Shown here piece by piece: positions 1 through 64,000 of a stretch of DNA of 64,000 bases. The stretch covers positions 310,001-374,000 of the forward strand of contig NZ_AUFT01000005.1 of assembly GCF_000426645.1 (NCBI RefSeq), given 5' to 3'. The stretch is from Nakamurella lactea DSM 19367 (lineage in GTDB: Bacteria > Actinomycetota > Actinomycetes > Mycobacteriales > Nakamurellaceae). A program made the translations under genes and the position numbers. How positions within the stretch are numbered: position 1 is the first letter of the stretch; every line of letters starts with the position of its first letter. The notes beneath the pieces were generated by a model. It was not told the DNA's origin, ran no database searches, and was given only the letters and a program-made list of their open reading frames with translations.

Positions 1-630
<630 letters not shown>

Positions 631-1644
631 TCAGGCCTCGAGCATGTCGGCGGTGACGGCGGACTCGGTGTCGGGGATGCCCTGGTCCTGGGCCCGCTTG
701 TCGGCCATCGTCAGCAGCCGGCGAATGCGGCCGGCGATGGCGTCCTTGGTCATCGGCGGATCGGCCAGCTGGCCGAGTTCCTCCAGCGACGCCTGCCCGT
801 GTTCGATCCGCAGTCGGCCGGCCTGGGTCAGGTGATCGGGGGCCTCCGAGCCGAGGATCTCCAGCGCGCGCTCGACCCTCGCGGCTGCGGCCACCGCCGC
901 CCTGGCCGACCGACGCAGGTTGGCGTCATCGAAGTTGGCCAGCCGGTTCGCGGTGGCCCGCACCTCGCGGCGCATCCGGCGTTCCTCCCAGGCCAGCACG
1001 CAGGTGTGGGCGCCGAGTCTGGTGAGCAGGGCCGAGATGGCGTCGCTGTCGCGGACCACCACCCGGTCGGCGCCGCGAACCTCCCTCGCCTTCGTCTGCA
1101 CGCCCATCCGGCGGGCCGCGCCGACCAGTGCCAGCGCCGCCTCGGGCCCCGGGCAGGTGATCTCCATCGACGACGACCGGCCCGGCTCGGTCAGCGAGCC
1201 ATGAGCCTCGAAGGCACCGCGCCAGGCGGCCACCGCGTCGCCGACGGTGCCGGCGACGATCTGCGGCGGCAGCCCGCGCACCGGCCGGCCCCGCTGGTCG
1301 ATCAGGCCGGTCTGCCTGGCCAGCGCGTCACCGCCCTGCACCACCCGCACCACATATCTGGTGCTCTTGCGGATTCCGGACGGCGAGAGCACCTGGACGT
1401 CGGCTGTCTGGCCGTAGAGCTCGCCGATCTCCCGGCGGAGCCGGCGGGCCACCGATCCGGTGTCCAGCTCGGCCTCCACCACCACCCGGCCACCGACGAT
1501 GTGCAGGCCACCGGCGAACCGGAGCATCGTCGACACCTCGGCCTTGCGTTCGGAGATCCTGAGCGGTCGAGGCGGTCCGCCGGACGAATCCACGGTCGAG
1601 GTCACCCGGCTCAGCTCGTCCTTGACCGCGGACGTCATCGCCAT
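631..1644 (-). CDS. whiA: DNA-binding protein WhiA, sporulation/cell-division regulator
   Basis: WhiA combines an N-terminal LAGLIDADG-like fold with a C-terminal helix-turn-helix. In Streptomyces it controls sporulation septation genes together with WhiB. The product here is 337 residues, near the usual 325-330. The start [14 protein letters not shown] is diagnostic, and the C-terminal part contains the family-typical [20 protein letters not shown] helix-turn-helix. ATG at 1644 was chosen because AAGGAG lies about 7 bases upstream. The gene start overlaps the end of yvcK by 10 bases, so the two are translationally coupled. Many reading frames are open on both strands here because of the high GC content, and only this one matches a family. 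Confidence 0.97.
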
Positions 1645-2681
1645 CCGGTCGTCTCCTTGTCTTCCCGGGCCGAAAGCCCGGCATCCGTTGCCATCTGTTG
1701 CGTCTCCCCCGCTGTCGTTCTCTTCGTCTCCGCCAGTGGTCCGGCGATGACGCCGGCCAGCGCCTCTGACAGCGCCACCGGGTCGTGCCGGGCCGACCCG
1801 GACGGATCGGCGATCGCCGCCAACTCGAGGTGTGCGCCGAGGGCCCCTGCGGCGGCCGCAAGCCGCCCGGGAACCGGCACCGCCGCGGTGTCCGCGAGAA
1901 CGGTGTCGACCCGGAATTCCGGGGCGTGCGACGAGAGTACTTCCAGGTGCTGCTCGGGGGAGAATCCCTCGGTCTCGCCCGGTTGTGGGGCCAGGTTCAA
2001 CACCACCAGACGGCGGGCCGGGGTGGCCACCAAAGCCGCGGCGAGTTCGGGCACCAGCAGGTGCGGGAGCACGCTGGTGAACCAGGACCCGGGTCCCAGG
2101 GTCACCAGATCGGCGTCCGCGATCGCCTGCAGCGCCTCCGGACAGGCCGGCGCATCGGCCGGCTCGAGGGCGACGGACCGCACCTGGCCCGGAGTGGACG
2201 CCACCGCCACCTGACCGCGGATCCGGCTCACCGTGCCGGGGTCGTCGTCGAGCCCGGACACCTCGCCGACGATCGTCAGCGGGGTGCGGGCCATCGGCAG
2301 TACCCGCCCGACACAGCCCAGCATCGCGCCGGCCGCGTCCAGCGCCGGCACCATGTCGCCGAGCACGTCCGACAGCCCGACCAGCACCAGGTTGCCGACC
2401 GGGTGGCCGGCCAGCGCTCCCTCGCCGGTGAACCGGTGCTGGAACGTCCGTTGCCACAGCGAGCCGCGCTCGTCGTCACCGGCCAGCGCGGCGAGCGCCA
2501 TCCGCAGGTCGCCCGGCGGCAGCACCGCTGGGTTGTCCCGGCGCAACCGGCCGGACGAGCCGCCGTCGTCGGCCACCGTCACCACGGCGGTGACGTCGGC
2601 GTCGAGCCTGCGCAGTGCGGTGAGCATCGCGTACAGGCCGTGCCCGCCGCCGAGGGTCACGACCTTCGGACGGCGTGTCAT
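1635..2681 (-). CDS. yvcK: YvcK/CofD-like gluconeogenesis factor
   Basis: This is a member of the YvcK (CuvA in mycobacteria) family, a UDP-sugar-binding protein structurally related to CofD. The family is needed for growth on gluconeogenic carbon sources and for correct cell-wall synthesis. The protein is 348 residues. It begins [16 protein letters not shown], with the family signature GGGHGL at residues 11-16 and the second motif [11 protein letters not shown] around 37-47. The start overlaps the rapZ stop as ATGA, and the 3' end overlaps whiA by 10 bases. Both facts indicate a single polycistronic message. Confidence 0.95.
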
Positions 2682-3610
2682 TCGCGGCCCAGATCGCGGT
2701 GCGACACCCGCACGGTCGGTCGATCGCCGTCGGTCTGCCGCTGCTGGCCGAGTCGTCGGCCGAGTTCCTCGGCGATCGCGACGCTGCGGTGCTTGCCGCC
2801 GGTGCAGCCGACCGCGACGGTGAGATAGCGCTTGCCCTCACGGCGGTATCCGCCGCTGATCAGGTCGAACAGCTCGGTGTACCGATCGAGGAACTCGGCC
2901 GCGCCCTCCTGGGTGAGCACGTAGTCCGCCACCTCGGGGTCCAGCCCGGTCTTCTCCCGTAGCTCCGGGATCCAGAACGGGTTCGGCAGGAAGCGCATGT
3001 CGATCACCAGGTCGGCGTCCAGCGGCAGTCCGTACTTGTAGCCGAACGACAGCACCGTCAGGTTGGTCGACACCGGCGCCGAGGTGAACTCGTTCTCGAT
3101 CAGCGCCCGCAGATCGTGCACCGAGGTGTCGGAGGTGTCGATCACCACGTCCGCTTCCGCCCGCAGTGGGCCGAGCAACGCCCGCTCGGCGGCGAGCCCG
3201 TCGGAGATCCGGCCCTCCCCCTGCAGCGGGTGCTGACGCCGGTTGGCCTCGTACCGGCGGATCAGGGCGGCGTCGGTCGCTTCCAGGAACAACACCCGCG
3301 GCCGGTAGCCGCGGGCATCCAGGTCACGGATCACCGACGCAAGGTCCTCGGTGAAGGCCCGGGAGCGGACGTCCAGCACCACCGCGATCCTGGTGACGCT
3401 GCCGCGGGCCCTGGCGCCCAGGTCGACCATGGTGGCGATCAGTTCCGGCGGCAGGTTGTCCACCACGAACCAGCCGAGATCCTCCAGGCACTTGGCGGCG
3501 GTGGACCGGCCGGCCCCGGACAACCCGGAGACGATGGCCACCTCGATGCCCGAAGCCGGATGCGGGCGGGAACCCGGAACGTCATGGTCCTGCTGCGTCC
3601 GGTCCGTCAT
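2678..3610 (-). CDS. rapZ: RNase adapter / nucleotide-binding protein RapZ
   Basis: RapZ (YvcJ) is a P-loop protein that binds ATP/GTP. In E. coli it delivers the small RNA GlmZ to RNase E for control of glucosamine-6-phosphate synthase. Its target in actinobacteria is less clear. The protein is 310 residues. The Walker A motif GLSGAGRS is at residues 29-36, followed by VVDNLPPEL. The C-terminal domain carries GCTGGKHRSV near residue 282, typical of the family. It overlaps yvcK by 4 bases and is separated from uvrC by 154 bases. Confidence 0.95.
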   Translation of the reverse strand: MTDRTQQDHDVPGSRPHPASGIEVAIVSGLSGAGRSTAAKCLEDLGWFVVDNLPPELIATMVDLGARARGSVTRIAVVLDVRSRAFTEDLASVIRDLDARGYRPRVLFLEATDAALIRRYEANRRQHPLQGEGRISDGLAAERALLGPLRAEADVVIDTSDTSVHDLRALIENEFTSAPVSTNLTVLSFGYKYGLPLDADLVIDMRFLPNPFWIPELREKTGLDPEVADYVLTQEGAAEFLDRYTELFDLISGGYRREGKRYLTVAVGCTGGKHRSVAIAEELGRRLGQQRQTDGDRPTVRVSHRDLGRE

Positions 3611-3764
3611 GTCCCCTCCGACTGCTGGTTCGATCCGGCCAGCGTATCGGGGAACCGCCGGGTTGACCCCGTTGTTGCCACAGACGTCTGCCCACCGGTC
3701 CGCTCCGCGGTCGCCTGCACGGCGGGACCCCGGTCAGGGCAACGCGTTTCGTGGCTCCGTAAGG

Positions 3765-5891
3765 TCAGGACGGATCGGCGCCGGCGGGTGCCGACAAGGC
3801 CGCAACCACGGCCGCGGCGGTCGCCGGTCCGATCCCCGGGACGGCGGCGACCTCATCCACACCGGCCGCGCGGAGCTTCTTGACCGATCCGAACCGCCGG
3901 AGCAGTGCCTTCCGCCGGGTGTCGCCGAGGCCCGGGATCCCGTCGAGCGCGGAGACCGTCATCGCCTTCGAGCGCTTCTGCCGGTGGTAGGTGATGGCGA
4001 ACCGGTGCGCCTCGTCCCGCAGCCGCTGCAGCAGGTACAGCGCCTCACTGGTCCGCGGGAAGATGATCGGATCGTCATCTCCTGGGACCCAGACCTCTTC
4101 CAGTCTCTTCGCCAGGCCGCAGACCGTGATGTCGGCGATGCCCAGGTCGGTGAGTACCGCCGATGCGGCGTTCACCTGCGGTGCGCCGCCGTCAACCACG
4201 AGCAACTGCGGCGGATAGGCGAAGCGGCGGGGTCGGCCGGTGTCCGGGTCGATGCCCGGCGGACGGTGACCGGCGGACTCCGGACGGTCTCCCGGCAACT
4301 CGGCGCCGCCGGGCGCGCGGTCGCCGTCGTCGGTGGTCGGCTCATGGTCCACCGGATCGGCCCGCAGCGGGCCGCTCACCACGGGGTCGGCAGGCATCGC
4401 CGTCCCGTGCGAGAACCGCCGGCGGACCACCTCGGCGATGGACGCGACGTCGTCGCCGGGCTTGTCCCTGATCGCGAAGCGGCGGTAGTCGCTGCGCTTG
4501 GGCAGCCCGTCCTCGAACACCACCAGCGAGGCGACCACATTGGTGCCCTGCACGTGCGAGATGTCGATGCACTCGATCCGCAGCGGCGCGCTGTCCATGC
4601 CCAGCGTGGCGGCCAGTTCGGTGAGCGCGGCCGACCTGGCGGTGAGGTCGCTGGCGCGCTTGAGCCGATGCTGGTTCAGGGCCTCGGCCGCGTTCCGCCG
4701 AACCGTTTCGGCCAGCGCCCGCTTGTCGCCGCGCCGTGGCACCCGCAACGACACCCGCGAGCCGCGGAGGTCGGACAGCCACTCGGCGAGCTGCTCGTGC
4801 TGCGCCGGCAGCGCGGGGACCAGGATCTCCCGAGGGACGACGGCGCCGCCGTCGGTGCCGGACCGGTCGCCGTAGAACTGCAGCAGGAAGTTCTCGATCA
4901 GGACGGCCGCCCGGCCCGCGGCCGGGTCCCTTCCGGCGCCGTCCTCGTCGGGTACCCGGTCCGGATCGCCGGCGTCGTGTTCGTCGGTGTCGTCCGCCGT
5001 GTCGTCGGCGTCGGCGTCGACGTCGACGATCCACCCGCGCTGGCCACGCACCCGGCCACCGCGGACATGGAAGATCTGCACCGAGGCGAGCAGATCGTCC
5101 GATTCCACCCCGATCACGTCGGCGTCGGTACCGTCGCCCAACACCACCGCCTGTTTCTCGACCGCCCGGCGGACCGCGTCCAGGTCGTCGCGGAGCCGGG
5201 CGGCCCGCTCGAAGTCCAGTTCCGCAGCCGCCTCGGTCATCTCCCGCTGCAGTCGACGGATCAGTGGGTCGGCCTTGCCCGACATGAAGTCGCAGAAGGC
5301 GTCGACGATCTCGCGGTGCTCGTCGGCGGAGACCCGGCCGACACAGGGCGCTGAGCACTTGCCGATGTAGCCGAGCAGGCACGGCCGGCCGATCTGTCCC
5401 GACCGCTTGAAGACCCCGGCGGAGCAGGTGCGCACCGGGAACACCCGCAGCAACAGATCCAGCGTCTCCCGGATCGCCCAGGCGTGGGCGTAGGGGCCGA
5501 AGTACCGCACGCCCTTGCGGTGCGGGCCGCGCATCACCTGGAGCCGGGGGAACTCCTCGCCGACGGTCACGGCGAGTTCCGGGTAGCTCTTGTCGTCGCG
5601 GTAGCGGACGTTGAACCGGGGGTCGAACTCCTTGATCCAGTTGTATTCCAGCTGCAGCGCCTCGACCTCGGTGGACACCACGGTCCAGCGGACCGCCGCC
5701 GCGGTGGTCACCATCCGGAGCGTGCGGGGATGCAACGACGACGGATCGGCGAAGTAGGAGTTGAGCCGGGAGCGAAGGCTCTTCGCCTTGCCGACGTAGA
5801 TCACCCGGTCGTGCGGATCGATGAACCGGTAGACGCCCGGCGAATCGGGAATCGTTCCCGGAGCCGGACGATAACTGGACGGATCTGCCAC
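3765..5891 (-). CDS. uvrC: Excinuclease ABC subunit C
   Basis: UvrC makes the dual incisions in nucleotide excision repair after UvrAB damage recognition. The 708-residue protein has a GIY-YIG nuclease domain at residues 15-95 (PDSPGVYRF and [14 protein letters not shown]), four Cys (156, 171, 179, 183) spaced as in the UvrC iron-sulfur cluster, a UVR domain near 205-245, an RNase H-like nuclease core, and a C-terminal helix-hairpin-helix pair ending about residue 705. It carries two disordered acidic inserts, one rich in Asp near 290-330 and one Pro/Asp-rich near 540-590. These are common in high-GC actinobacteria and are not a frameshift. GTG at 5891 gives the usual [12 protein letters not shown] start; an in-frame ATG at 5945 would add 18 residues unlike the family. 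Confidence 0.95.
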
Positions 5892-6006
5892 AGCGGCGAG
5901 GGTAGTCCAGCGCGCCGACAGGCCCGGCGGGCCGGACCCGGGCACGTGGCCGCCGGATCGCGCCCCGCCCGGCTCGCGGAGTGCCGACCCGCGGTCGGGA
6001 TGCCGA

Positions 6007-6030
6007 TAGGGTGAGCCTGCGCCGGCGCAG
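6007..6030 (+). promoter_or_regulatory. Candidate treX promoter element with 14-bp palindrome
   Basis: The 200-base divergent spacer between uvrC and treX holds a TAGGGT hexamer at 6007-6012 (possible -10). Immediately downstream is a perfect 14-base palindrome, CTGCGCCGGCGCAG, at 6017-6030, 62 bases before the treX start. The position would suit an operator, but GC-rich palindromes arise easily at this base composition. Confidence 0.3.
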
Positions 6031-6091
6031 CAAGGCGTCCAGCCGCGGTGCCACCTGCTGTCCCTGTCCGGCCGGTCGAACGGAGAACGCG

Positions 6092-8299
6092 ATGGACATC
6101 TGGCCCGGTACTCCTTACCCGCTCGGTGCCACGTTCAACGGGACCGGCACCAACTTCGCGCTGTTCAGCGAGGTCGCCGAGAAGGTCGAGCTCTGCCTGC
6201 TGAACGACGACGGCACCGAGACCAGGATCGAGTTGCCCGAGGTCGACGGCTTCGTCTGGCACTGCTATCTGCCGACCATGCAGCCCGGGCAGCGATACGG
6301 CTACCGGGTCACCGGCCCGTACGACCCGGCGACCGGCGCGAGGTGCAACCCGAACAAACTGCTGCTCGACCCGTACGCGAAGGCGGTGTGCGGCGAGATC
6401 GACTGGGACCCGTCGCTGTACGCCTACGACATGGGCAACCCGGAGGCTCCGAACGACGACGACTCCGGCCCGCACATGTTCTGGGGGGTGGTGATCAACC
6501 CGTTCTTCGACTGGACCGGCGACCACGCGCCGCAGACGCCGTACGCGGACACCGTCATCTACGAGGCCCACGTCAAGGGGCTGACGAAGCTGCACCCCGA
6601 AGTGCCGGAGAGCCAGCGCGGTAGTTACGCGGCGATGACGCATCCAGCGGTGATCGACCACCTGGTGCGGCTCGGAGTGACCGCGGTCGAGCTGATGCCG
6701 GTGCACCAGTTCGTCCAGGACAACACCCTGCTGGACAAGGGCCTGTCGAACTACTGGGGCTACAACACGATCGGATTCTTCGCCCCGCACAACTCCTATT
6801 CGGCATTCGGCGACCGCGGCCAGCAGGTCCAGGAGTTCAAGGCGATGGTCAAGGCCCTGCACGCGGCCGGCATCGAAGTGATCCTGGACGTGGTCTACAA
6901 CCACACCGCCGAGGGCAACCACCTGGGTCCGACACTGTCGTTCCGCGGCATCGACAACGCCGCGTATTACCGGCTGGTCGACGACGACCTGCAGTTCTAC
7001 ATGGACTACACCGGAACCGGTAACTCGCTGAACGTCCGCCACCCGCACTCGCTGCAGCTGATCATGGACTCGCTGCGGTACTGGGTGACGGAGATGCACG
7101 TCGACGGCTTCCGGTTCGACCTGGCGGCCGCGCTGGCCCGCGAGTTCTACGACGTCGACCGACTCTCCACCTTCTTCGAACTCGTCCAGCAGGACCCGAT
7201 CGTCAGCCAGGTCAAGCTGATCGCCGAGCCGTGGGACATCGGTCCCGGCGGCTACCAGGTCGGGAACTTCCCGCCGCAGTGGACGGAATGGAACGGGAAG
7301 TACCGCGACACGGTCCGCGACTTCTGGCGCGGCGAGCCGGCCGCGCTCGGCGAGTTCGCGTCCCGGATCACCGGATCGGCCGACCTGTACGAACATTCCG
7401 GGCGCCGGCCGGTGGCCTCGATCAACTTCGTCACCGCCCACGACGGGTTCACCCTCAACGACCTGGTCTCCTACGACGACAAGCACAACGAGGCGAACGG
7501 CGAGGACAACAAGGACGGCGAGTCGCACAACCGCTCCTGGAACTGCGGCACCGAGGGGCCGACCGACGACCCGGAAATCCTCGCCCTGCGCTCCCGGCAG
7601 CGACGGAACTTCCTGGCCACTCTGCTGCTCTCGCAAGGGGTCCCGATGCTGCTGCACGGCGACGAGATGGCCAGGACCCAGCAGGGCAACAACAACGCCT
7701 ACTGCCAGGACTCCGAACTCACCTGGATCGATTGGGCCGGCGCCGACGAATCATTGGTCGAGTTCACCGCCTCCGTGATGCGGCTGCGCAAACACCACCC
7801 CACCTTCCGCCGCCGGCGGTTCTTCGACGGCCGGCCGACCGCGCGGGGCGAGGGAGAACCGTTGCCGGACATCGCCTGGTTCACCCCCGCCGGGGTGGCG
7901 ATGACGGACCGGGACTGGGGCGCCGGGTTCGGCCGATCGGTAGCGGTGTTCCTGGACGGGCACGGTATCCACGGCACCGACACCCGCGGCAGCAAGGTGA
8001 TCGACGACTCGTTCATGCTGTTGTTCAACGCGCACGACGAGGGTCTGGAGTTCACTCTGCCCCCGGAGGAGTACGGCCAGGCCTGGCAGATCGTCATCGA
8101 CACCGCCGGGTTCGCCGACGGACAACAACCGGCCACCGCCGGCGGCTCGGTCCAGGTGGCTGCCAAGGGCATGGTGGTGCTGGAATCCGTGGCGGCAGCG
8201 GATGTCGATGCGCCGCAGGCCGATACGGCCGCCACCGTCCCGGCCGTTCCACCGGTGCCGGTCGGATCCCCGGCCCGCAACGGCGGAACCGCGGGCTGA
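6092..8299 (+). CDS. treX: Glycogen debranching enzyme TreX/GlgX (GH13)
   Basis: Isoamylase-type debranching enzyme that cuts alpha-1,6 branches of glycogen to give linear maltodextrins for TreY/TreZ. The 735-residue protein opens with a CBM48-type N-domain ([19 protein letters not shown]) and then the GH13 barrel. All four conserved GH13 regions are visible: [20 protein letters not shown] (nucleophile Asp), IAEPWDIG (acid Glu) and [10 protein letters not shown] (transition-state Asp). ATG at 6092 is preceded by GGAG and matches the family start. The C-terminal ~35 residues are Ala/Pro-rich and probably disordered. It is the first gene of treX-treY-treZ. Confidence 0.95.
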
Positions 8300-8337
8300 C
8301 GCCGGTGGCCCCGCCGAAGCCAGCTGGAGCCGATCCG

Positions 8338-10650
8338 ATGCGCACCCCGCTGTCCACCTACCGGATCCAGGTGAACGCGCGCCGGGGACTGCCGGAGGTG
8401 GCGCTGGCCGTCGACTATCTTCGCCGGCTGGGTGCCGACTGGCTGTACCTGTCGCCGTTGCTGCAGTCCACCCGCGGCTCCGACCACGGCTACGACGTGG
8501 TCGATCACTCCCGGACCGACGACACCCGCGGCGGTCGGCCGGGGCTCCGGCTGGCCGCCGACGCCGCGCACGCCGCCGGCCTCGGGGTGCTGGTGGACAT
8601 CGTGCCGAACCATGTCGGTGTCCAGGACCCTGTGCAGTCGATCTGGTGGTGGGACGTGTTGTATCGCGGACCGGATTCGGTGCACGCCACCGCGTTCGAC
8701 ATCGACTGGGAATTCGGCGACGGCCGGCTGCGGATCCCGGTGCTCGGCGACGGTCCCGATGAACTCGCTGCCCTGCAGGTCCGGGACGGGTTGCTCTGCT
8801 ACCACGACCACCGGTTCCCGATCGCCGACGGCAGCATCGGTATCGACCCGGCCGAAAGCCCGCAACAGATCCACGATCGCCAGCACTACGAACTGGTCAA
8901 CTGGCGGCGTGCCGATGCCGAGCTGAACTATCGCAGGTTTTTCGCGGTCAGCACGCTGGCCGGCATCAGGGTCGAACTCCCCGAGGTGTTGCGGCAGTCC
9001 CATGCCCAGATCAAGGACTGGATGGACCGTGGCTGGGTTGACGGGCTGCGGGTCGACCACCCGGACGGGCTGGCCGATCCGGCCGGCTACCTGCAGGCGC
9101 TGGCCCAGCTGGCCGACGACCGGTTCGTCGTGGTGGAAAAGATCCTGGAAGCCGGCGAGACGCTGCCGGCCGGCTGGAAGTGCGCCGGCACCACCGGCTA
9201 CGACGCGCTGGCCACCCTCGACCGGTTGTTCGTCGACCCCGCCGGCGAGGACGCCCTCGACGCCCTCGATACCGAACTGCGCGGCCGCCGGATGGACTGG
9301 CCGGAACTCGTGCACGGGACCAAACGCGCGGTGGCTGACGGCATCCTGCGCTCCGAGGTGCTGCGACTGGCCAGGTTGACGCCGCAGATCGACCGGGCGG
9401 ATGACGGGATCGCCGAGTTGCTGGCCTGCTTCGGCGTGTATCGCAGCTATCTGCCGGATGGCGACGAGCAGCTGACCGCTGCCGTTGACGAGGCGATCCG
9501 GCGCCGGCCGGAGTTGGCCGAGGTGCTGGTGTACCTGGCCGGGCGGCTGCGGGAAGCCGGGACCGAATTCAGCGTCCGGTTCCAGCAGACCTCGGGGATG
9601 GTGATGGCCAAGGGCGTCGAGGACTGCGCCTTCTACCGCTGGTCCCGGCTCACCTCGCTCACCGAAGTCGGCGGCGACCCCGCCGGGTTCGCCGTGTCCC
9701 CGGACGAGTTCCATGCCGTGCAGGCGCATCGGCTGCGGACCTGGCCACACACGATGACCGCACTGTCCACCCACGACACCAAGCGCGGCGAGGACGTCCG
9801 GGCCAGGATCTCCGTGCTGTCGGAAGTGCCGGGACGCTGGACCACCTTCGTGCGGACCTGCCTGCGGGTCGCGCCGCTGCCCGACGGGCCATTGGCGAAC
9901 CTGTTGCTGCAGGCCGCGTTCGGCAGCTGGCCGATCGAGCGGGACCGGTTACATGGCTATGCGGAGAAGGCAGCCAGGGAAGCCGGCGCCTCCACCGGCT
10001 GGACCGATCCGGATCTCGCCTTCGAACGGACGATGCACGCCATGGTCGACGCCCTGTACGACCATCCGGTGCTGTCCGTCGAGCTCGCCGCGATCGCGGC
10101 CGAGCTGACCCCGGACGGCTGGTCGAACTCGTTGTCGGCCAAGCTGATCCAGCTCACCGCACCCGGAGTGCCTGACGTCTACCAGGGCACCGAGACCTGG
10201 CAGAACTCGTTGGTGGACCCGGACAACCGGCGGGAGGTGGATCTGGCCGCCAACGCGACCCTGTTGGACCGGATCGACGGCCGGGGGCTGCTGCCGTCGA
10301 TCGACTCCTCCGGCGCGGCCAAGCTGCTGGTCACCTCGCGGGCACTGCGACTGCGACGTGATCATCCGGAACTGTTCACCGGGTATGCCGCGCTGCCGGC
10401 AGCCGGCGCGGCGCAGCAGCACCTGGTCGCCTTCGACCGCGGCGGCGCGATCACGGTGGCCACTCGGCTGCCGGTCGGCCTCGCCGACGGCGGCGGCTGG
10501 CGGGACACCCGGCTGGAACTGCCTGACCGGGACTGGGTTGATGTGCTGACCGGGCGTCGTCAGCCCCGTTCGGTCGCCGTCGACGGACTGCTTGCCGCCT
10601 ACCCCGTGGCGCTGCTGGCCCCGTTCGAGGTGGTGGACGCGCATGCGTGA
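8338..10650 (+). CDS. treY: Maltooligosyl trehalose synthase TreY (GH13)
   Basis: Converts the reducing-end alpha-1,4 bond of maltodextrins into an alpha,alpha-1,1 bond, giving maltooligosyl trehalose. The 770-residue protein starts [11 protein letters not shown], the standard TreY opening. It contains [11 protein letters not shown], the GH13 regions [20 protein letters not shown] and VVEKIL, and the TreY-specific [17 protein letters not shown] at 8338 has GGAG about ten bases upstream. The gene follows treX after 38 bases and overlaps treZ by 8 bases, so the three are co-expressed. Confidence 0.95.
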
Positions 10651-12409
10651 ATTCGCCGTCTGGGCACCGACTCCCGAGCGGGTGCGGCTACGCCACCGCC
10701 GGGTGGGTGACGCCCACCCGGCGATGGACACCCCGATGCTGCGCGGGGACGCCGGCTGGTGGCGGGTCGAGCTGGAGCTGGCACCCGACACCGAGGTCGA
10801 CTACGGGTTCCTGCTCGACGACGACCCGGCGGTACGGCCGGACCCGCGGTCGCGCCGGCAACCCGATGGGGTGCACGGCATGTCGCGCACCGTCACGCCG
10901 GTGGCCGGTCCCGAGTCCGACCGGCCGTGGACCGGACGGCAGCTGGCCGGCGGGGTGATCTACGAGCTGCACATCGGCACCTTCACCGCCGATGGCACCT
11001 TCGACGCGGCCATCGATCGGCTCGACCACCTGGTCGACCTGGGGGTGGACTTCGTCGAAGTGTTGCCGGTCAACGCGTTCAACGGCAGCCACAACTGGGG
11101 TTATGACGGAGTGCTCTGGTACGCCGTGCAGGAGAGTTACGGCGGCCCGGCCGGTTATCAGCGGTTCGTCGAAGCATGCCACGCCCGCGGGCTCGGGGTG
11201 ATCCAGGATGTCGTGTACAACCATCTCGGACCGAGCGGCAACTATCTGCCGTTGTTCGGACCCTATCTGCAGTCCGGCCACGCCAACACCTGGGGTTCGT
11301 CGGTGAACTTGGACGGTCCGGGGTCCGGCCAGGTCCGCCGGTTCATCCTGGACAACGCGGCGATGTGGCTGGACGACTACCGGGTCGACGGGTTGCGGCT
11401 GGACGCCGTGCACGCCCTGGTCGATCGTGGTGCCGTGCACCTGCTCGAGGAGCTGGCCGTCGAGGTGGCGGCTTTGTCGGCGCATGTCGGCCGGCCGCTC
11501 ACGCTGATCGCCGAGTCGGATCTGAACGACCCACGGCTGGTCACGCCCCGGCAGGCCGGCGGATACGGACTCGACGCCCAGTGGAACGACGACTACCACC
11601 ACGTCCTACATGTCGCGCTGACCGGCGAGAAGGTCGGCTACTACGCCGATTTCGGCAGCATGTCGGCGATCGCGAAGGTGTTGCGCGGCGCCTATTTCCA
11701 CGACGGTTCATGGTCGTCGTTCCGCGGCCGCAGCCACGGTCGTCCGGTCGACGTCAGGACCACACCGGCCTGGGCATTCGTCGGGTACTCCCAGGACCAC
11801 GATCAGATCGGCAACCGGGCGACCGGCGATCGGCTCACCGCATCGCTCGGCCCCGAGGACCTCGCGGTGGCCGCGGTGATGGTGCTCGCCGGACCGTTCA
11901 CCCCGATGCTGTTCATGGGTGAGGAGTGGGGGGCAGCGACACCGTGGCAGTTCTTCACCTCGCACCCCGAGCCGGAGCTCGGGATCGCCACCGCCACCGG
12001 CCGGCTCGCCGAGTTCGAACGGATGGGCTGGGATCCGACCGTCGTACCCGATCCGCAGGATCCGGCGACCTTCACGAACTCCAAACTCGACTGGTCCGAG
12101 CCGACCACCGGTGCGCACGCCGAACTGCTGCGGTTGTACCGCGAGTTGATCCGGCTGCGGCGCTGCCGGACGGAACTGACGGACCCCCGGTTCGACCGGA
12201 TCGGTGTCAGCTTCGACGATGCCGCGCGGTGGCTGTTGATGGACCGCGGCGGCCTCCAGGTAGCGGTGAACTTCGCCGACGCCGTCGCCACCATCCCGGT
12301 GCGCCGACACGGCGGCCTTTTGCTCGCCACGGCCGCCGCTTCCGTCGATGACGATGCGGTCGAGCTGCCGGCGCACAGCGCGGTCCTGCTGGCACCGTCG
12401 GCCGGGTGA
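10643..12409 (+). CDS. treZ: Maltooligosyl trehalose trehalohydrolase TreZ (GH13)
   Basis: Hydrolyses maltooligosyl trehalose to free trehalose, the last step of the TreXYZ route from glycogen. The 588-residue protein has an N-terminal beta domain ([15 protein letters not shown]) and a GH13 barrel. Visible motifs are [23 protein letters not shown] (nucleophile), IAESDLND (acid) and the TreZ-typical [11 protein letters not shown]. The start ATG at 10643 lies inside the treY 3' end (8-base overlap), implying translational coupling. Confidence 0.95.
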
Positions 12410-12419
12410 TCACGCCCGT

Positions 12420-12484
12420 AGGTAGCGGAACTTTGCCGGACACGCCCTAGGAATCAGCGCTACCTGGCCAGGTTTCCGCTACCT
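12420..12484. repeat. Inverted repeat after treZ
   Basis: Arms AGGTAGCGGAA (12420-12430) and TTCCGCTACCT (12474-12484) are perfect complements around a 43-base spacer. The spacer contains a second CGCTACC (12458-12464) that could pair with the left arm instead, and a CCTGGCCAGG palindrome. It lies 10 bases past the treZ stop and 167 bases before the exporter operon, so it could be a terminator or a switchable leader. There is no T-tract. Confidence 0.4.
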
Positions 12485-12650
12485 GAATCCGGGGATTCAC
12501 AGCATCGTCACAGCTTCGACGGATTCTCACAGTTCGCACCCAGGTTCCGCTCACCGGGAGGCGAGGCGGTGCTCCTAACGTCCTGTCGTTGGCAATACGC
12601 GGGCACCGTGCGGGTCCCGCGACGGCACGGCTGAACGGTGAGACGCGCAG

Positions 12651-14330
12651 ATGGCGACCCAGCGGTACTCGACGGACGATGACACCCACAGCACACCCGT
12701 GCAGATCCCGGACGGAGTACCGGCCGACGATTCGTTGACGGCGGAGTTGACCGGCCAGTCCGGCCCGCCGTCGGACCCTGGCTCCGCAGACCCGGCCGAC
12801 CGACCGTCCTGGGGCGAGCCACCGTCGGCCGCCTCGGCCGCAGCCTCAGCCAAGAAGTCCCGCGGTCGGTGGATCGCCGCCGGCGTGGTGGTGGTGCTGA
12901 TCGCCGGTGGCGGTGCCTGGTGGTGGACCCACCGTTCGACCGACACGGCGGCCGCGGCCCCCACAGTCAGCACCAGGACGGTGCAGGCGACGGCGGCACT
13001 CGGCACCATCACCTCGACCGTCGCGGCCACCGGGTCCGTCACACCGAAGGTCCAGGAGGACGTCAACTTCGCGGTCGCCGGGACGGTGACGAAGGTCGCG
13101 GTGACGCTGGGACAGACCGTGAAGAAGGGCCAGTTGCTGGCCACCGTCGACACCCTGGAGCTCAGGTCGGCCGTCGCCACCGCCAAGGCCGGGCTGGCCC
13201 AGGCGAAAGCCAAGAAGACCACCGACGTCGACGCGGAGGCGGACGACTCGCAGATCACTGCGGACAACGCCTCGATCGCGGTCGCCCAGCAGAAGGTCGA
13301 CCAGGCCAACAGCGATCTGGCCGCTGCCCAGCTGAAGGCTCCGGTCGCCGGTCAGATCCAGGGGCTGGAACTCTCGGTGGGACAGCAGGTCTCGGCGTCC
13401 GGGTCCGGCTCGTCCACCGGCTCCGGCGGTTCGAGTTCAGCCGGCTCGGGCTCCAGCGGGTCGGGCGCCGGTGCCTCGGGTGCCGGCAGTTCGGGAACCG
13501 GCGCGACCGGGTCCTCGAGTTCCTCGGCCCAGTTCCTGATCGTGGACACCGCCAGCTGGCAGGTGGACGCGACGGTGTCGGACAGCCAGGTCGGACTGCT
13601 GAAGAAGGGTATGCAGGCAACCATCTCGCTGTCCGAATCGACGAGTTCGAGCAATACCGGCGGGTTCGGCGGGTTCGGCGGCGCCGGTGGGTTCGGCGGC
13701 CTCGCCGGCGAACCTCCGGGCGGTGCGGCTGCCCCGGGCGGCACCAACCAAGGCGGCACCAACCAAAGCGGCACCGGCTCGGGCGGCACCGGCGGTGGAG
13801 CGACCGGTCAGGGCAGCGCCGGTCAGGGCACCGCCGGTCAGGGCACCGCCGGACAGAGCACGTCGGCAATCTTCGGTGTCGTTGCGTCGGTTGGACTTCT
13901 GGCCACCACCTCCGGCAACACCACCAGCTTCCCGGTCGTGATCGACGTCACCGGCAGCCCCAAGGATCTGCACGACGGCAGTTCGGTGAGCGTCTCCGTG
14001 ATCTACTCCCAACGCAACGACGCGCTGCTGATCCCCGCCCTGGCAGTGCGTCAGCAGGACGGCCAGGCCGTGGTGGACAAGGTCACCGACGGCGTCGTCA
14101 GTGCGGTACCGGTGACCGTCGGCGAGACCTCTGGTACCCAGATCGAAATCACCAAGGGGCTGTCCGAGGGTGATGTGGTGCAGGAGACGATCACCACCAT
14201 CAACCGCTCCGGGTCATCGAACACCAACGGGCGCAGCGGCTATGACGGCGGCGCCGGTGGCTATCCCGGTGGTGCCGGCGGCTACCCCGGCGCCGGTGGG
14301 TTCGTCGGCCGGAACCGAGGCGACGGCTGA
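12651..14330 (+). CDS. Membrane-fusion (adaptor) protein of a MacAB-like exporter
   Basis: HlyD/MacA-type periplasmic adaptor, 559 residues. An acidic N-terminal cytoplasmic segment of about 65 residues leads into one transmembrane helix (RGRWIAAGVVVVLIAGGGAW). Then come the lipoyl half-motif VAGTVTKVAVTLGQTVKKGQ, a short alpha-hairpin (LELRSAVATAKAGLAQAKAK), the second lipoyl half LKAPVAGQIQGLELSVGQQV, and a beta-barrel region. Two long Gly/Ser/Thr/Gln-rich inserts interrupt the barrel, and the C-terminus is Gly/Tyr-rich (GGAGGYPGGAGGYPGAGG). The stop overlaps the ATPase start by one base. The exported substrate cannot be told from sequence. Confidence 0.85.
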   Translation: MATQRYSTDDDTHSTPVQIPDGVPADDSLTAELTGQSGPPSDPGSADPADRPSWGEPPSAASAAASAKKSRGRWIAAGVVVVLIAGGGAWWWTHRSTDTAAAAPTVSTRTVQATAALGTITSTVAATGSVTPKVQEDVNFAVAGTVTKVAVTLGQTVKKGQLLATVDTLELRSAVATAKAGLAQAKAKKTTDVDAEADDSQITADNASIAVAQQKVDQANSDLAAAQLKAPVAGQIQGLELSVGQQVSASGSGSSTGSGGSSSAGSGSSGSGAGASGAGSSGTGATGSSSSSAQFLIVDTASWQVDATVSDSQVGLLKKGMQATISLSESTSSSNTGGFGGFGGAGGFGGLAGEPPGGAAAPGGTNQGGTNQSGTGSGGTGGGATGQGSAGQGTAGQGTAGQSTSAIFGVVASVGLLATTSGNTTSFPVVIDVTGSPKDLHDGSSVSVSVIYSQRNDALLIPALAVRQQDGQAVVDKVTDGVVSAVPVTVGETSGTQIEITKGLSEGDVVQETITTINRSGSSNTNGRSGYDGGAGGYPGGAGGYPGAGGFVGRNRGDG

Positions 14331-15070
14331 TGACCACCATGCTCGACCGTGAGCCGGCCGCCGCAGACGGATCGGCCGACGATCCGACACCGGTGATCCG
14401 GCTGACCGATGTCCGCAAGATCTATGGTTCAGGTTCCATGCACGTCACCGCGGTGGACGGGGTCTCGCTGCGGATCGATCCCGGCGAGTACGTCTCGATC
14501 ACCGGGCCGTCGGGTTCCGGCAAGTCGACCCTGATGCACATCATCGGGTGCCTGGACGTGTTGAGTTCCGGGCGCTATGAACTCTCCGGCGAGGACGTCA
14601 GCGTGCTGGACGAGGTCGAGCTGGCCCAGATCCGCAACCGGCGCATCGGCTTCGTGTTCCAGCAGTTCAATCTGCTCCCCCACCTGTCGGCCTGGCGCAA
14701 CGTCGAACTCGGCCTCATCTACGCCGGAGTGCCAAGGGCCGACCGCAAACGCCGGGCGATCGAGGCACTCGCGAAGGTCGGCCTGGCCGACCGGATCGGG
14801 CACAAACCCGGCGAACTCTCGGGCGGGCAACAACAGCGCGTCGCGGTGGCCCGTGCATTGGTCGGTGATCCCACCCTGCTGCTCGCGGACGAGCCGACCG
14901 GCAACCTCGACTCGAAGTCCACCGAGGACGCCCTCGGCCTGCTCGACGAACTGCATGCCCAGGGTCGCACCATCGTGCTGATCACCCACGAGCACGACGT
15001 CGCCAGGCGCAGCGGCCGCACCATCGCGGTGCGGGACGGCCGGATCACCGCGGACGAGGTGCTGCGATGA
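14330..15070 (+). CDS. ABC transporter ATP-binding protein, MacB/LolD type
   Basis: ATPase subunit, 246 residues, that powers the FtsX-like permease downstream. Walker A is GPSGSGKST, the Q-loop lies in [14 protein letters not shown], the signature is [15 protein letters not shown], and Walker B is [16 protein letters not shown] with a switch His in [10 protein letters not shown]. The NLDSK wording is typical of the MacB/LolD/FtsE mechanotransducing group. It overlaps both neighbours (1 and 4 bases). Confidence 0.93.
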
Positions 15071-16299
15071 AGTGGCTCGACACCTTCCGTACCGGCCTGG
15101 AATCGATCCGGTCGCACCGCCTCCGGTCCGCGCTGACCTGTCTGGGGATCCTGATCGGCATCGCGGCCGTCATCCTGACCGTCGGGCTGGGTCTGGGTAG
15201 CCAACGGCAGGTGGGTGCGAGCATCTCCTCGCTCGGCAGCAACCTGCTGATCGTCTCCCCCGGCAGCGCCAGCACCAACGGCGTTCGGGGTGGCTTCGGC
15301 TCGGCCACCACCCTCACCACCAGCGACGTCGCCGCATTGCGGGACTCGGTGAACTGTCCGGACATCGCAGCGGTGTCCGCGGTCAAACAGTCGTCGGGGT
15401 CGCTGACCGCCGGCGACAACAACTGGACAACCCAACTGGTGGGCACCGATCCGTCGTTCCCGATCGTGCGCGACCGCACCCTGGCCTCCGGTCGGTTCTT
15501 CACCGACGCGGATGTCGCCGACAAGGCCGACGTCACCGTGCTCGGCTCCGAGACCGCCTCCGAACTCTTCGGTTCCACCAACGTCGTGGGCAGTTCGGTG
15601 ACGTCCAACGGCATCTCGTTCGAGGTGATCGGCGTGCTCGCCGCTGCGGGCAGCGATTCCACCAGCAATCTCGACGATCAGGCACTCTTCCCGATGAGCA
15701 CCGCCGCCCGCGATCTGTTCAGCGGGTCGTCACCGAATTCGGTGTCGACCATCTACCTGCAGGCACCGGACGAGGCGGCCCTGTCGGCGGCCTACCAGGA
15801 GGCGAATGCGTTGTTGCTCAACCTGCATCAGATCGCCTCGGCGGACAGCGCCGACTTCTCGATCAGCAGCCAGCAGGCGTTGCTGTCGACCGCCACCTCG
15901 GTGAGCAAGACCCTCACCGTGCTGCTCACCGGGATCGCCGCGCTCTCGCTGCTGGTCGGTGGGATCGGCGTCATGAACATCATGTTGGTCTCGGTGTCCG
16001 AACGCACCAGGGAGATCGGCCTGCGAAAGGCGTTGGGGGCAGCCCCTTCCGCCATCCGAAGGCAGTTCCTGGTGGAGGCGATGATCCTCGGCCTGACCGG
16101 CGGTCTGCTGGGCGCCGCCCTCGGGATCGCCGCAGCGAAGTTCGTACCGAAACTGGTGTCCTCTGCCGCCGTGGTGGTCTCGCCGACCGCCGTCACCGGT
16201 TCCATTGCCATCGCCGTCGCCATCGGTTTGGTATTCGGCGTCTATCCGGCCGTGCGTGCTGCCCGGCTGGCCCCTATCGATGCACTCAGGAGCGAATGA
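15067..16299 (+). CDS. MacB-like ABC transporter permease (FtsX fold)
   Basis: Permease of 410 residues: one N-terminal transmembrane helix ([20 protein letters not shown]), a large extracytoplasmic MacB_PCD domain (about residues 45-260), then three C-terminal helices. The segment [20 protein letters not shown] and the following [10 protein letters not shown] are the hallmark of the FtsX/MacB family. Such permeases do not form a classical channel but transmit ATPase motion to the adaptor. The gene overlaps the ATPase and the following lipoprotein gene by 4 bases each. Confidence 0.92.
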
Positions 16300-17477
16300 T
16301 GCGCCACCTTCCTCATGCCGACGATGCCCGGACGGTCGCGACCGCCGTCGGTGGCTGGGCCCGCCGCCCGGCGATGACCCGACGGTGGCGGGCCGGTGCG
16401 GTCGCCGCCGGCGCCGTGGCGATCGCGGTACTGCTTGCGGGTTGCGGGTCGGCAACGGCTGCCGGCAGTGCCGCACCCGGTGGTGCCCCGACGTCCGCGG
16501 GCGAGCCGGCGGCGCCGTCCGGTGGTGCGGCGCCGTCCGGTGGTGCAGCGCCGTCCGAAGGTGCGGCGCCGTCCGATGGTGCAGCGGGTGACGGGAAATC
16601 GGGCGGGACGTCGAACTCCGACGGACGGAACTTCCGGCCGGCCGCTTCCGGTCTGATCGCCCAACTCGTGACCTCCGGCTTCTACGTCCAGAGTTCCACC
16701 AGCCAGACCACGGTCAATTACACGGATAAGACGACGTTCAGCAAGACCGTTGCCGCGTCCTTGAAGTCGGTGACCGTCGGCAGCTGCGTCACCGCCGTCG
16801 CAGCCCGGACCGCCGGCGGGAACGGCTCGGCGGGCGGGAGCGGATCCACGGATGCGGCCCCCACGGCGCCGCCGTCCGGCACCGGTGCCCCGGGCAACGG
16901 CACCGGGCAGCGACCTACCGCGATCACCGCCGGCACGGTGCTGGTGACGGCCGCGACCAAGGGCTCCTGCACTGACGGCACCGGCCTCGGCGGCTTCGGC
17001 GGCGGCCGCGGCGGCGCCCGGCCCTCCGGCGCCGCACCCTCGGCCGCGCCCTCGGCACCACCACCCGCCGGCGCTCCGGGCAGCGGTACCGACGGGACGG
17101 GTCGGGCCGGCTTCCCGGGCGGCTTCGGCGGCGCACTCTCCGGTCAGGTGACGAAGGTGAGTGGGTCGACGATCACCGTGACCGAGTCGGACCGGGACGG
17201 TGCGAAGACCACCGGCACCATCACGGTCAATGCCGACACCGACTACACCAGCCGGCAGAGCGGCACGGCGAAAGACGCGAAGGTGGGCCAGTGCGCCACC
17301 GTGATGGGGACCGCCGACAGCACCGGCGCGGTCGCCGCGACCACCGTTGAGCTGACTGCCGCGACCGACGGCCAGTGCACGACCTTCGGCGGTCGCGTCG
17401 GCGGCCAGGGGTCCGGACAACAGAACGGCGCCGGGCCGAACGATCCGGCACCGACCACCGGAACGACACATGGCTGA
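16296..17477 (+). CDS. DUF5666-like lipoprotein with low-complexity linkers
   Basis: Up to 393 residues. The segment MTRRWRAGAVAAGAVAIAVLLAGC is a lipoprotein signal with lipobox LLAGC, so the true start may be ATG at 16374 rather than 16296. The latter would extend the cytoplasmic side by 26 residues but preserves a 4-base overlap with the permease. After the Cys comes a PSGGAA repeat linker. Two beta-rich segments follow, the second (GQVTKVSGSTITVTESD to the C-terminus) resembling DUF5666 repeats, with paired Cys in each. Its function is unknown. Its place inside the exporter operon suggests an accessory at the outer face of the membrane. Confidence 0.7.
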   Translation: MMRHLPHADDARTVATAVGGWARRPAMTRRWRAGAVAAGAVAIAVLLAGCGSATAAGSAAPGGAPTSAGEPAAPSGGAAPSGGAAPSEGAAPSDGAAGDGKSGGTSNSDGRNFRPAASGLIAQLVTSGFYVQSSTSQTTVNYTDKTTFSKTVAASLKSVTVGSCVTAVAARTAGGNGSAGGSGSTDAAPTAPPSGTGAPGNGTGQRPTAITAGTVLVTAATKGSCTDGTGLGGFGGGRGGARPSGAAPSAAPSAPPPAGAPGSGTDGTGRAGFPGGFGGALSGQVTKVSGSTITVTESDRDGAKTTGTITVNADTDYTSRQSGTAKDAKVGQCATVMGTADSTGAVAATTVELTAATDGQCTTFGGRVGGQGSGQQNGAGPNDPAPTTGTTHG

Positions 17478-20298
17478 TCCGATGACCTCCGGTTCGGCGG
17501 CGGCCCGGATCAGGGCGCGGCGCAGACTCCGGCAGCGACTGAGCGGCGCCGCCGTTGCGGTGGTGGTGGCCGGAGCGGTGGTCGCCGTGATCGTGGTGCA
17601 GAGTGCGCCCGCGGAGGCGGCCTACCGAATGGCGCCGGTGGCAACGGGATCGGTGACCCAACAGGTCGTCCAATCCGGGAAGGTAGCCAGCGGGACACGC
17701 AATGACGTAGCCTTCGCCGTCGGCGGCACCGTGTCCACGGTGAAGGTCGAGGTCGGCGACACGGTGAGCGCCGGCCAGACCCTGGCGACCCTGGCCACCG
17801 ACGACCTCAGCTCGGCGGTCACCGATGCGAAGGACACCCTGGAAGCGGCCGAGCAGCAGTTGGCCGACGACCTGCAAGCCCAGCAGGATGCGGTGACCAG
17901 CAGCGCGGCAGCCAGCACTTCATCATCGGCGTCCTCGGCGTCGCCCGCGGCCGGCAACGACCAGGCTGGGTCGGGCTACGCCCCGGGCGGCAACAGCAAC
18001 GGCGGTGCCGGAAGTGCCGGGACCGACGCCGCCGCGGGGACGGGTACCGCCGGGGCCGCCGGCGGCGCCGGCAGCGCCGGCAGCACCGGCAACACCGACG
18101 ACGGGACCAACGCCGGCAGGAATGACGACACGGCGGGTGCCAAGGGCGCCGGGTCGGGCGCTGGTTCCGGCGCGGGGAGCCCGAGCAGCTCGGCCACCGG
18201 CGCCGCCCGCGGGACCTCGCCCACGTCGTCCGCATCGACCTCCGGCTCCGCGCCGCACGGTGGCACCAGCTCAAGCGTCCCGAACAGTCGCCCCACCAAC
18301 ACCGGTTCCGGCGGCGACGGCAGCCCGAACGGGTCAGGGTCGGCCGAGCTGCGGAGGGCCCAGCAGGCAGTGATCGCAGCCCAGAAGGCCGTCACCGCCG
18401 CATCGAACCGCGCGGCCCAGGGGCAGGCGGCGGTCGCCAACACCTGCACCTCCGACGTACTCGCACCAAGCTCCGGCGGTACCGACCCGACCACCACGAC
18501 GGATACTCCGACCTCGGACACCACCAGCACCGCCACCGAGGCCCCTACGACGGTCACCGAGACCGTCACCGACCCACCCGTCACCGAGACGGTCACCGAC
18601 CCACCGGTCACCGAGACGGTCACCGACCCACCCGTCACTCAGACCGAGACAAGCACCGAAACCGTGACCGTCACAGAGACGCCGTCCGCGTCGTCGCCCT
18701 CGACCACCTCGACCGACACCGACACCGCAGCGAGCGCCGGGCAGGCTGCCGATCCGCTTCGTGGCCAGGCCGCGTTCCTTCCGGCCGATTCCGGTGACGC
18801 GGCGTCATCCGTGCCGGTGTCGTCGGTGCCGGCGTCGTCCGGCGACGATCAGGCCGGGTCAGATTCAGATTCGGTGTCGGGCACAGACACGTCGACACCC
18901 GACTCGACGACGGATACGTCGACCACCGTGTCGACCGCGGGGCCGGCAACCCAGGACGGCACCGCCTTGCAGGCCTGTAAGGACGCATTGACCGACGGGG
19001 CCGCAAATCAGCAGGCGGTGAGCGCGGCCCAGGACGAGCTGACGGACGCCATCACCGCTTTGGCGACCGCCCTCACCACCACGCAGGGGCAGCCGGGCCA
19101 GAACGGGCAGGGCGGCCAGACCGGGTCGAACCCGACCGGCGCCGCACCCAGCAACAGCACATCGCCCAGTCGTGGCGGCAGCAACGGGCAGGGCAATGGC
19201 AACCAGGGCACCGGCAGTCAGGGCACGGGCAGCCAGGGCAGCACCGGCCAAGTCAACTCGGGCCAGGACAACGGAAGCCAAGACAACGGCAGCCAGGGCA
19301 CCGGTGTCCAGGGCACCGGTGCAGCTGCGGGCGCCGGTGGCCAGGGCTCCGACAGTCAGGGCAACGGGTACTCCGGCAGCGGGAACCAGGGCGCAGGGGC
19401 GACGACCAGGTCCGACGCGGCCGGATCGGGCTCGGCATCCAGTGGCGGGTCCGGGAGCTCCAGCGGCTCAGGGAACACCGGCGCGGCCGGGGCCTCCAGC
19501 GGCACCCGGAGTTCCGGTGACACCGGCACCGAGCAAGGTCAGGCCGGCCAGCAGGACCACACCCCGACCGCCGCCGACATCGCCACCGACCAGGCGAACA
19601 TCGACGTCGCCGAGTACGGCGTTGCGGTCGCCGAGCAGAGCCTGAGCCGGGCGCGACTCACCGCGCCGATCAGCGGATCCGTTGCTGCGGTGGACATCTC
19701 CCCCGGCGACCGGGTGTCCGCCGGCTCGACCAGTGCCGTCGTCACCATCGTGGGCACGAATCAGCATGTCGTCACCACCACGGTGCCACTGAGTGTGGTG
19801 GACAACGTCAAGGTGGGCGACCAGGCCGCCTTGGAGGTCAACGGAGTGGCCCAGGCCCTCGCCGGGAAGGTGTCCTACGTCGGATCGTTGACCAGCGCCA
19901 ACGGCGGCACCGCGACCACCACCACCTACCCGATCACCATCGTGGTGGATCCGGGCGAAACCCAGCTGTTCGACGGCTCGGGCGCGATGGTCACCCTCAC
20001 GGTGGCATCGGTCGATGGGGTGCTGACCGTGCCGACGTCGGCCGTCACCAACGACGGTGGCCGGTACTCGGTACAGGTGATGGACGGCGGCACGGTCACC
20101 AGTACGTCGGTGACGGTCGGCGCGATCGGCCCCGACCGGATCCAGATCCTGTCCGGCCTCACCAGCGGCCAGCAGGTGGTGCTGGCCGACCTGGCGGCGG
20201 CGATCCCGACGTCGACCAGACAGAACAGCAACAGCGGCCTGCTCGGCGGCAACGAGGCCGGCGGCCGGTTCGCGGTCGGTGTCCGGCCAGGCGGCTGA
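17470..20298 (+). CDS. Second HlyD-like adaptor with very large low-complexity insert
   Basis: 942 residues, far longer than the usual 350-500 of the family. It has an N-terminal transmembrane helix (residues ~26-45), the lipoyl half-motif VAFAVGGTVSTVKVEVGDTVSAGQ, then about 500 residues of Ser/Thr/Gly/Asn/Gln-rich sequence, broken by short helical pieces (ELRRAQQAVIAAQKAVTAAS and LQACKDALTDGAANQQAVS). The second lipoyl half (ARLTAPISGSVAAVDISPGD) and a beta-barrel domain close it. The helical pieces look like remnants of the adaptor coiled-coil hairpin, separated by linkers, with two Cys that could pair. The start overlaps the previous gene by 8 bases. It probably works with the same exporter. 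Confidence 0.75.
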   Translation: MADPMTSGSAAARIRARRRLRQRLSGAAVAVVVAGAVVAVIVVQSAPAEAAYRMAPVATGSVTQQVVQSGKVASGTRNDVAFAVGGTVSTVKVEVGDTVSAGQTLATLATDDLSSAVTDAKDTLEAAEQQLADDLQAQQDAVTSSAAASTSSSASSASPAAGNDQAGSGYAPGGNSNGGAGSAGTDAAAGTGTAGAAGGAGSAGSTGNTDDGTNAGRNDDTAGAKGAGSGAGSGAGSPSSSATGAARGTSPTSSASTSGSAPHGGTSSSVPNSRPTNTGSGGDGSPNGSGSAELRRAQQAVIAAQKAVTAASNRAAQGQAAVANTCTSDVLAPSSGGTDPTTTTDTPTSDTTSTATEAPTTVTETVTDPPVTETVTDPPVTETVTDPPVTQTETSTETVTVTETPSASSPSTTSTDTDTAASAGQAADPLRGQAAFLPADSGDAASSVPVSSVPASSGDDQAGSDSDSVSGTDTSTPDSTTDTSTTVSTAGPATQDGTALQACKDALTDGAANQQAVSAAQDELTDAITALATALTTTQGQPGQNGQGGQTGSNPTGAAPSNSTSPSRGGSNGQGNGNQGTGSQGTGSQGSTGQVNSGQDNGSQDNGSQGTGVQGTGAAAGAGGQGSDSQGNGYSGSGNQGAGATTRSDAAGSGSASSGGSGSSSGSGNTGAAGASSGTRSSGDTGTEQGQAGQQDHTPTAADIATDQANIDVAEYGVAVAEQSLSRARLTAPISGSVAAVDISPGDRVSAGSTSAVVTIVGTNQHVVTTTVPLSVVDNVKVGDQAALEVNGVAQALAGKVSYVGSLTSANGGTATTTTYPITIVVDPGETQLFDGSGAMVTLTVASVDGVLTVPTSAVTNDGGRYSVQVMDGGTVTSTSVTVGAIGPDRIQILSGLTSGQQVVLADLAAAIPTSTRQNSNSGLLGGNEAGGRFAVGVRPGG
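18553..18633 (+). repeat. Three tandem 27-bp repeats inside the second adaptor gene
   Basis: Three near-identical 27-base units (18553-18579, 18580-18606, 18607-18633), each coding for VTETVTDPP. They differ only at synonymous positions (ACC/ACG and CCC/CCG). The array sits in the low-complexity region of the adaptor and is a likely site of slippage and length variation. Confidence 0.9.
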
Positions 20299-20307
20299 CC
20301 GGATCGA

Positions 20308-20985
20308 TCAGCGGGTCCGGTCCTGCGCATCCGCGGCGGACCGGATCAGGCGGAGATCGTCGACGTCGACGTCGGTGAGCGAGGCGGCGAACGTCATCCC
20401 GGGCCGGTGCGGCACCTCGACCTCGGACGGCACCACCAGCACCGGGACGCCGGCCGCGAGGGCGGACGCCGAGCCGTTGGGTGAGTCCTCGATGGCCAGG
20501 CTCTGCCCGGCGGCCATGCCCAACAACTGCATCGCCCGCCGGTAGGGCTCCGGATCGGGCTTGTTCGCACTGACCTCATCGCCGCACACGACCGCGTCGA
20601 AACTGTGCCGGCCCAAGGTGTTCAACGCAAGATCCACCAACTCGCGGTGGGTCGCGGTGACCAGGGCGGTGGCCAGCCCGGCGTTTCGGACCTGCGTCAA
20701 CAGTCGCTGTGCGCCGGGCCGCCAGGGGATCTCGCCGGCGAACAGCGTCGCGGTGTGGGCGGTCAACATCCGGGCCACCTCGTCGGCGTCGCGATCCACC
20801 CCGACGTCGGCCAGCAGCATGTCGATCGAGTTGACCAGGTCGTGGCCGACCATCGCGTGCCTGGTCGCGGTCGACAGCTGTCCGCCGAGGTCGGCCGCCG
20901 TCCGATCGAGAGCGATCGTCCACAACTTCTCGGAGTCGGTCAGGGTGCCGTCCATGTCGAACAGCACGGCATACAGGTTCGTCAC
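20308..20985 (-). CDS. HAD-superfamily phosphatase (beta-phosphoglucomutase-like)
   Basis: HAD hydrolase of about 225 residues, probably a sugar-phosphate or phosphoglycolate-type phosphatase. Motif I is FDMDGTLTDSE (nucleophile and acid Asp), motif II is ALVTATH, motif III Lys is in SANKPDPEPY, and motif IV is AIEDSPNG. A helical cap lies between motifs I and II. GTG at 20985 (VTNLYAVLFDMDG) has GAGGAG upstream. An in-frame TTG at 21024 would add 13 residues of no family resemblance. The substrate cannot be inferred. It is divergent from metH. Confidence 0.88.
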   Translation of the reverse strand: MTNLYAVLFDMDGTLTDSEKLWTIALDRTAADLGGQLSTATRHAMVGHDLVNSIDMLLADVGVDRDADEVARMLTAHTATLFAGEIPWRPGAQRLLTQVRNAGLATALVTATHRELVDLALNTLGRHSFDAVVCGDEVSANKPDPEPYRRAMQLLGMAAGQSLAIEDSPNGSASALAAGVPVLVVPSEVEVPHRPGMTFAASLTDVDVDDLRLIRSAADAQDRTR

Positions 20986-21033
20986 CGCAGTTACTCGCTC
21001 CTCGGTCGGGTCGGCCGTCCCCAACGCTATCGT

Positions 21034-21136
21034 CGGCGCTTATCAACTTCGCAGCCGCCTGTGAAGTAGGCGGATGTGTGGCGCATGAGGCGAAAGTCGA
21101 CGAGTTCGGAAGCGCCTGAGAAGTTGATAAGCGCCG
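21034..21136. repeat. Long-range 17-bp inverted repeat between HAD gene and metH
   Basis: Perfect 17-base arms at 21034-21050 and 21120-21136 (core GGCGCTTATCAACTTC) flank 69 bases. Beyond the arms the two sides keep partial similarity (CAG/CGC), extending the match to about 25 bases. Inside is a second hairpin, CCGCC/GGCGG (21055-21073). The arms are less GC-rich than the surroundings. This looks like a palindromic intergenic element or a structured leader rather than a chance match. Nothing in it matches a cobalamin or SAM riboswitch that I recognise. Confidence 0.6.
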
Positions 21137-21161
21137 GCGGTCGGCGCGCGCGGTCGGGGGT

Positions 21162-21197
21162 CGAGCGGACCGAGTCGTATCCTGGGGTGTCCGCTCG
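21162..21197 (+). promoter_or_regulatory. Candidate metH promoter/operator
   Basis: Nine-base inverted arms CGAGCGGAC (21162-21170) and GTCCGCTCG (21189-21197) enclose an 18-base spacer that contains TATCCT (21178-21183), a plausible -10 box. The -35 region is poor. The arrangement, a palindrome around a -10, suits a repressor site about 110 bases before the metH start. Confidence 0.4.
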
Positions 21198-21308
21198 TTA
21201 CCGGCAGGCCTGCCACGACGTGCGGGGCCGTGCTGCTTGATCACCGTCGATCACCGCAGCACCGGCACCCACCCGACAAGCCGTTAGCCGACGCACAGGG
21301 GAACCTCC

Positions 21309-24300
21309 GTGACTCCACCCACCACCTCGACGACCAGCCTCAGCAGGGCCGACATCACCCCGCAGCACCGGGCAGACGCCACCGATGCGCTGTCCGCGCT
21401 GATGACGGAGCGGATCCTCATCCTGGACGGCGCCATGGGCACCATGATCCAGCGCCACAAGCTCGGTGAGGACGACTACCGCGGCGCCCGTTTCGCCGAC
21501 TGGCCCAGCGACCTCAAGGGCAACAACGACCTGCTGAGCCTGACCCAACCCGACATCATCAGCGGGATCCACCGGGCGTACCTGGACGCCGGCGCCGACC
21601 TGATCGAGACCAACACCTTCAACGCGCAGGTCATCTCGATGGCCGACTACGGCATGCAGGACCTCGCCTACGAACTCAACTACTGCTCCGCCCGGCTGGC
21701 CCGCGCAGCCTGCGATGCGGTCACCGCCGAAGATCCCGACCGGCGCCGGTTCGTGGTCGGCGCCCTCGGCCCCACCAACCGCACCGCGTCCATCTCCCCC
21801 GACGTCAACGACCCGGGCAAGCGGAACGTCAGCTACGACGAGTTGGTGCAGGCCTACCTGCAGCAGGCCCAGGGCCTGGTCGACGGCGGTGCCGACATCC
21901 TGCTGATCGAGACCATCTTCGACACCCTCAACGCCAAGGCCTCGATCTTCGCCCTGGAAACGCTGTTCGCCGACGCCGGCCGGCGCTGGCCGGTGATCAT
22001 CTCCGGCACCATCACCGATGCCTCCGGCCGGACGCTGTCCGGACAGGTCACCGAGGCATTCTGGAACTCGGTCCGGCATGCCCGGCCGTTGGCCGTCGGA
22101 CTCAACTGTGCGCTGGGTGCCAAGGACATGCGTCCGTACGTCGCGGAGCTCTCCCGGATCGCCGACTGCTTCGTATCCTGTTACCCGAATGCGGGTCTGC
22201 CCAACGCCTTCGGTGAGTACGAGGAGTCTCCCGAGCAGATGGCGTCGGTGGTCGGTGAGTTCGCCGCCAGCGGACTGGTGAACGTGCTGGGCGGCTGCTG
22301 CGGCACCACCCCGGAGCACATCGAGACGATTGCCGCCTCGACGGAGGGCCGGGCACCCCGCGAGCCCGCCGAGGTGGCGCCCGCCCTGCGGCTGTCCGGC
22401 CTCGAGCCGTTCAACGTCACCGCCGATTCGTTGTTCGTCAACGTCGGCGAGCGGACGAACATCACCGGATCGGCCCGGTTCCGCAAACTGATCAAAGCCG
22501 GCGACTATCCGGCTGCCCTCGCGGTAGCCCGACAGCAGGTCGAGGCCGGCGCTCAGGTGATCGACGTCAACATGGACGAAGGGATGATCGACGGGGTGGA
22601 GGCGATGGATCGCTTCTGCAAGCTGATCGCCAGCGAACCGGACATCAGCCGGGTCCCGATGATGGTCGACTCCTCCAAGTTCGAGGTGATCGAGGCCGGG
22701 CTGAAGTGCGTGCAGGGCAAGCCGATCGTCAACTCCATCTCGATGAAGGAGGGGGTGGAGAAGTTCGTCGAACACGCCCGGCTGTGCCGCAAGTACGGCG
22801 CGGCCGTGGTGGTGATGGCCTTCGACGAGCAGGGCCAGGCAGACAACCTGGAGCGGCGCAAGGAGATCTGCGCGCGGGCCTACCAGATTCTCACCGAAGA
22901 GGTGGGCTTCCCGGCCGAGGACATCATCTTCGACCCCAACATCTTCGCCCTGGCCACCGGGATCGAGGAACACGTCAACTACGGCGTCGATTACATCGAG
23001 GGCACCCGGTGGATCAAGGAGAATCTGCCCGGCGCGCTCATTTCCGGCGGCGTGTCGAACGTTTCGTTCTCGTTCCGCGGTAACAACGCCGTCCGTGAGG
23101 CCATCCACGCGGTCTTCCTGTACCACGCGATCGCCGCCGGCATGGACATGGGCATCGTCAACGCCGGCGCGCTGGTGCCCTACGACGACGTCGACCCCGA
23201 ACTCCGCGAACGGATCGAGGACGTCGTCCTCAACCGCCGGCCGGACGCCGCCGAGCGGCTGCTGGAGATCGCCGAGAAGTACAACACCGGTGACGTGAAA
23301 CCCGAAGCGACCACGGAGGAATGGCGTGCGCTGCCGGTGGCCGAGCGGATCACCCATGCCCTGGTCAAGGGCATCGACAGCTACGCCGAGGAGGACACCG
23401 AGGAACTCCGGGCCGCGATCTCGGCCCGCGGCGGCCGACCGATCGAGGTGATCGAGGGCCCGCTGATGGACGGCATGGGTGTGGTCGGCGACCTGTTCGG
23501 CGCCGGCAAGATGTTCCTGCCGCAGGTCGTCAAGTCCGCCAGGGTGATGAAGAAGTCCGTCGCCTACCTCATCCCGTTCATCGAGGCGGAGAAGGATCCG
23601 AACGTCGCCGAGAAGCCGAAGGGCAAGATCGTGATGGCCACGGTCAAGGGTGACGTGCACGACATCGGGAAGAACATCGTCGGAGTCGTGTTGCAGTGCA
23701 ACAACTATGACGTGATCGATCTCGGCGTGATGGTGCCGGCGCAGAAGATCCTGGACACCGTCAAGGCGGAGAAGGCCGACATCGTCGGCCTGTCCGGGCT
23801 GATCACCCCGTCGCTGGACGAGATGGTGAACTTCGCCGAGGAGATGGAACGCCAGGGCCTGGAGATCCCGCTGCTGATCGGCGGCGCCACCACCTCGCGC
23901 GCCCACACCGCTGTCAAGGTGACACCGAAGTACCACGGACCGGTGGTCTGGGTGAAGGACGCCTCCCGTTCGGTGCCGACCGCCGCGGCGCTGCTCTCGG
24001 ACGAGCGGCGCCCGGTGCTGATGGCCGAGGTCGAAAAGGAGTACGAGTCCATCCGCCGCCGGCACGCGGCGAAGAAGACCGACCGCCCGCTGCTGACCTT
24101 CCCGGACGCGATCGCCGCCCGCTCGCCGATCGACTGGAGCGATTACCACCCGCCCCGCCCCAGGTTCCTGCTGCAGCAGGCCAAGGACGTCTGCGAGGGC
24201 CCTACCTGCGATCACCAGCACGGCACCGTCAGCTCGTACACGAAGGTGTTCAAGGACTATCCGCTGGCGGAGCTGCGTGAGTACATCGACTGGGGCCCGT

Positions 24301-25142
24301 TCTTCAACGCCTGGGAAATGAAGGGCCGGTTCCCGGACATCCTGAACAATCCGGCCACCGGTGAGGCCGCACGCCGCCTCTACGACGACGGGCAGGCCCT
24401 GCTGGACCAGATGATCGAACAGAAGTGGGCCACCGCCAATGGCGTCATCGGGTTGTTCCCGGCCAACGCCGTCGGCGAGGACATCGAGGTGTACACCGAC
24501 GAATCGCGGACCGAGGTGCTGACCACCGTGCACCACCTCCGGCAGCAGGGCGAGCACCGGCCGGGGATCCCGAACCGTTCGCTGACCGACTTCGTGGCCC
24601 CGAAGGAGTCCGGGAAGCCGGACTACATCGGTGGTTTCGCCGTCACCTCCGGCCTGGGTATCGAGAAGAAGATCCTGGAGTTCAAGCAGGACCTTGACGA
24701 CTACAGCGCGATCCTGCTGGAATCGCTGGCCGACCGGCTGGCCGAAGCCTTCGCCGAGCGGCTGCACCAGCGGGTGCGCAAGGAGTTCTGGGGCTTCGCC
24801 GGTGACGAGCGACTGGACAACGAGGCGTTGATCGCCGAGAAGTACACCGGCATCCGGCCGGCCCCTGGCTATCCGGCCTGCCCTGACCACACCGAGAAGG
24901 CTCTGCTCTGGGACCTGCTTGACGTGCAGGCCCAGACCGGTATCGAACTCACCGAGAGCATGGCGATGTGGCCGGGCGCTGCGGTCAGCGGCTGGTACTT
25001 CTCCCATCCGGAGTCGCGGTACTTCGTGGTCGGGCGGATCGACAAGGACCAGGTCGCCGACTACGCCGAGCGCAAGGGATGGACGATGAAGCAGGCCGAG
25101 CGCTGGCTGTCGCCCAACCTCGGCTACGAACCGGAAGACTGA
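21309..25142 (+). CDS. metH: Cobalamin-dependent methionine synthase
   Basis: MetH transfers methyl from 5-methyltetrahydrofolate to homocysteine through a bound cobalamin. The 1277-residue protein has all four modules. The homocysteine module carries [11 protein letters not shown] near residue 38 and zinc ligands in LNCALG and [10 protein letters not shown]. The folate (pterin) module includes [11 protein letters not shown]. The cobalamin module has the axial His784 in DVHDIGKN. The C-terminal AdoMet reactivation module has [15 protein letters not shown] near residue 1183. GTG at 21309 has GGGGA upstream. The neighbours PAC2 and mshC are also near metH in mycobacteria. Confidence 0.97.
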
Positions 25143-25328
25143 GTCCTTTGGATCGCCTCCCGCGCTCGACTGCGGGTCCGAACCCCGCTCCTTCGTGGCT
25201 GGGTTCGGGTCCTCGCTTCGCTGGGTCGGCTCAGTGTCCTTTGGATCGCCTCCCGCGCTCGACTGCGGGTCCGAACCCCGCTCCTTCGTCGCTGGGTTCG
25301 GGTCCTCGCTTCGCTGGCTCGGCTCAGG
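25143..25328. repeat. Two tandem 93-bp intergenic repeats
   Basis: Copies at 25143-25235 and 25236-25328 start directly after the metH stop and differ at about three positions. Each can form a stem-loop: CCGAACCC (25178-25185 in copy 1) pairs with GGGTTCGG (25201-25208). A diverged third copy in opposite orientation lies at 28281-28353. In one minus-strand frame the repeat reads as an open Ser/Pro-rich peptide, but this is a by-product of composition. The stem-loops may serve as metH terminators. Confidence 0.85.
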
Positions 25329-25363
25329 AGGGTGCCGAAGGCTGGGAGCCGTAGGCTGGCCGG

Positions 25364-26215
25364 ATGATGTCCGACCTTCAGTTGCGCGACCCGGTGATGA
25401 TCGCCGCGTTCGAGGGCTGGAACGACGCCGGCGACGCGGCAACCACCGCGGTCGAGCAGCTCACCCTCGGCTGGGACTCGGTCCCGTTGGCCGAAATCGA
25501 TCCGGAGGGCTACTACGACTTCCAGGTGTCCAGGCCCACCACCCGACTGGTCGACGGGGTGACCCGCCAGATCGACTGGCCGACCACCAGGATCAGTGCC
25601 GCCAGGCTGCCGGAGTCGGTGTCCACCAGGGACGTGATCCTGATCCGCGGTATCGAGCCTAACTTCCGGTGGCGGGCGTTCTGCGAGGAGCTGCTCGCCA
25701 TCGCCGACGCCTACCGGGTGTCCAGCGTCATCTGTCTGGGCGCGCTGTTGGCCGACGTGCCGCACACCCGCCCGGTGCAGGTGACCGGTAGCGCACCGGA
25801 CGCCGCCGAGGCCGAGCAGCTGGGCCTGGGCGGATCCACCTACGAAGGCCCGACCGGGATCACCGGGATCTTCGGCGACGCCTGTGTGCAGCGCGGCATC
25901 CCGGCCTACACGTTCTGGGCCGCGGTGCCGCACTACGTCGCCCAGGGGCCACACCCGAAGGCCAGCGTGGCTCTGCTGCACCGGGTCGAGGAGGTGCTGG
26001 ACCTGCCGGTTCCGCTCGGCACGCTGCCCGACCAGGCGGACCAATGGGAGGACGAGGTCACCGACATCGCCGCCCAGGACGAGGACATCACCGCCTACAT
26101 CCAGACCCTGGAGGAATCCAGCGAGGAGGAGGTGCCGCTGCGGCCGGCCAGCGGTGACGCGATCGCCGCCGAGTTCGAGCGGTATCTGCGGCGCCGGGGC
26201 CCGGAGGCCGGCTGA
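25364..26215 (+). CDS. PAC2-family protein (proteasome-assembly-chaperone-like)
   Basis: 283 residues. The N-terminus LRDPVMIAAFEGWNDAGDAA is the PAC2 signature, and the middle region (ISSVICLGALLADVPHTRPV-type wording) also fits. The family resembles the eukaryotic proteasome assembly chaperone 2. In actinobacteria its role is unproven, although many of these bacteria have a 20S proteasome. ATG at 25364 or the adjacent ATG at 25367 could be used. It ends 23 bases from the convergent mshC. Confidence 0.9.
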   Translation: MMSDLQLRDPVMIAAFEGWNDAGDAATTAVEQLTLGWDSVPLAEIDPEGYYDFQVSRPTTRLVDGVTRQIDWPTTRISAARLPESVSTRDVILIRGIEPNFRWRAFCEELLAIADAYRVSSVICLGALLADVPHTRPVQVTGSAPDAAEAEQLGLGGSTYEGPTGITGIFGDACVQRGIPAYTFWAAVPHYVAQGPHPKASVALLHRVEEVLDLPVPLGTLPDQADQWEDEVTDIAAQDEDITAYIQTLEESSEEEVPLRPASGDAIAAEFERYLRRRGPEAG

Positions 26216-26238
26216 CGTCCGCCGGTTCGACCCGGCGG

Positions 26239-27471
26239 CTAGAGCGCTACACCCAGCAATGCGTCGACGGCGTCGGCCATCCCGGCACCGGACAGCGACT
26301 CGTCGGCCGCCCACCGGTCCAGTGCCGCCAGCGCCCGCGGTGTGTCCAGATCGTCCGAGAGCGCAGTGGTGAGTTCTGCCAGGACCGGCTCGACGGCACC
26401 TGCGGCCGGGCGGGCGGCCGCCAGCCGCCACCGCTGCAGGCGGTCTTCGGCCGTGGCCAGCAGCTCGTCGGTCCACGCCCGATCGGTCCGGTAGTGATCG
26501 GCCAGCAGGGCGAGCCGGATGGCCCCCGGGTCGGTGCCGCCCGCGACCAGCTTCGACACGAAGACCAAGTTGCCCAACGACTTCGACATTTTCTCGCCGT
26601 CGTAGGAGAGCATTCCGGTGTGCACGTACGAGCGGGCGAAGCGCTGCGTTCCGGCCAGCACCTCGGCATGTGCCGCCGAGCATTCGTGGTGCGGGAAGAT
26701 CAGGTCCGAGCCGCCGCCTTGGACGTCGATGGACGGGCCGAGGTACTTACCGGCGATCGCGGCGCACTCGATGTGCCAGCCGGCCCGGCCCTGGCCGAGG
26801 CTGCTCGGCCAGCTCGGCTCCCCTGGCCTGGCCATCCGCCACAACAGCGGGTCCAGCGGGTCCTTCTTGCCGGTGCGACCGGGATCGCCGCCGCGCTCGG
26901 CCGACAGCGCGAGCATGGTGTCGGTGTCGTAGCCGGATTCGTAGCCGAACCGGCCACTGGCCGAGACGTCGAAGTAGACATCCGGGTAGTCGGTGTCGTC
27001 CACCCGGTACGCCGCGCCGACGTCCACCAGGGCCTGGACGGCCGCCGCCACCTCCGCCATCTCCTCGACCACCCCGATGTAGTGCTCGGGAGGCAGCACC
27101 CGCAGCGCGGTCATGTCGCCACGGAACAGCTCGATCTGCTGGTCGGCGAGCTCCTGCCAGCCGACCCCGTCCCGCTCCGCGCGCTCCAGCAGCGGGTCGT
27201 CCACGTCGGTCACGTTCTGCACGTAGCGCACTGAGATGCCCGACGCCCGCCAATAGCGGTTCACCAGGTCGAAGGTGAGGTACGTGGCGGCGTGACCGAT
27301 GTGCGTGGCGTCGTAGGGCGTGATGCCGCAGACGTACAGCGTGCCGGTCCCGCTCGACACGGTGTCGGTCAATGCACCGGCGGCGGTGTCGTAGAGCCGC
27401 AACGGCAACTGCGGACGGAAGGACGGGGCTGACGAGGGTGCCGGGATGTCCGGCGCGGACCATGAATGCAC
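26239..27471 (-). CDS. mshC: Mycothiol ligase MshC (cysteine:GlcN-Ins ligase)
   Basis: MshC joins cysteine to glucosaminyl-inositol in an ATP-dependent step of mycothiol synthesis, the main thiol of actinobacteria. It evolved from cysteinyl-tRNA synthetase. The 410-residue protein has Cys48 as a zinc ligand, HIGH at 57-60, the zinc-site segments [10 protein letters not shown] and [12 protein letters not shown], and KMSKS at 294-298. It lacks the tRNA-binding C-terminal extension of a true CysRS, and its length matches MshC. It lies in the conserved mshC / SCO1664 / DUF3090 / MSMEG_4193 neighbourhood. Confidence 0.96.
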
Positions 27472-27507
27472 AAGGACAACTCTAGAGGCGAACCGGCGAC
27501 GGCAACG

Positions 27508-28245
27508 CTACGGCCGGGCCGACGACCGGATCGCCGGAATCGTGTGCCGGTTGGCATTGAGTACCAGCGCCTGCCACCGCCGCAGCTCGGTGCCGCGAAC
27601 CGCGCCCGGCGGCGACGATGTCGGGAACATCAGATTCTGCGGGTCCGAGTGGTGCGGAAGGTTCAGCGCGTGGCCGATCTCGTGGGCCAGCACGGTGTCG
27701 TCATAGGCGTTCGGGTTGTCCGCGTCGAACAGCGAACGCTGGCAGATCACCCAGTCGGCCGTCATTCCCAGCGAGCATCCGGTGGTGCGGCCGGCGATGT
27801 CGCGGACCACCACCACCGTCACCGGGGCGCCGACCCCGCTGCCGGCCGGAAGGTACCGGCGGTACAGGTCGGTGCGACCCATCATGTCGTCCAGCAGGAG
27901 CTTCTGGTTGGCCCTGGGATCCAATGCGGTGACCGGAGCCGGCTCCCGGACGGTGCGCACCGACACCGTCCGGACCCCGATGCCAGCCTGCTGTCGCAGG
28001 ATCGCATCCGCCTTGGTCAGTGAGGGCAGCACCGCCGCCTCGGAGGTCAGCGGCCCGTCCTGGTCGGACAGGATCAGTACCGCGACCCTGAGCACGGCGT
28101 CCCCAGGGTCGCGATCGGCGACCCGGTCGGTGACCAGATCCCCGAGGTAGGCGGCGCCGGTCACCACGTCGGTGACGGCGGACCTTGCGGTGGCGGCCAG
28201 GTTGCGGACCGCCCCGCCCAGCGCCCGTCCGATCATGGTGTCCAA
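27508..28245 (-). CDS. Metzincin-like zinc metalloprotease, unknown substrate
   Basis: 245 residues. The motif AHEIGHALNLPHH (zinc ligands His188, His192, His198 and catalytic Glu189) is the HExxHxxxxxH metzincin signature, followed by a Met-turn candidate at Met206 in NLMFP. There is no clear signal peptide: the N-terminus is helical (GRALGGAVRNLAATARSAV) and not strongly hydrophobic. So it is either cytoplasmic or exported by another route. Three Cys or fewer are present. It sits between mshC and the SCO1664-DUF3090 pair, which are usually close together. An inverted intergenic repeat precedes it. Confidence 0.8.
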   Translation of the reverse strand: MDTMIGRALGGAVRNLAATARSAVTDVVTGAAYLGDLVTDRVADRDPGDAVLRVAVLILSDQDGPLTSEAAVLPSLTKADAILRQQAGIGVRTVSVRTVREPAPVTALDPRANQKLLLDDMMGRTDLYRRYLPAGSGVGAPVTVVVVRDIAGRTTGCSLGMTADWVICQRSLFDADNPNAYDDTVLAHEIGHALNLPHHSDPQNLMFPTSSPPGAVRGTELRRWQALVLNANRHTIPAIRSSARP

Positions 28246-28280
28246 GTATTCACCTCATCGCTGCCGAACTTTCCCTCCGT

Positions 28281-28353
28281 CAGCCGGCACAGCGAAGCGA
28301 AGATACGAACCAGGCGACGACGGAGCCCGGTTCGTGACCGCAGCCGTGCGCGG
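28281..28353. repeat. Diverged third copy of the post-metH repeat
   Basis: Aligned without gaps to the reverse complement of the 25143-25328 units, this segment shares AGCGAAGCGA, CGAACC, GGTTCG, CCGCAG and GCGCGG at identical spacing, roughly three quarters of positions over ~70 bases. It keeps the stem ACGAACC (28305-28311) / GGTTCGT (28329-28335) with the same 17-base loop. It lies between SCO1664 and the metzincin gene and may end or punctuate the upstream transcript. Confidence 0.65.
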
Positions 28354-28369
28354 TCCGGCGAGCCAATTG

Positions 28370-29251
28370 TCACAGCGGTGGCCACGGGATCGGCGTGCGG
28401 TCGTCCGGCGGTTCCGGGTATCTACCGGCGGCGGCCAGCTCGTCGATCCGCTGCCGGAGCCGGCGCTGCTCACCGCGACTGAGCAGGTCGTCCAGCGCGT
28501 CGGCCTCCGGCAACCACAGGCGCAGCCGCTCCAGGCCGTCGGTCACTGGTGCCGGCAGCGGCTCCCCCGCCCAGCCCCAGAGGATGGTCCTGAGTTTGTC
28601 GTCGGTGTGGAAGGTCAGCCCGTGGTCGACGCCGTACACGCGGGGCCCGACCGGCAGCAGGTGCGGCGCCTTCCGATCTGCGTTGTTGACCACGACGTCG
28701 AATCCGGCGATCACCGCCAACGCTGGGTCGTCGGCGTGACAGACCGCCAGCGGGGTTCCGTCCTCGTCCAGGGCGCGGAACACCGGGAGCCAACCAGCCG
28801 GCACCTGGCCGGCCGGCAGCAGTGCCACCAGCTCGCGCCCGCTCTCCCCCACCCCCGGCACATCGTCGCTGCCCGGTTCGTCGCCGTCCGACGACCGACC
28901 GTCGACGTCCGGTGGCTCTCCGATCCAGCGTTGCACCATGCCCTCGCCGTACGGACCGCTGCGCAGCACGGTCGGTGGTACACAGCCCCACCCCGAGGCC
29001 TCGGACACCAGATAGGCGGCCAGCTCACGATGCGCCAGCGGACCACCAGGGAAATCCCACAACGGCCGCTCACCACGGATCGGCTTGTAGATGCAGGGCA
29101 TCGTCAGACCGTCGAGCGTCACCTGGGCCAGCAGGGTGACGTTGGACGCGTCGGTCAGCCGGCCGGTCACCTCCAGCGTGCCGCTGGTGAGGACCGTGAC
29201 AGCCTCGACGGGGCCGTGACTCGGCGAGGTCGATGGGGTCGGCACGCTCAC
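28370..29251 (-). CDS. SCO1664-family protein (PI3/4-kinase-like fold)
   Basis: About 293 residues, the actinobacterial SCO1664 family annotated as distantly related to phosphatidylinositol kinases. Visible landmarks are CIYKPIRGERPLWDFPGGPLA (a kinase-like ATP-lysine region), FDVVVNNADRKAPHLL (catalytic-loop-like Asp-Asn) and GVDHGLTFH (DFG-like). GTG at 29251 starts two bases after the DUF3090 stop, whereas the longer in-frame extension would run into that gene. The substrate is unknown. Confidence 0.85.
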   Translation of the reverse strand: MSVPTPSTSPSHGPVEAVTVLTSGTLEVTGRLTDASNVTLLAQVTLDGLTMPCIYKPIRGERPLWDFPGGPLAHRELAAYLVSEASGWGCVPPTVLRSGPYGEGMVQRWIGEPPDVDGRSSDGDEPGSDDVPGVGESGRELVALLPAGQVPAGWLPVFRALDEDGTPLAVCHADDPALAVIAGFDVVVNNADRKAPHLLPVGPRVYGVDHGLTFHTDDKLRTILWGWAGEPLPAPVTDGLERLRLWLPEADALDDLLSRGEQRRLRQRIDELAAAGRYPEPPDDRTPIPWPPL

Positions 29252-29253
29252 CG

Positions 29254-29832
29254 CTAGGCCAGCGCGCCGCGGTGGTAGCCGTTGAGCCGGGGGCAGATGT
29301 GCCCCTCGGCGTCCAACGGATTGCCGCACAGCGGACAGGGTGGGCGTCCAGCGGCGACGATGGCCTCTGCGTGCTGGGCGAACGACCGCGCCTCGGCCAG
29401 CGTCAGGAACACCCGCAGCGCATCCGGCCCCTCGTCCGCGTCCTCGAGCACGACGTCCTCGTTGACCTCGTCGTCGGACAGCGCCAGCAATTCGACGATC
29501 ACCTGCGAACCCTCGCCGTCCCAGGCCAGCCCCATGGTGCCGACCCGGAACTCGGCGTCCACCGGGGTTGACAGGGTCAGATCGGTGCCGGCGGCCGCCG
29601 GACCGGTGGCCGCCGGATCGTCGACCGCCTCGGCACCGAATCGCTTGCCGACCTCGGTGATCAGCGACCCCAACCGGTCGGCGAGCACCGCGACCTGCTG
29701 CTTCTCGCAGGCCACCGAGATCACCCGACGGCCGTCGGCCGCCTGCAGGTAGAACTCGCGCTCCCCTGGCACCCCGACCGTTCCGGCGAGGAACTTCTCG
29801 GGAGATCGGAAGATGTGTATCTGACGTGACAT
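29254..29832 (-). CDS. DUF3090 family protein
   Basis: 192 residues, beginning MSRQIHIFRSPEKFLAGTVG as in the DUF3090 family (often labelled YjqB-like or just conserved actinobacterial). The C-terminus has a zinc-ribbon-like pair, CPLCGNPLDAEGHICP. The function is unknown. Together with SCO1664 downstream and the histidine phosphatase upstream it forms a conserved three-gene unit in many actinobacteria. Confidence 0.9.
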   Translation of the reverse strand: MSRQIHIFRSPEKFLAGTVGVPGEREFYLQAADGRRVISVACEKQQVAVLADRLGSLITEVGKRFGAEAVDDPAATGPAAAGTDLTLSTPVDAEFRVGTMGLAWDGEGSQVIVELLALSDDEVNEDVVLEDADEGPDALRVFLTLAEARSFAQHAEAIVAAGRPPCPLCGNPLDAEGHICPRLNGYHRGALA

Positions 29833-29845
29833 GGCATCTCCCAGC

Positions 29846-30559
29846 CTAGTGAATCGGATCGGCCGTCGGCGGTGCCGGGATCCCGGGGTCGCCGCCCGGT
29901 ACGGCCTGATCGGCCGGCGTTGCCGGATCGGGAACGGCCACGATGCCGGACAGGGTTCCGTTGTCCCCCATGCGTTCGACGAACGGCCGGTGCTCGACGA
30001 AGCGGATCACCGAGACCGAGGCCGGACCGACCGAGATCCGCTGGAACAGGTCGAGGTGCAGTCCGAGCGCGTCGGCCAGCAGCGCCTTGATCACGTCACC
30101 GTGCGAGCAGATCAGCAGGGCGCCGTCATCCGTGGTGGTCTCGATCAGCCGGTGCAGGGCGGCGACCGCCCTGGCCGAGACCGCGGCCAGCGACTCGCCG
30201 CCCGGGAACACCGCCGCCGACGGCCGGCCCTGCACGGTCTTCCACATCGGTTCGCCGAAGAGCTCGCGGAGCGGCCGTCCGGTCCACTCGCCGTAGTCCA
30301 CCTCGGCCAGCGCCGGGTCCTGCTCGACCGTCAGACCCGTGGCCTCCGCCAGCGGGGCCAGTGTGCGCAGACACCGCTCCAGCGGCGAACTCACCAACCG
30401 GGCGATCGGCACCTCGGCCAGCCGGCCGGGCAGGCCGGCCGCCTGCTCGACGCCGACCTCGTCCAGGCCGACGCCCGCGCTGCGACCGGCGAGCACGGAT
30501 GCGGCATTGGCCACCGATCGGGCATGGCGCAGCAGTACAACGGTGCGCGCCGCGGTCAT
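29846..30559 (-). CDS. Histidine phosphatase, MSMEG_4193 family
   Basis: 237-residue phosphatase of the phosphoglycerate-mutase-like superfamily. The N-terminal motif VVLLRHARSVANAA holds the phospho-accepting His (LRHA instead of the common LRHG). Further family elements are SSPLERCLRT, YGEWTGRPL and LLICSHGDVIKALLAD, with the second catalytic His. The C-terminal 35 residues are Pro/Ala-rich and likely disordered. It overlaps the LLM oxidoreductase gene by 4 bases (ATGA) and leads the DUF3090-SCO1664 pair. Confidence 0.9.
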   Translation of the reverse strand: MTAARTVVLLRHARSVANAASVLAGRSAGVGLDEVGVEQAAGLPGRLAEVPIARLVSSPLERCLRTLAPLAEATGLTVEQDPALAEVDYGEWTGRPLRELFGEPMWKTVQGRPSAAVFPGGESLAAVSARAVAALHRLIETTTDDGALLICSHGDVIKALLADALGLHLDLFQRISVGPASVSVIRFVEHRPFVERMGDNGTLSGIVAVPDPATPADQAVPGGDPGIPAPPTADPIH

Positions 30560-31614
30560 CCGCGCACTCCGGCGTCGCGACCGGCGGCGGCCACCGTGGC
30601 CAGCACCTCGGCCCGGCCCTGCTTGCTGTCGGCGAACGGCTGGATGCTCGCGGTGCTGATGCCGGCCTCCGCGTAGGCCCGGAGCCGGGCGGCGATCCGC
30701 TGCTGGTCACCCAGCAGCGACACCCGGTCAAGGAACTCGGTCGGCACCGCGGCGGCCGCGCCGGCGTAGTCCCTGGCCATGAACAGCTCCTGTACCCGGT
30801 CCGCCTCGCGCTCGTAGCCGAGCGCGGTGGCCACCCCGTGGTAGAAGTTCGTCTTCTTCGAGCCCATCCCGCCGATGTACAGCGCGGCGTGCGGGCGCAC
30901 CCGGTCGGCCGCTTTCTCCAGGTTGTCGTCGACGGCGGCCCCCATTCCGACGTTCAGGTCGAAGTCGCCGGGGTCCCGCCCGTGTGCGGCCAGGCCGGCC
31001 CGCAGCCGGCCGATCTGGTCGAGGTCGCCGGAAGCGGTGGCGTCGACGAAGAAGCCCAGCCAGCCGTCGGCGATCTCGGCGGCCAGGTCCAGATTCTTCG
31101 GCCCGACCGCCGCCAGATACACCGGGATGTTGCGGCGCACCGGCTGCAGAGCCAGCACCAGCGGCTTCCCCTGCCCGTCGGGCAGCGGCAGGGTGAAGTG
31201 CTCGCCGTCGGCCACCAGCCGTTTGCGGGACAGCGCATCCCGGACGATGCCGATGTACTCACGGGTCCGGCCGAGCGGCTTCGCGAACCGGACGCCGTGC
31301 CAGCCCTCGGACACCTGGGGGCCGGAGACGCCGAGTCCGAGGTGGAATCTGCCGTGTGACAACGCGTCCAGCGTGGCCGCGGTCATCGCGGTGAGGGCCG
31401 GCGTCCGACCGGGAATCTGCATCACTCCGGCGCCCAGGCCGATCCGGTCGGTGCGGGCGGCCAGCGCGCCGAGGATGCTGACCGCGTCCGCCCCGTAGGC
31501 CTCGGCGACCCAGACGATGTCGAAGCCCAGTTCCTCGGCCCGGCCGGCCAGTTCCAGGTTGGCGTCCGACGCTTCGACGGTGGTCGGGTATCCGAGGTCG
31601 AGTCCGAGTCTCAT
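30556..31614 (-). CDS. LLM-class F420-dependent oxidoreductase
   Basis: Luciferase-like (beta/alpha)8 oxidoreductase of 352 residues that would use coenzyme F420. Typical segments are ELGFDIVWVAEAYGADAVS, RIGLGAGVMQIPGRTPA, LGLGVSGPQVSEGWHGVRF and PVYLAAVGPKNLDLAAEIADG. ATG at 31614 (MRLGLDLGYP) is preceded by GGAAGAG. The longer upstream frame is a GC-rich artefact overlapping the divergent gene. The substrate is unknown. Confidence 0.92.
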   Translation of the reverse strand: MRLGLDLGYPTTVEASDANLELAGRAEELGFDIVWVAEAYGADAVSILGALAARTDRIGLGAGVMQIPGRTPALTAMTAATLDALSHGRFHLGLGVSGPQVSEGWHGVRFAKPLGRTREYIGIVRDALSRKRLVADGEHFTLPLPDGQGKPLVLALQPVRRNIPVYLAAVGPKNLDLAAEIADGWLGFFVDATASGDLDQIGRLRAGLAAHGRDPGDFDLNVGMGAAVDDNLEKAADRVRPHAALYIGGMGSKKTNFYHGVATALGYEREADRVQELFMARDYAGAAAAVPTEFLDRVSLLGDQQRIAARLRAYAEAGISTASIQPFADSKQGRAEVLATVAAAGRDAGVRG

Positions 31615-31779
31615 CGGCGTCCGTTCTCTTCCGGCCGCGCACCCGCCTCGGTGCGCGCTGCCTGGTCCGCATGCCACCGGCGATGCCGGTGGCGGGGTCG
31701 TCGATCCCCGACCCCGGGGTGTGCCGACACGGTACCCAGCCACCGCCACCCGCGCGTCCACCGCCCGTAGGTTGAGAGC

Positions 31780-32763
31780 ATGCAGATTCGTCGTCTCGGT
31801 TCCACTGGACTGTCGGTGTCCGGGCTCGGCCTCGGCACCATGAGCTGGGGCCGAGACACCGACGCAGACGCGGCAGCCGGCCAACTCGAGGCGTTCGTCG
31901 CCGCCGGCGGCACGCTGATCGACACCTCGAACGTCTACGGCGACGGTGACGCGGAGTCGATCATCGGGACGCTGGTCCCGGACGTGATCCCCAGGGATTC
32001 GGTGGTGCTGGCGACCACCACCGTCGGCGTGGGTTCCGGCCGGGGCTCGCTGCTCCGGGCGCTGGACGCCTCGTTGCGCCGGCTGGGCACCGACCGGGTC
32101 GACCTGTGGCAGGTGCACGGTTTCGATCCGACCGTGCCGATCGAGGAGACCTGTTCGGCGCTGCAGGCGGCGGTCAGCAGCGGTCGCGCCGGCTATGTCG
32201 GGGTCTCCGGGCACGGCGCCTGGCAGGCGGCAACGGTCGCCACCTGGATGCGCTCGCTGGGCATCTCGCTGGCGTCCGTGGAGACCGAGTACTCATTGCT
32301 GGAGCGCGGGCCGGAGCCGGACCTGCTGCCGGCTGCCGCGTCGCACGGGCTGGGAGTGCTGGCCTGGGCGCCGCTGGGTCGCGGGGTGCTGACCGGCAAA
32401 TACCGGCACGGCACGCCGGCCGACTCGCGTGGCGCATCGCCGCACTACGCGCGCTACGTCGGACGTCATCGCAGTGAGGTGTCCTCCCGGATCGTCGAGG
32501 CGGTCGCCACCGCGGCCGATGGGCTGGGAACCTCGCCGCTGGCGGTGGCCTGCGCCTGGGTGCGCGACCGCCCGGGCGTGACCTCAGCGGTGATCGGTGC
32601 CCGGGACCCAGCGCAGTTGCTCGGTTCGCTGGCCGCCGACGAGGTGGTGCTGCCGGATTCGATCAGGGCGGCGTTGGACGACGTGTCCAGCGGACTGGAC
32701 GAGGAGACCGGCGGCGCCGTGCTCGAGGACGGCCCGGACGACAACGGGGCCCCGGCCGGCTGA
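31780..32763 (+). CDS. Aldo/keto reductase-family protein with altered catalytic lysine
   Basis: 327-residue NADPH-dependent AKR fold (MQIRRLGSTGLSVSGLGLGTMSWG). Catalytic Asp48 and Tyr53 (IDTSNVYG) and His113 (WQVHGFD) are present. The usual Lys of the tetrad in the LATK position is Thr80 (VVLATTTVG). That change could reduce reductase activity or mark a ligand-binding role. The stop overlaps the helicase start (TGATG). Confidence 0.88.
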   Translation: MQIRRLGSTGLSVSGLGLGTMSWGRDTDADAAAGQLEAFVAAGGTLIDTSNVYGDGDAESIIGTLVPDVIPRDSVVLATTTVGVGSGRGSLLRALDASLRRLGTDRVDLWQVHGFDPTVPIEETCSALQAAVSSGRAGYVGVSGHGAWQAATVATWMRSLGISLASVETEYSLLERGPEPDLLPAAASHGLGVLAWAPLGRGVLTGKYRHGTPADSRGASPHYARYVGRHRSEVSSRIVEAVATAADGLGTSPLAVACAWVRDRPGVTSAVIGARDPAQLLGSLAADEVVLPDSIRAALDDVSSGLDEETGGAVLEDGPDDNGAPAG

Positions 32764-34670
32764 TGTCGACCGTGAATGACGCACGTCGGTCGGGAGCCGG
32801 CTCGATCTTCGACGAGTTCTGCGCCGCCGGCCTGTGGTCCGGGGTCGGGCCGGCGGTGGCCAAGACGATGCGGGACGCAGGTATCACCGGGCCGGCGGCG
32901 GTGACGGTGCAGGCGCTGGCGGCGCTGCCGAAATTCACCGCCAAACGAGCGGATCGGCTGTACAACGCCTGGGTGGGCGCCGGGCACCTGTGGGAGCTGG
33001 CCGGAATCCTGGTGCCATTGGGACTGCCGGCGCGCTGGGCGCTGCGGTTGGTCGACGCCCTCGGCGACGGGGCGATGGCGGCGCTGCAGATCGATCCCTG
33101 GCGACTGCTGGTGCTGCCCGAGTCCACCGTGCAACAGGCCGATCGGCTGGCCAGGGCACTGGACCCGGCCGTCCGGCAGGACGACCCGCGGCGTGGTGCC
33201 GCCCTGGTCGACTGGGTGCTGGCCAGGTTCGCCCGGGACGGCCACACCGCGGCACCGGCCGATGTGGTGGCCGACGCGCTGCGCTCCTACGGGGTCGATG
33301 TCGAGGCCGGAGTGCGCGCGGCCCTCGCCGGTGACCGGGTCGCCGAGGTGCCGGATCCGACTGCCGCCGGCGAGCAGTGGATCGCCCGGAAAGCATTGTG
33401 GGAGGCCGAGTCCGCCATCGCAGCTGGATTGAAACGGCTGGCCGCGGAAGCGAAGCCGTTGGCCAAGCCCGGAGCAGTGAAGGCCGCGGCGAAGGGCCTG
33501 GACGAGGTCCAGGCCGGTGCGGTGGCGCACGCCGCCGAACACGGCGTCAGCCTGCTCACCGGCGGTCCGGGAACCGGCAAGAGCCGTACCATCGCCGCCG
33601 TCGTCGCCGTCTGCCGGGCGGCCGGGGTGGAGCTGGCGCTGGCCGCCCCGACCGGGCGGGCGGCGAAGCGGCTCGAGGAGCTCGCCGGGCACCCGGCCAC
33701 TACCATCCACCGGCTGCTGGGTGCCCGCCCCGGCATCGCCGAGTTCACCTACAACGCCGACAATCCGCTGCCGGCCCAGCTGGTGGTGGTCGACGAGGCG
33801 TCGATGCTGGACGTGGAATTGGCCGCCGCACTGATCGCCGCGCTCGCCACGTCCGCCCACCTGGTGATCGTCGGTGACCCGGCGCAGCTGCCCTCGATCG
33901 GGCCCGGACGGGTGCTCGGCGACCTGGTGGACGCCGGTGCGGTGCCGGTCACCGAACTCAGCCGGCTGTACCGGCAGAGCACCGGTGGTGCGATCGCCCG
34001 GTTGGCCGCCGCGGTCCGCGGCGGTGAGCTCCCGGTGGTGGACGATCCGGACCACGAAGTGGTGGTCGTGCCCAGCCGCGGATCGGCCGAGGGCGCCCAT
34101 CGGGTGATCCAGCTGGTGACCGACTCGATCCCCCGGGTGTTCGGGGTCCTGCCCGCTGAACTACAGGTGGTCACGCCGGTGCACGGCGGCCCGGCGGGGA
34201 CCCAGGCGCTCAACCGCGAACTGAAGCGGGCACTCAACCCTGGGCCGGGTTCGGTCCGCGGGTTCGACGTCGGCGACCGGGTGGTGGCCACCGCCAACCA
34301 TCTGGATGCCTCCCCCGCCGGCTACGCCAACGGCGAGGTCGGCACCGTGCTGTCGACGGGCGAGAAGTCCGTGCGGGTGGCGTTCACCGCCGGCGAATCC
34401 GACATCGCCGGCAAGGCGCTCGGCGACCTGCTGCACGGCTGGGCGATCACCGTGCACCGTGCCCAGGGCTCGGAGTGGGACGCCGTGGTAGCGGTGATGC
34501 CGCCGGAGGCCGGCGCGATGCTCTCCCGGCCGTTGATCTACACCGCGCTGACCAGGGCGAAACGCCACCTGTCGGTGGTGCATGCCGCCGGTCCGGCGCT
34601 GGCCAGGGCGGTCCGGCAGATCGGCGCCAGGCCGCGCCGGACGCTGTTGCAGCACCTGATGTCGGGCTGA
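32763..34670 (+). CDS. RecD2-like ATP-dependent DNA helicase
   Basis: Superfamily 1B helicase of 635 residues. The N-terminal ~240 residues contain helix-hairpin-helix-like repeats (GVGPAVAKTMRDAGI). The motor has Walker A GGPGTGKS (267-274), motif II VVDEASMLD, motif III GDPAQLPSIGPG, motif IV ELSRLYRQS, and motifs V/VI AITVHRAQGSEWDAV and YTALTRAKRHLSVV. It is shorter than canonical RecD2 (~740) but carries all motor motifs. It is not linked to recBC. The role is probably repair or replication-fork processing. Confidence 0.9.
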   Translation: MSTVNDARRSGAGSIFDEFCAAGLWSGVGPAVAKTMRDAGITGPAAVTVQALAALPKFTAKRADRLYNAWVGAGHLWELAGILVPLGLPARWALRLVDALGDGAMAALQIDPWRLLVLPESTVQQADRLARALDPAVRQDDPRRGAALVDWVLARFARDGHTAAPADVVADALRSYGVDVEAGVRAALAGDRVAEVPDPTAAGEQWIARKALWEAESAIAAGLKRLAAEAKPLAKPGAVKAAAKGLDEVQAGAVAHAAEHGVSLLTGGPGTGKSRTIAAVVAVCRAAGVELALAAPTGRAAKRLEELAGHPATTIHRLLGARPGIAEFTYNADNPLPAQLVVVDEASMLDVELAAALIAALATSAHLVIVGDPAQLPSIGPGRVLGDLVDAGAVPVTELSRLYRQSTGGAIARLAAAVRGGELPVVDDPDHEVVVVPSRGSAEGAHRVIQLVTDSIPRVFGVLPAELQVVTPVHGGPAGTQALNRELKRALNPGPGSVRGFDVGDRVVATANHLDASPAGYANGEVGTVLSTGEKSVRVAFTAGESDIAGKALGDLLHGWAITVHRAQGSEWDAVVAVMPPEAGAMLSRPLIYTALTRAKRHLSVVHAAGPALARAVRQIGARPRRTLLQHLMSG

Positions 34671-34862
34671 CCTGCGGCCCCCTGCCGACGATCATGGCTC
34701 GCCGCCAGGCAGAACGGACAATTGACCGGCGTTTCGCGGGCAGATCGCCATGGGTCAACTCCTGAACCGGGGCAAGATCGTTGCACACTGGTGGCTTGCC
34801 ACCGGCGATCCGGCGCCGGGCCCAGCTCCGCCCGTCGCCGGACCCGACAGAAATGAGGTGCG

Positions 34863-35066
34863 ATGGCGGCGACGGACGACTACGAATACGCACCGCTGCG
34901 GCTGGACCCGACGGTGTCGCGGTCGTCGGCCACCACCATGCTGGCCATCCATGCCGAGTACTCCGGGTGGGAGCTCGCCAGGGTGCTGCTGTTCCCAGAC
35001 GGCACCCGCCGGGTCTGGCTGCGTCGCCGGCGTCGGCCGGGCCTGGTGCCCGGACCGTCGTCCTGA
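34863..35066 (+). CDS. DUF5703-family small protein
   Basis: 67 residues: MAATDDYEYAPLRL, then AIHAEYSGWELARVLLFPDG and VWLRRRRRP. This fits the small actinobacterial DUF5703 family (YEY-PLRL...GWEL-RV), of unknown function, which is often next to AzlC/AzlD and M20 peptidase genes as here. The start has a GAGG box 8 bases upstream. The 192-base spacer before it shows only a short hairpin near 34790 (GGTGG/CCACC). Confidence 0.75.
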   Translation: MAATDDYEYAPLRLDPTVSRSSATTMLAIHAEYSGWELARVLLFPDGTRRVWLRRRRRPGLVPGPSS

Positions 35067-35089
35067 ACGTCCGGCTCTAACATCGTCGG

Positions 35090-35812
35090 GTGGATTCCTC
35101 CCCCGAGGTCTGGCGCCTGGAACGACGCGGCATCCTGCGGGATTCGGTGGGCGTGGGGATAGCCACCGGTGCCTATGCGATCTCGTTCGGGGCGCTCTCA
35201 CTGACGGCCGGGCTCAGTGTGCTGCAGGCCATGGTGCTGTCGCTGTTCATGTTCACCGGCGGATCCCAATTCGGGTTGATCGGGGTGTTGGCCGGTGGCG
35301 GGTCACCCTGGGCGGGAGCCGCCACCGCGGTGATGCTCGGTTCCCGCAACGCCCTGTACGGCCTGCGGCTGGCGCCGATCCTTGATCTTCGCGGGTGGCG
35401 CCGGATGCTGGCCGCCCAGTTGGTGATCGACGAGTCGAGCGCGATGTCGATGGGTCGGTCCGGCGACCGCGGGGCCAGGGCCGGTTTCTACGGCACCGGG
35501 CTGGCGGTCTTCGTGTTGTGGAACCTGGGCACGTTGATCGGCGCGGTCGGTGCCGCAGCACTGTCCGACCCGCGGGTGCTCGGCATGGACGCGGCCGCGC
35601 CCGCCGCCTTCCTGGCCCTGCTGGCGCCGCGGATTCGGAGCCGGGAATCGTGGGCGCTGGCGTTGGCCGCCGCGCTGGTGGCCCTGCTGGCCACCCCGTT
35701 CGTGCCGCCCGGCATCCCGATCCTGATCGCCGCCGCGGTCGGGGTCGCATTCGGGCTACGGCGGCCACCGGCGGCGGGCAGCGGTTCCCGGCCGGCCAGG
35801 GTGGCGCGGTGA
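35090..35812 (+). CDS. azlC: AzlC-family branched-chain amino acid exporter, large subunit
   Basis: 240-residue membrane protein with about 7-8 hydrophobic helices, beginning GVGIATGAYAISFGALSLTAG and with the family motif MFTGGSQFGLIGVLAGGGSP. AzlC and AzlD form a two-part exporter of branched-chain amino acids or related compounds. GTG start. The 3' end overlaps azlD (GTGA). Confidence 0.9.
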   Translation: MDSSPEVWRLERRGILRDSVGVGIATGAYAISFGALSLTAGLSVLQAMVLSLFMFTGGSQFGLIGVLAGGGSPWAGAATAVMLGSRNALYGLRLAPILDLRGWRRMLAAQLVIDESSAMSMGRSGDRGARAGFYGTGLAVFVLWNLGTLIGAVGAAALSDPRVLGMDAAAPAAFLALLAPRIRSRESWALALAAALVALLATPFVPPGIPILIAAAVGVAFGLRRPPAAGSGSRPARVAR

Positions 35813-36120
35813 TCTGGGCGGCGATCCTGGTCGGCTGTGCCGGTTGCTTCGCCTTCAAATGGGCCGGACTGTCGGTGCCTGCGTCCGTGCTGGCGAACCG
35901 GACCGCGCAGCGCATCGCCGCGCTGCTGCCGATCGCGCTGTTGGCGGCCCTGATCGCCACCCAGACCTTCGGCGCCGGTCAGCACCTGGTGCTGGATGCT
36001 CGCGTTGCCGGAGTCGCGGTGGCCGCGGTCGCCGCCTGGCGGCGCTGGCCGTTCCTGGTCATCGTCGTGCTGGCCGCCGGCACCGCAGCGGTATTGCGGC
36101 TGCTGGTGCCCGGCAGCTGA
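35809..36120 (+). CDS. azlD: AzlD-family exporter, small subunit
   Basis: 103 residues with four hydrophobic helices (VIWAAILVGCAGCFAFKWAG..., IAALLPIALLAALIATQTF..., VAGVAVAAVAAW, FLVIVVLAAGTAAVLRLL). This is the standard AzlD layout. It starts with GTG overlapping the azlC stop by 4 bases, so the two are coupled. Confidence 0.88.
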   Translation: MIWAAILVGCAGCFAFKWAGLSVPASVLANRTAQRIAALLPIALLAALIATQTFGAGQHLVLDARVAGVAVAAVAAWRRWPFLVIVVLAAGTAAVLRLLVPGS

Positions 36121-36166
36121 ACCGCCGTCAGCCGCCGTCAGCCGTCGGCCGGCCGCCGGTCCGGCC

Positions 36167-37474
36167 TCAGCAGTTGACCAACAGCCGATCCAGCACCCGG
36201 ACGCCGAATCGGAGGGCATCCACCGGCACCCGCTCGTCGACCCCGTGGAACAGTGACGAGAAGTCCAGATCGGCCGGTAGCCGCAACGGCGAGAAGCCAT
36301 AGCCGGCGATGTCCAACCGGGAGAACGCCTTGTTGTCCGTGCCCCCGGAGAGCATGTACGGGATCGGGTGACCGTTGTCGTCCTCGTGCCGGATCGCGGC
36401 CTTCATCGCCTCGACCAGAGCCCCCTCCCACGGGTACTCCAGTGGCGGCGAGATGAACCAGTCGATGTCGACGCCGTCGCCGACGATCTCGGCGACCTCG
36501 GCCTTGAACGAGTCGACCTGACCGGGCAACACCCGGCAGTCGACGGTGGCCTGGGCGGTCGACGGGATGACGTTCGCCTTGTAGCCGGCGCTGAGCATGG
36601 TCGGGTTCGCGGTGTTCCGCAGGGTGGCATTGACGATCTTGGACACCGGGCCGAGCTTGCCGATGGCGCCCTCGAGATCGTCGTCCGGGAACTCCATCCC
36701 GGTCAGCTCGGTGACGGCGGCCAGGAACGCATCGACCGTGGCCGTGCGGGAGATCGGGAACTCGTGCCGACCGAGCCGGGCGACGGCCTCGGCGATCCGG
36801 GTCACCGCGTTGTCCTCGGCGATCATCGAGCCGTGGCCGGCCTTGCCGGTGGCCGTCAGCGTCGCCCACGCGACGCCCTTCTCCGCGGCGGCCACCAGGT
36901 AGGCGCGCCGCTCCGGGTCGACGTTGATCGAGAACCCGCCCACCTCGCTGATCGCCTCGGTCGCCCCGGTGAACCATTCGGGCCGGTGGTCGACCAGCCA
37001 CTCCGCGCCGTAGACACCGCCCGCCTCCTCATCCGAGACGAAACAGAAGATCAGGTCGCGGGGTGGGATCACGTTGCGCCGCTTGAGATCTCGGGCCACC
37101 GCCAACGTCATCGCCACCATGTCCTTCATGTCGACGGCGCCGCGCCCCCAGACATAGCCGTCCTGGACGGCGCCGGAGAACGGGTCGACCGTCCACTCGG
37201 CAGCGTTCGCCGGCACCACGTCGACGTGACCGTGGATCAACAGCGCCCCGCGCGACGGGTCGGCGCCGGCGAGCCGGGCAACCACGTTGCCCCTGCCGGG
37301 TACCGATTCTGCGTATTCGGTCCGGTAGCCCACCTCCTCCAGCTTCTGCTGGATGTACTTCGCGGCGACCGCCTCCTGATCGCCGATCGTCGAGGGGTCC
37401 CCGGTGTTGACCGACGGGATGCGGATCAGGTCGCTGCAGAGGTCGACGACCTCGTCTTCGGCTGTGCTCGTCAT
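36167..37474 (-). CDS. M20-family metallopeptidase
   Basis: 435-residue zinc peptidase of the M20/M25/M40 group (ArgE/DapE/CPG2-like). Zinc ligands and catalytic residues are visible in LLIHGHVDVVP (His, Asp), WGRGAVDMKDM (bridging Asp), SDEEAGG (catalytic Glu-Glu) and SGGTDNKAFS near the C-terminus. The lid domain lies between about residues 190 and 310. It could be a dipeptidase or N-acyl amino acid hydrolase. It is convergent with azlD. Confidence 0.92.
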   Translation of the reverse strand: MTSTAEDEVVDLCSDLIRIPSVNTGDPSTIGDQEAVAAKYIQQKLEEVGYRTEYAESVPGRGNVVARLAGADPSRGALLIHGHVDVVPANAAEWTVDPFSGAVQDGYVWGRGAVDMKDMVAMTLAVARDLKRRNVIPPRDLIFCFVSDEEAGGVYGAEWLVDHRPEWFTGATEAISEVGGFSINVDPERRAYLVAAAEKGVAWATLTATGKAGHGSMIAEDNAVTRIAEAVARLGRHEFPISRTATVDAFLAAVTELTGMEFPDDDLEGAIGKLGPVSKIVNATLRNTANPTMLSAGYKANVIPSTAQATVDCRVLPGQVDSFKAEVAEIVGDGVDIDWFISPPLEYPWEGALVEAMKAAIRHEDDNGHPIPYMLSGGTDNKAFSRLDIAGYGFSPLRLPADLDFSSLFHGVDERVPVDALRFGVRVLDRLLVNC

Positions 37475-37545
37475 GGTGGTGTTCCTATCACCACGTCGGG
37501 CCGCGACCGCCGGTCAGGGTCAGTAGCGCCCACCACCGGTCGAGC

Positions 37546-39096
37546 TCAGCCGACCCAACGATGCCAGTATTCGGTGGACACCGCGAGGTAGCTCGTCACC
37601 GAGAAGATCCCGCGTCCCCGGATGTTGTCCTTGACGGCGGCATAGGTAGCCGCGTTGGCCGGGCGGCCCAGCATCGTCCGGTACAGCCGGTCGATCCACT
37701 GCTCGCGGAACGGCGCAGTGCCGGTCAGGGCGTCCACCGTCTTCGGCAGGCCGCGGGATCGCGCGACAGCGGTCCAGTGGTCGAGCTGAGCGGCGGTCGG
37801 CGACTGCCGCAGCACCGCCCGGAAGGTGGCCGCCGTCCAGGTTCTCAGGTTCTTGCCGGCCCGCGCGTAGGCGCTGGGCGAACCGCACACCGCCATGTAC
37901 AGGTCCTTGATGTTCCTGGTCGCCAGCCGCGCCGTCCACACCCGCAGACCGGTGGCATCCGCGTTGTGCCCCAGGCATTCCTGGTAGACCACATTCGTCA
38001 GCCGGCCGCGCCGGGCACCGGTGGTCGACAGGTCGTCGGCGACCTGCTTCTTGCTCCGGGAACCCTGCTGCAACGCCACCGACTGGACCGGCGAGGTGAC
38101 CTTGCGGGCCAGCAACTGTCGATACAGCGCCGAGGTGAACTTGTCCGCCTGCACCTTGGGATAGGTCGGGTACCGCGAGACATTCGCCGACGAACCGGCG
38201 ATCAGCTTCGCCGTGTACGTCGCGGTCGCCGGCATGGTGGCGTAGGTGCCGGGGTTGCCGGTCTGCAACACGGCGACCATGTACTTGCCGGTGAAGCCGA
38301 CGGAATGGATCGCATTGGGCTGGGACGTCCAGTTGTCGCCGCCCCAGCCCTGTTTGGATCCGGCGCCGGCGATGGCGTTGAACCCGAAGTTCTGGTTGAA
38401 CCCGTCACACCCGTTGTCGGTGGCCTGCACCATCGCCGGCATCAGCCACGGACCGACCAGCTGGTCCTTGCCGATCCGGTAGACCAACCGGGCCATGTCG
38501 TCGGCGGTGATCCTGGTCTTGCCCCAGTAACCGGGGTTGCCCGGGTTGTTGCTGGTGTGGGTCAGGCCGTACCTGGCGGCCATCTCCGGGACCGCGCTGT
38601 TGGTCCAGTAGGCGGAGGCGATGCCGTCGTCCGAGCACCGGATCATCTGCGTCAGCCGTGCACTCATGGTGGCGGACATCGAGCTGCCGTAGTGGACCCG
38701 GTAGTACGCGGCGATCATCAACTTGACGATCGATTCGCTGGCCACCTGAGTGCCGGCATTGCCGGTCCTGGCGAGCACCTTGCCGGTCTTGCGGTCCAGC
38801 ACCGCCAGGTAAGACGTGATGCCGCGGGCCGCGGAGTAGGCGGCGCCGGCGTTCACCGCCTGTTGCGGGGTCCTGGTGGCGGTGGTAGCAGCGGTGACCA
38901 CGGCCGATACCGCACGAGTCGCGGACGCCGGCGAGACCGCGGGCGCCGGGCCGGCCGGCTGCGCCGCCGCCGGGTCGACCACAACGGGGCTGACGGTGAA
39001 GCTCAGCGCGGCGACCGTGACCAACAGTGCCGAGCGGCGCCATCGGCCGGCCCGCCGGGCGGTCGGCGCGGGTGGGCGGCTCAGCGGATGCAGCAT
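37546..39096 (-). CDS. Secreted beta-lactamase/transpeptidase-like serine hydrolase with DUF4214 tail
   Basis: 516 residues. The N-terminal signal peptide has a hydrophobic core at ~22-38 (SALLVTVAALSFTVSP) with Ala-rich cleavage near 45. The hydrolase domain shows SxxK at Ser122-Lys125 (SESIVKL), an SDD triad-like motif at 155-157 (CSDDGIAS) and a KxG-like box near 248 (SKQGWGG). From ~340 to the end there are repeats typical of DUF4214 (FTSALYRQLLARK..., IDRLYRTMLGRPAN...). ATG at 39096 follows GGAGGT by 9 bases. The substrate is unknown; peptidoglycan or a secreted peptide is plausible. Confidence 0.75.
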   Translation of the reverse strand: MLHPLSRPPAPTARRAGRWRRSALLVTVAALSFTVSPVVVDPAAAQPAGPAPAVSPASATRAVSAVVTAATTATRTPQQAVNAGAAYSAARGITSYLAVLDRKTGKVLARTGNAGTQVASESIVKLMIAAYYRVHYGSSMSATMSARLTQMIRCSDDGIASAYWTNSAVPEMAARYGLTHTSNNPGNPGYWGKTRITADDMARLVYRIGKDQLVGPWLMPAMVQATDNGCDGFNQNFGFNAIAGAGSKQGWGGDNWTSQPNAIHSVGFTGKYMVAVLQTGNPGTYATMPATATYTAKLIAGSSANVSRYPTYPKVQADKFTSALYRQLLARKVTSPVQSVALQQGSRSKKQVADDLSTTGARRGRLTNVVYQECLGHNADATGLRVWTARLATRNIKDLYMAVCGSPSAYARAGKNLRTWTAATFRAVLRQSPTAAQLDHWTAVARSRGLPKTVDALTGTAPFREQWIDRLYRTMLGRPANAATYAAVKDNIRGRGIFSVTSYLAVSTEYWHRWVG

Positions 39097-39122
39097 CGTT
39101 CGGGTACCTCCGAGGTCTCGGC

Positions 39123-39149
39123 GGCCGCCGCCGCGGTACGGCGGCGGCC
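39123..39149 (-). terminator. Strong GC hairpin between sialidase and serine hydrolase genes
   Basis: Eleven-base perfect arms GGCCGCCGCCG (39123-39133) and CGGCGGCGGCC (39139-39149) with a 5-base loop lie 86 bases after the sialidase-like stop and 27 bases before the next ATG. No T-run follows. It could be a U-less terminator or a leader hairpin for the downstream gene. Confidence 0.5.
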
Positions 39150-39234
39150 CCGAGCATTGCACCACCGGCCGGCTCCGGCTGGCAATCCGACCCACGGGAC
39201 GGCGCCGGCCGTCGCACCAGGCCACCAATCGGCG

Positions 39235-41820
39235 TCAGCCCTTGACCTTCACCGTCAGCGGTCGGCTCACCGTCGCGCCCGCGGCGTTGCGGAATTCGAC
39301 GGTGTAGACGTACGTGCCAGGTTGCCGGCCGGCGACATCGACCGACGCGACCTGTGGCGACGGGCTTGCCGCCGGCAGGGTGCCCGATCCGACGTCCACG
39401 CCGTTCTCGCGGAACACGTACGACGTGGCGTTGGTGCCCCACCAGAGGTTCGCGGTGACGGTGTACGCGCCGTCGGCGTCGGTGTTGTCGGTGCTCAGTT
39501 CAGGTCGGCCGGGGTTGGCGTCGGCCACCCTGACGGTGATCGGCTTGAGCCTCGAAGACCCCTGAGAGTTGATCAGCTCACCGGTGTACTGGTAGCTCCC
39601 GTTCGGCAGCCCGGTGCGCTCGACGACCATGTGCTGTGCCTTCGGGGAGTCGGGATCGAGCTTCGTCACGTTGATCAGCCGGCCGTTCTGGTACAGGCGC
39701 AGGATGCTGGCGTTCTCGCCCCACCACAGGTCCATCGACACCTGGAAGTTCCCGTCGGTCAGGCCGGTGTCCCAGCCCTCGTTCGACTGGAGGTCCCCGA
39801 CGGCCGGGGCCTTGCCGGCGCCGTCCTGCGGCCGGAAGTCGGCCGCGGAGGTGAAGACCGCGGTGAGTGTGCGTGCGTTGACGTCATAGCCGAGGGTGAC
39901 GAACTTCCCGGGTGCGATCTCGGCGCTGGACGGGTTGCCCTGGTCACCGTTCTTGGAATCGTAGAGCGGCACCGCGTCCGCGGCATAGCCGTCCCAGTCC
40001 GCCGACGGATCTTCGATCAGCACGCCGAACGTCGGCCGTCCGGCGACCTCGGGGTCGCCGTAGGTGAGCAGCACCTGCCCAGCCTTGGTGAGCAGCTGGT
40101 GGTGCGACTGGGCAGGGATATCGGTGGCCGCCGCAGCCGACCAGGTGTGGCCGTTGTCGAAGGACCTGCTGAGGTAGGCCCGGGCAGGTGAGGACGTGGA
40201 ACGGATCAGCGCGACGATCTCCCCCGATGGCAGCACGGTCAGGTTCGGCTCCTGGAAGGCGATGGCGTGGTCGGCCGCGATTGCCACACTATGCGGATCC
40301 CACGTCAGCCCGCCGTCGGTGCTGCGGACCACCAGTGCATGTTCGCGTTCGGTCCCGTTCGGCGCCCCGTACAGCGGCGCGAGCAGGTCCCCGTTCGCCA
40401 GCTCCACGATCGGCCCATGGCTCGCGGCCCAGCCGTCGGCCCTGTCGACCGCGCTGCTCTGGTCGTTCGACACCAGGATCGGGTCCGACCACGTCGCACC
40501 GCCGTCGGCCGACCGGACGAGGAAGGGCTGGATCGCCAGCGGCGCCGTCCAGCGGTAGTCGAAATAGCCGAGCAGGATCGTGCCGTCGCGCAGCTGCACC
40601 AGCTTGGGATCGCGGGCATCGTTGGGCACGTCGACCGCAACGGTCGGTGTGCTCCAGGTGGCCCCGTTGTCGTTCGAGGTGGTGACCTTGATGTCGCCGC
40701 TGGGCGCGGTATGCCCGGGCGACTCGTAGTAGGCGGCGAGCAACCGGCCGTCCTGCAGCTTGACGATGTCGGGGAAGTGGATCTGCTGGCCCTGCGGCGC
40801 GGTAGCGACGGTCACTTGCCGGAATGCGTTGATGGTGACGGACTCTTCGGCAACCGAACGGATGCCCTCGGCGTCGGTGACCACGGTGCGCATGGTGCCG
40901 CTGGCGGCTTCTCCGAAGGTATGCGTGATGGACGCCGTCACCCAGCCGTCGGCATCCGGCCCGCTCAGCGATACCGGGATCGCCGCATCCATCCAGGTCG
41001 TCGTCACCGCATAGTCCGCGACGTCCGTCCCGTCCGCGATGCGGAATCGTGCGACCGGCGCATCCACCACCTCGACGCCCTTGACCGCGCCGCCGAACAC
41101 CGGCACCACCTGCACACCGGCGAACGCGTCGTCCGGCAGCTCGCCGGAGACCGCCAGATCGTCGATGTAGTAGTCGATTCCGACCGCGGCAGTGCCGGCC
41201 GAAGCGAAGTACACGTTCGCCAGACTGGCCGATGCCGCGACGCGCACCGTCGTCTGGGTCCGCACGCCGTTGACGACGAGTTCGGCCCGGTCGAGGTTCG
41301 CGTTGATCGTCACGTCCTGCCACTCACCGAGCGCCGCGCCGCCGGGAACGCTCCCGACGGTGGTCCAGGCGGAGCCGTTGTAGGCCTGCACGCGCAGGTT
41401 CGGGCCGTCGGCGGCAAAGACGAATCGCCACACCCCGTTTGCGTTGCCGCCGGGGCCGCCCATCAGGGCGACGATCATGCTGTTGCGCAGCTCCGCGGGA
41501 GAGATCCGGAACGCCACCGACCGCTCGGTCGACTCCGGAAACGAGCACTGGGTGCGGGTCTGGGCGGTGGCGCTCTGGTCGCTGAGCCGCATGGCCCGGT
41601 TCGAGGCGGCCGCCCCGCCGAAGCCGGCTTCGGCGACCGTGACATCGCCGACGCCGGCGCAGCCGGCCGGCGGCGCGCCGACCGGCTCGGCATCGAAGGT
41701 GCGCACGGTTCCGTCGGCAGGCGCGGCCAGCGCCGCCGGCGCGGGGCCGACGGCGACGATGACGGCGATCGCGGCGGCGGCAGCAACGGCCCTGCGCCAG
41801 CGGTGTGGTGTCACGAACAT
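39235..41820 (-). CDS. Secreted sialidase-like (BNR/Asp-box) protein
   Basis: 861 residues. The signal peptide has an Ala/Val-rich core (AVAAAAAIAVIVAVG) and AxA cleavage near 32. Residues ~40-228 form a jelly-roll lectin-like domain (LamG type: GEWQDVTINANLDRAELVVNG). A six-bladed-type propeller follows, with Asp-boxes at 382-390 (SNDNGATWS), 437-445 (SADGGATWS), 499-507 (STDGGLTWD) and 552-560 (SFDNGHTWS). Two C-terminal repeats carry LWWGENAS/LWWGTNAT with NGRLI and NGVDV, a carbohydrate- or surface-binding-like module. ATG at 41820 has GAGGAG upstream; a GTG 12 bases earlier is possible. True sialidase activity is not certain, because catalytic Arg/Tyr residues cannot be assigned by eye. 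Confidence 0.75.
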   Translation of the reverse strand: MFVTPHRWRRAVAAAAAIAVIVAVGPAPAALAAPADGTVRTFDAEPVGAPPAGCAGVGDVTVAEAGFGGAAASNRAMRLSDQSATAQTRTQCSFPESTERSVAFRISPAELRNSMIVALMGGPGGNANGVWRFVFAADGPNLRVQAYNGSAWTTVGSVPGGAALGEWQDVTINANLDRAELVVNGVRTQTTVRVAASASLANVYFASAGTAAVGIDYYIDDLAVSGELPDDAFAGVQVVPVFGGAVKGVEVVDAPVARFRIADGTDVADYAVTTTWMDAAIPVSLSGPDADGWVTASITHTFGEAASGTMRTVVTDAEGIRSVAEESVTINAFRQVTVATAPQGQQIHFPDIVKLQDGRLLAAYYESPGHTAPSGDIKVTTSNDNGATWSTPTVAVDVPNDARDPKLVQLRDGTILLGYFDYRWTAPLAIQPFLVRSADGGATWSDPILVSNDQSSAVDRADGWAASHGPIVELANGDLLAPLYGAPNGTEREHALVVRSTDGGLTWDPHSVAIAADHAIAFQEPNLTVLPSGEIVALIRSTSSPARAYLSRSFDNGHTWSAAAATDIPAQSHHQLLTKAGQVLLTYGDPEVAGRPTFGVLIEDPSADWDGYAADAVPLYDSKNGDQGNPSSAEIAPGKFVTLGYDVNARTLTAVFTSAADFRPQDGAGKAPAVGDLQSNEGWDTGLTDGNFQVSMDLWWGENASILRLYQNGRLINVTKLDPDSPKAQHMVVERTGLPNGSYQYTGELINSQGSSRLKPITVRVADANPGRPELSTDNTDADGAYTVTANLWWGTNATSYVFRENGVDVGSGTLPAASPSPQVASVDVAGRQPGTYVYTVEFRNAAGATVSRPLTVKVKG

Positions 41821-41954
41821 CAACTCGTTCACTCTCCTCGACTGGATTCGGCCGCACACCCCCGAGAGTTACCGGTTGAGTGCGATGATCGGCAGCAGAT
41901 GCCGCTCCGAATCGTGACGGTTGTTCCGTATCGCCCCGAACAGTAGCCAAATGG

Positions 41955-41977
41955 AATGGCGTTTCATATAGGCCATT
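41955..41977. promoter_or_regulatory. AT-richer inverted repeat in divergent spacer
   Basis: The 343-base spacer between the sialidase-like gene and the divergent 42164 gene contains AATGGC (41955-41960) and GCCATT (41972-41977) around an 11-base AT-rich loop with TTTCATATA. It is the only AT-rich patch in the spacer and could be an operator or promoter for either gene. I see no other feature in this spacer. Confidence 0.3.
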
Positions 41978-42163
41978 CGGGGTGCAAGCAGGACCATCGC
42001 CGGCTCGGCGGACACGGTCGGTGTCTGCCGGTCGAACTCTTCGCCGTGGCAGTCGCCCGCTCGCCCACCACCATCGCGCCGTATCTGTCCCCCGCCGACC
42101 GGCCTCTGACAAGCGTCGTGCTGCATCGGGTGGCCGGCGCTCGCATCGATCGGAGTAATGAGA

Positions 42164-43219
42164 ATGACGATTCGCCGTTGCCTGTCCCGGTTCTCGCTCA
42201 CGCTGCTGGCGGCTGCCACGGCCGCGGTGATCGCAGTGATCCCGGCCGCTGCGATGGAACCGTTCAGCGGACCGACATCGATCGTCGGCGCCAGCTGCGC
42301 CTTCGGCACCGCCGAGACGTCGGACTCGGTGAACGGCACCGTCCGCGGCGCCTTCACCTGTAACGCCGAGGCAGACAGCCCGATCAGCATCTTCTGGTAC
42401 CAGGGCGGCGTCAAAACCGTTCGGCACAGTCCTTACACCGGGCAGCTGATCGCCGCCGCCTGGGACGGATCGACGTCCCTCTACATCCTGTACCAACAGG
42501 CGAAGTCGTTGAAGATCGCCAAGGTCAGCGACGCCGGGTCGTTCAGCGCGGTGACCGTGCTGTCCACCTCGCTGGCGGCCTACACATCCGGCGATCTGGT
42601 TGCCTCGCAGGGCAAGTGGTGGGCGGTCTGGCACGAAACGGTCGGCTCCCAGGCGGAGCTGTTCCAGGCCAGGACGTTGTTGGGGACCCAGCACCGGACG
42701 CGGATCACCAGCAGCGCTGCCCAGGACCTGGAGCCGAGCCTGGCCTACTCCGGCGGCCGGCTGGAAATGGCCTGGAGCCGCTACACCGCCGACCTCGGCG
42801 CCGCCGATCTGTGGGTCGGCAGGAACACCGGGGCCGGCTGGGTCACCAAGGTGCTGGCGACCAGCGGCACCCACAACAACATGCCGGACATTGCCGGGTC
42901 CGGCGGCCGGTTCTATCTCAGCTGGACCAGGGACGGCGTGATCAATGCCGGCGACAACACCAGCGGCTCGTGGGTCACCCGAACCTTCAGCAACCACGGA
43001 TACAACCCACGGATCGCCGCGGCTGCGGGAAAGGTGTTCGTCAGCTACGAGGCGGTCAACCTGCAGGGCAAGATCTACGTCGTGGAGCGCTCCGCCGGAC
43101 GATGGACCGGCGGCGCCGTCACCGGCATCCGGACCGGCAACGTCGGCATCGCCGCGGGCAACGGCAGCGCTTCGATCGTCTACTACTCCAACAGCGGGCT
43201 GTCGGCTCGCACGCAGTAA
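42164..43219 (+). CDS. Secreted propeller-like protein, function unknown
   Basis: 351 residues with a signal peptide (RFSLTLLAAATAAVIAVIPAAA). I do not recognise the family. Four internal repeats look like propeller blades: DLVASQGKWWAVWHE, PSLAYSGGRLEMAWSR, PDIAGSGGRFYLSWTR and PRIAAAAGKVFVSYEA. An early Cys pair (about residues 48 and 67) may form a disulfide. ATG at 42164 is 8 bases after GGAG; the ATG at 42158 is only 2 bases from it. It is divergent from the sialidase-like gene and may act with it outside the cell. Confidence 0.65.
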   Translation: MTIRRCLSRFSLTLLAAATAAVIAVIPAAAMEPFSGPTSIVGASCAFGTAETSDSVNGTVRGAFTCNAEADSPISIFWYQGGVKTVRHSPYTGQLIAAAWDGSTSLYILYQQAKSLKIAKVSDAGSFSAVTVLSTSLAAYTSGDLVASQGKWWAVWHETVGSQAELFQARTLLGTQHRTRITSSAAQDLEPSLAYSGGRLEMAWSRYTADLGAADLWVGRNTGAGWVTKVLATSGTHNNMPDIAGSGGRFYLSWTRDGVINAGDNTSGSWVTRTFSNHGYNPRIAAAAGKVFVSYEAVNLQGKIYVVERSAGRWTGGAVTGIRTGNVGIAAGNGSASIVYYSNSGLSARTQ

Positions 43220-43266
43220 CGGCCGGCGTCACCGGGTCGTGCCGGGCGCCGGTTCCGGCCCGCAGC

Positions 43267-43488
43267 TCACTGAAGTCGGTACCGGCCCCGTTCGACCACC
43301 ACGTCCAGACCGTCGATCTGCCCCGCGGTCAACTCGGCCGGGGGCTCGACGTCCTGGTCGACCGTCACCGCCAGAACGGGTACACCGTCACGCATCTTGA
43401 CCCCCACCGCGGACACTCCCGGGAGGGCGATCAGCCGCTGCTCATGGCGCCGTTGGACATCCACTGCCTGCTCGTACGACATCGTCAT
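43267..43488 (-). CDS. Small protein homologous to the N-terminus of the neighbouring protease
   Basis: 73 residues (MTMSYEQAVDVQRRHEQRL...). Its body, LPGVSAVGVKMRDGVPVLAVTV, lines up with RPGVTGVDVGYKVVGGVQTDQLAIRV at residues 21-46 of the divergent trypsin-like protein, including a similar helix before and PAE/PAEL afterward. It therefore looks like a free-standing copy of the protease N-terminal domain. ATG at 43482 is an alternative start. The longer open frame upstream is Arg-rich and unlike a protein. The function is unknown; a protease inhibitor or scaffold is conceivable. Confidence 0.65.
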   Translation of the reverse strand: MTMSYEQAVDVQRRHEQRLIALPGVSAVGVKMRDGVPVLAVTVDQDVEPPAELTAGQIDGLDVVVERGRYRLQ

Positions 43489-43628
43489 GGACCCAGTGTG
43501 AGCCCGTTGTCCGGCGGTGCGTGACGGCGGACGGGTGAACCGGTGACGGGGACGTATCCAACGCCGTCGGCGCTCGCTCTCACAGGCATCATGCGCTGGC
43601 ATCAGCTGACGCTCAGAAGGGAGTTGTC

Positions 43629-45020
43629 ATGTCAACATTGGACGAGCTGATCGCGATCAAGCAGCAGGTCGAGCAGCAGTACCTGGGTCGGCCCGGCGTC
43701 ACCGGGGTCGACGTCGGGTACAAGGTGGTCGGCGGGGTGCAGACCGACCAGTTGGCGATCAGGGTGCACGTCGAGGAGAAGAAGACCCGGGTGCCGGCCG
43801 CCGAAAAGGTTCCGGCCGAGATCGACGGCGTAGTCACCGATGTACTGGAACGCGCCTACCAGCTCCAGGTCGTCTCCGAGCCGCTGGACGTCGGCGTCCA
43901 GGCGGTGGACACCAATCACTACCCGACCCTGCAGGGCGGGATCAGCATGGGACCGAGCCGGGTGATCGGCGGCTCGATCTTCGCCGGCACGCTCGGTGCG
44001 ATCGTCGTCGACAACACCAACAACCAGCACGCGGCGCTCACCAACTTCCACGTCGCCTGTGTCGACTCGTCCTGGGCCGTCGGCAACCGGATGGTGCAGC
44101 CGAGCCGCATCGACACCGGCGTGGTGCCCGGCGACGAATTCGGCGGCATCGTCCGCGCCGTACTGTCCGGCCACGTCGACGGCTCGGTGGTTTCCATCGA
44201 CTCCGGTCGGGCAAACTCGGCCGAGGTGGCCGAGATCGGCACCGTCAAGGGCACCAAGACCGCGACGCTCGGGATGGCGGTTCGCAAGCGCGGCCGCACA
44301 ACGGGTCTGACCTACGGCTCGGTCGACGGACTGTCGCTGACGGTGAACGTCGACTACGGCGATGGCATCGGCGTCAAGCAGTTGACGGACCAGGTGAGCA
44401 TCGCAGCGGACACCACCAAGAACGCAATGTTCTCCGATCACGGCGATTCCGGCTCGGTGATCGTCGACGGCTCGGGTTACGTGGTCGGTCTGCTGTTCGC
44501 CGGCGCCGGGGCCGGCACGGTGGCCAATCCGATCGCTTCGGTGCTGTCCGAGCTCAACGTCTCGATGCTGGTCGGAAAGGCCCTGCTGAAGGACTTCAAG
44601 GACGGCCGCAAGGACATCATCAAGGACAAGGAACTGCTCAAGGAGCGCAAGGATCTGATCAAGGAGCACAAGGAGTTCGCCAAGGAACTGCGCAAGGACG
44701 TGATCAAGGAGCGGGTGCTCGAGGGCAAGATGCTCAAGGACATCCGCGACATCGAGATCCCGAAGCCGGGTCGGCCGGGCGATCCTGGCCCGGTCGAAGG
44801 CGGACGTTCGGTGGACGACCGGTTGGGGGCCATCGAGCAACAGCTCGCCGCGCTGACGAGTTTCATCGACCAGGATCAGCGCCCGGACCTGAGCAGCTCC
44901 GCGTTCTCCGGGGAGGCAGAACCCGGTCCGGACGAGCTGCAGGCACTGCGCGCCGAACTGGAGAACCAGGTGACCGAGGCGGCCGCCGCCAAGGCCGAGT
45001 TCGACGGGCCGATGGCCTGA
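43629..45020 (+). CDS. Trypsin-like serine protease with N-terminal domain and charged helical tail
   Basis: 463 residues, no signal peptide. Residues 1-80 are a small alpha/beta domain (PGVTGVDVGYK) seen before trypsin-like domains in other bacteria. The protease domain (~115-310) has His141 in LTNFHVAC, probable Asp184 in HVDGSVVSID and Ser274 in DHGDSGS. Residues 318-372 form a Lys/Glu/Asp-rich helix with repeated KD/KE pairs (KDIIKDKELLKERKDLIKEH), then a Pro-rich hinge and a final coiled-coil-like segment (~395-455). AAGGGAG lies 8 bases before ATG. It starts an operon-like run with the two ATP-grasp-type genes (gap 5 bases). Lacking a signal, it may act inside the cell. Confidence 0.82.
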   Translation: MSTLDELIAIKQQVEQQYLGRPGVTGVDVGYKVVGGVQTDQLAIRVHVEEKKTRVPAAEKVPAEIDGVVTDVLERAYQLQVVSEPLDVGVQAVDTNHYPTLQGGISMGPSRVIGGSIFAGTLGAIVVDNTNNQHAALTNFHVACVDSSWAVGNRMVQPSRIDTGVVPGDEFGGIVRAVLSGHVDGSVVSIDSGRANSAEVAEIGTVKGTKTATLGMAVRKRGRTTGLTYGSVDGLSLTVNVDYGDGIGVKQLTDQVSIAADTTKNAMFSDHGDSGSVIVDGSGYVVGLLFAGAGAGTVANPIASVLSELNVSMLVGKALLKDFKDGRKDIIKDKELLKERKDLIKEHKEFAKELRKDVIKERVLEGKMLKDIRDIEIPKPGRPGDPGPVEGGRSVDDRLGAIEQQLAALTSFIDQDQRPDLSSSAFSGEAEPGPDELQALRAELENQVTEAAAAKAEFDGPMA

Positions 45021-45025
45021 TCGTC

Positions 45026-45814
45026 ATGCTGCTGATCCTGTGTCCGCTGGACGACCTCGATGCCCTCGCCTTCGCCCACCGGGCGACGGCCGAGGGCACC
45101 GGGTGTCGAATCCTGACGGCCGAGGCATTGTCGTTCGCCGGTCGGCGATCTCATCGGATCGTCAGCCCCGTGCGCGGGTCGGGCGCTCCGATCTCGGTCC
45201 GCACCGAGATCGAGGCGCTCGGCCTGCCACCGATCAACGACGAGCAGGTCTCGGGTGTGCTCAACCGGCTGATCGAACCGCCGGCATCGGCCTGGCGACG
45301 GGCCACGGCGGTCGAGCGCGACTATGCGACGGCGGAACTGTTCGCCTTCACCATCAGCTGGCTCAGTGGGTTCGAGTGTCCGGTGCGGAACCGGCCGACC
45401 GCGAGCTGTCTGGCCGGCCCGGCCCCGCATCCGCTGCGCGCCGTTGTCGCGGCGCAGGCAGCGGGGCTGGAGTGCCCCGATCTGCGGTACGGCAGCGACA
45501 CCGCCGCTGCGCAGCCCGATCTGGCGGCCGCCGCGTTCGCCGCTGCCGGACCCGGCGCGCGGGCAAGACAGGTCGTCTGTCTGGACGGCATGGTGCTGTC
45601 GGACGGGATTCCGGCCGACCCGGGGGCGGGGGTCGTCGGGCTGCTGTGCGCCATCGGCGCCGACGCCGACCTGGTCGGGGTGGACTTCGCGGTGCGCGGC
45701 GACCACTGGGTGTTCGCCGGGCTGACGCCGCTGCCCGCGCTCGGTGGCCTCGGCCGGGATGGTCGCCGGACCCTGCTGGCAACGCTGACACCGGCCCGGA
45801 CGGCGGTGGCGTGA
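45026..45814 (+). CDS. Degenerate (pseudo) ATP-grasp protein
   Basis: 262 residues with no obvious family hit by eye, but alignable to the intact ATP-grasp protein downstream in three blocks. VSGVLNRLIEPPAS (76-89) matches LSGVYVRPVEPELS. NRPTASCLAGPAPHPLRAVV (122-141) with GLECPDLRYGSD matches NRLSAMGSNMSKPFQAQLI with FAVPETLVTDS. LVGVDFAVRGDHWVFAGLTP (216-235) matches FAGIDLKLCPDGRVVCFEVNP. The central block holding the ATP lysine is missing, and the metal-binding E-x-N is G-x-T, so it should not be catalytic. It overlaps the next start by 1 base (ATG) or 4 bases (GTG). A partner or substrate-recognition role is inferred. Confidence 0.6.
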   Translation: MLLILCPLDDLDALAFAHRATAEGTGCRILTAEALSFAGRRSHRIVSPVRGSGAPISVRTEIEALGLPPINDEQVSGVLNRLIEPPASAWRRATAVERDYATAELFAFTISWLSGFECPVRNRPTASCLAGPAPHPLRAVVAAQAAGLECPDLRYGSDTAAAQPDLAAAAFAAAGPGARARQVVCLDGMVLSDGIPADPGAGVVGLLCAIGADADLVGVDFAVRGDHWVFAGLTPLPALGGLGRDGRRTLLATLTPARTAVA

Positions 45815-46752
45815 TGACCGTGCTGGTCTGGGGCGTGCCGTCCGAATCGCCGGTGCGGATGATCACCGAGGCGCTCCGGGCCAACGGTGCCGATTGCGTA
45901 TCGGTACCACCGGAGGCGGACGGCGTCGAGGTCTCGCTCGCCGTCGATCCCGCTGGGCGGCTCTCGGGCGGGTTGCGGATCCAGGGCCGTGCGGTGCCCT
46001 GGCAGCAGCTCAGCGGGGTGTACGTCCGTCCGGTCGAGCCGGAGCTGTCGCCCCGGCTGCGGCAGCTGCCCGGCGAGGCCGCGCAGGTCCGGCACGCCCG
46101 CGCCGTGCACGACGCGTTGATCGCCTTCACCGAGGTCGCCGCCGACGGGCCGTATCGGGTCGCGAATCGGTTGTCCGCCATGGGCTCGAACATGTCCAAG
46201 CCGTTCCAGGCGCAGCTCATCGCCCGGCACGGATTTGCCGTCCCGGAGACGCTGGTGACCGATTCGGCCGAGGAGGCGCTGGATTTCGCGGACCGGCACG
46301 ACGGCGTGGTCTACAAGTCGACCAGTGGTATCCGTTCGATCGTCACCGTCTTCGATCCGGCCGCCGACCGGTCCCGCCTGAACCGGCTGCGCTGGTGCCC
46401 GGTGCAGTTCCAGGAGCGGATCGACGGGCCGGACGTCCGGGTGCACGTGATCGGGGGTGAGGTGTATCCGGCGATCGTCGGGAGCACCGCGGTCGACTAC
46501 CGATACGCCCGGGCGCAGGTCGGCCAGGATGCCACCCTGCAGCGTTGGGACCTGCCCGATGAATGGGCCGAGCGCTGCGTCGCACTGGCCGCCGACCTCG
46601 ATCTGCCGTTCGCCGGCATCGACCTGAAGCTGTGTCCCGACGGCCGCGTTGTGTGCTTCGAGGTGAATCCGTCGCCCGGCTTCCCGTGGTACGAGACCGC
46701 TGCCGGGCTACCGATTTCGGACGCGGTCGCCCGCTGGCTGGTCGCGGCCTGA
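45814..46752 (+). CDS. ATP-grasp ligase (RimK/MvdD-like)
   Basis: 312 residues. The N-terminal pre-ATP-grasp domain (~1-120) is followed by NMSKPFQAQLIARHGFAVPET, the ATP lysine in GVVYKSTSG (Lys168), the hinge CPVQFQERIDGPDVRVHVIG (199-214), and the metal site AGIDLK (Asp270) with FEVNPSPGF (Glu283, Asn285). These are the hallmarks of RimK/graspetide-type ligases that form amide or ester bonds on peptides using ATP. It starts with ATG at 45814 (or GTG 45811), coupled to the pseudo-ATP-grasp gene. Its 3' end overlaps the convergent DUF2809 gene by 45 bases. A substrate encoded nearby is likely but unproven. Confidence 0.85.
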   Translation: MTVLVWGVPSESPVRMITEALRANGADCVSVPPEADGVEVSLAVDPAGRLSGGLRIQGRAVPWQQLSGVYVRPVEPELSPRLRQLPGEAAQVRHARAVHDALIAFTEVAADGPYRVANRLSAMGSNMSKPFQAQLIARHGFAVPETLVTDSAEEALDFADRHDGVVYKSTSGIRSIVTVFDPAADRSRLNRLRWCPVQFQERIDGPDVRVHVIGGEVYPAIVGSTAVDYRYARAQVGQDATLQRWDLPDEWAERCVALAADLDLPFAGIDLKLCPDGRVVCFEVNPSPGFPWYETAAGLPISDAVARWLVAA

Positions 46753-47130
46753 CCGCCGCCGGCGGGTACGGGTCCGAAGGCCAAGATCGACCAGGACGGC
46801 GACCAGCACGCCGGCGACATAGGCCACCAGGTCGGTCCAGGCAAACCCTTGTCCGAGCACCAGATGACCGGGCGTCGTGTCGCGGATCCGGTCGATCCAC
46901 CCGGCCCGGTACAGCTGGGAGAACTCGACCAGGAAGCTGACGGCAATGGTCAGCAACGCCCGGCCGGCCCGCGGCATCCCGGGCGCGGCCGCGGAAACAA
47001 TGAAGAAGACCATCGTCGCCCACAGCAGATCGCCCACCCAGGCCGGGATCGCCGGCCACTGCCGGGACGCCAAGCCGCAGCCGATCGTGACAGCGGCCGC
47101 GATCGCGTACCACCACCGGGGCACCCGCAC
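46708..47130 (-). CDS. DUF2809 family membrane protein
   Basis: 140 residues with about four membrane helices: RWWYAIAAAVTIGCGLASR, GDLLWATMVFFIVSAAAPG, ALLTIAVSFLVEFSQLYRA and LVAYVAGVLVAVLVDLGL. The motifs GDLLWATM and EFSQLYRAGWIDRIRDT are typical of DUF2809, of unknown function and with a VanZ-like look. It is convergent with the ATP-grasp gene. Confidence 0.85.
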   Translation of the reverse strand: MRVPRWWYAIAAAVTIGCGLASRQWPAIPAWVGDLLWATMVFFIVSAAAPGMPRAGRALLTIAVSFLVEFSQLYRAGWIDRIRDTTPGHLVLGQGFAWTDLVAYVAGVLVAVLVDLGLRTRTRRRRSGRDQPAGDRVRNR

Positions 47131-47207
47131 TGTACGTTCCCCTCTCGCCGGCCGGAGCCACGCCCGACGTGTCCCACGGTACGGGCAACTCCCGACCGCG
47201 ACGTCGG

Positions 47208-48191
47208 TCAGCGCGCGACGTGGCAGGCAGCCGAATGGCCGGGTGACAGTTCACGCAGCGCGGGGCTCACGGTCGAGCAGGCGTCGATCGCCAGCGGGCA
47301 CCTGCGGCGGAATCGGCAGCCCGGCAGCGGGTCAACCACCCGTGGCGGCTCGCCCTTGTCGATCGGCCCGTCGGCGATACCGGCCCGCGGGTCCGGCACC
47401 GCGGACAGCAGCAGCTGGGTGTAGGGGTGTTTCGGTGCGGCGAGTACCTCTTCGGTCGGTCCCGACTCGACGATGTGCCCGGCATACATCACCAGCAGCC
47501 GATCCGAAACGTAACGGGCGCTGGCGATGTCGTGCGTGATGTACAGGAAGGAGACGTCCTCCTGCTCGCGCAGGTCGGCCATCACGTTCAGCAGTCCGAT
47601 CCGGATCGAGACGTCGAGCATCGACACCGGTTCGTCGGCCAGGATGACGGTCGGCCGGTAGGCCAGCGCCTGGGCGAACCCGATCCGCTGCCGTTGGCCA
47701 CCACTGAGTTCGTACGGGAACCGGTCCAGGATGTGGGCCGCCGGTCGCAGCCCGACGGTCTCCACCACCCTGATCGCCTCAGCCCGCCGCTGCGGGCGGC
47801 TGAGCTCGGGTCGGTGCAGGATCAGCCCACGGTTGATCCCGTGCGAGACCGGGTAGGCCGGGTTGAGCGAGGAGAACGGATCCTGGAACACCATCGGCAC
47901 ATCGCTGCGGTACCGCATGCTCTGCCGCCGGGATCGCATCGACGCCAACGACTGTCCGCGGTAGCGGATCTCGCCGCGGGTCGGCATGTACACCCGGGCC
48001 AGCAGTCTGGCCACCGTGCTCTTTCCGCTGCCGCTCTCGCCGACCAGCGCAACGATCTCCCGGGGGTTGATCACCAGGTCGACGTCGTCCACCGCGTGCA
48101 GCGTCTTGCGGGCGAGGTTGCCGCCGACCTTGAAGTGCTTCGTCAGCCCCGTCGCCTCCAACAGCGGACCCGGCCGTTCCTGGCTGCTCAC
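47208..48191 (-). CDS. Peptide/oligosaccharide ABC importer ATPase (DppF/OppF type)
   Basis: 327 residues. Walker A ALVGESGSGKST, signature LSGGQRQRIGFAQAL, Walker B VILADEPVSMLDVS, and the OppF-type C-terminal Cys cluster (PGCRFRRRCPLAIDAC) that binds an iron-sulfur centre in this family. GTG at 48191 overlaps the upstream stop as GTGA with a GAAGG box. An in-frame ATG at 48224 would overlap by 37 bases. It is the last gene of the importer operon. Confidence 0.92.
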   Translation of the reverse strand: MSSQERPGPLLEATGLTKHFKVGGNLARKTLHAVDDVDLVINPREIVALVGESGSGKSTVARLLARVYMPTRGEIRYRGQSLASMRSRRQSMRYRSDVPMVFQDPFSSLNPAYPVSHGINRGLILHRPELSRPQRRAEAIRVVETVGLRPAAHILDRFPYELSGGQRQRIGFAQALAYRPTVILADEPVSMLDVSIRIGLLNVMADLREQEDVSFLYITHDIASARYVSDRLLVMYAGHIVESGPTEEVLAAPKHPYTQLLLSAVPDPRAGIADGPIDKGEPPRVVDPLPGCRFRRRCPLAIDACSTVSPALRELSPGHSAACHVAR

Positions 48192-49165
48192 CCCTTCACC
48201 GCCGGCGGGCGGTTCAGCAGACACCTGCTGGCGACCTCACCGACCGGGTACAACTCCGGCTGCTCGGTCGTGCATTCGGCCTCCGCGACCGGACACCGTT
48301 CGTGGAATCGGCAACCGGAGGGCGGCCTGCCCAGGCTCGGCGGACTGCCGGGGATTCCGGTCAGCCGGCGTCGCTCACCACGCACCGAAGGAAAGGCGTC
48401 CAGCAGCCCCCGGCTGTAGGGGTGCGCCGGGGTATCGAAAACCGTTCGGGTCAGGCCGATCTCGACCACCTGGCCGGCGTACATCACGAGCAACTGGTCG
48501 GAGTAGTGCGAGACCAACGACATGTCGTGGGTGACGAACAGCACCGCGAACCCGAGCGTTCGCTGCAGTTCGCGGATCTGGCCCATCAGTGACCGCTGGG
48601 CGACGACGTCCAGGGCCGAGGTCGGCTCGTCCATGATCACCAGGTCGGGGGTGAACAACAACGCCATGGCGATCATCGCCCGCTGTCGCATGCCACCGCT
48701 GAGCTGGTGCGGGTAGCTCTTCAGGTGTACGCGATCGATGCCGACAAGGGCGAGCACCTCGCCGGACCGGTCGGCGATGTCCGCTGCCGAGAACCGCCCG
48801 TGCGCCTGCAGTGCGTCGCGGAACTGCGCGCCGATGCTGATCACCGGATTGAGCGCGTTCATCGCACTCTGCATGACCACCGAATAATCCCGCCAGCGCA
48901 ACACGTTCAGCTGCTTCTCGGTCATGGTGACCAGGTTCTGCCCGTTGAACGAGACGCTGCCGGCAACGATGGATGCCGGCGGACTGAGCAGCTGGGCGAT
49001 CGCGAACAGCAGGGTTGATTTTCCGCAACCGGACTCGCCGACCACACCGACGAACTCGCCCTTGCCCACCCACAGGCTGACGCTGTCGACGGCGCGGACA
49101 TCCTGACGCTCGGCGGCATACTCCACCGAGAGATCAGTGACCTGCAGTATCGGCGCGTCTGGCAC
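48188..49165 (-). CDS. Peptide/oligosaccharide ABC importer ATPase (DppD/OppD type)
   Basis: 325 residues. Walker A VVGESGCGKSTL, Q-loop VVMQSAMNALNPV, signature LSGGMRQRAMIAMAL, Walker B LVIMDEPTSALDVVAQ and C-terminal Cys-rich SGCRFHERCPVAEAEC. It pairs with the following ATPase as the motor of the importer. It overlaps the permease gene by 32 bases and the next ATPase by 4. Confidence 0.93.
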   Translation of the reverse strand: MPDAPILQVTDLSVEYAAERQDVRAVDSVSLWVGKGEFVGVVGESGCGKSTLLFAIAQLLSPPASIVAGSVSFNGQNLVTMTEKQLNVLRWRDYSVVMQSAMNALNPVISIGAQFRDALQAHGRFSAADIADRSGEVLALVGIDRVHLKSYPHQLSGGMRQRAMIAMALLFTPDLVIMDEPTSALDVVAQRSLMGQIRELQRTLGFAVLFVTHDMSLVSHYSDQLLVMYAGQVVEIGLTRTVFDTPAHPYSRGLLDAFPSVRGERRRLTGIPGSPPSLGRPPSGCRFHERCPVAEAECTTEQPELYPVGEVASRCLLNRPPAVKG

Positions 49166-50072
49166 GTCGTCTCCTCACGGGCCGCAGGGCCGGATTGCTG
49201 ATCTCGTCGAAGGCGTAGTTCATCAACGCGAAGGACGTGCCCAGCAGGGCAACACAGAGCCCGGGCGCGATGGACCACAACGGCATACCGGTCTGCAGCG
49301 CCTGCTGGTTCTGCGACCAGTACAACATCGTTCCCCAGCTGATCGAGTTGGGATTGCCGAGGCCGAGGAACTGCAGACCGGCCGCGGTCAGCACTGAATA
49401 CAGGGCCGCCCCCAGGAAGTTCGCCACCAGCAACGAGATCATCGTGGGCAGCACCTCGGCCACGATGATGTACGAGCGGCGTTCGCCGCGCACCCGTGCG
49501 GATTCCAGGAAGTCCCGGTTGCGCAGCGACAGCGTCTGCGCGCGCAGTTGGTTCGCTCCGTACGACCAGCCGGTGACGACCAGCACGATCAGGACGACCA
49601 GCAGCGTTCCCTTTCCGGCGTAGGTCGCGAAGATGATGATCAGCGGAAAGGTCGGTATCACCAGAAAGATCCGGGTGATCATCGACAGCACCTCGTCGCC
49701 GATCCCACCCAGGTAGGCGGCCGAAATACCGACCAGGGCCGACAACACGGTGGCAAAGAGGCCGGCCACCACTGCGATGATCAACGACTCGCGGGTTCCG
49801 TAGACCAGCTGCGCCCAGATGTCCTGGCCGAGCGCGGTGGTGCCCAGCAAGTGGTCCCACGACGGCGGCAGCGCCGGCGCGAACTGCAGGGCGTTCGGAT
49901 CGTCGACCGAGGTGAACCAGCCGGGAAAGAGCGCGGCAACGGTGAAGACCGCGAAGATGACGAGCCCGATCATCGCCTTGCGACTGTGCCGGAACGAGGT
50001 CCACAGACCGCCGCGCCGCCGCGGACCGTCGTCGTTCTCGGCCGCGGCATTGGAAACCAGCAGTGCTGTCAT
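49134..50072 (-). CDS. ABC importer permease (DppC/OppC type)
   Basis: 312 residues. It has an OppC N-terminal segment (FRHSRKAMIGLVIFAVFTVAALF), a typical extracytoplasmic piece naming LLGTTALGQDIWAQLVYGTR, and the binding-protein-dependent core with EAA loop (ESARVRGERRSYIIVAEVLP). About six helices. It starts 7 bases after the DppB stop. Confidence 0.92.
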   Translation of the reverse strand: MTALLVSNAAAENDDGPRRRGGLWTSFRHSRKAMIGLVIFAVFTVAALFPGWFTSVDDPNALQFAPALPPSWDHLLGTTALGQDIWAQLVYGTRESLIIAVVAGLFATVLSALVGISAAYLGGIGDEVLSMITRIFLVIPTFPLIIIFATYAGKGTLLVVLIVLVVTGWSYGANQLRAQTLSLRNRDFLESARVRGERRSYIIVAEVLPTMISLLVANFLGAALYSVLTAAGLQFLGLGNPNSISWGTMLYWSQNQQALQTGMPLWSIAPGLCVALLGTSFALMNYAFDEISNPALRPVRRRRARRADTAGH

Positions 50073-50078
50073 CGGCGA

Positions 50079-51068
50079 TCAGCCCTCCGTCCTGGCCCGC
50101 GGGTCCAACCAGGCGATGGCCACGTCGCAGGCGATGAGGGCGAACAGCACCGCGACGGTGAACAGCATGAACAGCACCTGCATCACCGGATAGTCGGTGC
50201 CGACGACCGAGTTGTAGAGCAGGTAGCCCAGGCCCGGATAGTTGAAGACGTACTCGACCAGGATCGAACCGGAGATGACGAAACCCAGAGACATCGCGAA
50301 GCCGGACAGGTTGGGCAGGAAGGCATTGCGCCCGGCGTACGTCGTCATCACCCGCCAGCCGGACAGCCCCTTGGCCCGGCCCATCCGGACGTAGTCCTCG
50401 GCCAGTGTGGTGATCATGTTGTTCCGCATGGTCAGGATCCAGCCGCCTATCGAGGTGATCAGAATGGTCGCGGCCGGCAGCACCGCATGCTGTAGCACGC
50501 TGCCGATGAACTCCCACGAGAAGCTCGGCTGCAGGCTGGTGTCGTAGTTGAAATCACTCGGCAACCACCCATTGGTCCATACCGAGAAGACCAGGATCAA
50601 CAACAGACCGACCCAGAAGTACGGCAGCGCCGAGGTGATCACGAAGATCGGCGGCAGCACCGAATCGAGTTTGCCGCCCCGCCTCCATCCGGCCAGCACG
50701 CCGATCAGCGATCCCAACAGGAAGGCGATGACGGTGGTCACCCCGACCAGTCCGAGTGTCCACGGTAGGGCGTGCATGACGATCTCGCTGACCGGTTGGC
50801 CGAGGGTGCCGCCGATGGAGATACCCCACTGCCCGGTGAGCATGTGTCCGAGATAGTCCCAGTACTGCACGAAGATGTTCTCGTTCGGCTTGAACCCGAA
50901 TGCCGTCAACATCTGAGCCAACGCCTCGGTCGACAACTTGTCCTTGGTGCGGATCCGCAGTGCGTCCAGCGGGCTGCCCGGCATGAAACGCGGGATGAAG
51001 AAGTTGAGCGTCAGGGCGGCCCAGAGCGTCAACAGGAAGAAGCCGCCACGACGCAGCAGATATCGCAT
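50079..51068 (-). CDS. ABC importer permease (DppB/OppB type)
   Basis: 329 residues, MRYLLRRGGFFLLTLWAALTLNFFIPRFMPG. This is the family-typical N-terminus with helix and FMPGSP, then five further helices and the EAA loop (DYVRMGRAKGLSGWRVM). In actinobacteria and thermophiles, importers of this peptide/nickel family often carry oligosaccharides. It lies 63 bases after the binding-protein gene. Confidence 0.93.
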   Translation of the reverse strand: MRYLLRRGGFFLLTLWAALTLNFFIPRFMPGSPLDALRIRTKDKLSTEALAQMLTAFGFKPNENIFVQYWDYLGHMLTGQWGISIGGTLGQPVSEIVMHALPWTLGLVGVTTVIAFLLGSLIGVLAGWRRGGKLDSVLPPIFVITSALPYFWVGLLLILVFSVWTNGWLPSDFNYDTSLQPSFSWEFIGSVLQHAVLPAATILITSIGGWILTMRNNMITTLAEDYVRMGRAKGLSGWRVMTTYAGRNAFLPNLSGFAMSLGFVISGSILVEYVFNYPGLGYLLYNSVVGTDYPVMQVLFMLFTVAVLFALIACDVAIAWLDPRARTEG

Positions 51069-51131
51069 GGAACGGTCGGTCTCCTTCCTGACCCGGGCCG
51101 CCGCGGCGGCATTGCTGGTGCGCCGACGTAC

Positions 51132-52955
51132 CTACTGCGCCGACTTGGAGTACAGGTGCAGCAGCACCTGGCCGGTGTCCGGGACGTTGTACGCCGCGGG
51201 CTGGGCGTACGGATCCTGCTCGGTCGGCCAGCCCTCGATGTCCTTGGTGTTGTACTGGAACCAATCGACGCTCTCGGTGATCGGGATGACCGGGACGTCC
51301 TTGATCATCGCCGCGCCGATCTTCTTGATGATCTCCACCTGACCCGCCTCGTCGGCGGCCGGGAACGAGTCGAACAGCTTGTCCACCTCCGGGTTCAGAT
51401 AGCGTTCGAAGTTGGTCGACGCCGACTTGCCGATCGGTGCGGAGTTCTTCGAATACAACACCTGTCGAAGCTCGTAAAAGGGCGTTGGCCCGCCGACGTC
51501 ACCGTAGTAGGCGAGGTCGAAATCGCCGGTGTAGAGCCGGGAGTTGTACGTCTGCTGAGCGAGATCCTCGACCGTCAGGTTGATCCCGATCGGCGCGAGG
51601 TTCTGCTTGATGACGGCCAGCGAAGCGTCCCAATCGGTGTAGCCGGTCACCGTGATCACCGACAGGTTCAGTGGGTTGGACGGCGAGTACCCGGCGGACG
51701 CCAGCAGCTCGGTCGCCTTTGCCGGGTTCGGCTTGTCGAAGCCGGCCGCCGCGACGGCACCGGCGTCGTAGTACTTCTCGAAGGTGGGGAGCACGATGCC
51801 ACTCTGGTTGGCCGCAGGCTGCTGGCCGCCTTCACCGATCAGGGCCACCTGGGACCTGTCGATCGCCATCGCCATCGCCTGCCGGACCGCCAGCTTGCTG
51901 GTGGCCGCATGGGAGGGATCGAGATTCGGGTACAGCGCAACGTTGCTGACCGGCGGCGACCAGCTGTGGTTGTCCGGCGACTTCGCCAGGTAGAAGGCCT
52001 TGATGCTGGGGATGAACTGACTCCCCCACTGCGCCTTGCCGGTGGCCAGGTCGAGATTCGCCGGACCGTTGTCCAGGTATGCCGGATACTGCACCTTCTG
52101 GATGTAGGGCTTGCCCGGCTGCCAGTAGTTGGGGTTGGCGACGTACTGGATGTTGTTGGCCGAGCACGGGCTGACCATGAACGGCCCGGTGCCGACCGGC
52201 TGCGGATCGGCCCAGGTGTCCGGGTGCTCGGCCGCCGCGCCCGTGGAGAAGATGTGCTCGGGGACAATGGCCACCTGGTTGGCGAAGTTGAAGAAGTACG
52301 TGGTCGCCGGGCCGGCGAAGGTCAGGGTCACCTGATCGCCGGCGGCCTCCGCACTCTGCAGGCCGGCGCCGGACCACAGTGAGTAGAGATCGGTCCCGGG
52401 AAACCTCTTCATCAGGTTGAAGGTGAAGGCGACGTCCTTGGCGGTGAACGGCTGGCCGTCGCTCCATTTCACTCCCTGCCGGATGTCGAACACGATGGAC
52501 TTCTTGTCCTTGCTCCACGTGTACGAGGACGCGAGCATGGGTGTCTCCGCCTGGTCCTTGAGCAGGTTGACGTACACCAGTGGCTCGTAGACGAACCCGA
52601 TGGACTGCTGATAGACGGACGGGTTGAACGGATTGAACTGGCACGACCAGGTCTGGCCGGCGACGTTCGCGATCGTCACCTCGCCGCCCTGCTTGTGGGT
52701 CGCGGCGGTGGCCGAACTCGTTGCGGTCGTGCCCGACCCGCTGCCGGTCGGTCCGGCCGCGCTGTTGGAACCGGTGTCCGCAGCGGTGGATCCGCCGTTC
52801 GACGCACTGGTCGGAGCTCCGGCGGCCCCCGCGGTGCTGCCGGCCACCGCCGACGGTGCGGAACTCGAGCCTGCTCCGGTGTTATCGGCTCCGGAGCAGG
52901 CGGTTGCACACAGGCCGACCGCCATCAGGATGGCGATGCCGTTACCACGTTTCAT
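51132..52955 (-). CDS. Extracellular solute-binding lipoprotein of the ABC importer (SBP family 5)
   Basis: 607 residues. The signal MKRGNGIAILMAVGLCATACSG ends in a lipobox-like ATAC (weak, Ala at -3). A Ser/Thr/Gly-rich linker of about 80 residues follows, then the family-5 binding domain (GEVTIANVAGQTWSCQFNPF, NDARLAV-type middle LAVRQAMAMAIDRSQVAL, and YSKNSAP-type C-lobe). ATG at 52955 was chosen to give a normal signal length; an ATG at 52976 is possible. The ligand could be a peptide or an oligosaccharide. The neighbouring kinases, GH4 and ROK repressor favour sugar. Confidence 0.88.
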   Translation of the reverse strand: MKRGNGIAILMAVGLCATACSGADNTGAGSSSAPSAVAGSTAGAAGAPTSASNGGSTAADTGSNSAAGPTGSGSGTTATSSATAATHKQGGEVTIANVAGQTWSCQFNPFNPSVYQQSIGFVYEPLVYVNLLKDQAETPMLASSYTWSKDKKSIVFDIRQGVKWSDGQPFTAKDVAFTFNLMKRFPGTDLYSLWSGAGLQSAEAAGDQVTLTFAGPATTYFFNFANQVAIVPEHIFSTGAAAEHPDTWADPQPVGTGPFMVSPCSANNIQYVANPNYWQPGKPYIQKVQYPAYLDNGPANLDLATGKAQWGSQFIPSIKAFYLAKSPDNHSWSPPVSNVALYPNLDPSHAATSKLAVRQAMAMAIDRSQVALIGEGGQQPAANQSGIVLPTFEKYYDAGAVAAAGFDKPNPAKATELLASAGYSPSNPLNLSVITVTGYTDWDASLAVIKQNLAPIGINLTVEDLAQQTYNSRLYTGDFDLAYYGDVGGPTPFYELRQVLYSKNSAPIGKSASTNFERYLNPEVDKLFDSFPAADEAGQVEIIKKIGAAMIKDVPVIPITESVDWFQYNTKDIEGWPTEQDPYAQPAAYNVPDTGQVLLHLYSKSAQ

Positions 52956-53017
52956 GGGATCCAGACCCTTTCTCATGGTGCTCGTGACGCCTGATCTCGG
53001 CGAGATCGGTGACACCG

Positions 53018-53974
53018 TCACAGTTCACGTTCGTCAGCCAGGGTGGTGGTGCTCGGGCCGGCCGCATCCGCCGGCGGGCGAACGGCGGCCAACCCCATCG
53101 AGAGAGCGCCGCGCAGCGGTGCGTCGAACGGGAACCGGGCAGGTTCCAGTTCGGGCGGATAGGGAACTCCCGCGTCCAAAGCCTGCCGGAGATCGGCGTA
53201 CAGCTGATCCCAGGCGGCGACCATCCCGCCACCGACCACGATCCGGGCCGGATCGATGGCGATGGCCAGGTTCACCAGGTGGAAGGCCAGCTCTCCGACG
53301 AAGGCGGTGACGATGCCCGCCCACCGTTCGTCGCGATCGATCCCGGCGAATACGTCGGTCGCCGTCACCGCGCCGCCGGCATGCGCAGATGCCAACCGGC
53401 CCAACGCGATCCCGCTGACCGCCTCTTCGAGGAGGCTGCGCTCGGCCGGCCCCCGGCCGACGTCGGTCAGCGCCCGAAGGTTGTAGCCGATCTCCCCTGA
53501 CGCTCCGTTCCGTCCGGTCAGCACGGTGCCGTTCACCACCACGGCCGCCGCCAGTCCGGTGCCGAGGTTGAGGTAGATGCCCGGATCGCACCCGGCCAGT
53601 GCGCCATTCTCGTATTCGGCCAGGGCCGCCGCCTTGACGTCGGTGGCCAGCCGGATCGCCGCCCCCCGGAAGGCCCTGCCCAGTTCCCTGCGCAACCGCA
53701 GCTGCTCCCAGCCCGGGATGGCCGGGGCCAGCTCGACCCCGCTCTCTCCGGGGATGCCGAAGGTGCAGGCGCCCACCGCGATCAGTTGATTCGGGCCAAG
53801 GCTGGCCAGCAGGCCGGTGGCCGCATCAATGCCCCGCCGCAGGTTCGCGGCCGCCCCGGTCTCCGCGACGGTCGGCACAGTCACCTCGGCCAGCCGGTTG
53901 CCGTCGAGGTCGCTGGCCGCGATGGCCATTTTGGTGCCACCGAAGTCGAAGCCCAGCACCACCGGCAGGCGCAT
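53018..53974 (-). CDS. ROK-family sugar kinase
   Basis: 318 residues. The phosphate-binding motif is LGFDFGGTKMAIAASD at the N-terminus, the catalytic Asp is in ATDVKAAALAEYENG, and the second glycine motif is YLNLGTGLAAAVVVNG with GASGEIGY. The zinc-binding HxH/CxCGxxGC set of many ROK kinases is missing. ATG at 53974 has a strong GAGGAGG box. It is the first gene of the importer operon and is divergent from the ROK repressor. Glucose, N-acetylglucosamine or a similar hexose is the likely substrate; it cannot be narrowed. Confidence 0.87.
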   Translation of the reverse strand: MRLPVVLGFDFGGTKMAIAASDLDGNRLAEVTVPTVAETGAAANLRRGIDAATGLLASLGPNQLIAVGACTFGIPGESGVELAPAIPGWEQLRLRRELGRAFRGAAIRLATDVKAAALAEYENGALAGCDPGIYLNLGTGLAAAVVVNGTVLTGRNGASGEIGYNLRALTDVGRGPAERSLLEEAVSGIALGRLASAHAGGAVTATDVFAGIDRDERWAGIVTAFVGELAFHLVNLAIAIDPARIVVGGGMVAAWDQLYADLRQALDAGVPYPPELEPARFPFDAPLRGALSMGLAAVRPPADAAGPSTTTLADEREL

Positions 53975-54004
53975 CGAACCTCCTCGGAGCCGGTCGACGG
54001 CTAA

Positions 54005-54027
54005 TCGATAGGAAAGTAACCTATCGA
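54005..54027. promoter_or_regulatory. Candidate ROK operator in the kinase/repressor spacer
   Basis: Eight-base perfect arms TCGATAGG (54005-54012) and CCTATCGA (54020-54027) with a 7-base centre AAAGTAA. The core GATAGGAAAGTAACCTATC has the same geometry as GACAGGAAACCTGCCTGTC (reverse strand of 56761-56779). It overlaps the -10 box of the minus-strand promoter, so binding there should repress the kinase-importer operon. Confidence 0.7.
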
Positions 54028-54041
54028 CCAAACGCTGACAA
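54013..54041 (-). promoter_or_regulatory. Promoter of the kinase-importer operon
   Basis: On the minus strand TTGTCA (54041-54036) and TACTTT (54018-54013) are separated by 17 bases, a good sigma-70-like match. The predicted start lies about 30 bases before the kinase ATG. The operator palindrome covers the -10 region. Confidence 0.6.
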
Positions 54042-54107
54042 GGCCCAGACAGGTGGTTTCTCGTTATCCCTACCCGCAACCCTAGGATCACCACCAGGAG
54101 GCGATAC

Positions 54108-55301
54108 GTGAGACCAAGTACGGGCGGGCATCGACCAGCGCGACCCCAGTCCATCCGCGCCATGAACGAGACGCTGGTGCTCGCCCGGATCCGGGCGCAG
54201 GGCAAGGTGTCCAGGGCAGATCTGGTCCGGGCGTGCGAACTCTCGAAGCCGACGGTCTCGTTGGCCCTGACCAACTTGGAGCGGGCGGAGCTGATTCGGA
54301 CCTCGGGAGTCCGGACCGGGCTGCCCGGCCCGGCGGCGGCGCTCTACGAGCTGCTCCCGCAGGCCAGGCACGTGCTGGCGCTGGATGTCGGGCGGCAGTA
54401 CCTGCGAGGCGCCCTCGGGGATTTCGCCGGTGCGGTCCGGGCCAGGGGCTCGGTCCGGGTCCACGGCAGCAGCGGCCACGCATTGGTGCCGGAACTCGTC
54501 CGGTTGGCCGACAGCCTCTGTGCCGAGGCGGGAATTGATCGCGCCGCCGTCAGTCAAACTGTTCTCGGCAGTCCGGGTGTGCACGACGCCAGGCGGGACA
54601 CGTTGGCCCTGGCCGGGGCGCTCACCGGCTGGGACGCCGGCGTCATCCACGAGCTGCGAGAGGCGTTCGGTGCTTCGCTGATGTTCGAGAACGACGTCGA
54701 CGCCGCGGCGCTCGCCGAACAGGAACACGGGCACGGTCGCGAAGTCGACAGCTTCGGCTTCGTCTCGGTCGGTACCGGTATCGGCATGGGCCTGGTGCTC
54801 AACGGGCAGCTGCATCGCGGTACCCACGGAGCGGCTGGTGAAATCGGATACCTGCCGTTCGACCGGCCGGCGGACTCGGGATCCAGGGATGCGCGCAGGC
54901 GCGGCCCGTTGGAAGCGTCGGCCTCGGCCGCCGGCATCGTCCGCGCAGCCCGCCGGGCCGGCCTGCTCGGGCCGGTGTCTGCCCGGCGGGTGTTCGAGGC
55001 CGCGGCCAAGGGTGACCCGCGGGCCCAACAGGTGGTGGCCGACGAGGCTGCCCTGGTCGCCAAGGCGATCTGCGCTGTGGTGACGGTGGTCGACCCGGAA
55101 TTGATCGTCCTGGGCGGCGGGGTCGGCAGGGCCGACGGATTCGTCGATGCGGTTCGCGATCAGCTGACGCGAATTGCGCCGGTCCTTCCGCAGCTTCGGG
55201 TCAGTGCGCTGGGGGACGACGCGGTGGTCGACGGTGCGCTGGCCGCCGGTCTCGAACGGGTCTGGCAATTGGTGAATGCCCGGCTGTCGGCGCCGGCCTG
55301 A
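54108..55301 (+). CDS. ROK-family transcriptional repressor (NagC/XylR type)
   Basis: 397 residues. An N-terminal winged helix-turn-helix (about 18-75: NETLVLARIRAQGKVSRADL, then ELSKPTVSLALTNLERAEL) precedes a ROK sugar-binding domain with LALDVGRQYLRGALGD, NDVDAAALAEQEHG and VSVGTGIGMGLVLNGQL plus GAAGEIGYLPF. GTG at 54108 follows AGGAGG. The Cys-type zinc site is absent. Regulators of this type sense a sugar or sugar phosphate and repress uptake genes. It is divergent from the kinase-importer operon and probably controls it and itself. Confidence 0.92.
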   Translation: MRPSTGGHRPARPQSIRAMNETLVLARIRAQGKVSRADLVRACELSKPTVSLALTNLERAELIRTSGVRTGLPGPAAALYELLPQARHVLALDVGRQYLRGALGDFAGAVRARGSVRVHGSSGHALVPELVRLADSLCAEAGIDRAAVSQTVLGSPGVHDARRDTLALAGALTGWDAGVIHELREAFGASLMFENDVDAAALAEQEHGHGREVDSFGFVSVGTGIGMGLVLNGQLHRGTHGAAGEIGYLPFDRPADSGSRDARRRGPLEASASAAGIVRAARRAGLLGPVSARRVFEAAAKGDPRAQQVVADEAALVAKAICAVVTVVDPELIVLGGGVGRADGFVDAVRDQLTRIAPVLPQLRVSALGDDAVVDGALAAGLERVWQLVNARLSAPA

Positions 55302-55367
55302 GCCGGCTCGGGGCGTGCCACCGCCCGGCCAGGGCCGGGCGCTTCCGCCGCTGTCCTGTCCGGAACG

Positions 55368-56642
55368 TCAGCCGTTCGGGAAGAACGCCGGCAGGTACTG
55401 CCGGTTGACCGTCAGCAGCTCGTCCAGCAGCGGCTCCGCCAGCTCCCACTGCCGGACCAGCGGGTGGCTGATCATCGCCCGCAGGGCCACCTTTCGGTCG
55501 CCGGTGACGGCGGCCTCGACCGCGAGGGTCTCGTAGGACGTCACCGCCTGTACCAGGCCGAGCATCTCGGGTGGCAACGGCGGCACCTCGACCGGATGGA
55601 CGCCCGCGGTGTCGACCAACGCAGGCACTTCGACGACAGCATCATCGGGTAGGCCGGTGATCACCCCGTCATTGCGAATGTCGACGTAGTGGTGCGCGCC
55701 GTCGCCGGTCAGCAGGCTGGTGGCCAACGCGGCGGCCGCCTCGCTGTAGTAGGCACCGCCGCGCCGTTCGAGCAGTTCCGGCTTGTGATCCAGTGTCGGG
55801 TCCCGGTACATCCGGAGCAACTCGGTCTCGATGGCGAGCACCTCCTCGGCCCGATGCGGGCCGGGTGCCTGCTGGCTGCGGAACTCCTCATCGGTGCAGT
55901 AGAAGTAATGCAGGTAGTACGACGGGATGGCCCGGAGCGTCGCCAGCAGCGGGGCCGGCATGCCGACCTCGGCTGCGAGCGAGGTGAGCGACTCTCCCTC
56001 GAGCAACGAGGGCAGCCGTTCCTGCCCGTCGAGACGCACCGAGCGGATCCACGACAAGTGATTGAGACCCGCGTGTCCGAGCCGCACCCGTTCCGGCTCG
56101 ACACCGAACTGGCCGGCCAGCCGACGCTGGAAGCCGATCGCGACGTTGCACAGCCCGACGGCCCGGTATCCGGCGTGCTGCAGTGCGCGGGTGACGATGC
56201 CGACCGGATTGGTGAAGTCAAGGATCCAGGCGCCCGGCCCGGCCAGCCGACGGACCCGCTCGGCAATCCCGAGCACCACCGGAACCGTCCGCAGTGCCTT
56301 GGCGAACCCGCCGGGACCGGTTGTCTCCTGGCCGATCAGACCGAACTTGTTGGGGATGGTCTCGTCCGTCAGCCGGGCCGCCTGCCCGCCGATCCGCAGC
56401 TGGATCAGCACCGCCGCCGCCCCGCGGACCGACTCGTCGAGGTCGGTGGAGGTGACGACCCGGCCGGTGAATCCCGCTCGGTCCAGGATCCTTCCGGCCA
56501 GCCCGCCGACGATCTCCAACCGCTCCCGATCCGGGTCGTACAGCACCAGTTCCCGGAGCCCGAGCACACCGGCCCGCCGGGCGAAACCCTCGACCAGTTC
56601 AGGGGTATAGGTACTGCCCCCACCGACCACAGTGATCCTCAT
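55368..56642 (-). CDS. GH4 glycosidase (6-phospho-beta-glucosidase-like)
   Basis: 424-residue NAD- and Mn-dependent glycosidase. The NAD motif is VVGGGSTYTPELVEG (6-20). Asn145 (DFTNPVG), Cys165 (GLCNVAIG) and His195 (GLNHLSW) mark the substrate and metal site, and a Tyr candidate lies in PSYYLHYFY. GH4 enzymes cut phosphorylated or free glycosides by an oxidation-elimination-reduction path. Here no PTS is present, so the substrate would have to be phosphorylated by one of the nearby kinases or be unphosphorylated. Confidence 0.92.
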   Translation of the reverse strand: MRITVVGGGSTYTPELVEGFARRAGVLGLRELVLYDPDRERLEIVGGLAGRILDRAGFTGRVVTSTDLDESVRGAAAVLIQLRIGGQAARLTDETIPNKFGLIGQETTGPGGFAKALRTVPVVLGIAERVRRLAGPGAWILDFTNPVGIVTRALQHAGYRAVGLCNVAIGFQRRLAGQFGVEPERVRLGHAGLNHLSWIRSVRLDGQERLPSLLEGESLTSLAAEVGMPAPLLATLRAIPSYYLHYFYCTDEEFRSQQAPGPHRAEEVLAIETELLRMYRDPTLDHKPELLERRGGAYYSEAAAALATSLLTGDGAHHYVDIRNDGVITGLPDDAVVEVPALVDTAGVHPVEVPPLPPEMLGLVQAVTSYETLAVEAAVTGDRKVALRAMISHPLVRQWELAEPLLDELLTVNRQYLPAFFPNG

Positions 56643-56753
56643 CCGGGTTCTCCTCCAAGGCGTCGGTGCAGCGGACCAGGCAACGTCGGCGCGCGGGTGA
56701 CCCGAGCCGATCGCAGGGAGAAACCGGCCCGCCGCGCCCGGCAGTCAGCGGCT

Positions 56754-56781
56754 ATCATATGACAGGCAGGTTTCCTGTCTA
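56754..56781 (-). promoter_or_regulatory. Promoter of the GH4 gene
   Basis: Minus strand: TAGACA (56781-56776) and TATGAT (56759-56754) with a 16-base spacer, a strong sigma-70-like pair. It overlaps the candidate ROK operator and the divergent promoter. Confidence 0.6.
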
Positions 56782-56787
56782 TTATCT
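56759..56787 (+). promoter_or_regulatory. Promoter of the BadF-type kinase gene
   Basis: Plus strand: ATGACA (56759-56764) and TTATCT (56782-56787) with a 17-base spacer. It lies face to face with the GH4 promoter, so a single bound repressor would block both. Confidence 0.5.
56761..56779. promoter_or_regulatory. Candidate ROK operator between GH4 and kinase genes
   Basis: Six-base arms GACAGG (56761-56766) and CCTGTC (56774-56779) around 7 bases. On the reverse strand it reads GACAGGAAACCTGCCTGTC, sharing GAyAGGAAA and the AGG-7-CCT spacing with the site at 54005-54027. It lies between the -35 and -10 boxes of both divergent promoters. Confidence 0.65.
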
Positions 56788-56831
56788 TCTGCAGATATCG
56801 GCGCACCGCCCCAGCCCGGAGTGTGGACGAC

Positions 56832-57845
56832 GTGACTGACGACATCGGCGCCACCGTACTGGCTTTGGACGGGGGCAACTCCAAGACCGACGGCGCACTG
56901 GTGGCTGCCGACGGGTCAGTGCTGGCCCGGCTCCGCGGTCCCGGATTTCGGCCACACCTCGGGAAGGACCGCGCATTGCGCGGTCTGGCGACGATCGCCA
57001 GGGACCTGCTCGACCTGGCGGGTCTCCCCCGCGCGTCGATGCTGTCCGCATGCCTGGCGAATTCAGACCTGCCCGAAGAGGATCAGGAGTTCGCCGCCTG
57101 GTTCTCCGACCAGCAGCTCGCCGACCGGGTCCATGTCACCAATGACGTCTTCGCGCTGCTGCGCAGCGGCACCCGCGAGCGCGCCGCCGTCACCGTGGTC
57201 TGCGGGGCCGGGATGAACTGCGTCGGGATCGCACCGGACGGCAGGACGGTGCGCTTTCTCGCGCTCGGGACCTTCACCGGCGACTGGGGTGGCGGCGGCA
57301 CCCTCGCCGAGCAGGCGATGTTCTGGGCGATGCGCGCCGAGGACGGTCGCGGCGCTCCGACCGCGCTGGCCGATGCCGTGCCCCGACACTTCGGGCACCG
57401 CACCACCCAGCAGGTCGCCGTGGACCTGCACGTCGGGGCCATCGATCGGTCGCGGCTGCACGAACTGGTCCCGGTGCTGTTCGAGGTGGCCGACGCCGGC
57501 GATGCCATCGCGCTGTCGGTGGTACGGCGACAGGCCGACGAGGTGATCGCGTTTGCGATGGCGGCGCTCACCCGCCTGGAGTTGCTGGACACCGACACCG
57601 TGGTGGTGCTGGGTGGCGGCGTGCTGGCCGCCGGCCATCGGCTGCTGCAGGAGCCCATCACCGCCTTCCTGGCCGACCACGCACCGCGGGCAACGGTGAC
57701 GATCCCGCAGATCACCCCGATCGTCGGGGCCGTGCTGATCGGGCTCGAGCAGCTCGCGGACGGACGTCCGGTCAGCAGGCGACGCGAGACCCGGATCCGA
57801 TCCACCCTGGGCGAGCAACCACCCGCGGCAGCGGTCGGTCGGTGA
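56832..57845 (+). CDS. BadF/BadG-type kinase (N-acetylglucosamine kinase-like)
   Basis: 337 residues of the actin-like ATPase superfamily, with phosphate-1 motif LALDGGNSKTDGAL, phosphate-2 region VVCGAGMNCVGIAP, GDWGGGGTLAEQAM (adenosine-side loop) and C-terminal VVVLGGGVLAAGH. Members related to eukaryotic GlcNAc kinase phosphorylate amino sugars or glucose. GTG at 56832 was chosen because GGAG lies 10 bases upstream; GTG at 56823 is too close to it. It is divergent from GH4. Confidence 0.85.
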   Translation: MTDDIGATVLALDGGNSKTDGALVAADGSVLARLRGPGFRPHLGKDRALRGLATIARDLLDLAGLPRASMLSACLANSDLPEEDQEFAAWFSDQQLADRVHVTNDVFALLRSGTRERAAVTVVCGAGMNCVGIAPDGRTVRFLALGTFTGDWGGGGTLAEQAMFWAMRAEDGRGAPTALADAVPRHFGHRTTQQVAVDLHVGAIDRSRLHELVPVLFEVADAGDAIALSVVRRQADEVIAFAMAALTRLELLDTDTVVVLGGGVLAAGHRLLQEPITAFLADHAPRATVTIPQITPIVGAVLIGLEQLADGRPVSRRRETRIRSTLGEQPPAAAVGR

Positions 57846-57850
57846 CTTGG

Positions 57851-57879
57851 TTGGGACGCCGGCGAGGATCGAGTAAACT
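57851..57879 (+). promoter_or_regulatory. tRNA-Leu promoter
   Basis: TTGGGA (57851-57856) and TAAACT (57874-57879) with exactly 17 bases between, 36 bases before the tRNA. An imperfect hairpin (57863-57888: CGAGGA-t-CGAG / CTCG-g-TCCTCG) covers the -10, and may also end the kinase transcript. Confidence 0.7.
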
Positions 57880-57914
57880 CGGTCCTCGCACCGCGCTCCA
57901 GCGTGGAGCACCCT

Positions 57915-58000
57915 GTCCGGGTGGCGGAATGGCAGACGCGCTAGCTTGAGGTGCTAGTGCCCGCAAGGGCGTGGGGGTTCAAGTCCCCCTCCGGACACCA
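57915..58000 (+). tRNA. tRNA-Leu (anticodon GAG)
   Basis: 86-base class II tRNA with encoded CCA. The acceptor stem GTCCGGG pairs with TCCGGAC (last pair G-T). The anticodon stem CTAGC/GCTAG encloses the loop TTGAGGT, with anticodon GAG at 57948-57950, reading CUC and CUU. The long variable arm has stem TGCCCGCAAGGGCG, and the T arm is GGGGGTTCAAGTCCCCC. The variable arm and GAG anticodon fix it as leucine. Confidence 0.97.
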
Positions 58001-58085
58001 GCTTGACCTCTCGTCGTTCGCGGCCGTCGCGATATCTCGATTTCCGGCGTCGATCTCCGGCGTCATCGTCGACCGGACGAGGGTG

Positions 58086-58925
58086 TCATCTCCGGGCGTG
58101 GGCCAGCCGGACGAGCTGTTTCCGGGTCAATGCGTCCGTCCGGGGCCAGAAGTCGGCCGGGACCGTCTCGGCCTCTTCCAACACCGCTGTCGGTGTCCAT
58201 CCGGATGCTTCCAGCCAGTGCAGCACCTCATGCCGCGACGGCGTACACCGCCACGGTTCGCCGCCGGCTCCGAGCGCCGCACCGACCGCCGCCACGTAGG
58301 CCGCACCCGCCGCGTCTCGCTCCGGCGGTGCGGCGATGTGATCGAACACCAGCTCTGATCCCCGGGCCAGGGTGCCGAGTGCGCCGAGGGTGCCACGTAC
58401 CGCGGCGGCATCGAGGTACATCGACACCCCCAGCCACGCAACGAAAACGGGCTCGTCCGGGTCGAGGCCGACCCGGACGAGTTCCGGCACGGGATCGACT
58501 GCGGCCAGGTCCACCGCGACCGGCACGCAGCGATCCTCAAGTCCGGCGCGATCCATCAGCGCCGCGCGCCAGGCCAGCACGTCGGGGAGGTCGACGTGCC
58601 ACACCTTGGTCGAGGACTCGTCGGCCAGTCGGAACCCGGACGTGTCCAGGCCGGCACCGAGGACCACGTACTGCCGCAATCCGGAAGTGCGAAGTCGATT
58701 CTCCGTATACGCGGCGCGCGTGACCGCGGACAGCCGCGCCGCAGCGAGAACCGGTTCGGCGGGGTGCGCGCGGTGGAAGTCCAGTGGTGACGGCTCGGCC
58801 GCGGCGCACAGTCGGCGGGCGGCATCGTCGTCAAGCAGGTGCGGTACAGAGTCGACGATCGGATGCGCGGCGCGCGCTGCGGCGGCCATGAGGGCTGACG
58901 GGCTGGCAACGGGAAGAGTATTCAC
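58086..58925 (-). CDS. Class I SAM-dependent methyltransferase (mycobacterial-type, LCM-like)
   Basis: 279 residues. Motif I is YVVLGAGLDTSGFRL, the acidic motif II region VWHVDLPDVLAWR follows, and FVAWLGVSMYL is typical of the leucine-carboxyl-methyltransferase-like / PPM1-type family widespread in actinobacteria. The substrate is unknown. GTG start at 58925. It is convergent with the tRNA. Confidence 0.85.
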   Translation of the reverse strand: MNTLPVASPSALMAAAARAAHPIVDSVPHLLDDDAARRLCAAAEPSPLDFHRAHPAEPVLAAARLSAVTRAAYTENRLRTSGLRQYVVLGAGLDTSGFRLADESSTKVWHVDLPDVLAWRAALMDRAGLEDRCVPVAVDLAAVDPVPELVRVGLDPDEPVFVAWLGVSMYLDAAAVRGTLGALGTLARGSELVFDHIAAPPERDAAGAAYVAAVGAALGAGGEPWRCTPSRHEVLHWLEASGWTPTAVLEEAETVPADFWPRTDALTRKQLVRLAHARR

Positions 58926-58995
58926 CCGAACCTATTACCAGAAGTCACCCCACGAGCGAAGCAGGCGCGCCGCGGCTCGGGTCCTCGAGGGGAGT

Positions 58996-59865
58996 TCAGG
59001 CCAGCATTTCGCGAAGTGATGCAGCGACCGTCGCTGCCGCATCGTCCGGCGTCATCGCGTCGAGTTCGGTGCTGAAGATCTCAACGCCGAGGGGGACGTC
59101 CGGCGCGGTCGTCCGCAACCACGAGACGACCTCCGGCAGTGGCAGGGCACCCTCGCCGGGCAGCAGTCGCCCCGTCATCGGCACGTACATCCGCGCGTTG
59201 CGTTCTGCCGCCTCGGGATCGCCGGGCAGCCAGGTCCCGATCCGCTCCGCCGGCATGTCGCTGAGCTGGGACGCTCCGATCAGACCCGGTCGCAGCGCAG
59301 CGAGATCGCTCATCCGTCCGCCGCTGCGCCAGTGGTGCCAGGTGTCGAACAGGACGCTCAGATTTGCCGCGCCCACGGCGTCGGCCAGCGCGACAGCCGT
59401 TGCGAGATCAGGAATCCCGGTGCCGGGGATGAACTCCGTCACCAGCGCTACACCCTCGGTCGCGGCCCTGGCCGCCACCGCCCCCAACGCGTCGACGAGT
59501 TCCCCGAACTCCACCCCGCTGCCACCGTAGTGATGAACGTTCACCACCCGGGCCTGGTAGGTCTCGGTGAAGCGGAACACCTCGTCCTGACTGCGCGCAA
59601 AGGCATCAGGATCGTTGGACATCCCCGGAAGGATCACGCCGCCGTCGAGATACCCGACGTCGGCCCCGGAAGCACGCACCCGCGCCAGCAGCTCGGCGTC
59701 GCTGCCTGCCCGTTCAAGCGCTGCTCGATACAGGGCGAGGGTGACGGTGACCCGGCGGTAACCGGTTCGGCCCGCGACCTCGAAGACCTCTGCGAACGAG
59801 CAGCCGCGCACGGTCCCCCAGTTCAGTTCGAGTACCGGCGGCAACGCCGCAGTAGCAGATGACAT
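58996..59865 (-). CDS. Sugar phosphate isomerase/epimerase-like TIM-barrel protein
   Basis: 289 residues of the AP-endonuclease-2/xylose-isomerase-like barrel. Metal-site elements are visible in VVNVHHYGG, VTEFIPGTG (Glu), LFDTWHHWRSGG (Asp, His) and GVEIFSTEL (Glu). ATG at 59865 has AAGGAAA upstream; an in-frame start nine residues earlier is less likely. It could be an inosose or hydroxypyruvate isomerase-like enzyme. The substrate is open. Confidence 0.8.
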   Translation of the reverse strand: MSSATAALPPVLELNWGTVRGCSFAEVFEVAGRTGYRRVTVTLALYRAALERAGSDAELLARVRASGADVGYLDGGVILPGMSNDPDAFARSQDEVFRFTETYQARVVNVHHYGGSGVEFGELVDALGAVAARAATEGVALVTEFIPGTGIPDLATAVALADAVGAANLSVLFDTWHHWRSGGRMSDLAALRPGLIGASQLSDMPAERIGTWLPGDPEAAERNARMYVPMTGRLLPGEGALPLPEVVSWLRTTAPDVPLGVEIFSTELDAMTPDDAAATVAASLREMLA

Positions 59866-59991
59866 CCGCGATTTCCTTCCCGAGCCAACCAAGCGACCGA
59901 CCGACCGACTGTAATCTCCGCACCGACCGACTCCGAGGACTGCCCCGCGGGGCGCCGTTGTCGCGCCTCCAGCCGCGTCCTCCCCACCGTG

Positions 59992-61077
59992 CTACGGCGT
60001 GGTCTTACCCCTGTGGTCGTGGTCCGTCTCGGAAACCACCTCTGCCGAGTCCGGCCCCGCGTCGGGGTGACCGACCGGCACGACGGCGACCTGCCCCTTG
60101 GCGAACGCGCCGGCCAACGTCTTGAGCAGGGGCGGCGGCGGCAACGGCGGGAGGGCGCCGGCCTCAAGGACAGAGTCCGCCGGACCCCGAAGGCGCCGGG
60201 CGAGCCAGCTGTCCCCCTCGGCGAGCACCGGGCCGAGCGCCCCGGCGACCACGACGATGAAGGAGAACCCGGTGAACCAGGTGACGAACGCCAGCGCGAT
60301 CCCGAACGGGCCGAACTGGCTGAACTGACTGGTCAAGGTGCGAGGCATCCAGATCGCAGCGGTGAGGGTGTAGGCCCATCCCCCGATGCCGGTGAGCACC
60401 GCGGTGGGCAGCAGCGCCCGCCAGCGGACCTCACCACGGGTCATCAACCGGCCGCTCCACCACCACAGCAGCATGCCGCCGGCCAGGCCGAGCAACCATG
60501 GCAGGACTGCGCCGCTGAACCCGACCAGCAGTGCGCCCACGGTCGACATCATCAGCAGGAACACCGTCAGCCCGGCGATCCACAGCGCACCGCGGCCCTT
60601 GTTCTTCAGGCCGCCGCCCGGCGGACGGCGCCAGGCCCGCAGGAACACTCGCTGCAGTGCAGTAGTGAACGAAACGGCGAACGCCAGGGTCAACAAGACC
60701 CCGAAAATGCCCGATGCCGAACGGATCTCGGTGGGCGAGGCGAACGCCGTCCGCACAGTGTCCATCAGATCGCCACTGATGCCGAACCGCAGCGCGAGGA
60801 CGTCGAGGACATCGTCGCGGACCTTTGCCGGAGTGATCGCGGCAATGACGATGATGAACGGAAAGAGCGACACGAAAGCCTTGGCCGCCAGCGCGACCGA
60901 CCGGTCGATGAACTCCAACTCCAGCAGCCGGGCCCATAGCCTGCCTGGCCAGTATCGGTCGGCGACGCCGGCTGCACGGGCGGCGGTCGCGGTGAGCCGG
61001 GCGACGAACGACGTCATCGGGCCGGACGAGGTCGGAACGGCGTCCGGATCGAGCTCAGATTCACCTGTCACGGCCAC
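59992..61077 (-). CDS. YihY/BrkB-family membrane protein
   Basis: 361 residues with six predicted helices in the BrkB core (DRSVALAAKAFVSLFPFIIV, GIFGVLLTLAFAVSFTTALQ, ALWIAGLTVFLLMMSTVGAL, LPWLLGLAGGMLLWWW, LPTAVLTGIGGWAYTLTAAI, FSFIVVVAGALG). The N-terminal region is acidic and the C-terminal tail of ~60 residues is Pro/His-rich and cytoplasmic. The family is called ribonuclease BN-like by old error; the function is unknown. Confidence 0.9.
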   Translation of the reverse strand: MAVTGESELDPDAVPTSSGPMTSFVARLTATAARAAGVADRYWPGRLWARLLELEFIDRSVALAAKAFVSLFPFIIVIAAITPAKVRDDVLDVLALRFGISGDLMDTVRTAFASPTEIRSASGIFGVLLTLAFAVSFTTALQRVFLRAWRRPPGGGLKNKGRGALWIAGLTVFLLMMSTVGALLVGFSGAVLPWLLGLAGGMLLWWWSGRLMTRGEVRWRALLPTAVLTGIGGWAYTLTAAIWMPRTLTSQFSQFGPFGIALAFVTWFTGFSFIVVVAGALGPVLAEGDSWLARRLRGPADSVLEAGALPPLPPPPLLKTLAGAFAKGQVAVVPVGHPDAGPDSAEVVSETDHDHRGKTTP

Positions 61078-61261
61078 TCCCCTGGACGGTGCGCCAACGA
61101 GGCTCGGCTGGCCGGCGGAGCGGCGCCGGAGCGCTGTTCATGCCGTGGCATCGTACGCCCGGTGGCCGTGTCCGACTCGGCGTCGTCAGGCCCGCCTGGA
61201 TGTACCTGCCGGCGGGTAGCGTCGAAACTGTTGGAGCGCCGTCGACCGAAGGGCAACCACC

Positions 61262-61669
61262 GTGCGAACACTGCTCAACATCATCTGGCTGGTGCTGTGC
61301 GGATTCTGGATGGCCATCGCCTACGTGGTGGCCGGCATCATCTGCTGCATTTTCATCATCACCATCCCGTTCGGTATCGCGTCATTCCGGATAGCGGGGT
61401 TCGCTCTCTGGCCGTTCGGCCGGACCATCGTGCAAGATTCCCGCTCCGGTGCCCCGTCGATGATCGGCAACGTGATCTGGTTCGTTTTCGCCGGCATTTG
61501 GTTGGCCATCGGTCATCTGACCACCGGCCTCGCCCTGTGCGTCACCATCATCGGGATTCCTTTGGGCATCGGCAGTTTCAAGATGATCCCGGTGTCGCTG
61601 GTGCCGCTCGGCAAGATGATCGTGCCGACCGCAGCGGTGGGCGGTCGCACCGCGGAGATCACCTTCTGA
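61262..61669 (+). CDS. YccF-domain inner-membrane protein
   Basis: 135 residues with two repeats of the YccF motif: ITIPFGIASFRIAGFALWPFG and IGIPLGIGSFKMIPVSLVPLG, each after a pair of hydrophobic helices. The function is unknown. GTG start with GAAGGG upstream. It is divergent from the BrkB gene. Confidence 0.92.
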   Translation: MRTLLNIIWLVLCGFWMAIAYVVAGIICCIFIITIPFGIASFRIAGFALWPFGRTIVQDSRSGAPSMIGNVIWFVFAGIWLAIGHLTTGLALCVTIIGIPLGIGSFKMIPVSLVPLGKMIVPTAAVGGRTAEITF

Positions 61670-61771
61670 ACCTGCCTACCGGAGTCGAACGGCTCGCCTC
61701 GACCGGCATCGTCGAGTGGATGATCCGCAGGCGTCGCCGGCGATGCCGGGCATCTGGTGCATGCTGGGTGA

Positions 61772-62608
61772 GTGTACGAACTGGAGGAGCTCCGCGCGGA
61801 CTGCAGCCGGTGCGTGGCCTGGTGCTGCGTGGCGCCGGCGTTCGGCAGGTCGGCGGACTTCGCCTTCGACAAGCCGGCCGGCCTTCCATGCAAGAACCTG
61901 CTGGCCGACTTCAGGTGTTCGATCCACGCCACACTGCGCGCCGACGGGATGAAGGGCTGCACCAGCTTCGACTGTTTCGGAGCCGGGCAGAAGGTCACCC
62001 AGCAGACCCTCGCCGGGCGGAGCTGGCGCGACGACCCGGCCGGAGCCAGCGAGATGTTCGCGGTGTTCCACGCCATGCGCGACCTGCACGAGATCCTCTG
62101 GTACCTGACCGTTGTCCGGCGGACCCCGCTGGCCGCACCGTTGTGGTCGGAGATCGACGAGACTGCCGAGCAACTCGAGGAACTGACCCGGCAGCCGTCC
62201 GGGGTCCTGGCCGCCCTGGACACCCTGTCGCTGAACTCGCACGTCACGCCGCTCTTGGACGCGGTGAGCGATCTGGTGCGGGCTGCGGACGGGAATGACG
62301 ACAATCCCGCTCCCGGCCGGGATTTGAGCGGCCGGGATCTGGCCGGCGCTGACCTTCGCGGCACGCCGTTACGTCGGGCGCGGCTGCGCGGGGCGATGCT
62401 CATCGCCGCCGACCTCCGCGGGGTCGATCTGAGCCGCGCCGACCTACTGGGCGCACATCTGCGGGATGCCCGGCTGGACGACGCCGACCTGACCGATGCC
62501 CTGTTCCTGAACCAGCTGCAGCTGAACGGGGCCAACGGCAACTCCCGGACCCGGGTGCCATGGTCATTGCTGCGCCCCGGGCACTGGGTTGACGCCGCCC
62601 CCGAGTAG
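61772..62608 (+). CDS. Cysteine-cluster (YkgJ-like) protein fused to pentapeptide repeats
   Basis: 278 residues. The N-terminus carries eight Cys (11, 14, 18, 19, 40, 49, 63, 68) in the order CxxCxxxCC...GLPCKNLxxxxxCSIHxxxR...CxxFxC, resembling the YkgJ family of probable metal-binding proteins. A helical middle (~90-175) follows. Residues ~188-246 are pentapeptide repeats (DLSGR DLAGA DLRGT, LRGAM LIAADLRG VDLSR). The repeats would form a right-handed beta-helix. Some pentapeptide proteins mimic DNA and protect gyrase, but this role is untested here. Confidence 0.82.
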   Translation: MYELEELRADCSRCVAWCCVAPAFGRSADFAFDKPAGLPCKNLLADFRCSIHATLRADGMKGCTSFDCFGAGQKVTQQTLAGRSWRDDPAGASEMFAVFHAMRDLHEILWYLTVVRRTPLAAPLWSEIDETAEQLEELTRQPSGVLAALDTLSLNSHVTPLLDAVSDLVRAADGNDDNPAPGRDLSGRDLAGADLRGTPLRRARLRGAMLIAADLRGVDLSRADLLGAHLRDARLDDADLTDALFLNQLQLNGANGNSRTRVPWSLLRPGHWVDAAPE

Positions 62609-62671
62609 AGCGGCTCGAGTTGCGGCCGCGGTGACCAAGCAGGCGCATTCGAACCCGGGTAGGTTCCTGGA

Positions 62672-64000
62672 ATGGCCGCACGTCGAGGCGGGCGCCGACC
62701 CCGCGAACAGGATCTCAGTGAGAGTGTCGGACTGAACCCGGTCTTCTCCAGACCTGGGGAAGCAACCGCACTCCCCAGGCTGACGATGCCCGCCAATGAG
62801 TCGCTGCCCGAGACCGCGTACCAGATCGTCCACGACGAGGCGATGCTCGACGGCAACTCACGCCTGAACCTTGCGACCTTCGTCGGGACCTGGATGGACC
62901 CACAGGCCAGCCGGCTCTACGCGGAGGCCGCCGACAAGAACATGATCGACAAGGACGAGTACCCGGCGACCGCGGCCATCGAGACCCGGTGCCGGACCAT
63001 GCTCGCGGACCTGTGGCACGCGCCCGACCCGAAGCACACGATCGGCACCTCCACCATCGGCTCGTCCGAGGCCGGCATGCTGGCCGGCCTGGCACTCAAG
63101 CGTCGCTGGCAGCACGCCCGACGCGCCGCCGGAAAAAGTACCGAGCGACCCAACCTGGTGATGTCCAGCGCGGTCCAGGTGTGCTGGGAGAAGTTCTGCA
63201 ACTACTTCGAGGTCGAGGCGCGGTTCGTCCCGATCACGGAGGAGCACAAGGTGCTCGACGGTCACGATCTGGAGAGCTACGTCGACGAGAACACCATCGG
63301 CGTCGTCGCGATCCTCGGCGTCACCTACACCGGAATGTACGAGCCGGTCCTGCAGATCGCGGAGGCACTCGACCGGATCCAGGCCGCCACCGGCCTGGAC
63401 GTCAAGATCCATGTCGACGGTGCCTCGGGCGCGATGATCGCGCCGTTCGTGCAGCCCGAACTCGTCTGGGACTTCCAGATCGCGCGGGTGGCGTCGATCA
63501 ACACCTCTGGCCACAAGTACGGATTGGTCTACCCCGGACTCGGCTGGGTGGTCTGGCGTGACACCGATGCGCTACCCGACGACCTCGTCTTCAAGGTGTC
63601 CTACCTCGGCGGCGAGATGTCCACGTTCGCGCTGAACTTTTCCCGCCCCGGTGCGCAGGTACTGCTGCAGTACTACCAGTTTCTCCGACTCGGCCGCGCC
63701 GGATACCAGGCCGTGCAGGGCACCTCACACCGGGTGGCGCGCCACCTCGCGGAGGGGATCGCCCGGATCGGTGCGTTCGATCTGTGGAACGACGGCTCCG
63801 ACATTCCGGTGTTCGCCTGGCGGTTGCGGGCCGGGCACACCGACAACTGGGACCTCTACCATCTGTCCGAGCGCCTGCGCACCCACGGCTGGCTGGTGCC
63901 CGCGTACCCGATGCCGGACGACCTCGCCGACGTGACGGTGCAGCGTGTCGTGGTGCGCGATGGGCTGTCCCGCGACCTCGCCGATGCGCTACTTGCCGAC
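62672..64000 (+). CDS. Glutamate decarboxylase, 5' part (runs off window end)
   Basis: PLP-dependent decarboxylase that turns glutamate into GABA while consuming a proton. The first 443 residues lie in the window, and the E. coli homologues are about 466 long. Family landmarks: SLPETAYQIVHDEAMLDGN, ATFVGTWMD, IGTSTIGSSEAGML, the cofactor aspartate in KIHVDGASG (Asp249) and the Schiff-base Lys282 in NTSGHKYGL. ATG at 62672 gives an N-terminus with VFSRPGE, as in other actinobacterial GadB proteins. The RBS is weak. A later ATG at 62786 would cut into the family region. Confidence 0.92.
   Translation, partial: MAARRGGRRPREQDLSESVGLNPVFSRPGEATALPRLTMPANESLPETAYQIVHDEAMLDGNSRLNLATFVGTWMDPQASRLYAEAADKNMIDKDEYPATAAIETRCRTMLADLWHAPDPKHTIGTSTIGSSEAGMLAGLALKRRWQHARRAAGKSTERPNLVMSSAVQVCWEKFCNYFEVEARFVPITEEHKVLDGHDLESYVDENTIGVVAILGVTYTGMYEPVLQIAEALDRIQAATGLDVKIHVDGASGAMIAPFVQPELVWDFQIARVASINTSGHKYGLVYPGLGWVVWRDTDALPDDLVFKVSYLGGEMSTFALNFSRPGAQVLLQYYQFLRLGRAGYQAVQGTSHRVARHLAEGIARIGAFDLWNDGSDIPVFAWRLRAGHTDNWDLYHLSERLRTHGWLVPAYPMPDDLADVTVQRVVVRDGLSRDLADALLAD

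Follow-up and report, generated by a model that had tools for sequence, protein, structure and literature searches.

What would a trypsin-like protease be doing in a single coupled run with a degenerate ATP-grasp protein and an intact ATP-grasp ligase? The run lies in a 64-kb stretch of DNA (hereafter the window, in whose positions all coordinates are given) and consists of P0001, P0002 (called Psi) and P0003, with a divergent gene, P0004, adjoining it. All four genes of the original prediction were found where it had placed them (Table 1). Five nucleotides separate P0001 from Psi, and the stop codon of Psi and the start of the ligase share one base (TGATG, 45812–45816). The three-gene set is more than a chance arrangement: unrelated bacteria have the same genes in the same order. 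The answer that we favor is that the cassette probably modifies its own protease: Psi and the ligase would act by way of the protease's C-terminal tail, and the linker ahead of that tail would carry the cross-links.

Table 1. Features of the cassette, with positions in the 64-kb window.
Feature	Position	Strand	Description
P0004	43267..43488	−	73-aa NAL1_N-like protein; resembles the protease N-terminal domain, standing alone
P0001	43629..45020	+	463-aa protease of trypsin fold, NAL1-like; linker and tail at its C-terminus
P0001 Lys-Asp/Glu-rich linker	44574..44753	+	About residues 316–375; proposed cross-link site
P0001 predicted helix ahead of motif	44808..44861	+	About residues 394–411 (395–407 in the weak model)
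P0001 tail motif FIDQDQRPDL	44862..44891	+	Residues 412–421; proposed recognition sequence
P0002 (Psi)	45026..45814	+	Degenerate ATP-grasp without catalytic residues; proposed ligase partner
P0003	45814..46752	+	Intact graspetide-type ATP-grasp ligase, 312 aa

P0003 had been predicted to be an intact ligase resembling RimK and MvdD, and this description held. Its RimK domain scores over the Pfam cut-off (31.1 vs 21 bits), and its best PDB matches are graspetide ligases (7drm at 2e-43, ahead of RimK at 8e-17), with PsnB and PruB the nearest. Five residues that we take to be the ATP/Mg residues of the ligase (K129, K168, D270, E283, and N285) are kept in 33/33. Judged by these features, P0003 belongs with MvdC, MvdD, and PsnB among the ATP-grasp ligases, its presumed ATP/Mg residues being intact; its scores are below the curated cut-offs of TIGR04187 (127.1/350 bits), TIGR04184 (80.5/475), and TIGR04185 (79.1/425). 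Membership in a metabolic family of the D-Ala-D-Ala or glutathione synthase type does not fit, as the models for D-Ala-D-Lac ligase (E 0.003) and glutathione synthase (E 0.06 and 0.28) all fell far under their cut-offs. A role in anti-phage defense was rejected; the PADLOC match for the ligase was only RmrA, at E 0.02.

The ligase might instead act in a RimK-like manner and, with no cross-linking, extend the tail or the C-terminus by amino acids or attach some other small molecule there. The Pfam result and the RimK matches by both profile and structure are consistent with such tailing, but the score against the RimK subfamily model TIGR00768 (58.7 bits) is far under the cut-off of 143.4, and the PDB match to RimK is weaker than those to graspetide ligases. 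Moreover, the end of the protein past the tail motif varies from 3 to 42 residues across loci, its length not being conserved. We consider tailing unlikely.

On its own, Psi has no match in Pfam, NCBIfam, or PADLOC. A profile of the Psi family nevertheless aligns to the ligase family (98.6% probability, E 8e-16), and the AlphaFold model of Psi (pLDDT 93.4) matches the graspetide ligases PruB, MdnB, MdnC, and PsnB. None of 32 Psi sequences retains either of the two ligase lysines or the Glu of the Mg site, a result that bears out the earlier view of Psi as a degenerate ATP-grasp protein. Five genomes were matched in the first search with Psi. Three of them contain the cassette (the window, G080, and G022) and G024 lies outside the comparison; in G082, neither the ligase nor the tail was found in the stretch that was fetched.

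The protease resembles plant NARROW LEAF 1 (NAL1) in its N-terminal domain, its trypsin fold, and its His and Ser regions. Its top PDB match in a family profile search is rice NARROW LEAF 1 (5e-14), and this match stops short of the tail. The Nal1_C domain is above the Pfam cut-off (28.5 vs 26.1 bits), as it is in three of the six near relatives (L094–L099), while NAL1_N is under it (18.4 vs 27 bits). H141, D184, and S274 are invariant in an alignment of ten rows. Inspection by eye revealed no signal peptide, in agreement with the original prediction. The structure model is poor (pLDDT 57.2); Foldseek with this weak model places NAL1 first (TM 0.37, rmsd 19 Å), followed by bacterial trypsin-fold proteases. 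We know of no linker, tail, or ligase pair in NAL1 that is comparable to those found here.

Either the protease or the small divergent protein had been put forward as the modified partner. P0004 was rejected for this role: it has no tail, and a close homologue is present in only 4/9 NAL1-type loci with the window counted. These homologues lie divergent to the protease (60 per cent in L032, 56 per cent in L095 and L096). The protease itself is the candidate that the sequences support, in that its tail is found again wherever the comparison turned up the ligase pair, with few exceptions.

At its C-terminal end, P0001 has a linker rich in Lys and Asp/Glu, followed by a short helix and then by the motif F[IV]xxxxRPx[LV]. 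The linker and tail are the key feature of the protease, one that the earlier sequence-only reading overlooked. Of 33 related loci spread over seven phyla, 32 have the tail motif next to Psi and the ligase; the genes are co-conserved, as the original prediction required. The motif is in the first gene in thirty-one cassettes and in a separate adjoining frame in L034. By comparison, it occurred in 0/353 control ORFs and 2/6600 shuffled tails. When profiles were built without the tested locus, the tail was still the top match in 32/32 cases, with E<0.01 in 29/32. The motif was also present in four of five newly found ligase loci. Exceptions are L103 and L082, where the ligase is present with no tail gene nearby, and L176, which has Psi-like and radical-SAM-like genes and no tail. 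Within the window, the tail profile matches the protease only (6e-8; next best 0.043).

A genome-wide tail search covered 23 of the 33 cassette genomes (L103's genome is among the ten left out). In 22/23, among the matches listed, there was a single match at E<=1e-3, within the cassette; likewise among the matches listed, no tail-bearing protein that might serve as a substrate in trans was found elsewhere in the twenty-three genomes at that threshold.

The other domains of the first gene are unrelated to one another (NAL1, S8 or subtilisin, M6, Ig-like, DUF6519, or none), and 10/32 tail genes have no peptidase match (Pfam, E 0.01). What the first proteins have in common is the linker and tail, the peptidases among them coming from three unrelated families. 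In sixteen stretches that encode relatives of the protease and lack the pair (including L047, which is weakly similar to the protease), the tail, Psi, and the ligase were all absent at E 0.01. The tail goes with the Psi–ligase pair, not with the protease.

These distributions bear on two further alternatives. The tail and linker could be a mere protein-interaction stalk, with Psi and the ligase acting elsewhere. Charged helical linkers are common, which would favor a simple stalk; the sixteen pair-less stretches argue against it, and we find it decidedly unlikely. In the published view, which was prompted by how often peptidases occur in branches 7 and 8 of the ATP-grasp ligases, the peptidases cleave other proteins of the cell, releasing peptides for the ligase to modify, and are not themselves substrates (Makarova et al. 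2022, PMC8939145). Tail genes with no peptidase match carry the same tail, however, and the three peptidase families share only the linker and tail, making this reading highly improbable for the present cassettes.

The linker may be where modification takes place. A Lys- and Asp/Glu-rich linker adjoins the motif in 31/31 loci, with fractions of K and of D/E that in every case exceed those elsewhere in the protein, though no invariant donor–acceptor pair was defined among them. Within linkers, D/E comes directly after Lys 365 times, compared with 105 in shuffles, and D/E is also enriched at +4 and +5 from Lys. K[DE] outnumbers [DE]K in 26/31; the reverse holds in the four Variovorax loci and L118, and L110 has few Lys. 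K[DE] dyads every three to four residues would suit an unmodified charged helix as well. Position 8 of the motif is mostly D/E, yet not invariant. L102 and L106 have just three residues after the motif, and therefore the modified part must be upstream there.

The tail might also be a handle for covalent joining to a partner protein, to itself, or to a cell-surface or particle component. Unrelated proteins carrying the same tail, and the many sites available in a Lys-rich linker, are compatible with such a handle, as are the phage-tail-like genes that adjoin some loci. However, no other flanking family is found in more than 4/29 loci except one antisense frame in five, a result obtained with crude ORF calls, with which some of the known genes also escaped detection. 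Baseplate_J is present in 14/27 cassette genomes and 14/44 others, and we do not argue for a link to contractile particles. A handle is quite unlikely on these counts. Mobile spread of the cassette was rejected: there was no plasmid match at 1e-40, the two phage matches were distant, a pattern scan of viral contigs found no relative, and the GC content of the run is 66–73 per cent vs 63–70 per cent in its surroundings.

Returning to modification of the protease, comparison of the loci shows the tail, linker, Psi, and ligase occurring together, Psi without the catalytic residues and the ligase with them. In the mechanism that we propose, the helix and F[IV]xxxxRPx[LV] would together be what is recognized, in effect a graspetide 'leader' at the C-terminal end of the protein, and would dock on Psi or on the Psi–ligase complex. 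Using ATP, the ligase would activate Asp/Glu side chains of the linker just upstream of the motif, and these would be joined to nearby Lys side chains by isopeptide bonds (−18 Da each). The cross-links would give a stiffer stalk behind the catalytic domain; other loci would use this tail and these enzymes on proteins of a different kind. Recognition of the tail by Psi and the ligase is well supported by the comparisons, and the tail is very likely what the pair recognizes. We lean slightly toward the linker as the part modified, and a Lys-Asp/Glu bond is plausible but tentative. Docking on Psi and the ligase, the Lys-Asp/Glu chemistry, and the effect on the protease are steps that we infer.

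Parts of this scheme have precedents. A graspetide leader shifted to the C-terminus remains functional, with RPFG as the key recognition sequence (PMC13003496), and the RP motif here resembles known leader motifs, though only by eye. A Lys-Asp lactam in KIVAD and partner-dependent synthetases have been described (PMC13097080). The cassette is like graspetide systems (MdnB/MdnC of microviridin, PsnB of plesiocin, PruB, and ThfB of fuscimiditide) in its ligase family, its catalytic residues, and its Lys- and Asp/Glu-rich region beside a short conserved motif proposed for recognition. Unlike them, it has no short precursor with an N-terminal leader, at least among carriers of the tail motif, which were what was searched for; the proposed substrate region is instead fused to a whole enzyme, with a candidate recognition motif at the C-terminus and a putative pseudo-ligase partner. 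MirB–MirC includes a ligase that needs a partner protein, as we propose for P0003, but that partner is PPIase-like, whereas here it would be a degenerate ATP-grasp (Carter et al. 2026, PMC13097080). Group 32 of the same study, with diverse proteases as neighbors, may overlap with these cassettes.

That no characterized system has this composition holds for function in the literature searched, although loci of this type have been published. ATP-grasp 'branch 8' loci were described with no precursor found, their peptidases were suggested to cut other proteins, and two RiPP-type ATP-grasp branches were left without substrates in that survey (Makarova et al. 2022, PMC8939145). By this published description, the cassette appears to belong to branch 8: it has an ATP-grasp ligase, an adjoining truncated ATP-grasp that is, to judge from its residues, catalytically inactive, and peptidases of several unrelated families (here NAL1, S8, and M6). 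Our proposal differs in that the precursor would be the conserved tail at the C-terminus of the first protein, whether this is a peptidase or a non-peptidase in its place; a C-terminal tail as the substrate of such ligases is not named in the open-licensed PMC literature searched. New here are the linker and tail motif, and the reading of the tail as a candidate precursor.

So far as the description permits a match, the tail gives branch 8 a candidate substrate with a sequence signature, and it gives the inactive twin a role. A possible, and more speculative, reading is protein stapling, in which a ligase and its dead twin recognize the RP motif at the C-terminus of full-size proteins, proteases and others, and put Lys-Asp/Glu isopeptide staples into the neighboring stalk, the product staying within a working enzyme. 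If true, an enzyme of peptide natural products would serve in the maturation of proteases and other proteins, the motif would act as a C-terminal tag, genetically encoded, by which proteins could be stapled, and graspetide chemistry would extend from peptides to enzyme maturation.

P0001, the NAL1-like protease, extends past its protease domain. A Lys-Asp/Glu-rich linker is followed by a Gly/Pro-rich stretch, a predicted helix, a conserved motif, and 42 further residues. We refer to the helix and motif (generalized as F[IV]xxxxRPx[LV]) as the tail. Within the protease domain, H141, D184, and S274 are invariant across 10 aligned rows; these probably form the NAL1 triad, the His and GDSGS regions being aligned to NAL1.

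Genes of the window locus and C-terminal elements of P0001
Feature	Position	Remark
P0004 (NAL1_N-like, 73 aa)	43267-43488	Divergent to run
P0001 protease	43629-45020	First gene of run
P0002/Psi (degenerate ATP-grasp)	45026-45814	Second gene of run
P0003 ligase	45814-46752	Third gene of run
P0001 linker, Lys-Asp/Glu-rich	Residues about 316-375	
P0001 motif FIDQDQRPDL	Residues 412-421	

The first relatives revealed the tail. A congeneric genome (L004/L034) has a weak relative of Psi flanked by an ATP-grasp gene on one side and an M6 metalloprotease on the other. This protease ends in KD-rich repeats, and PFIGSELRPDL was found in a 66-residue frame. Protease and tail lie here in separate overlapping frames (about 8162-10059, minus strand), which may reflect a split gene, a frameshift, or a sequencing error. 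A second relative, L035, has the same ending, here fused to an M6 protease. Genome G240 (L032) carries all four window genes, with identities of 64% for P0001, 49% for Psi, 64% for the ligase, and 59% for P0004.

A pattern-based scan with the ligase alignment A1, covering one genome per species (84,980 species), gave 103 pattern matches and 29 confirmed loci (L094-L122), a lower bound because the patterns require exact short stretches. These fall in Actinomycetota (11), Pseudomonadota (12), and Myxococcota (2), with one each in Bacteroidota, Verrucomicrobiota, Cyanobacteriota, and Nitrospirota. By reading, Psi is directly upstream of the ligase in all 29, and 28 of the Psi proteins align in A3, the Psi alignment (part of the L115 sequence is masked). 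Adding the window, L032, L034, and L035 makes 33 loci, of which 32 have the motif no more than 110 residues from the end of the first gene (for L034, of the separate frame). The sole motif-less locus, L103 (9285-10921), has both Psi and ligase but no tail gene, and the preceding gene reads like an amidase. The first gene is NAL1-like in nine of the 32 (window, L032, L094-L099, L107), M6 in eight (L034, L035, L112, L115, L116, L119, L120, L121), and S8 in five (L101, L104, L105, L118, L108). The remaining ten lack a Pfam peptidase match at E 0.01: L102 has Ig-like domains, L111, L113, L114, and L117 have DUF6519, and L106, L109, L110, L122, and L100 have no Pfam match. Ligases at E<1e-90 occurred in 3/396 genomes of the phylum and, in further searches, in 1/146, 2/250, 3/146, and 3/200 genomes (query genomes included throughout). 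The cassette is widespread yet rare, and its composition is real.

The motif was absent from 353 other ORFs of L094-L122 (at least 100 aa, picked greedily, not all real genes) and appeared in 2 of 6600 shuffles. Using profiles that omitted the tested locus, or the whole group for eight actinobacterial NAL1 loci and four Variovorax loci, the tail was the best match among all frames in 32/32 loci, at E<0.01 in 29 and at 0.02-0.03 in L098, L099, and L106. A whole-genome search covered 23 of the 33 cassette genomes, and in 22 of them exactly one of the matches listed, that of the cassette itself, reached E<=1e-3. G587, searched with L106 left out of the profile, gave no tail match at E<=1e-3, the best among those listed being 0.12, elsewhere. 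At least 38 scattered rows fell between 0.03 and 0.5.

At a cut-off of 0.01, tail, Psi, and ligase were all absent from sixteen stretches with P0001 relatives that lack the pair (L033, L036-L050, of which L047 resembles P0001 weakly). The NAL1-like protease of L033 (7471-8952) has a C-terminal part with PVTRDP repeats in place of the tail. L083-L093, eleven loci whose ATP-grasps are of other RiPP types, had no tail, and no Psi save the ligase frame itself. In each of 19 cassette genomes a single ligase belongs to the cassette subfamily, at E 1.6e-108 or better, against 3.8e-49 for the next best match. L120 additionally encodes a more distant ATP-grasp ligase (17690-18646), about 7 kb from its cassette. 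Phage-tail-like genes (Baseplate_J, Tail_P2_I, or DUF6519) occur near cassettes in L102, L112, L113, L117, and G592 (L111); at genome level, Baseplate_J was found in 14/27 cassette genomes vs 14/44 others, and a link with cassettes is not clear.

Psi and the ligase match as profiles (98.6%, E 8e-16), and the Psi model (pLDDT 93.4) is closest to PruB, AMdnB/MdnB, MdnC, and PsnB. The central ATP-binding part is gone from Psi. In a merged alignment the ligase retains K129, K168, E283, N285, D270, and R209 in 33/33, whereas K129, K168, and E283 are missing in 32/32 Psi proteins and N285 in 31/32; D270 is retained in 9 and R209 in 12.

A further search of 742 genomes (query genomes counted in) added five new ligases with E<1e-90. 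In four of these loci (L174, L175, L183, L184) Psi is present, and the gene ahead of it carries the motif; L175 is closely related to L109, and the L184 tail was identified by eye. The tail profile alone found three of the five loci at 0.01. The fifth, L176 (Myxococcota), has a less truncated Psi, radical-SAM-like genes upstream (by eye), and no tail; it is perhaps intermediate between peptide and protein systems. Six Myxococcota ligases at 1e-62 to 1e-66 (L177-L182) had no tail at 0.01, and in the three read (L177, L180, L182) these sister ligases have a different pseudo-grasp as partner. The pair adjoins, in L180 and L182, a gene reading like a polysaccharide-export protein. L082 (7735-9035) has a subfamily ligase with a C-terminal Psi piece only, and no target gene was seen there. 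A tree built from 58 ligases groups those of the cassettes, the Myxococcota pairs, and L176 on a single branch (43 rows, 100/98). Taken alone, the cassette label, which took in L082 and L103 too, is not one clade (2 changes), and support at its deep forks is weak.

In 31/31 proteins the 85-residue stretch ahead of the motif region exceeds the remainder of the frame in both K and D/E content; the set omits L034 (linker in the other frame) and includes some frames whose start lies too far upstream. A D/E residue comes directly after Lys 365 times, compared with 105 times in shuffles (z 30). Also enriched are D/E at +4 and +5 and K-K pairs at several distances, including 3, 4, 6, 7, and 10, much of it arising from dyads every 3-4 residues. 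K[DE] exceeds [DE]K in 26/31, the exceptions being four Variovorax loci and L118. L102 and L106 have just three residues after the motif, so a modified region downstream of it is not general. Motif position 8 is D in 23, E in 4, and other in 5, and therefore the motif holds no invariant acceptor. Together, these two features of the sequences point to a recognition motif at the protein end, with the modified stretch probably lying before it.

The locus type is already in print. Makarova et al. 2022 (PMC8939145) state that branch 8 loci typically carry a truncated, catalytically inactive ATP-grasp, that most branch 7 and 8 loci contain peptidases of unrelated families, and that no precursor is predicted in any of them; for other branches they describe leader motifs, among them PFFARFL and Phhx(1,2)h. 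Other papers describe partner-dependent synthetases, a KIVAD Lys-Asp lactam, and a group 32 with diverse proteases (PMC13097080); a leader that still works when moved to the C-terminus, with RPFG as the key recognition sequence (PMC13003496); and whole proteins that can be cyclised by the synthetase ThfB, with acceptors usually preceded by donors (PMC12291112). No paper found in the open-licence literature names the tail. What is new is the proposal that the tail marks the missing substrate, which brings a mechanism testable in a laboratory strain of E. coli.
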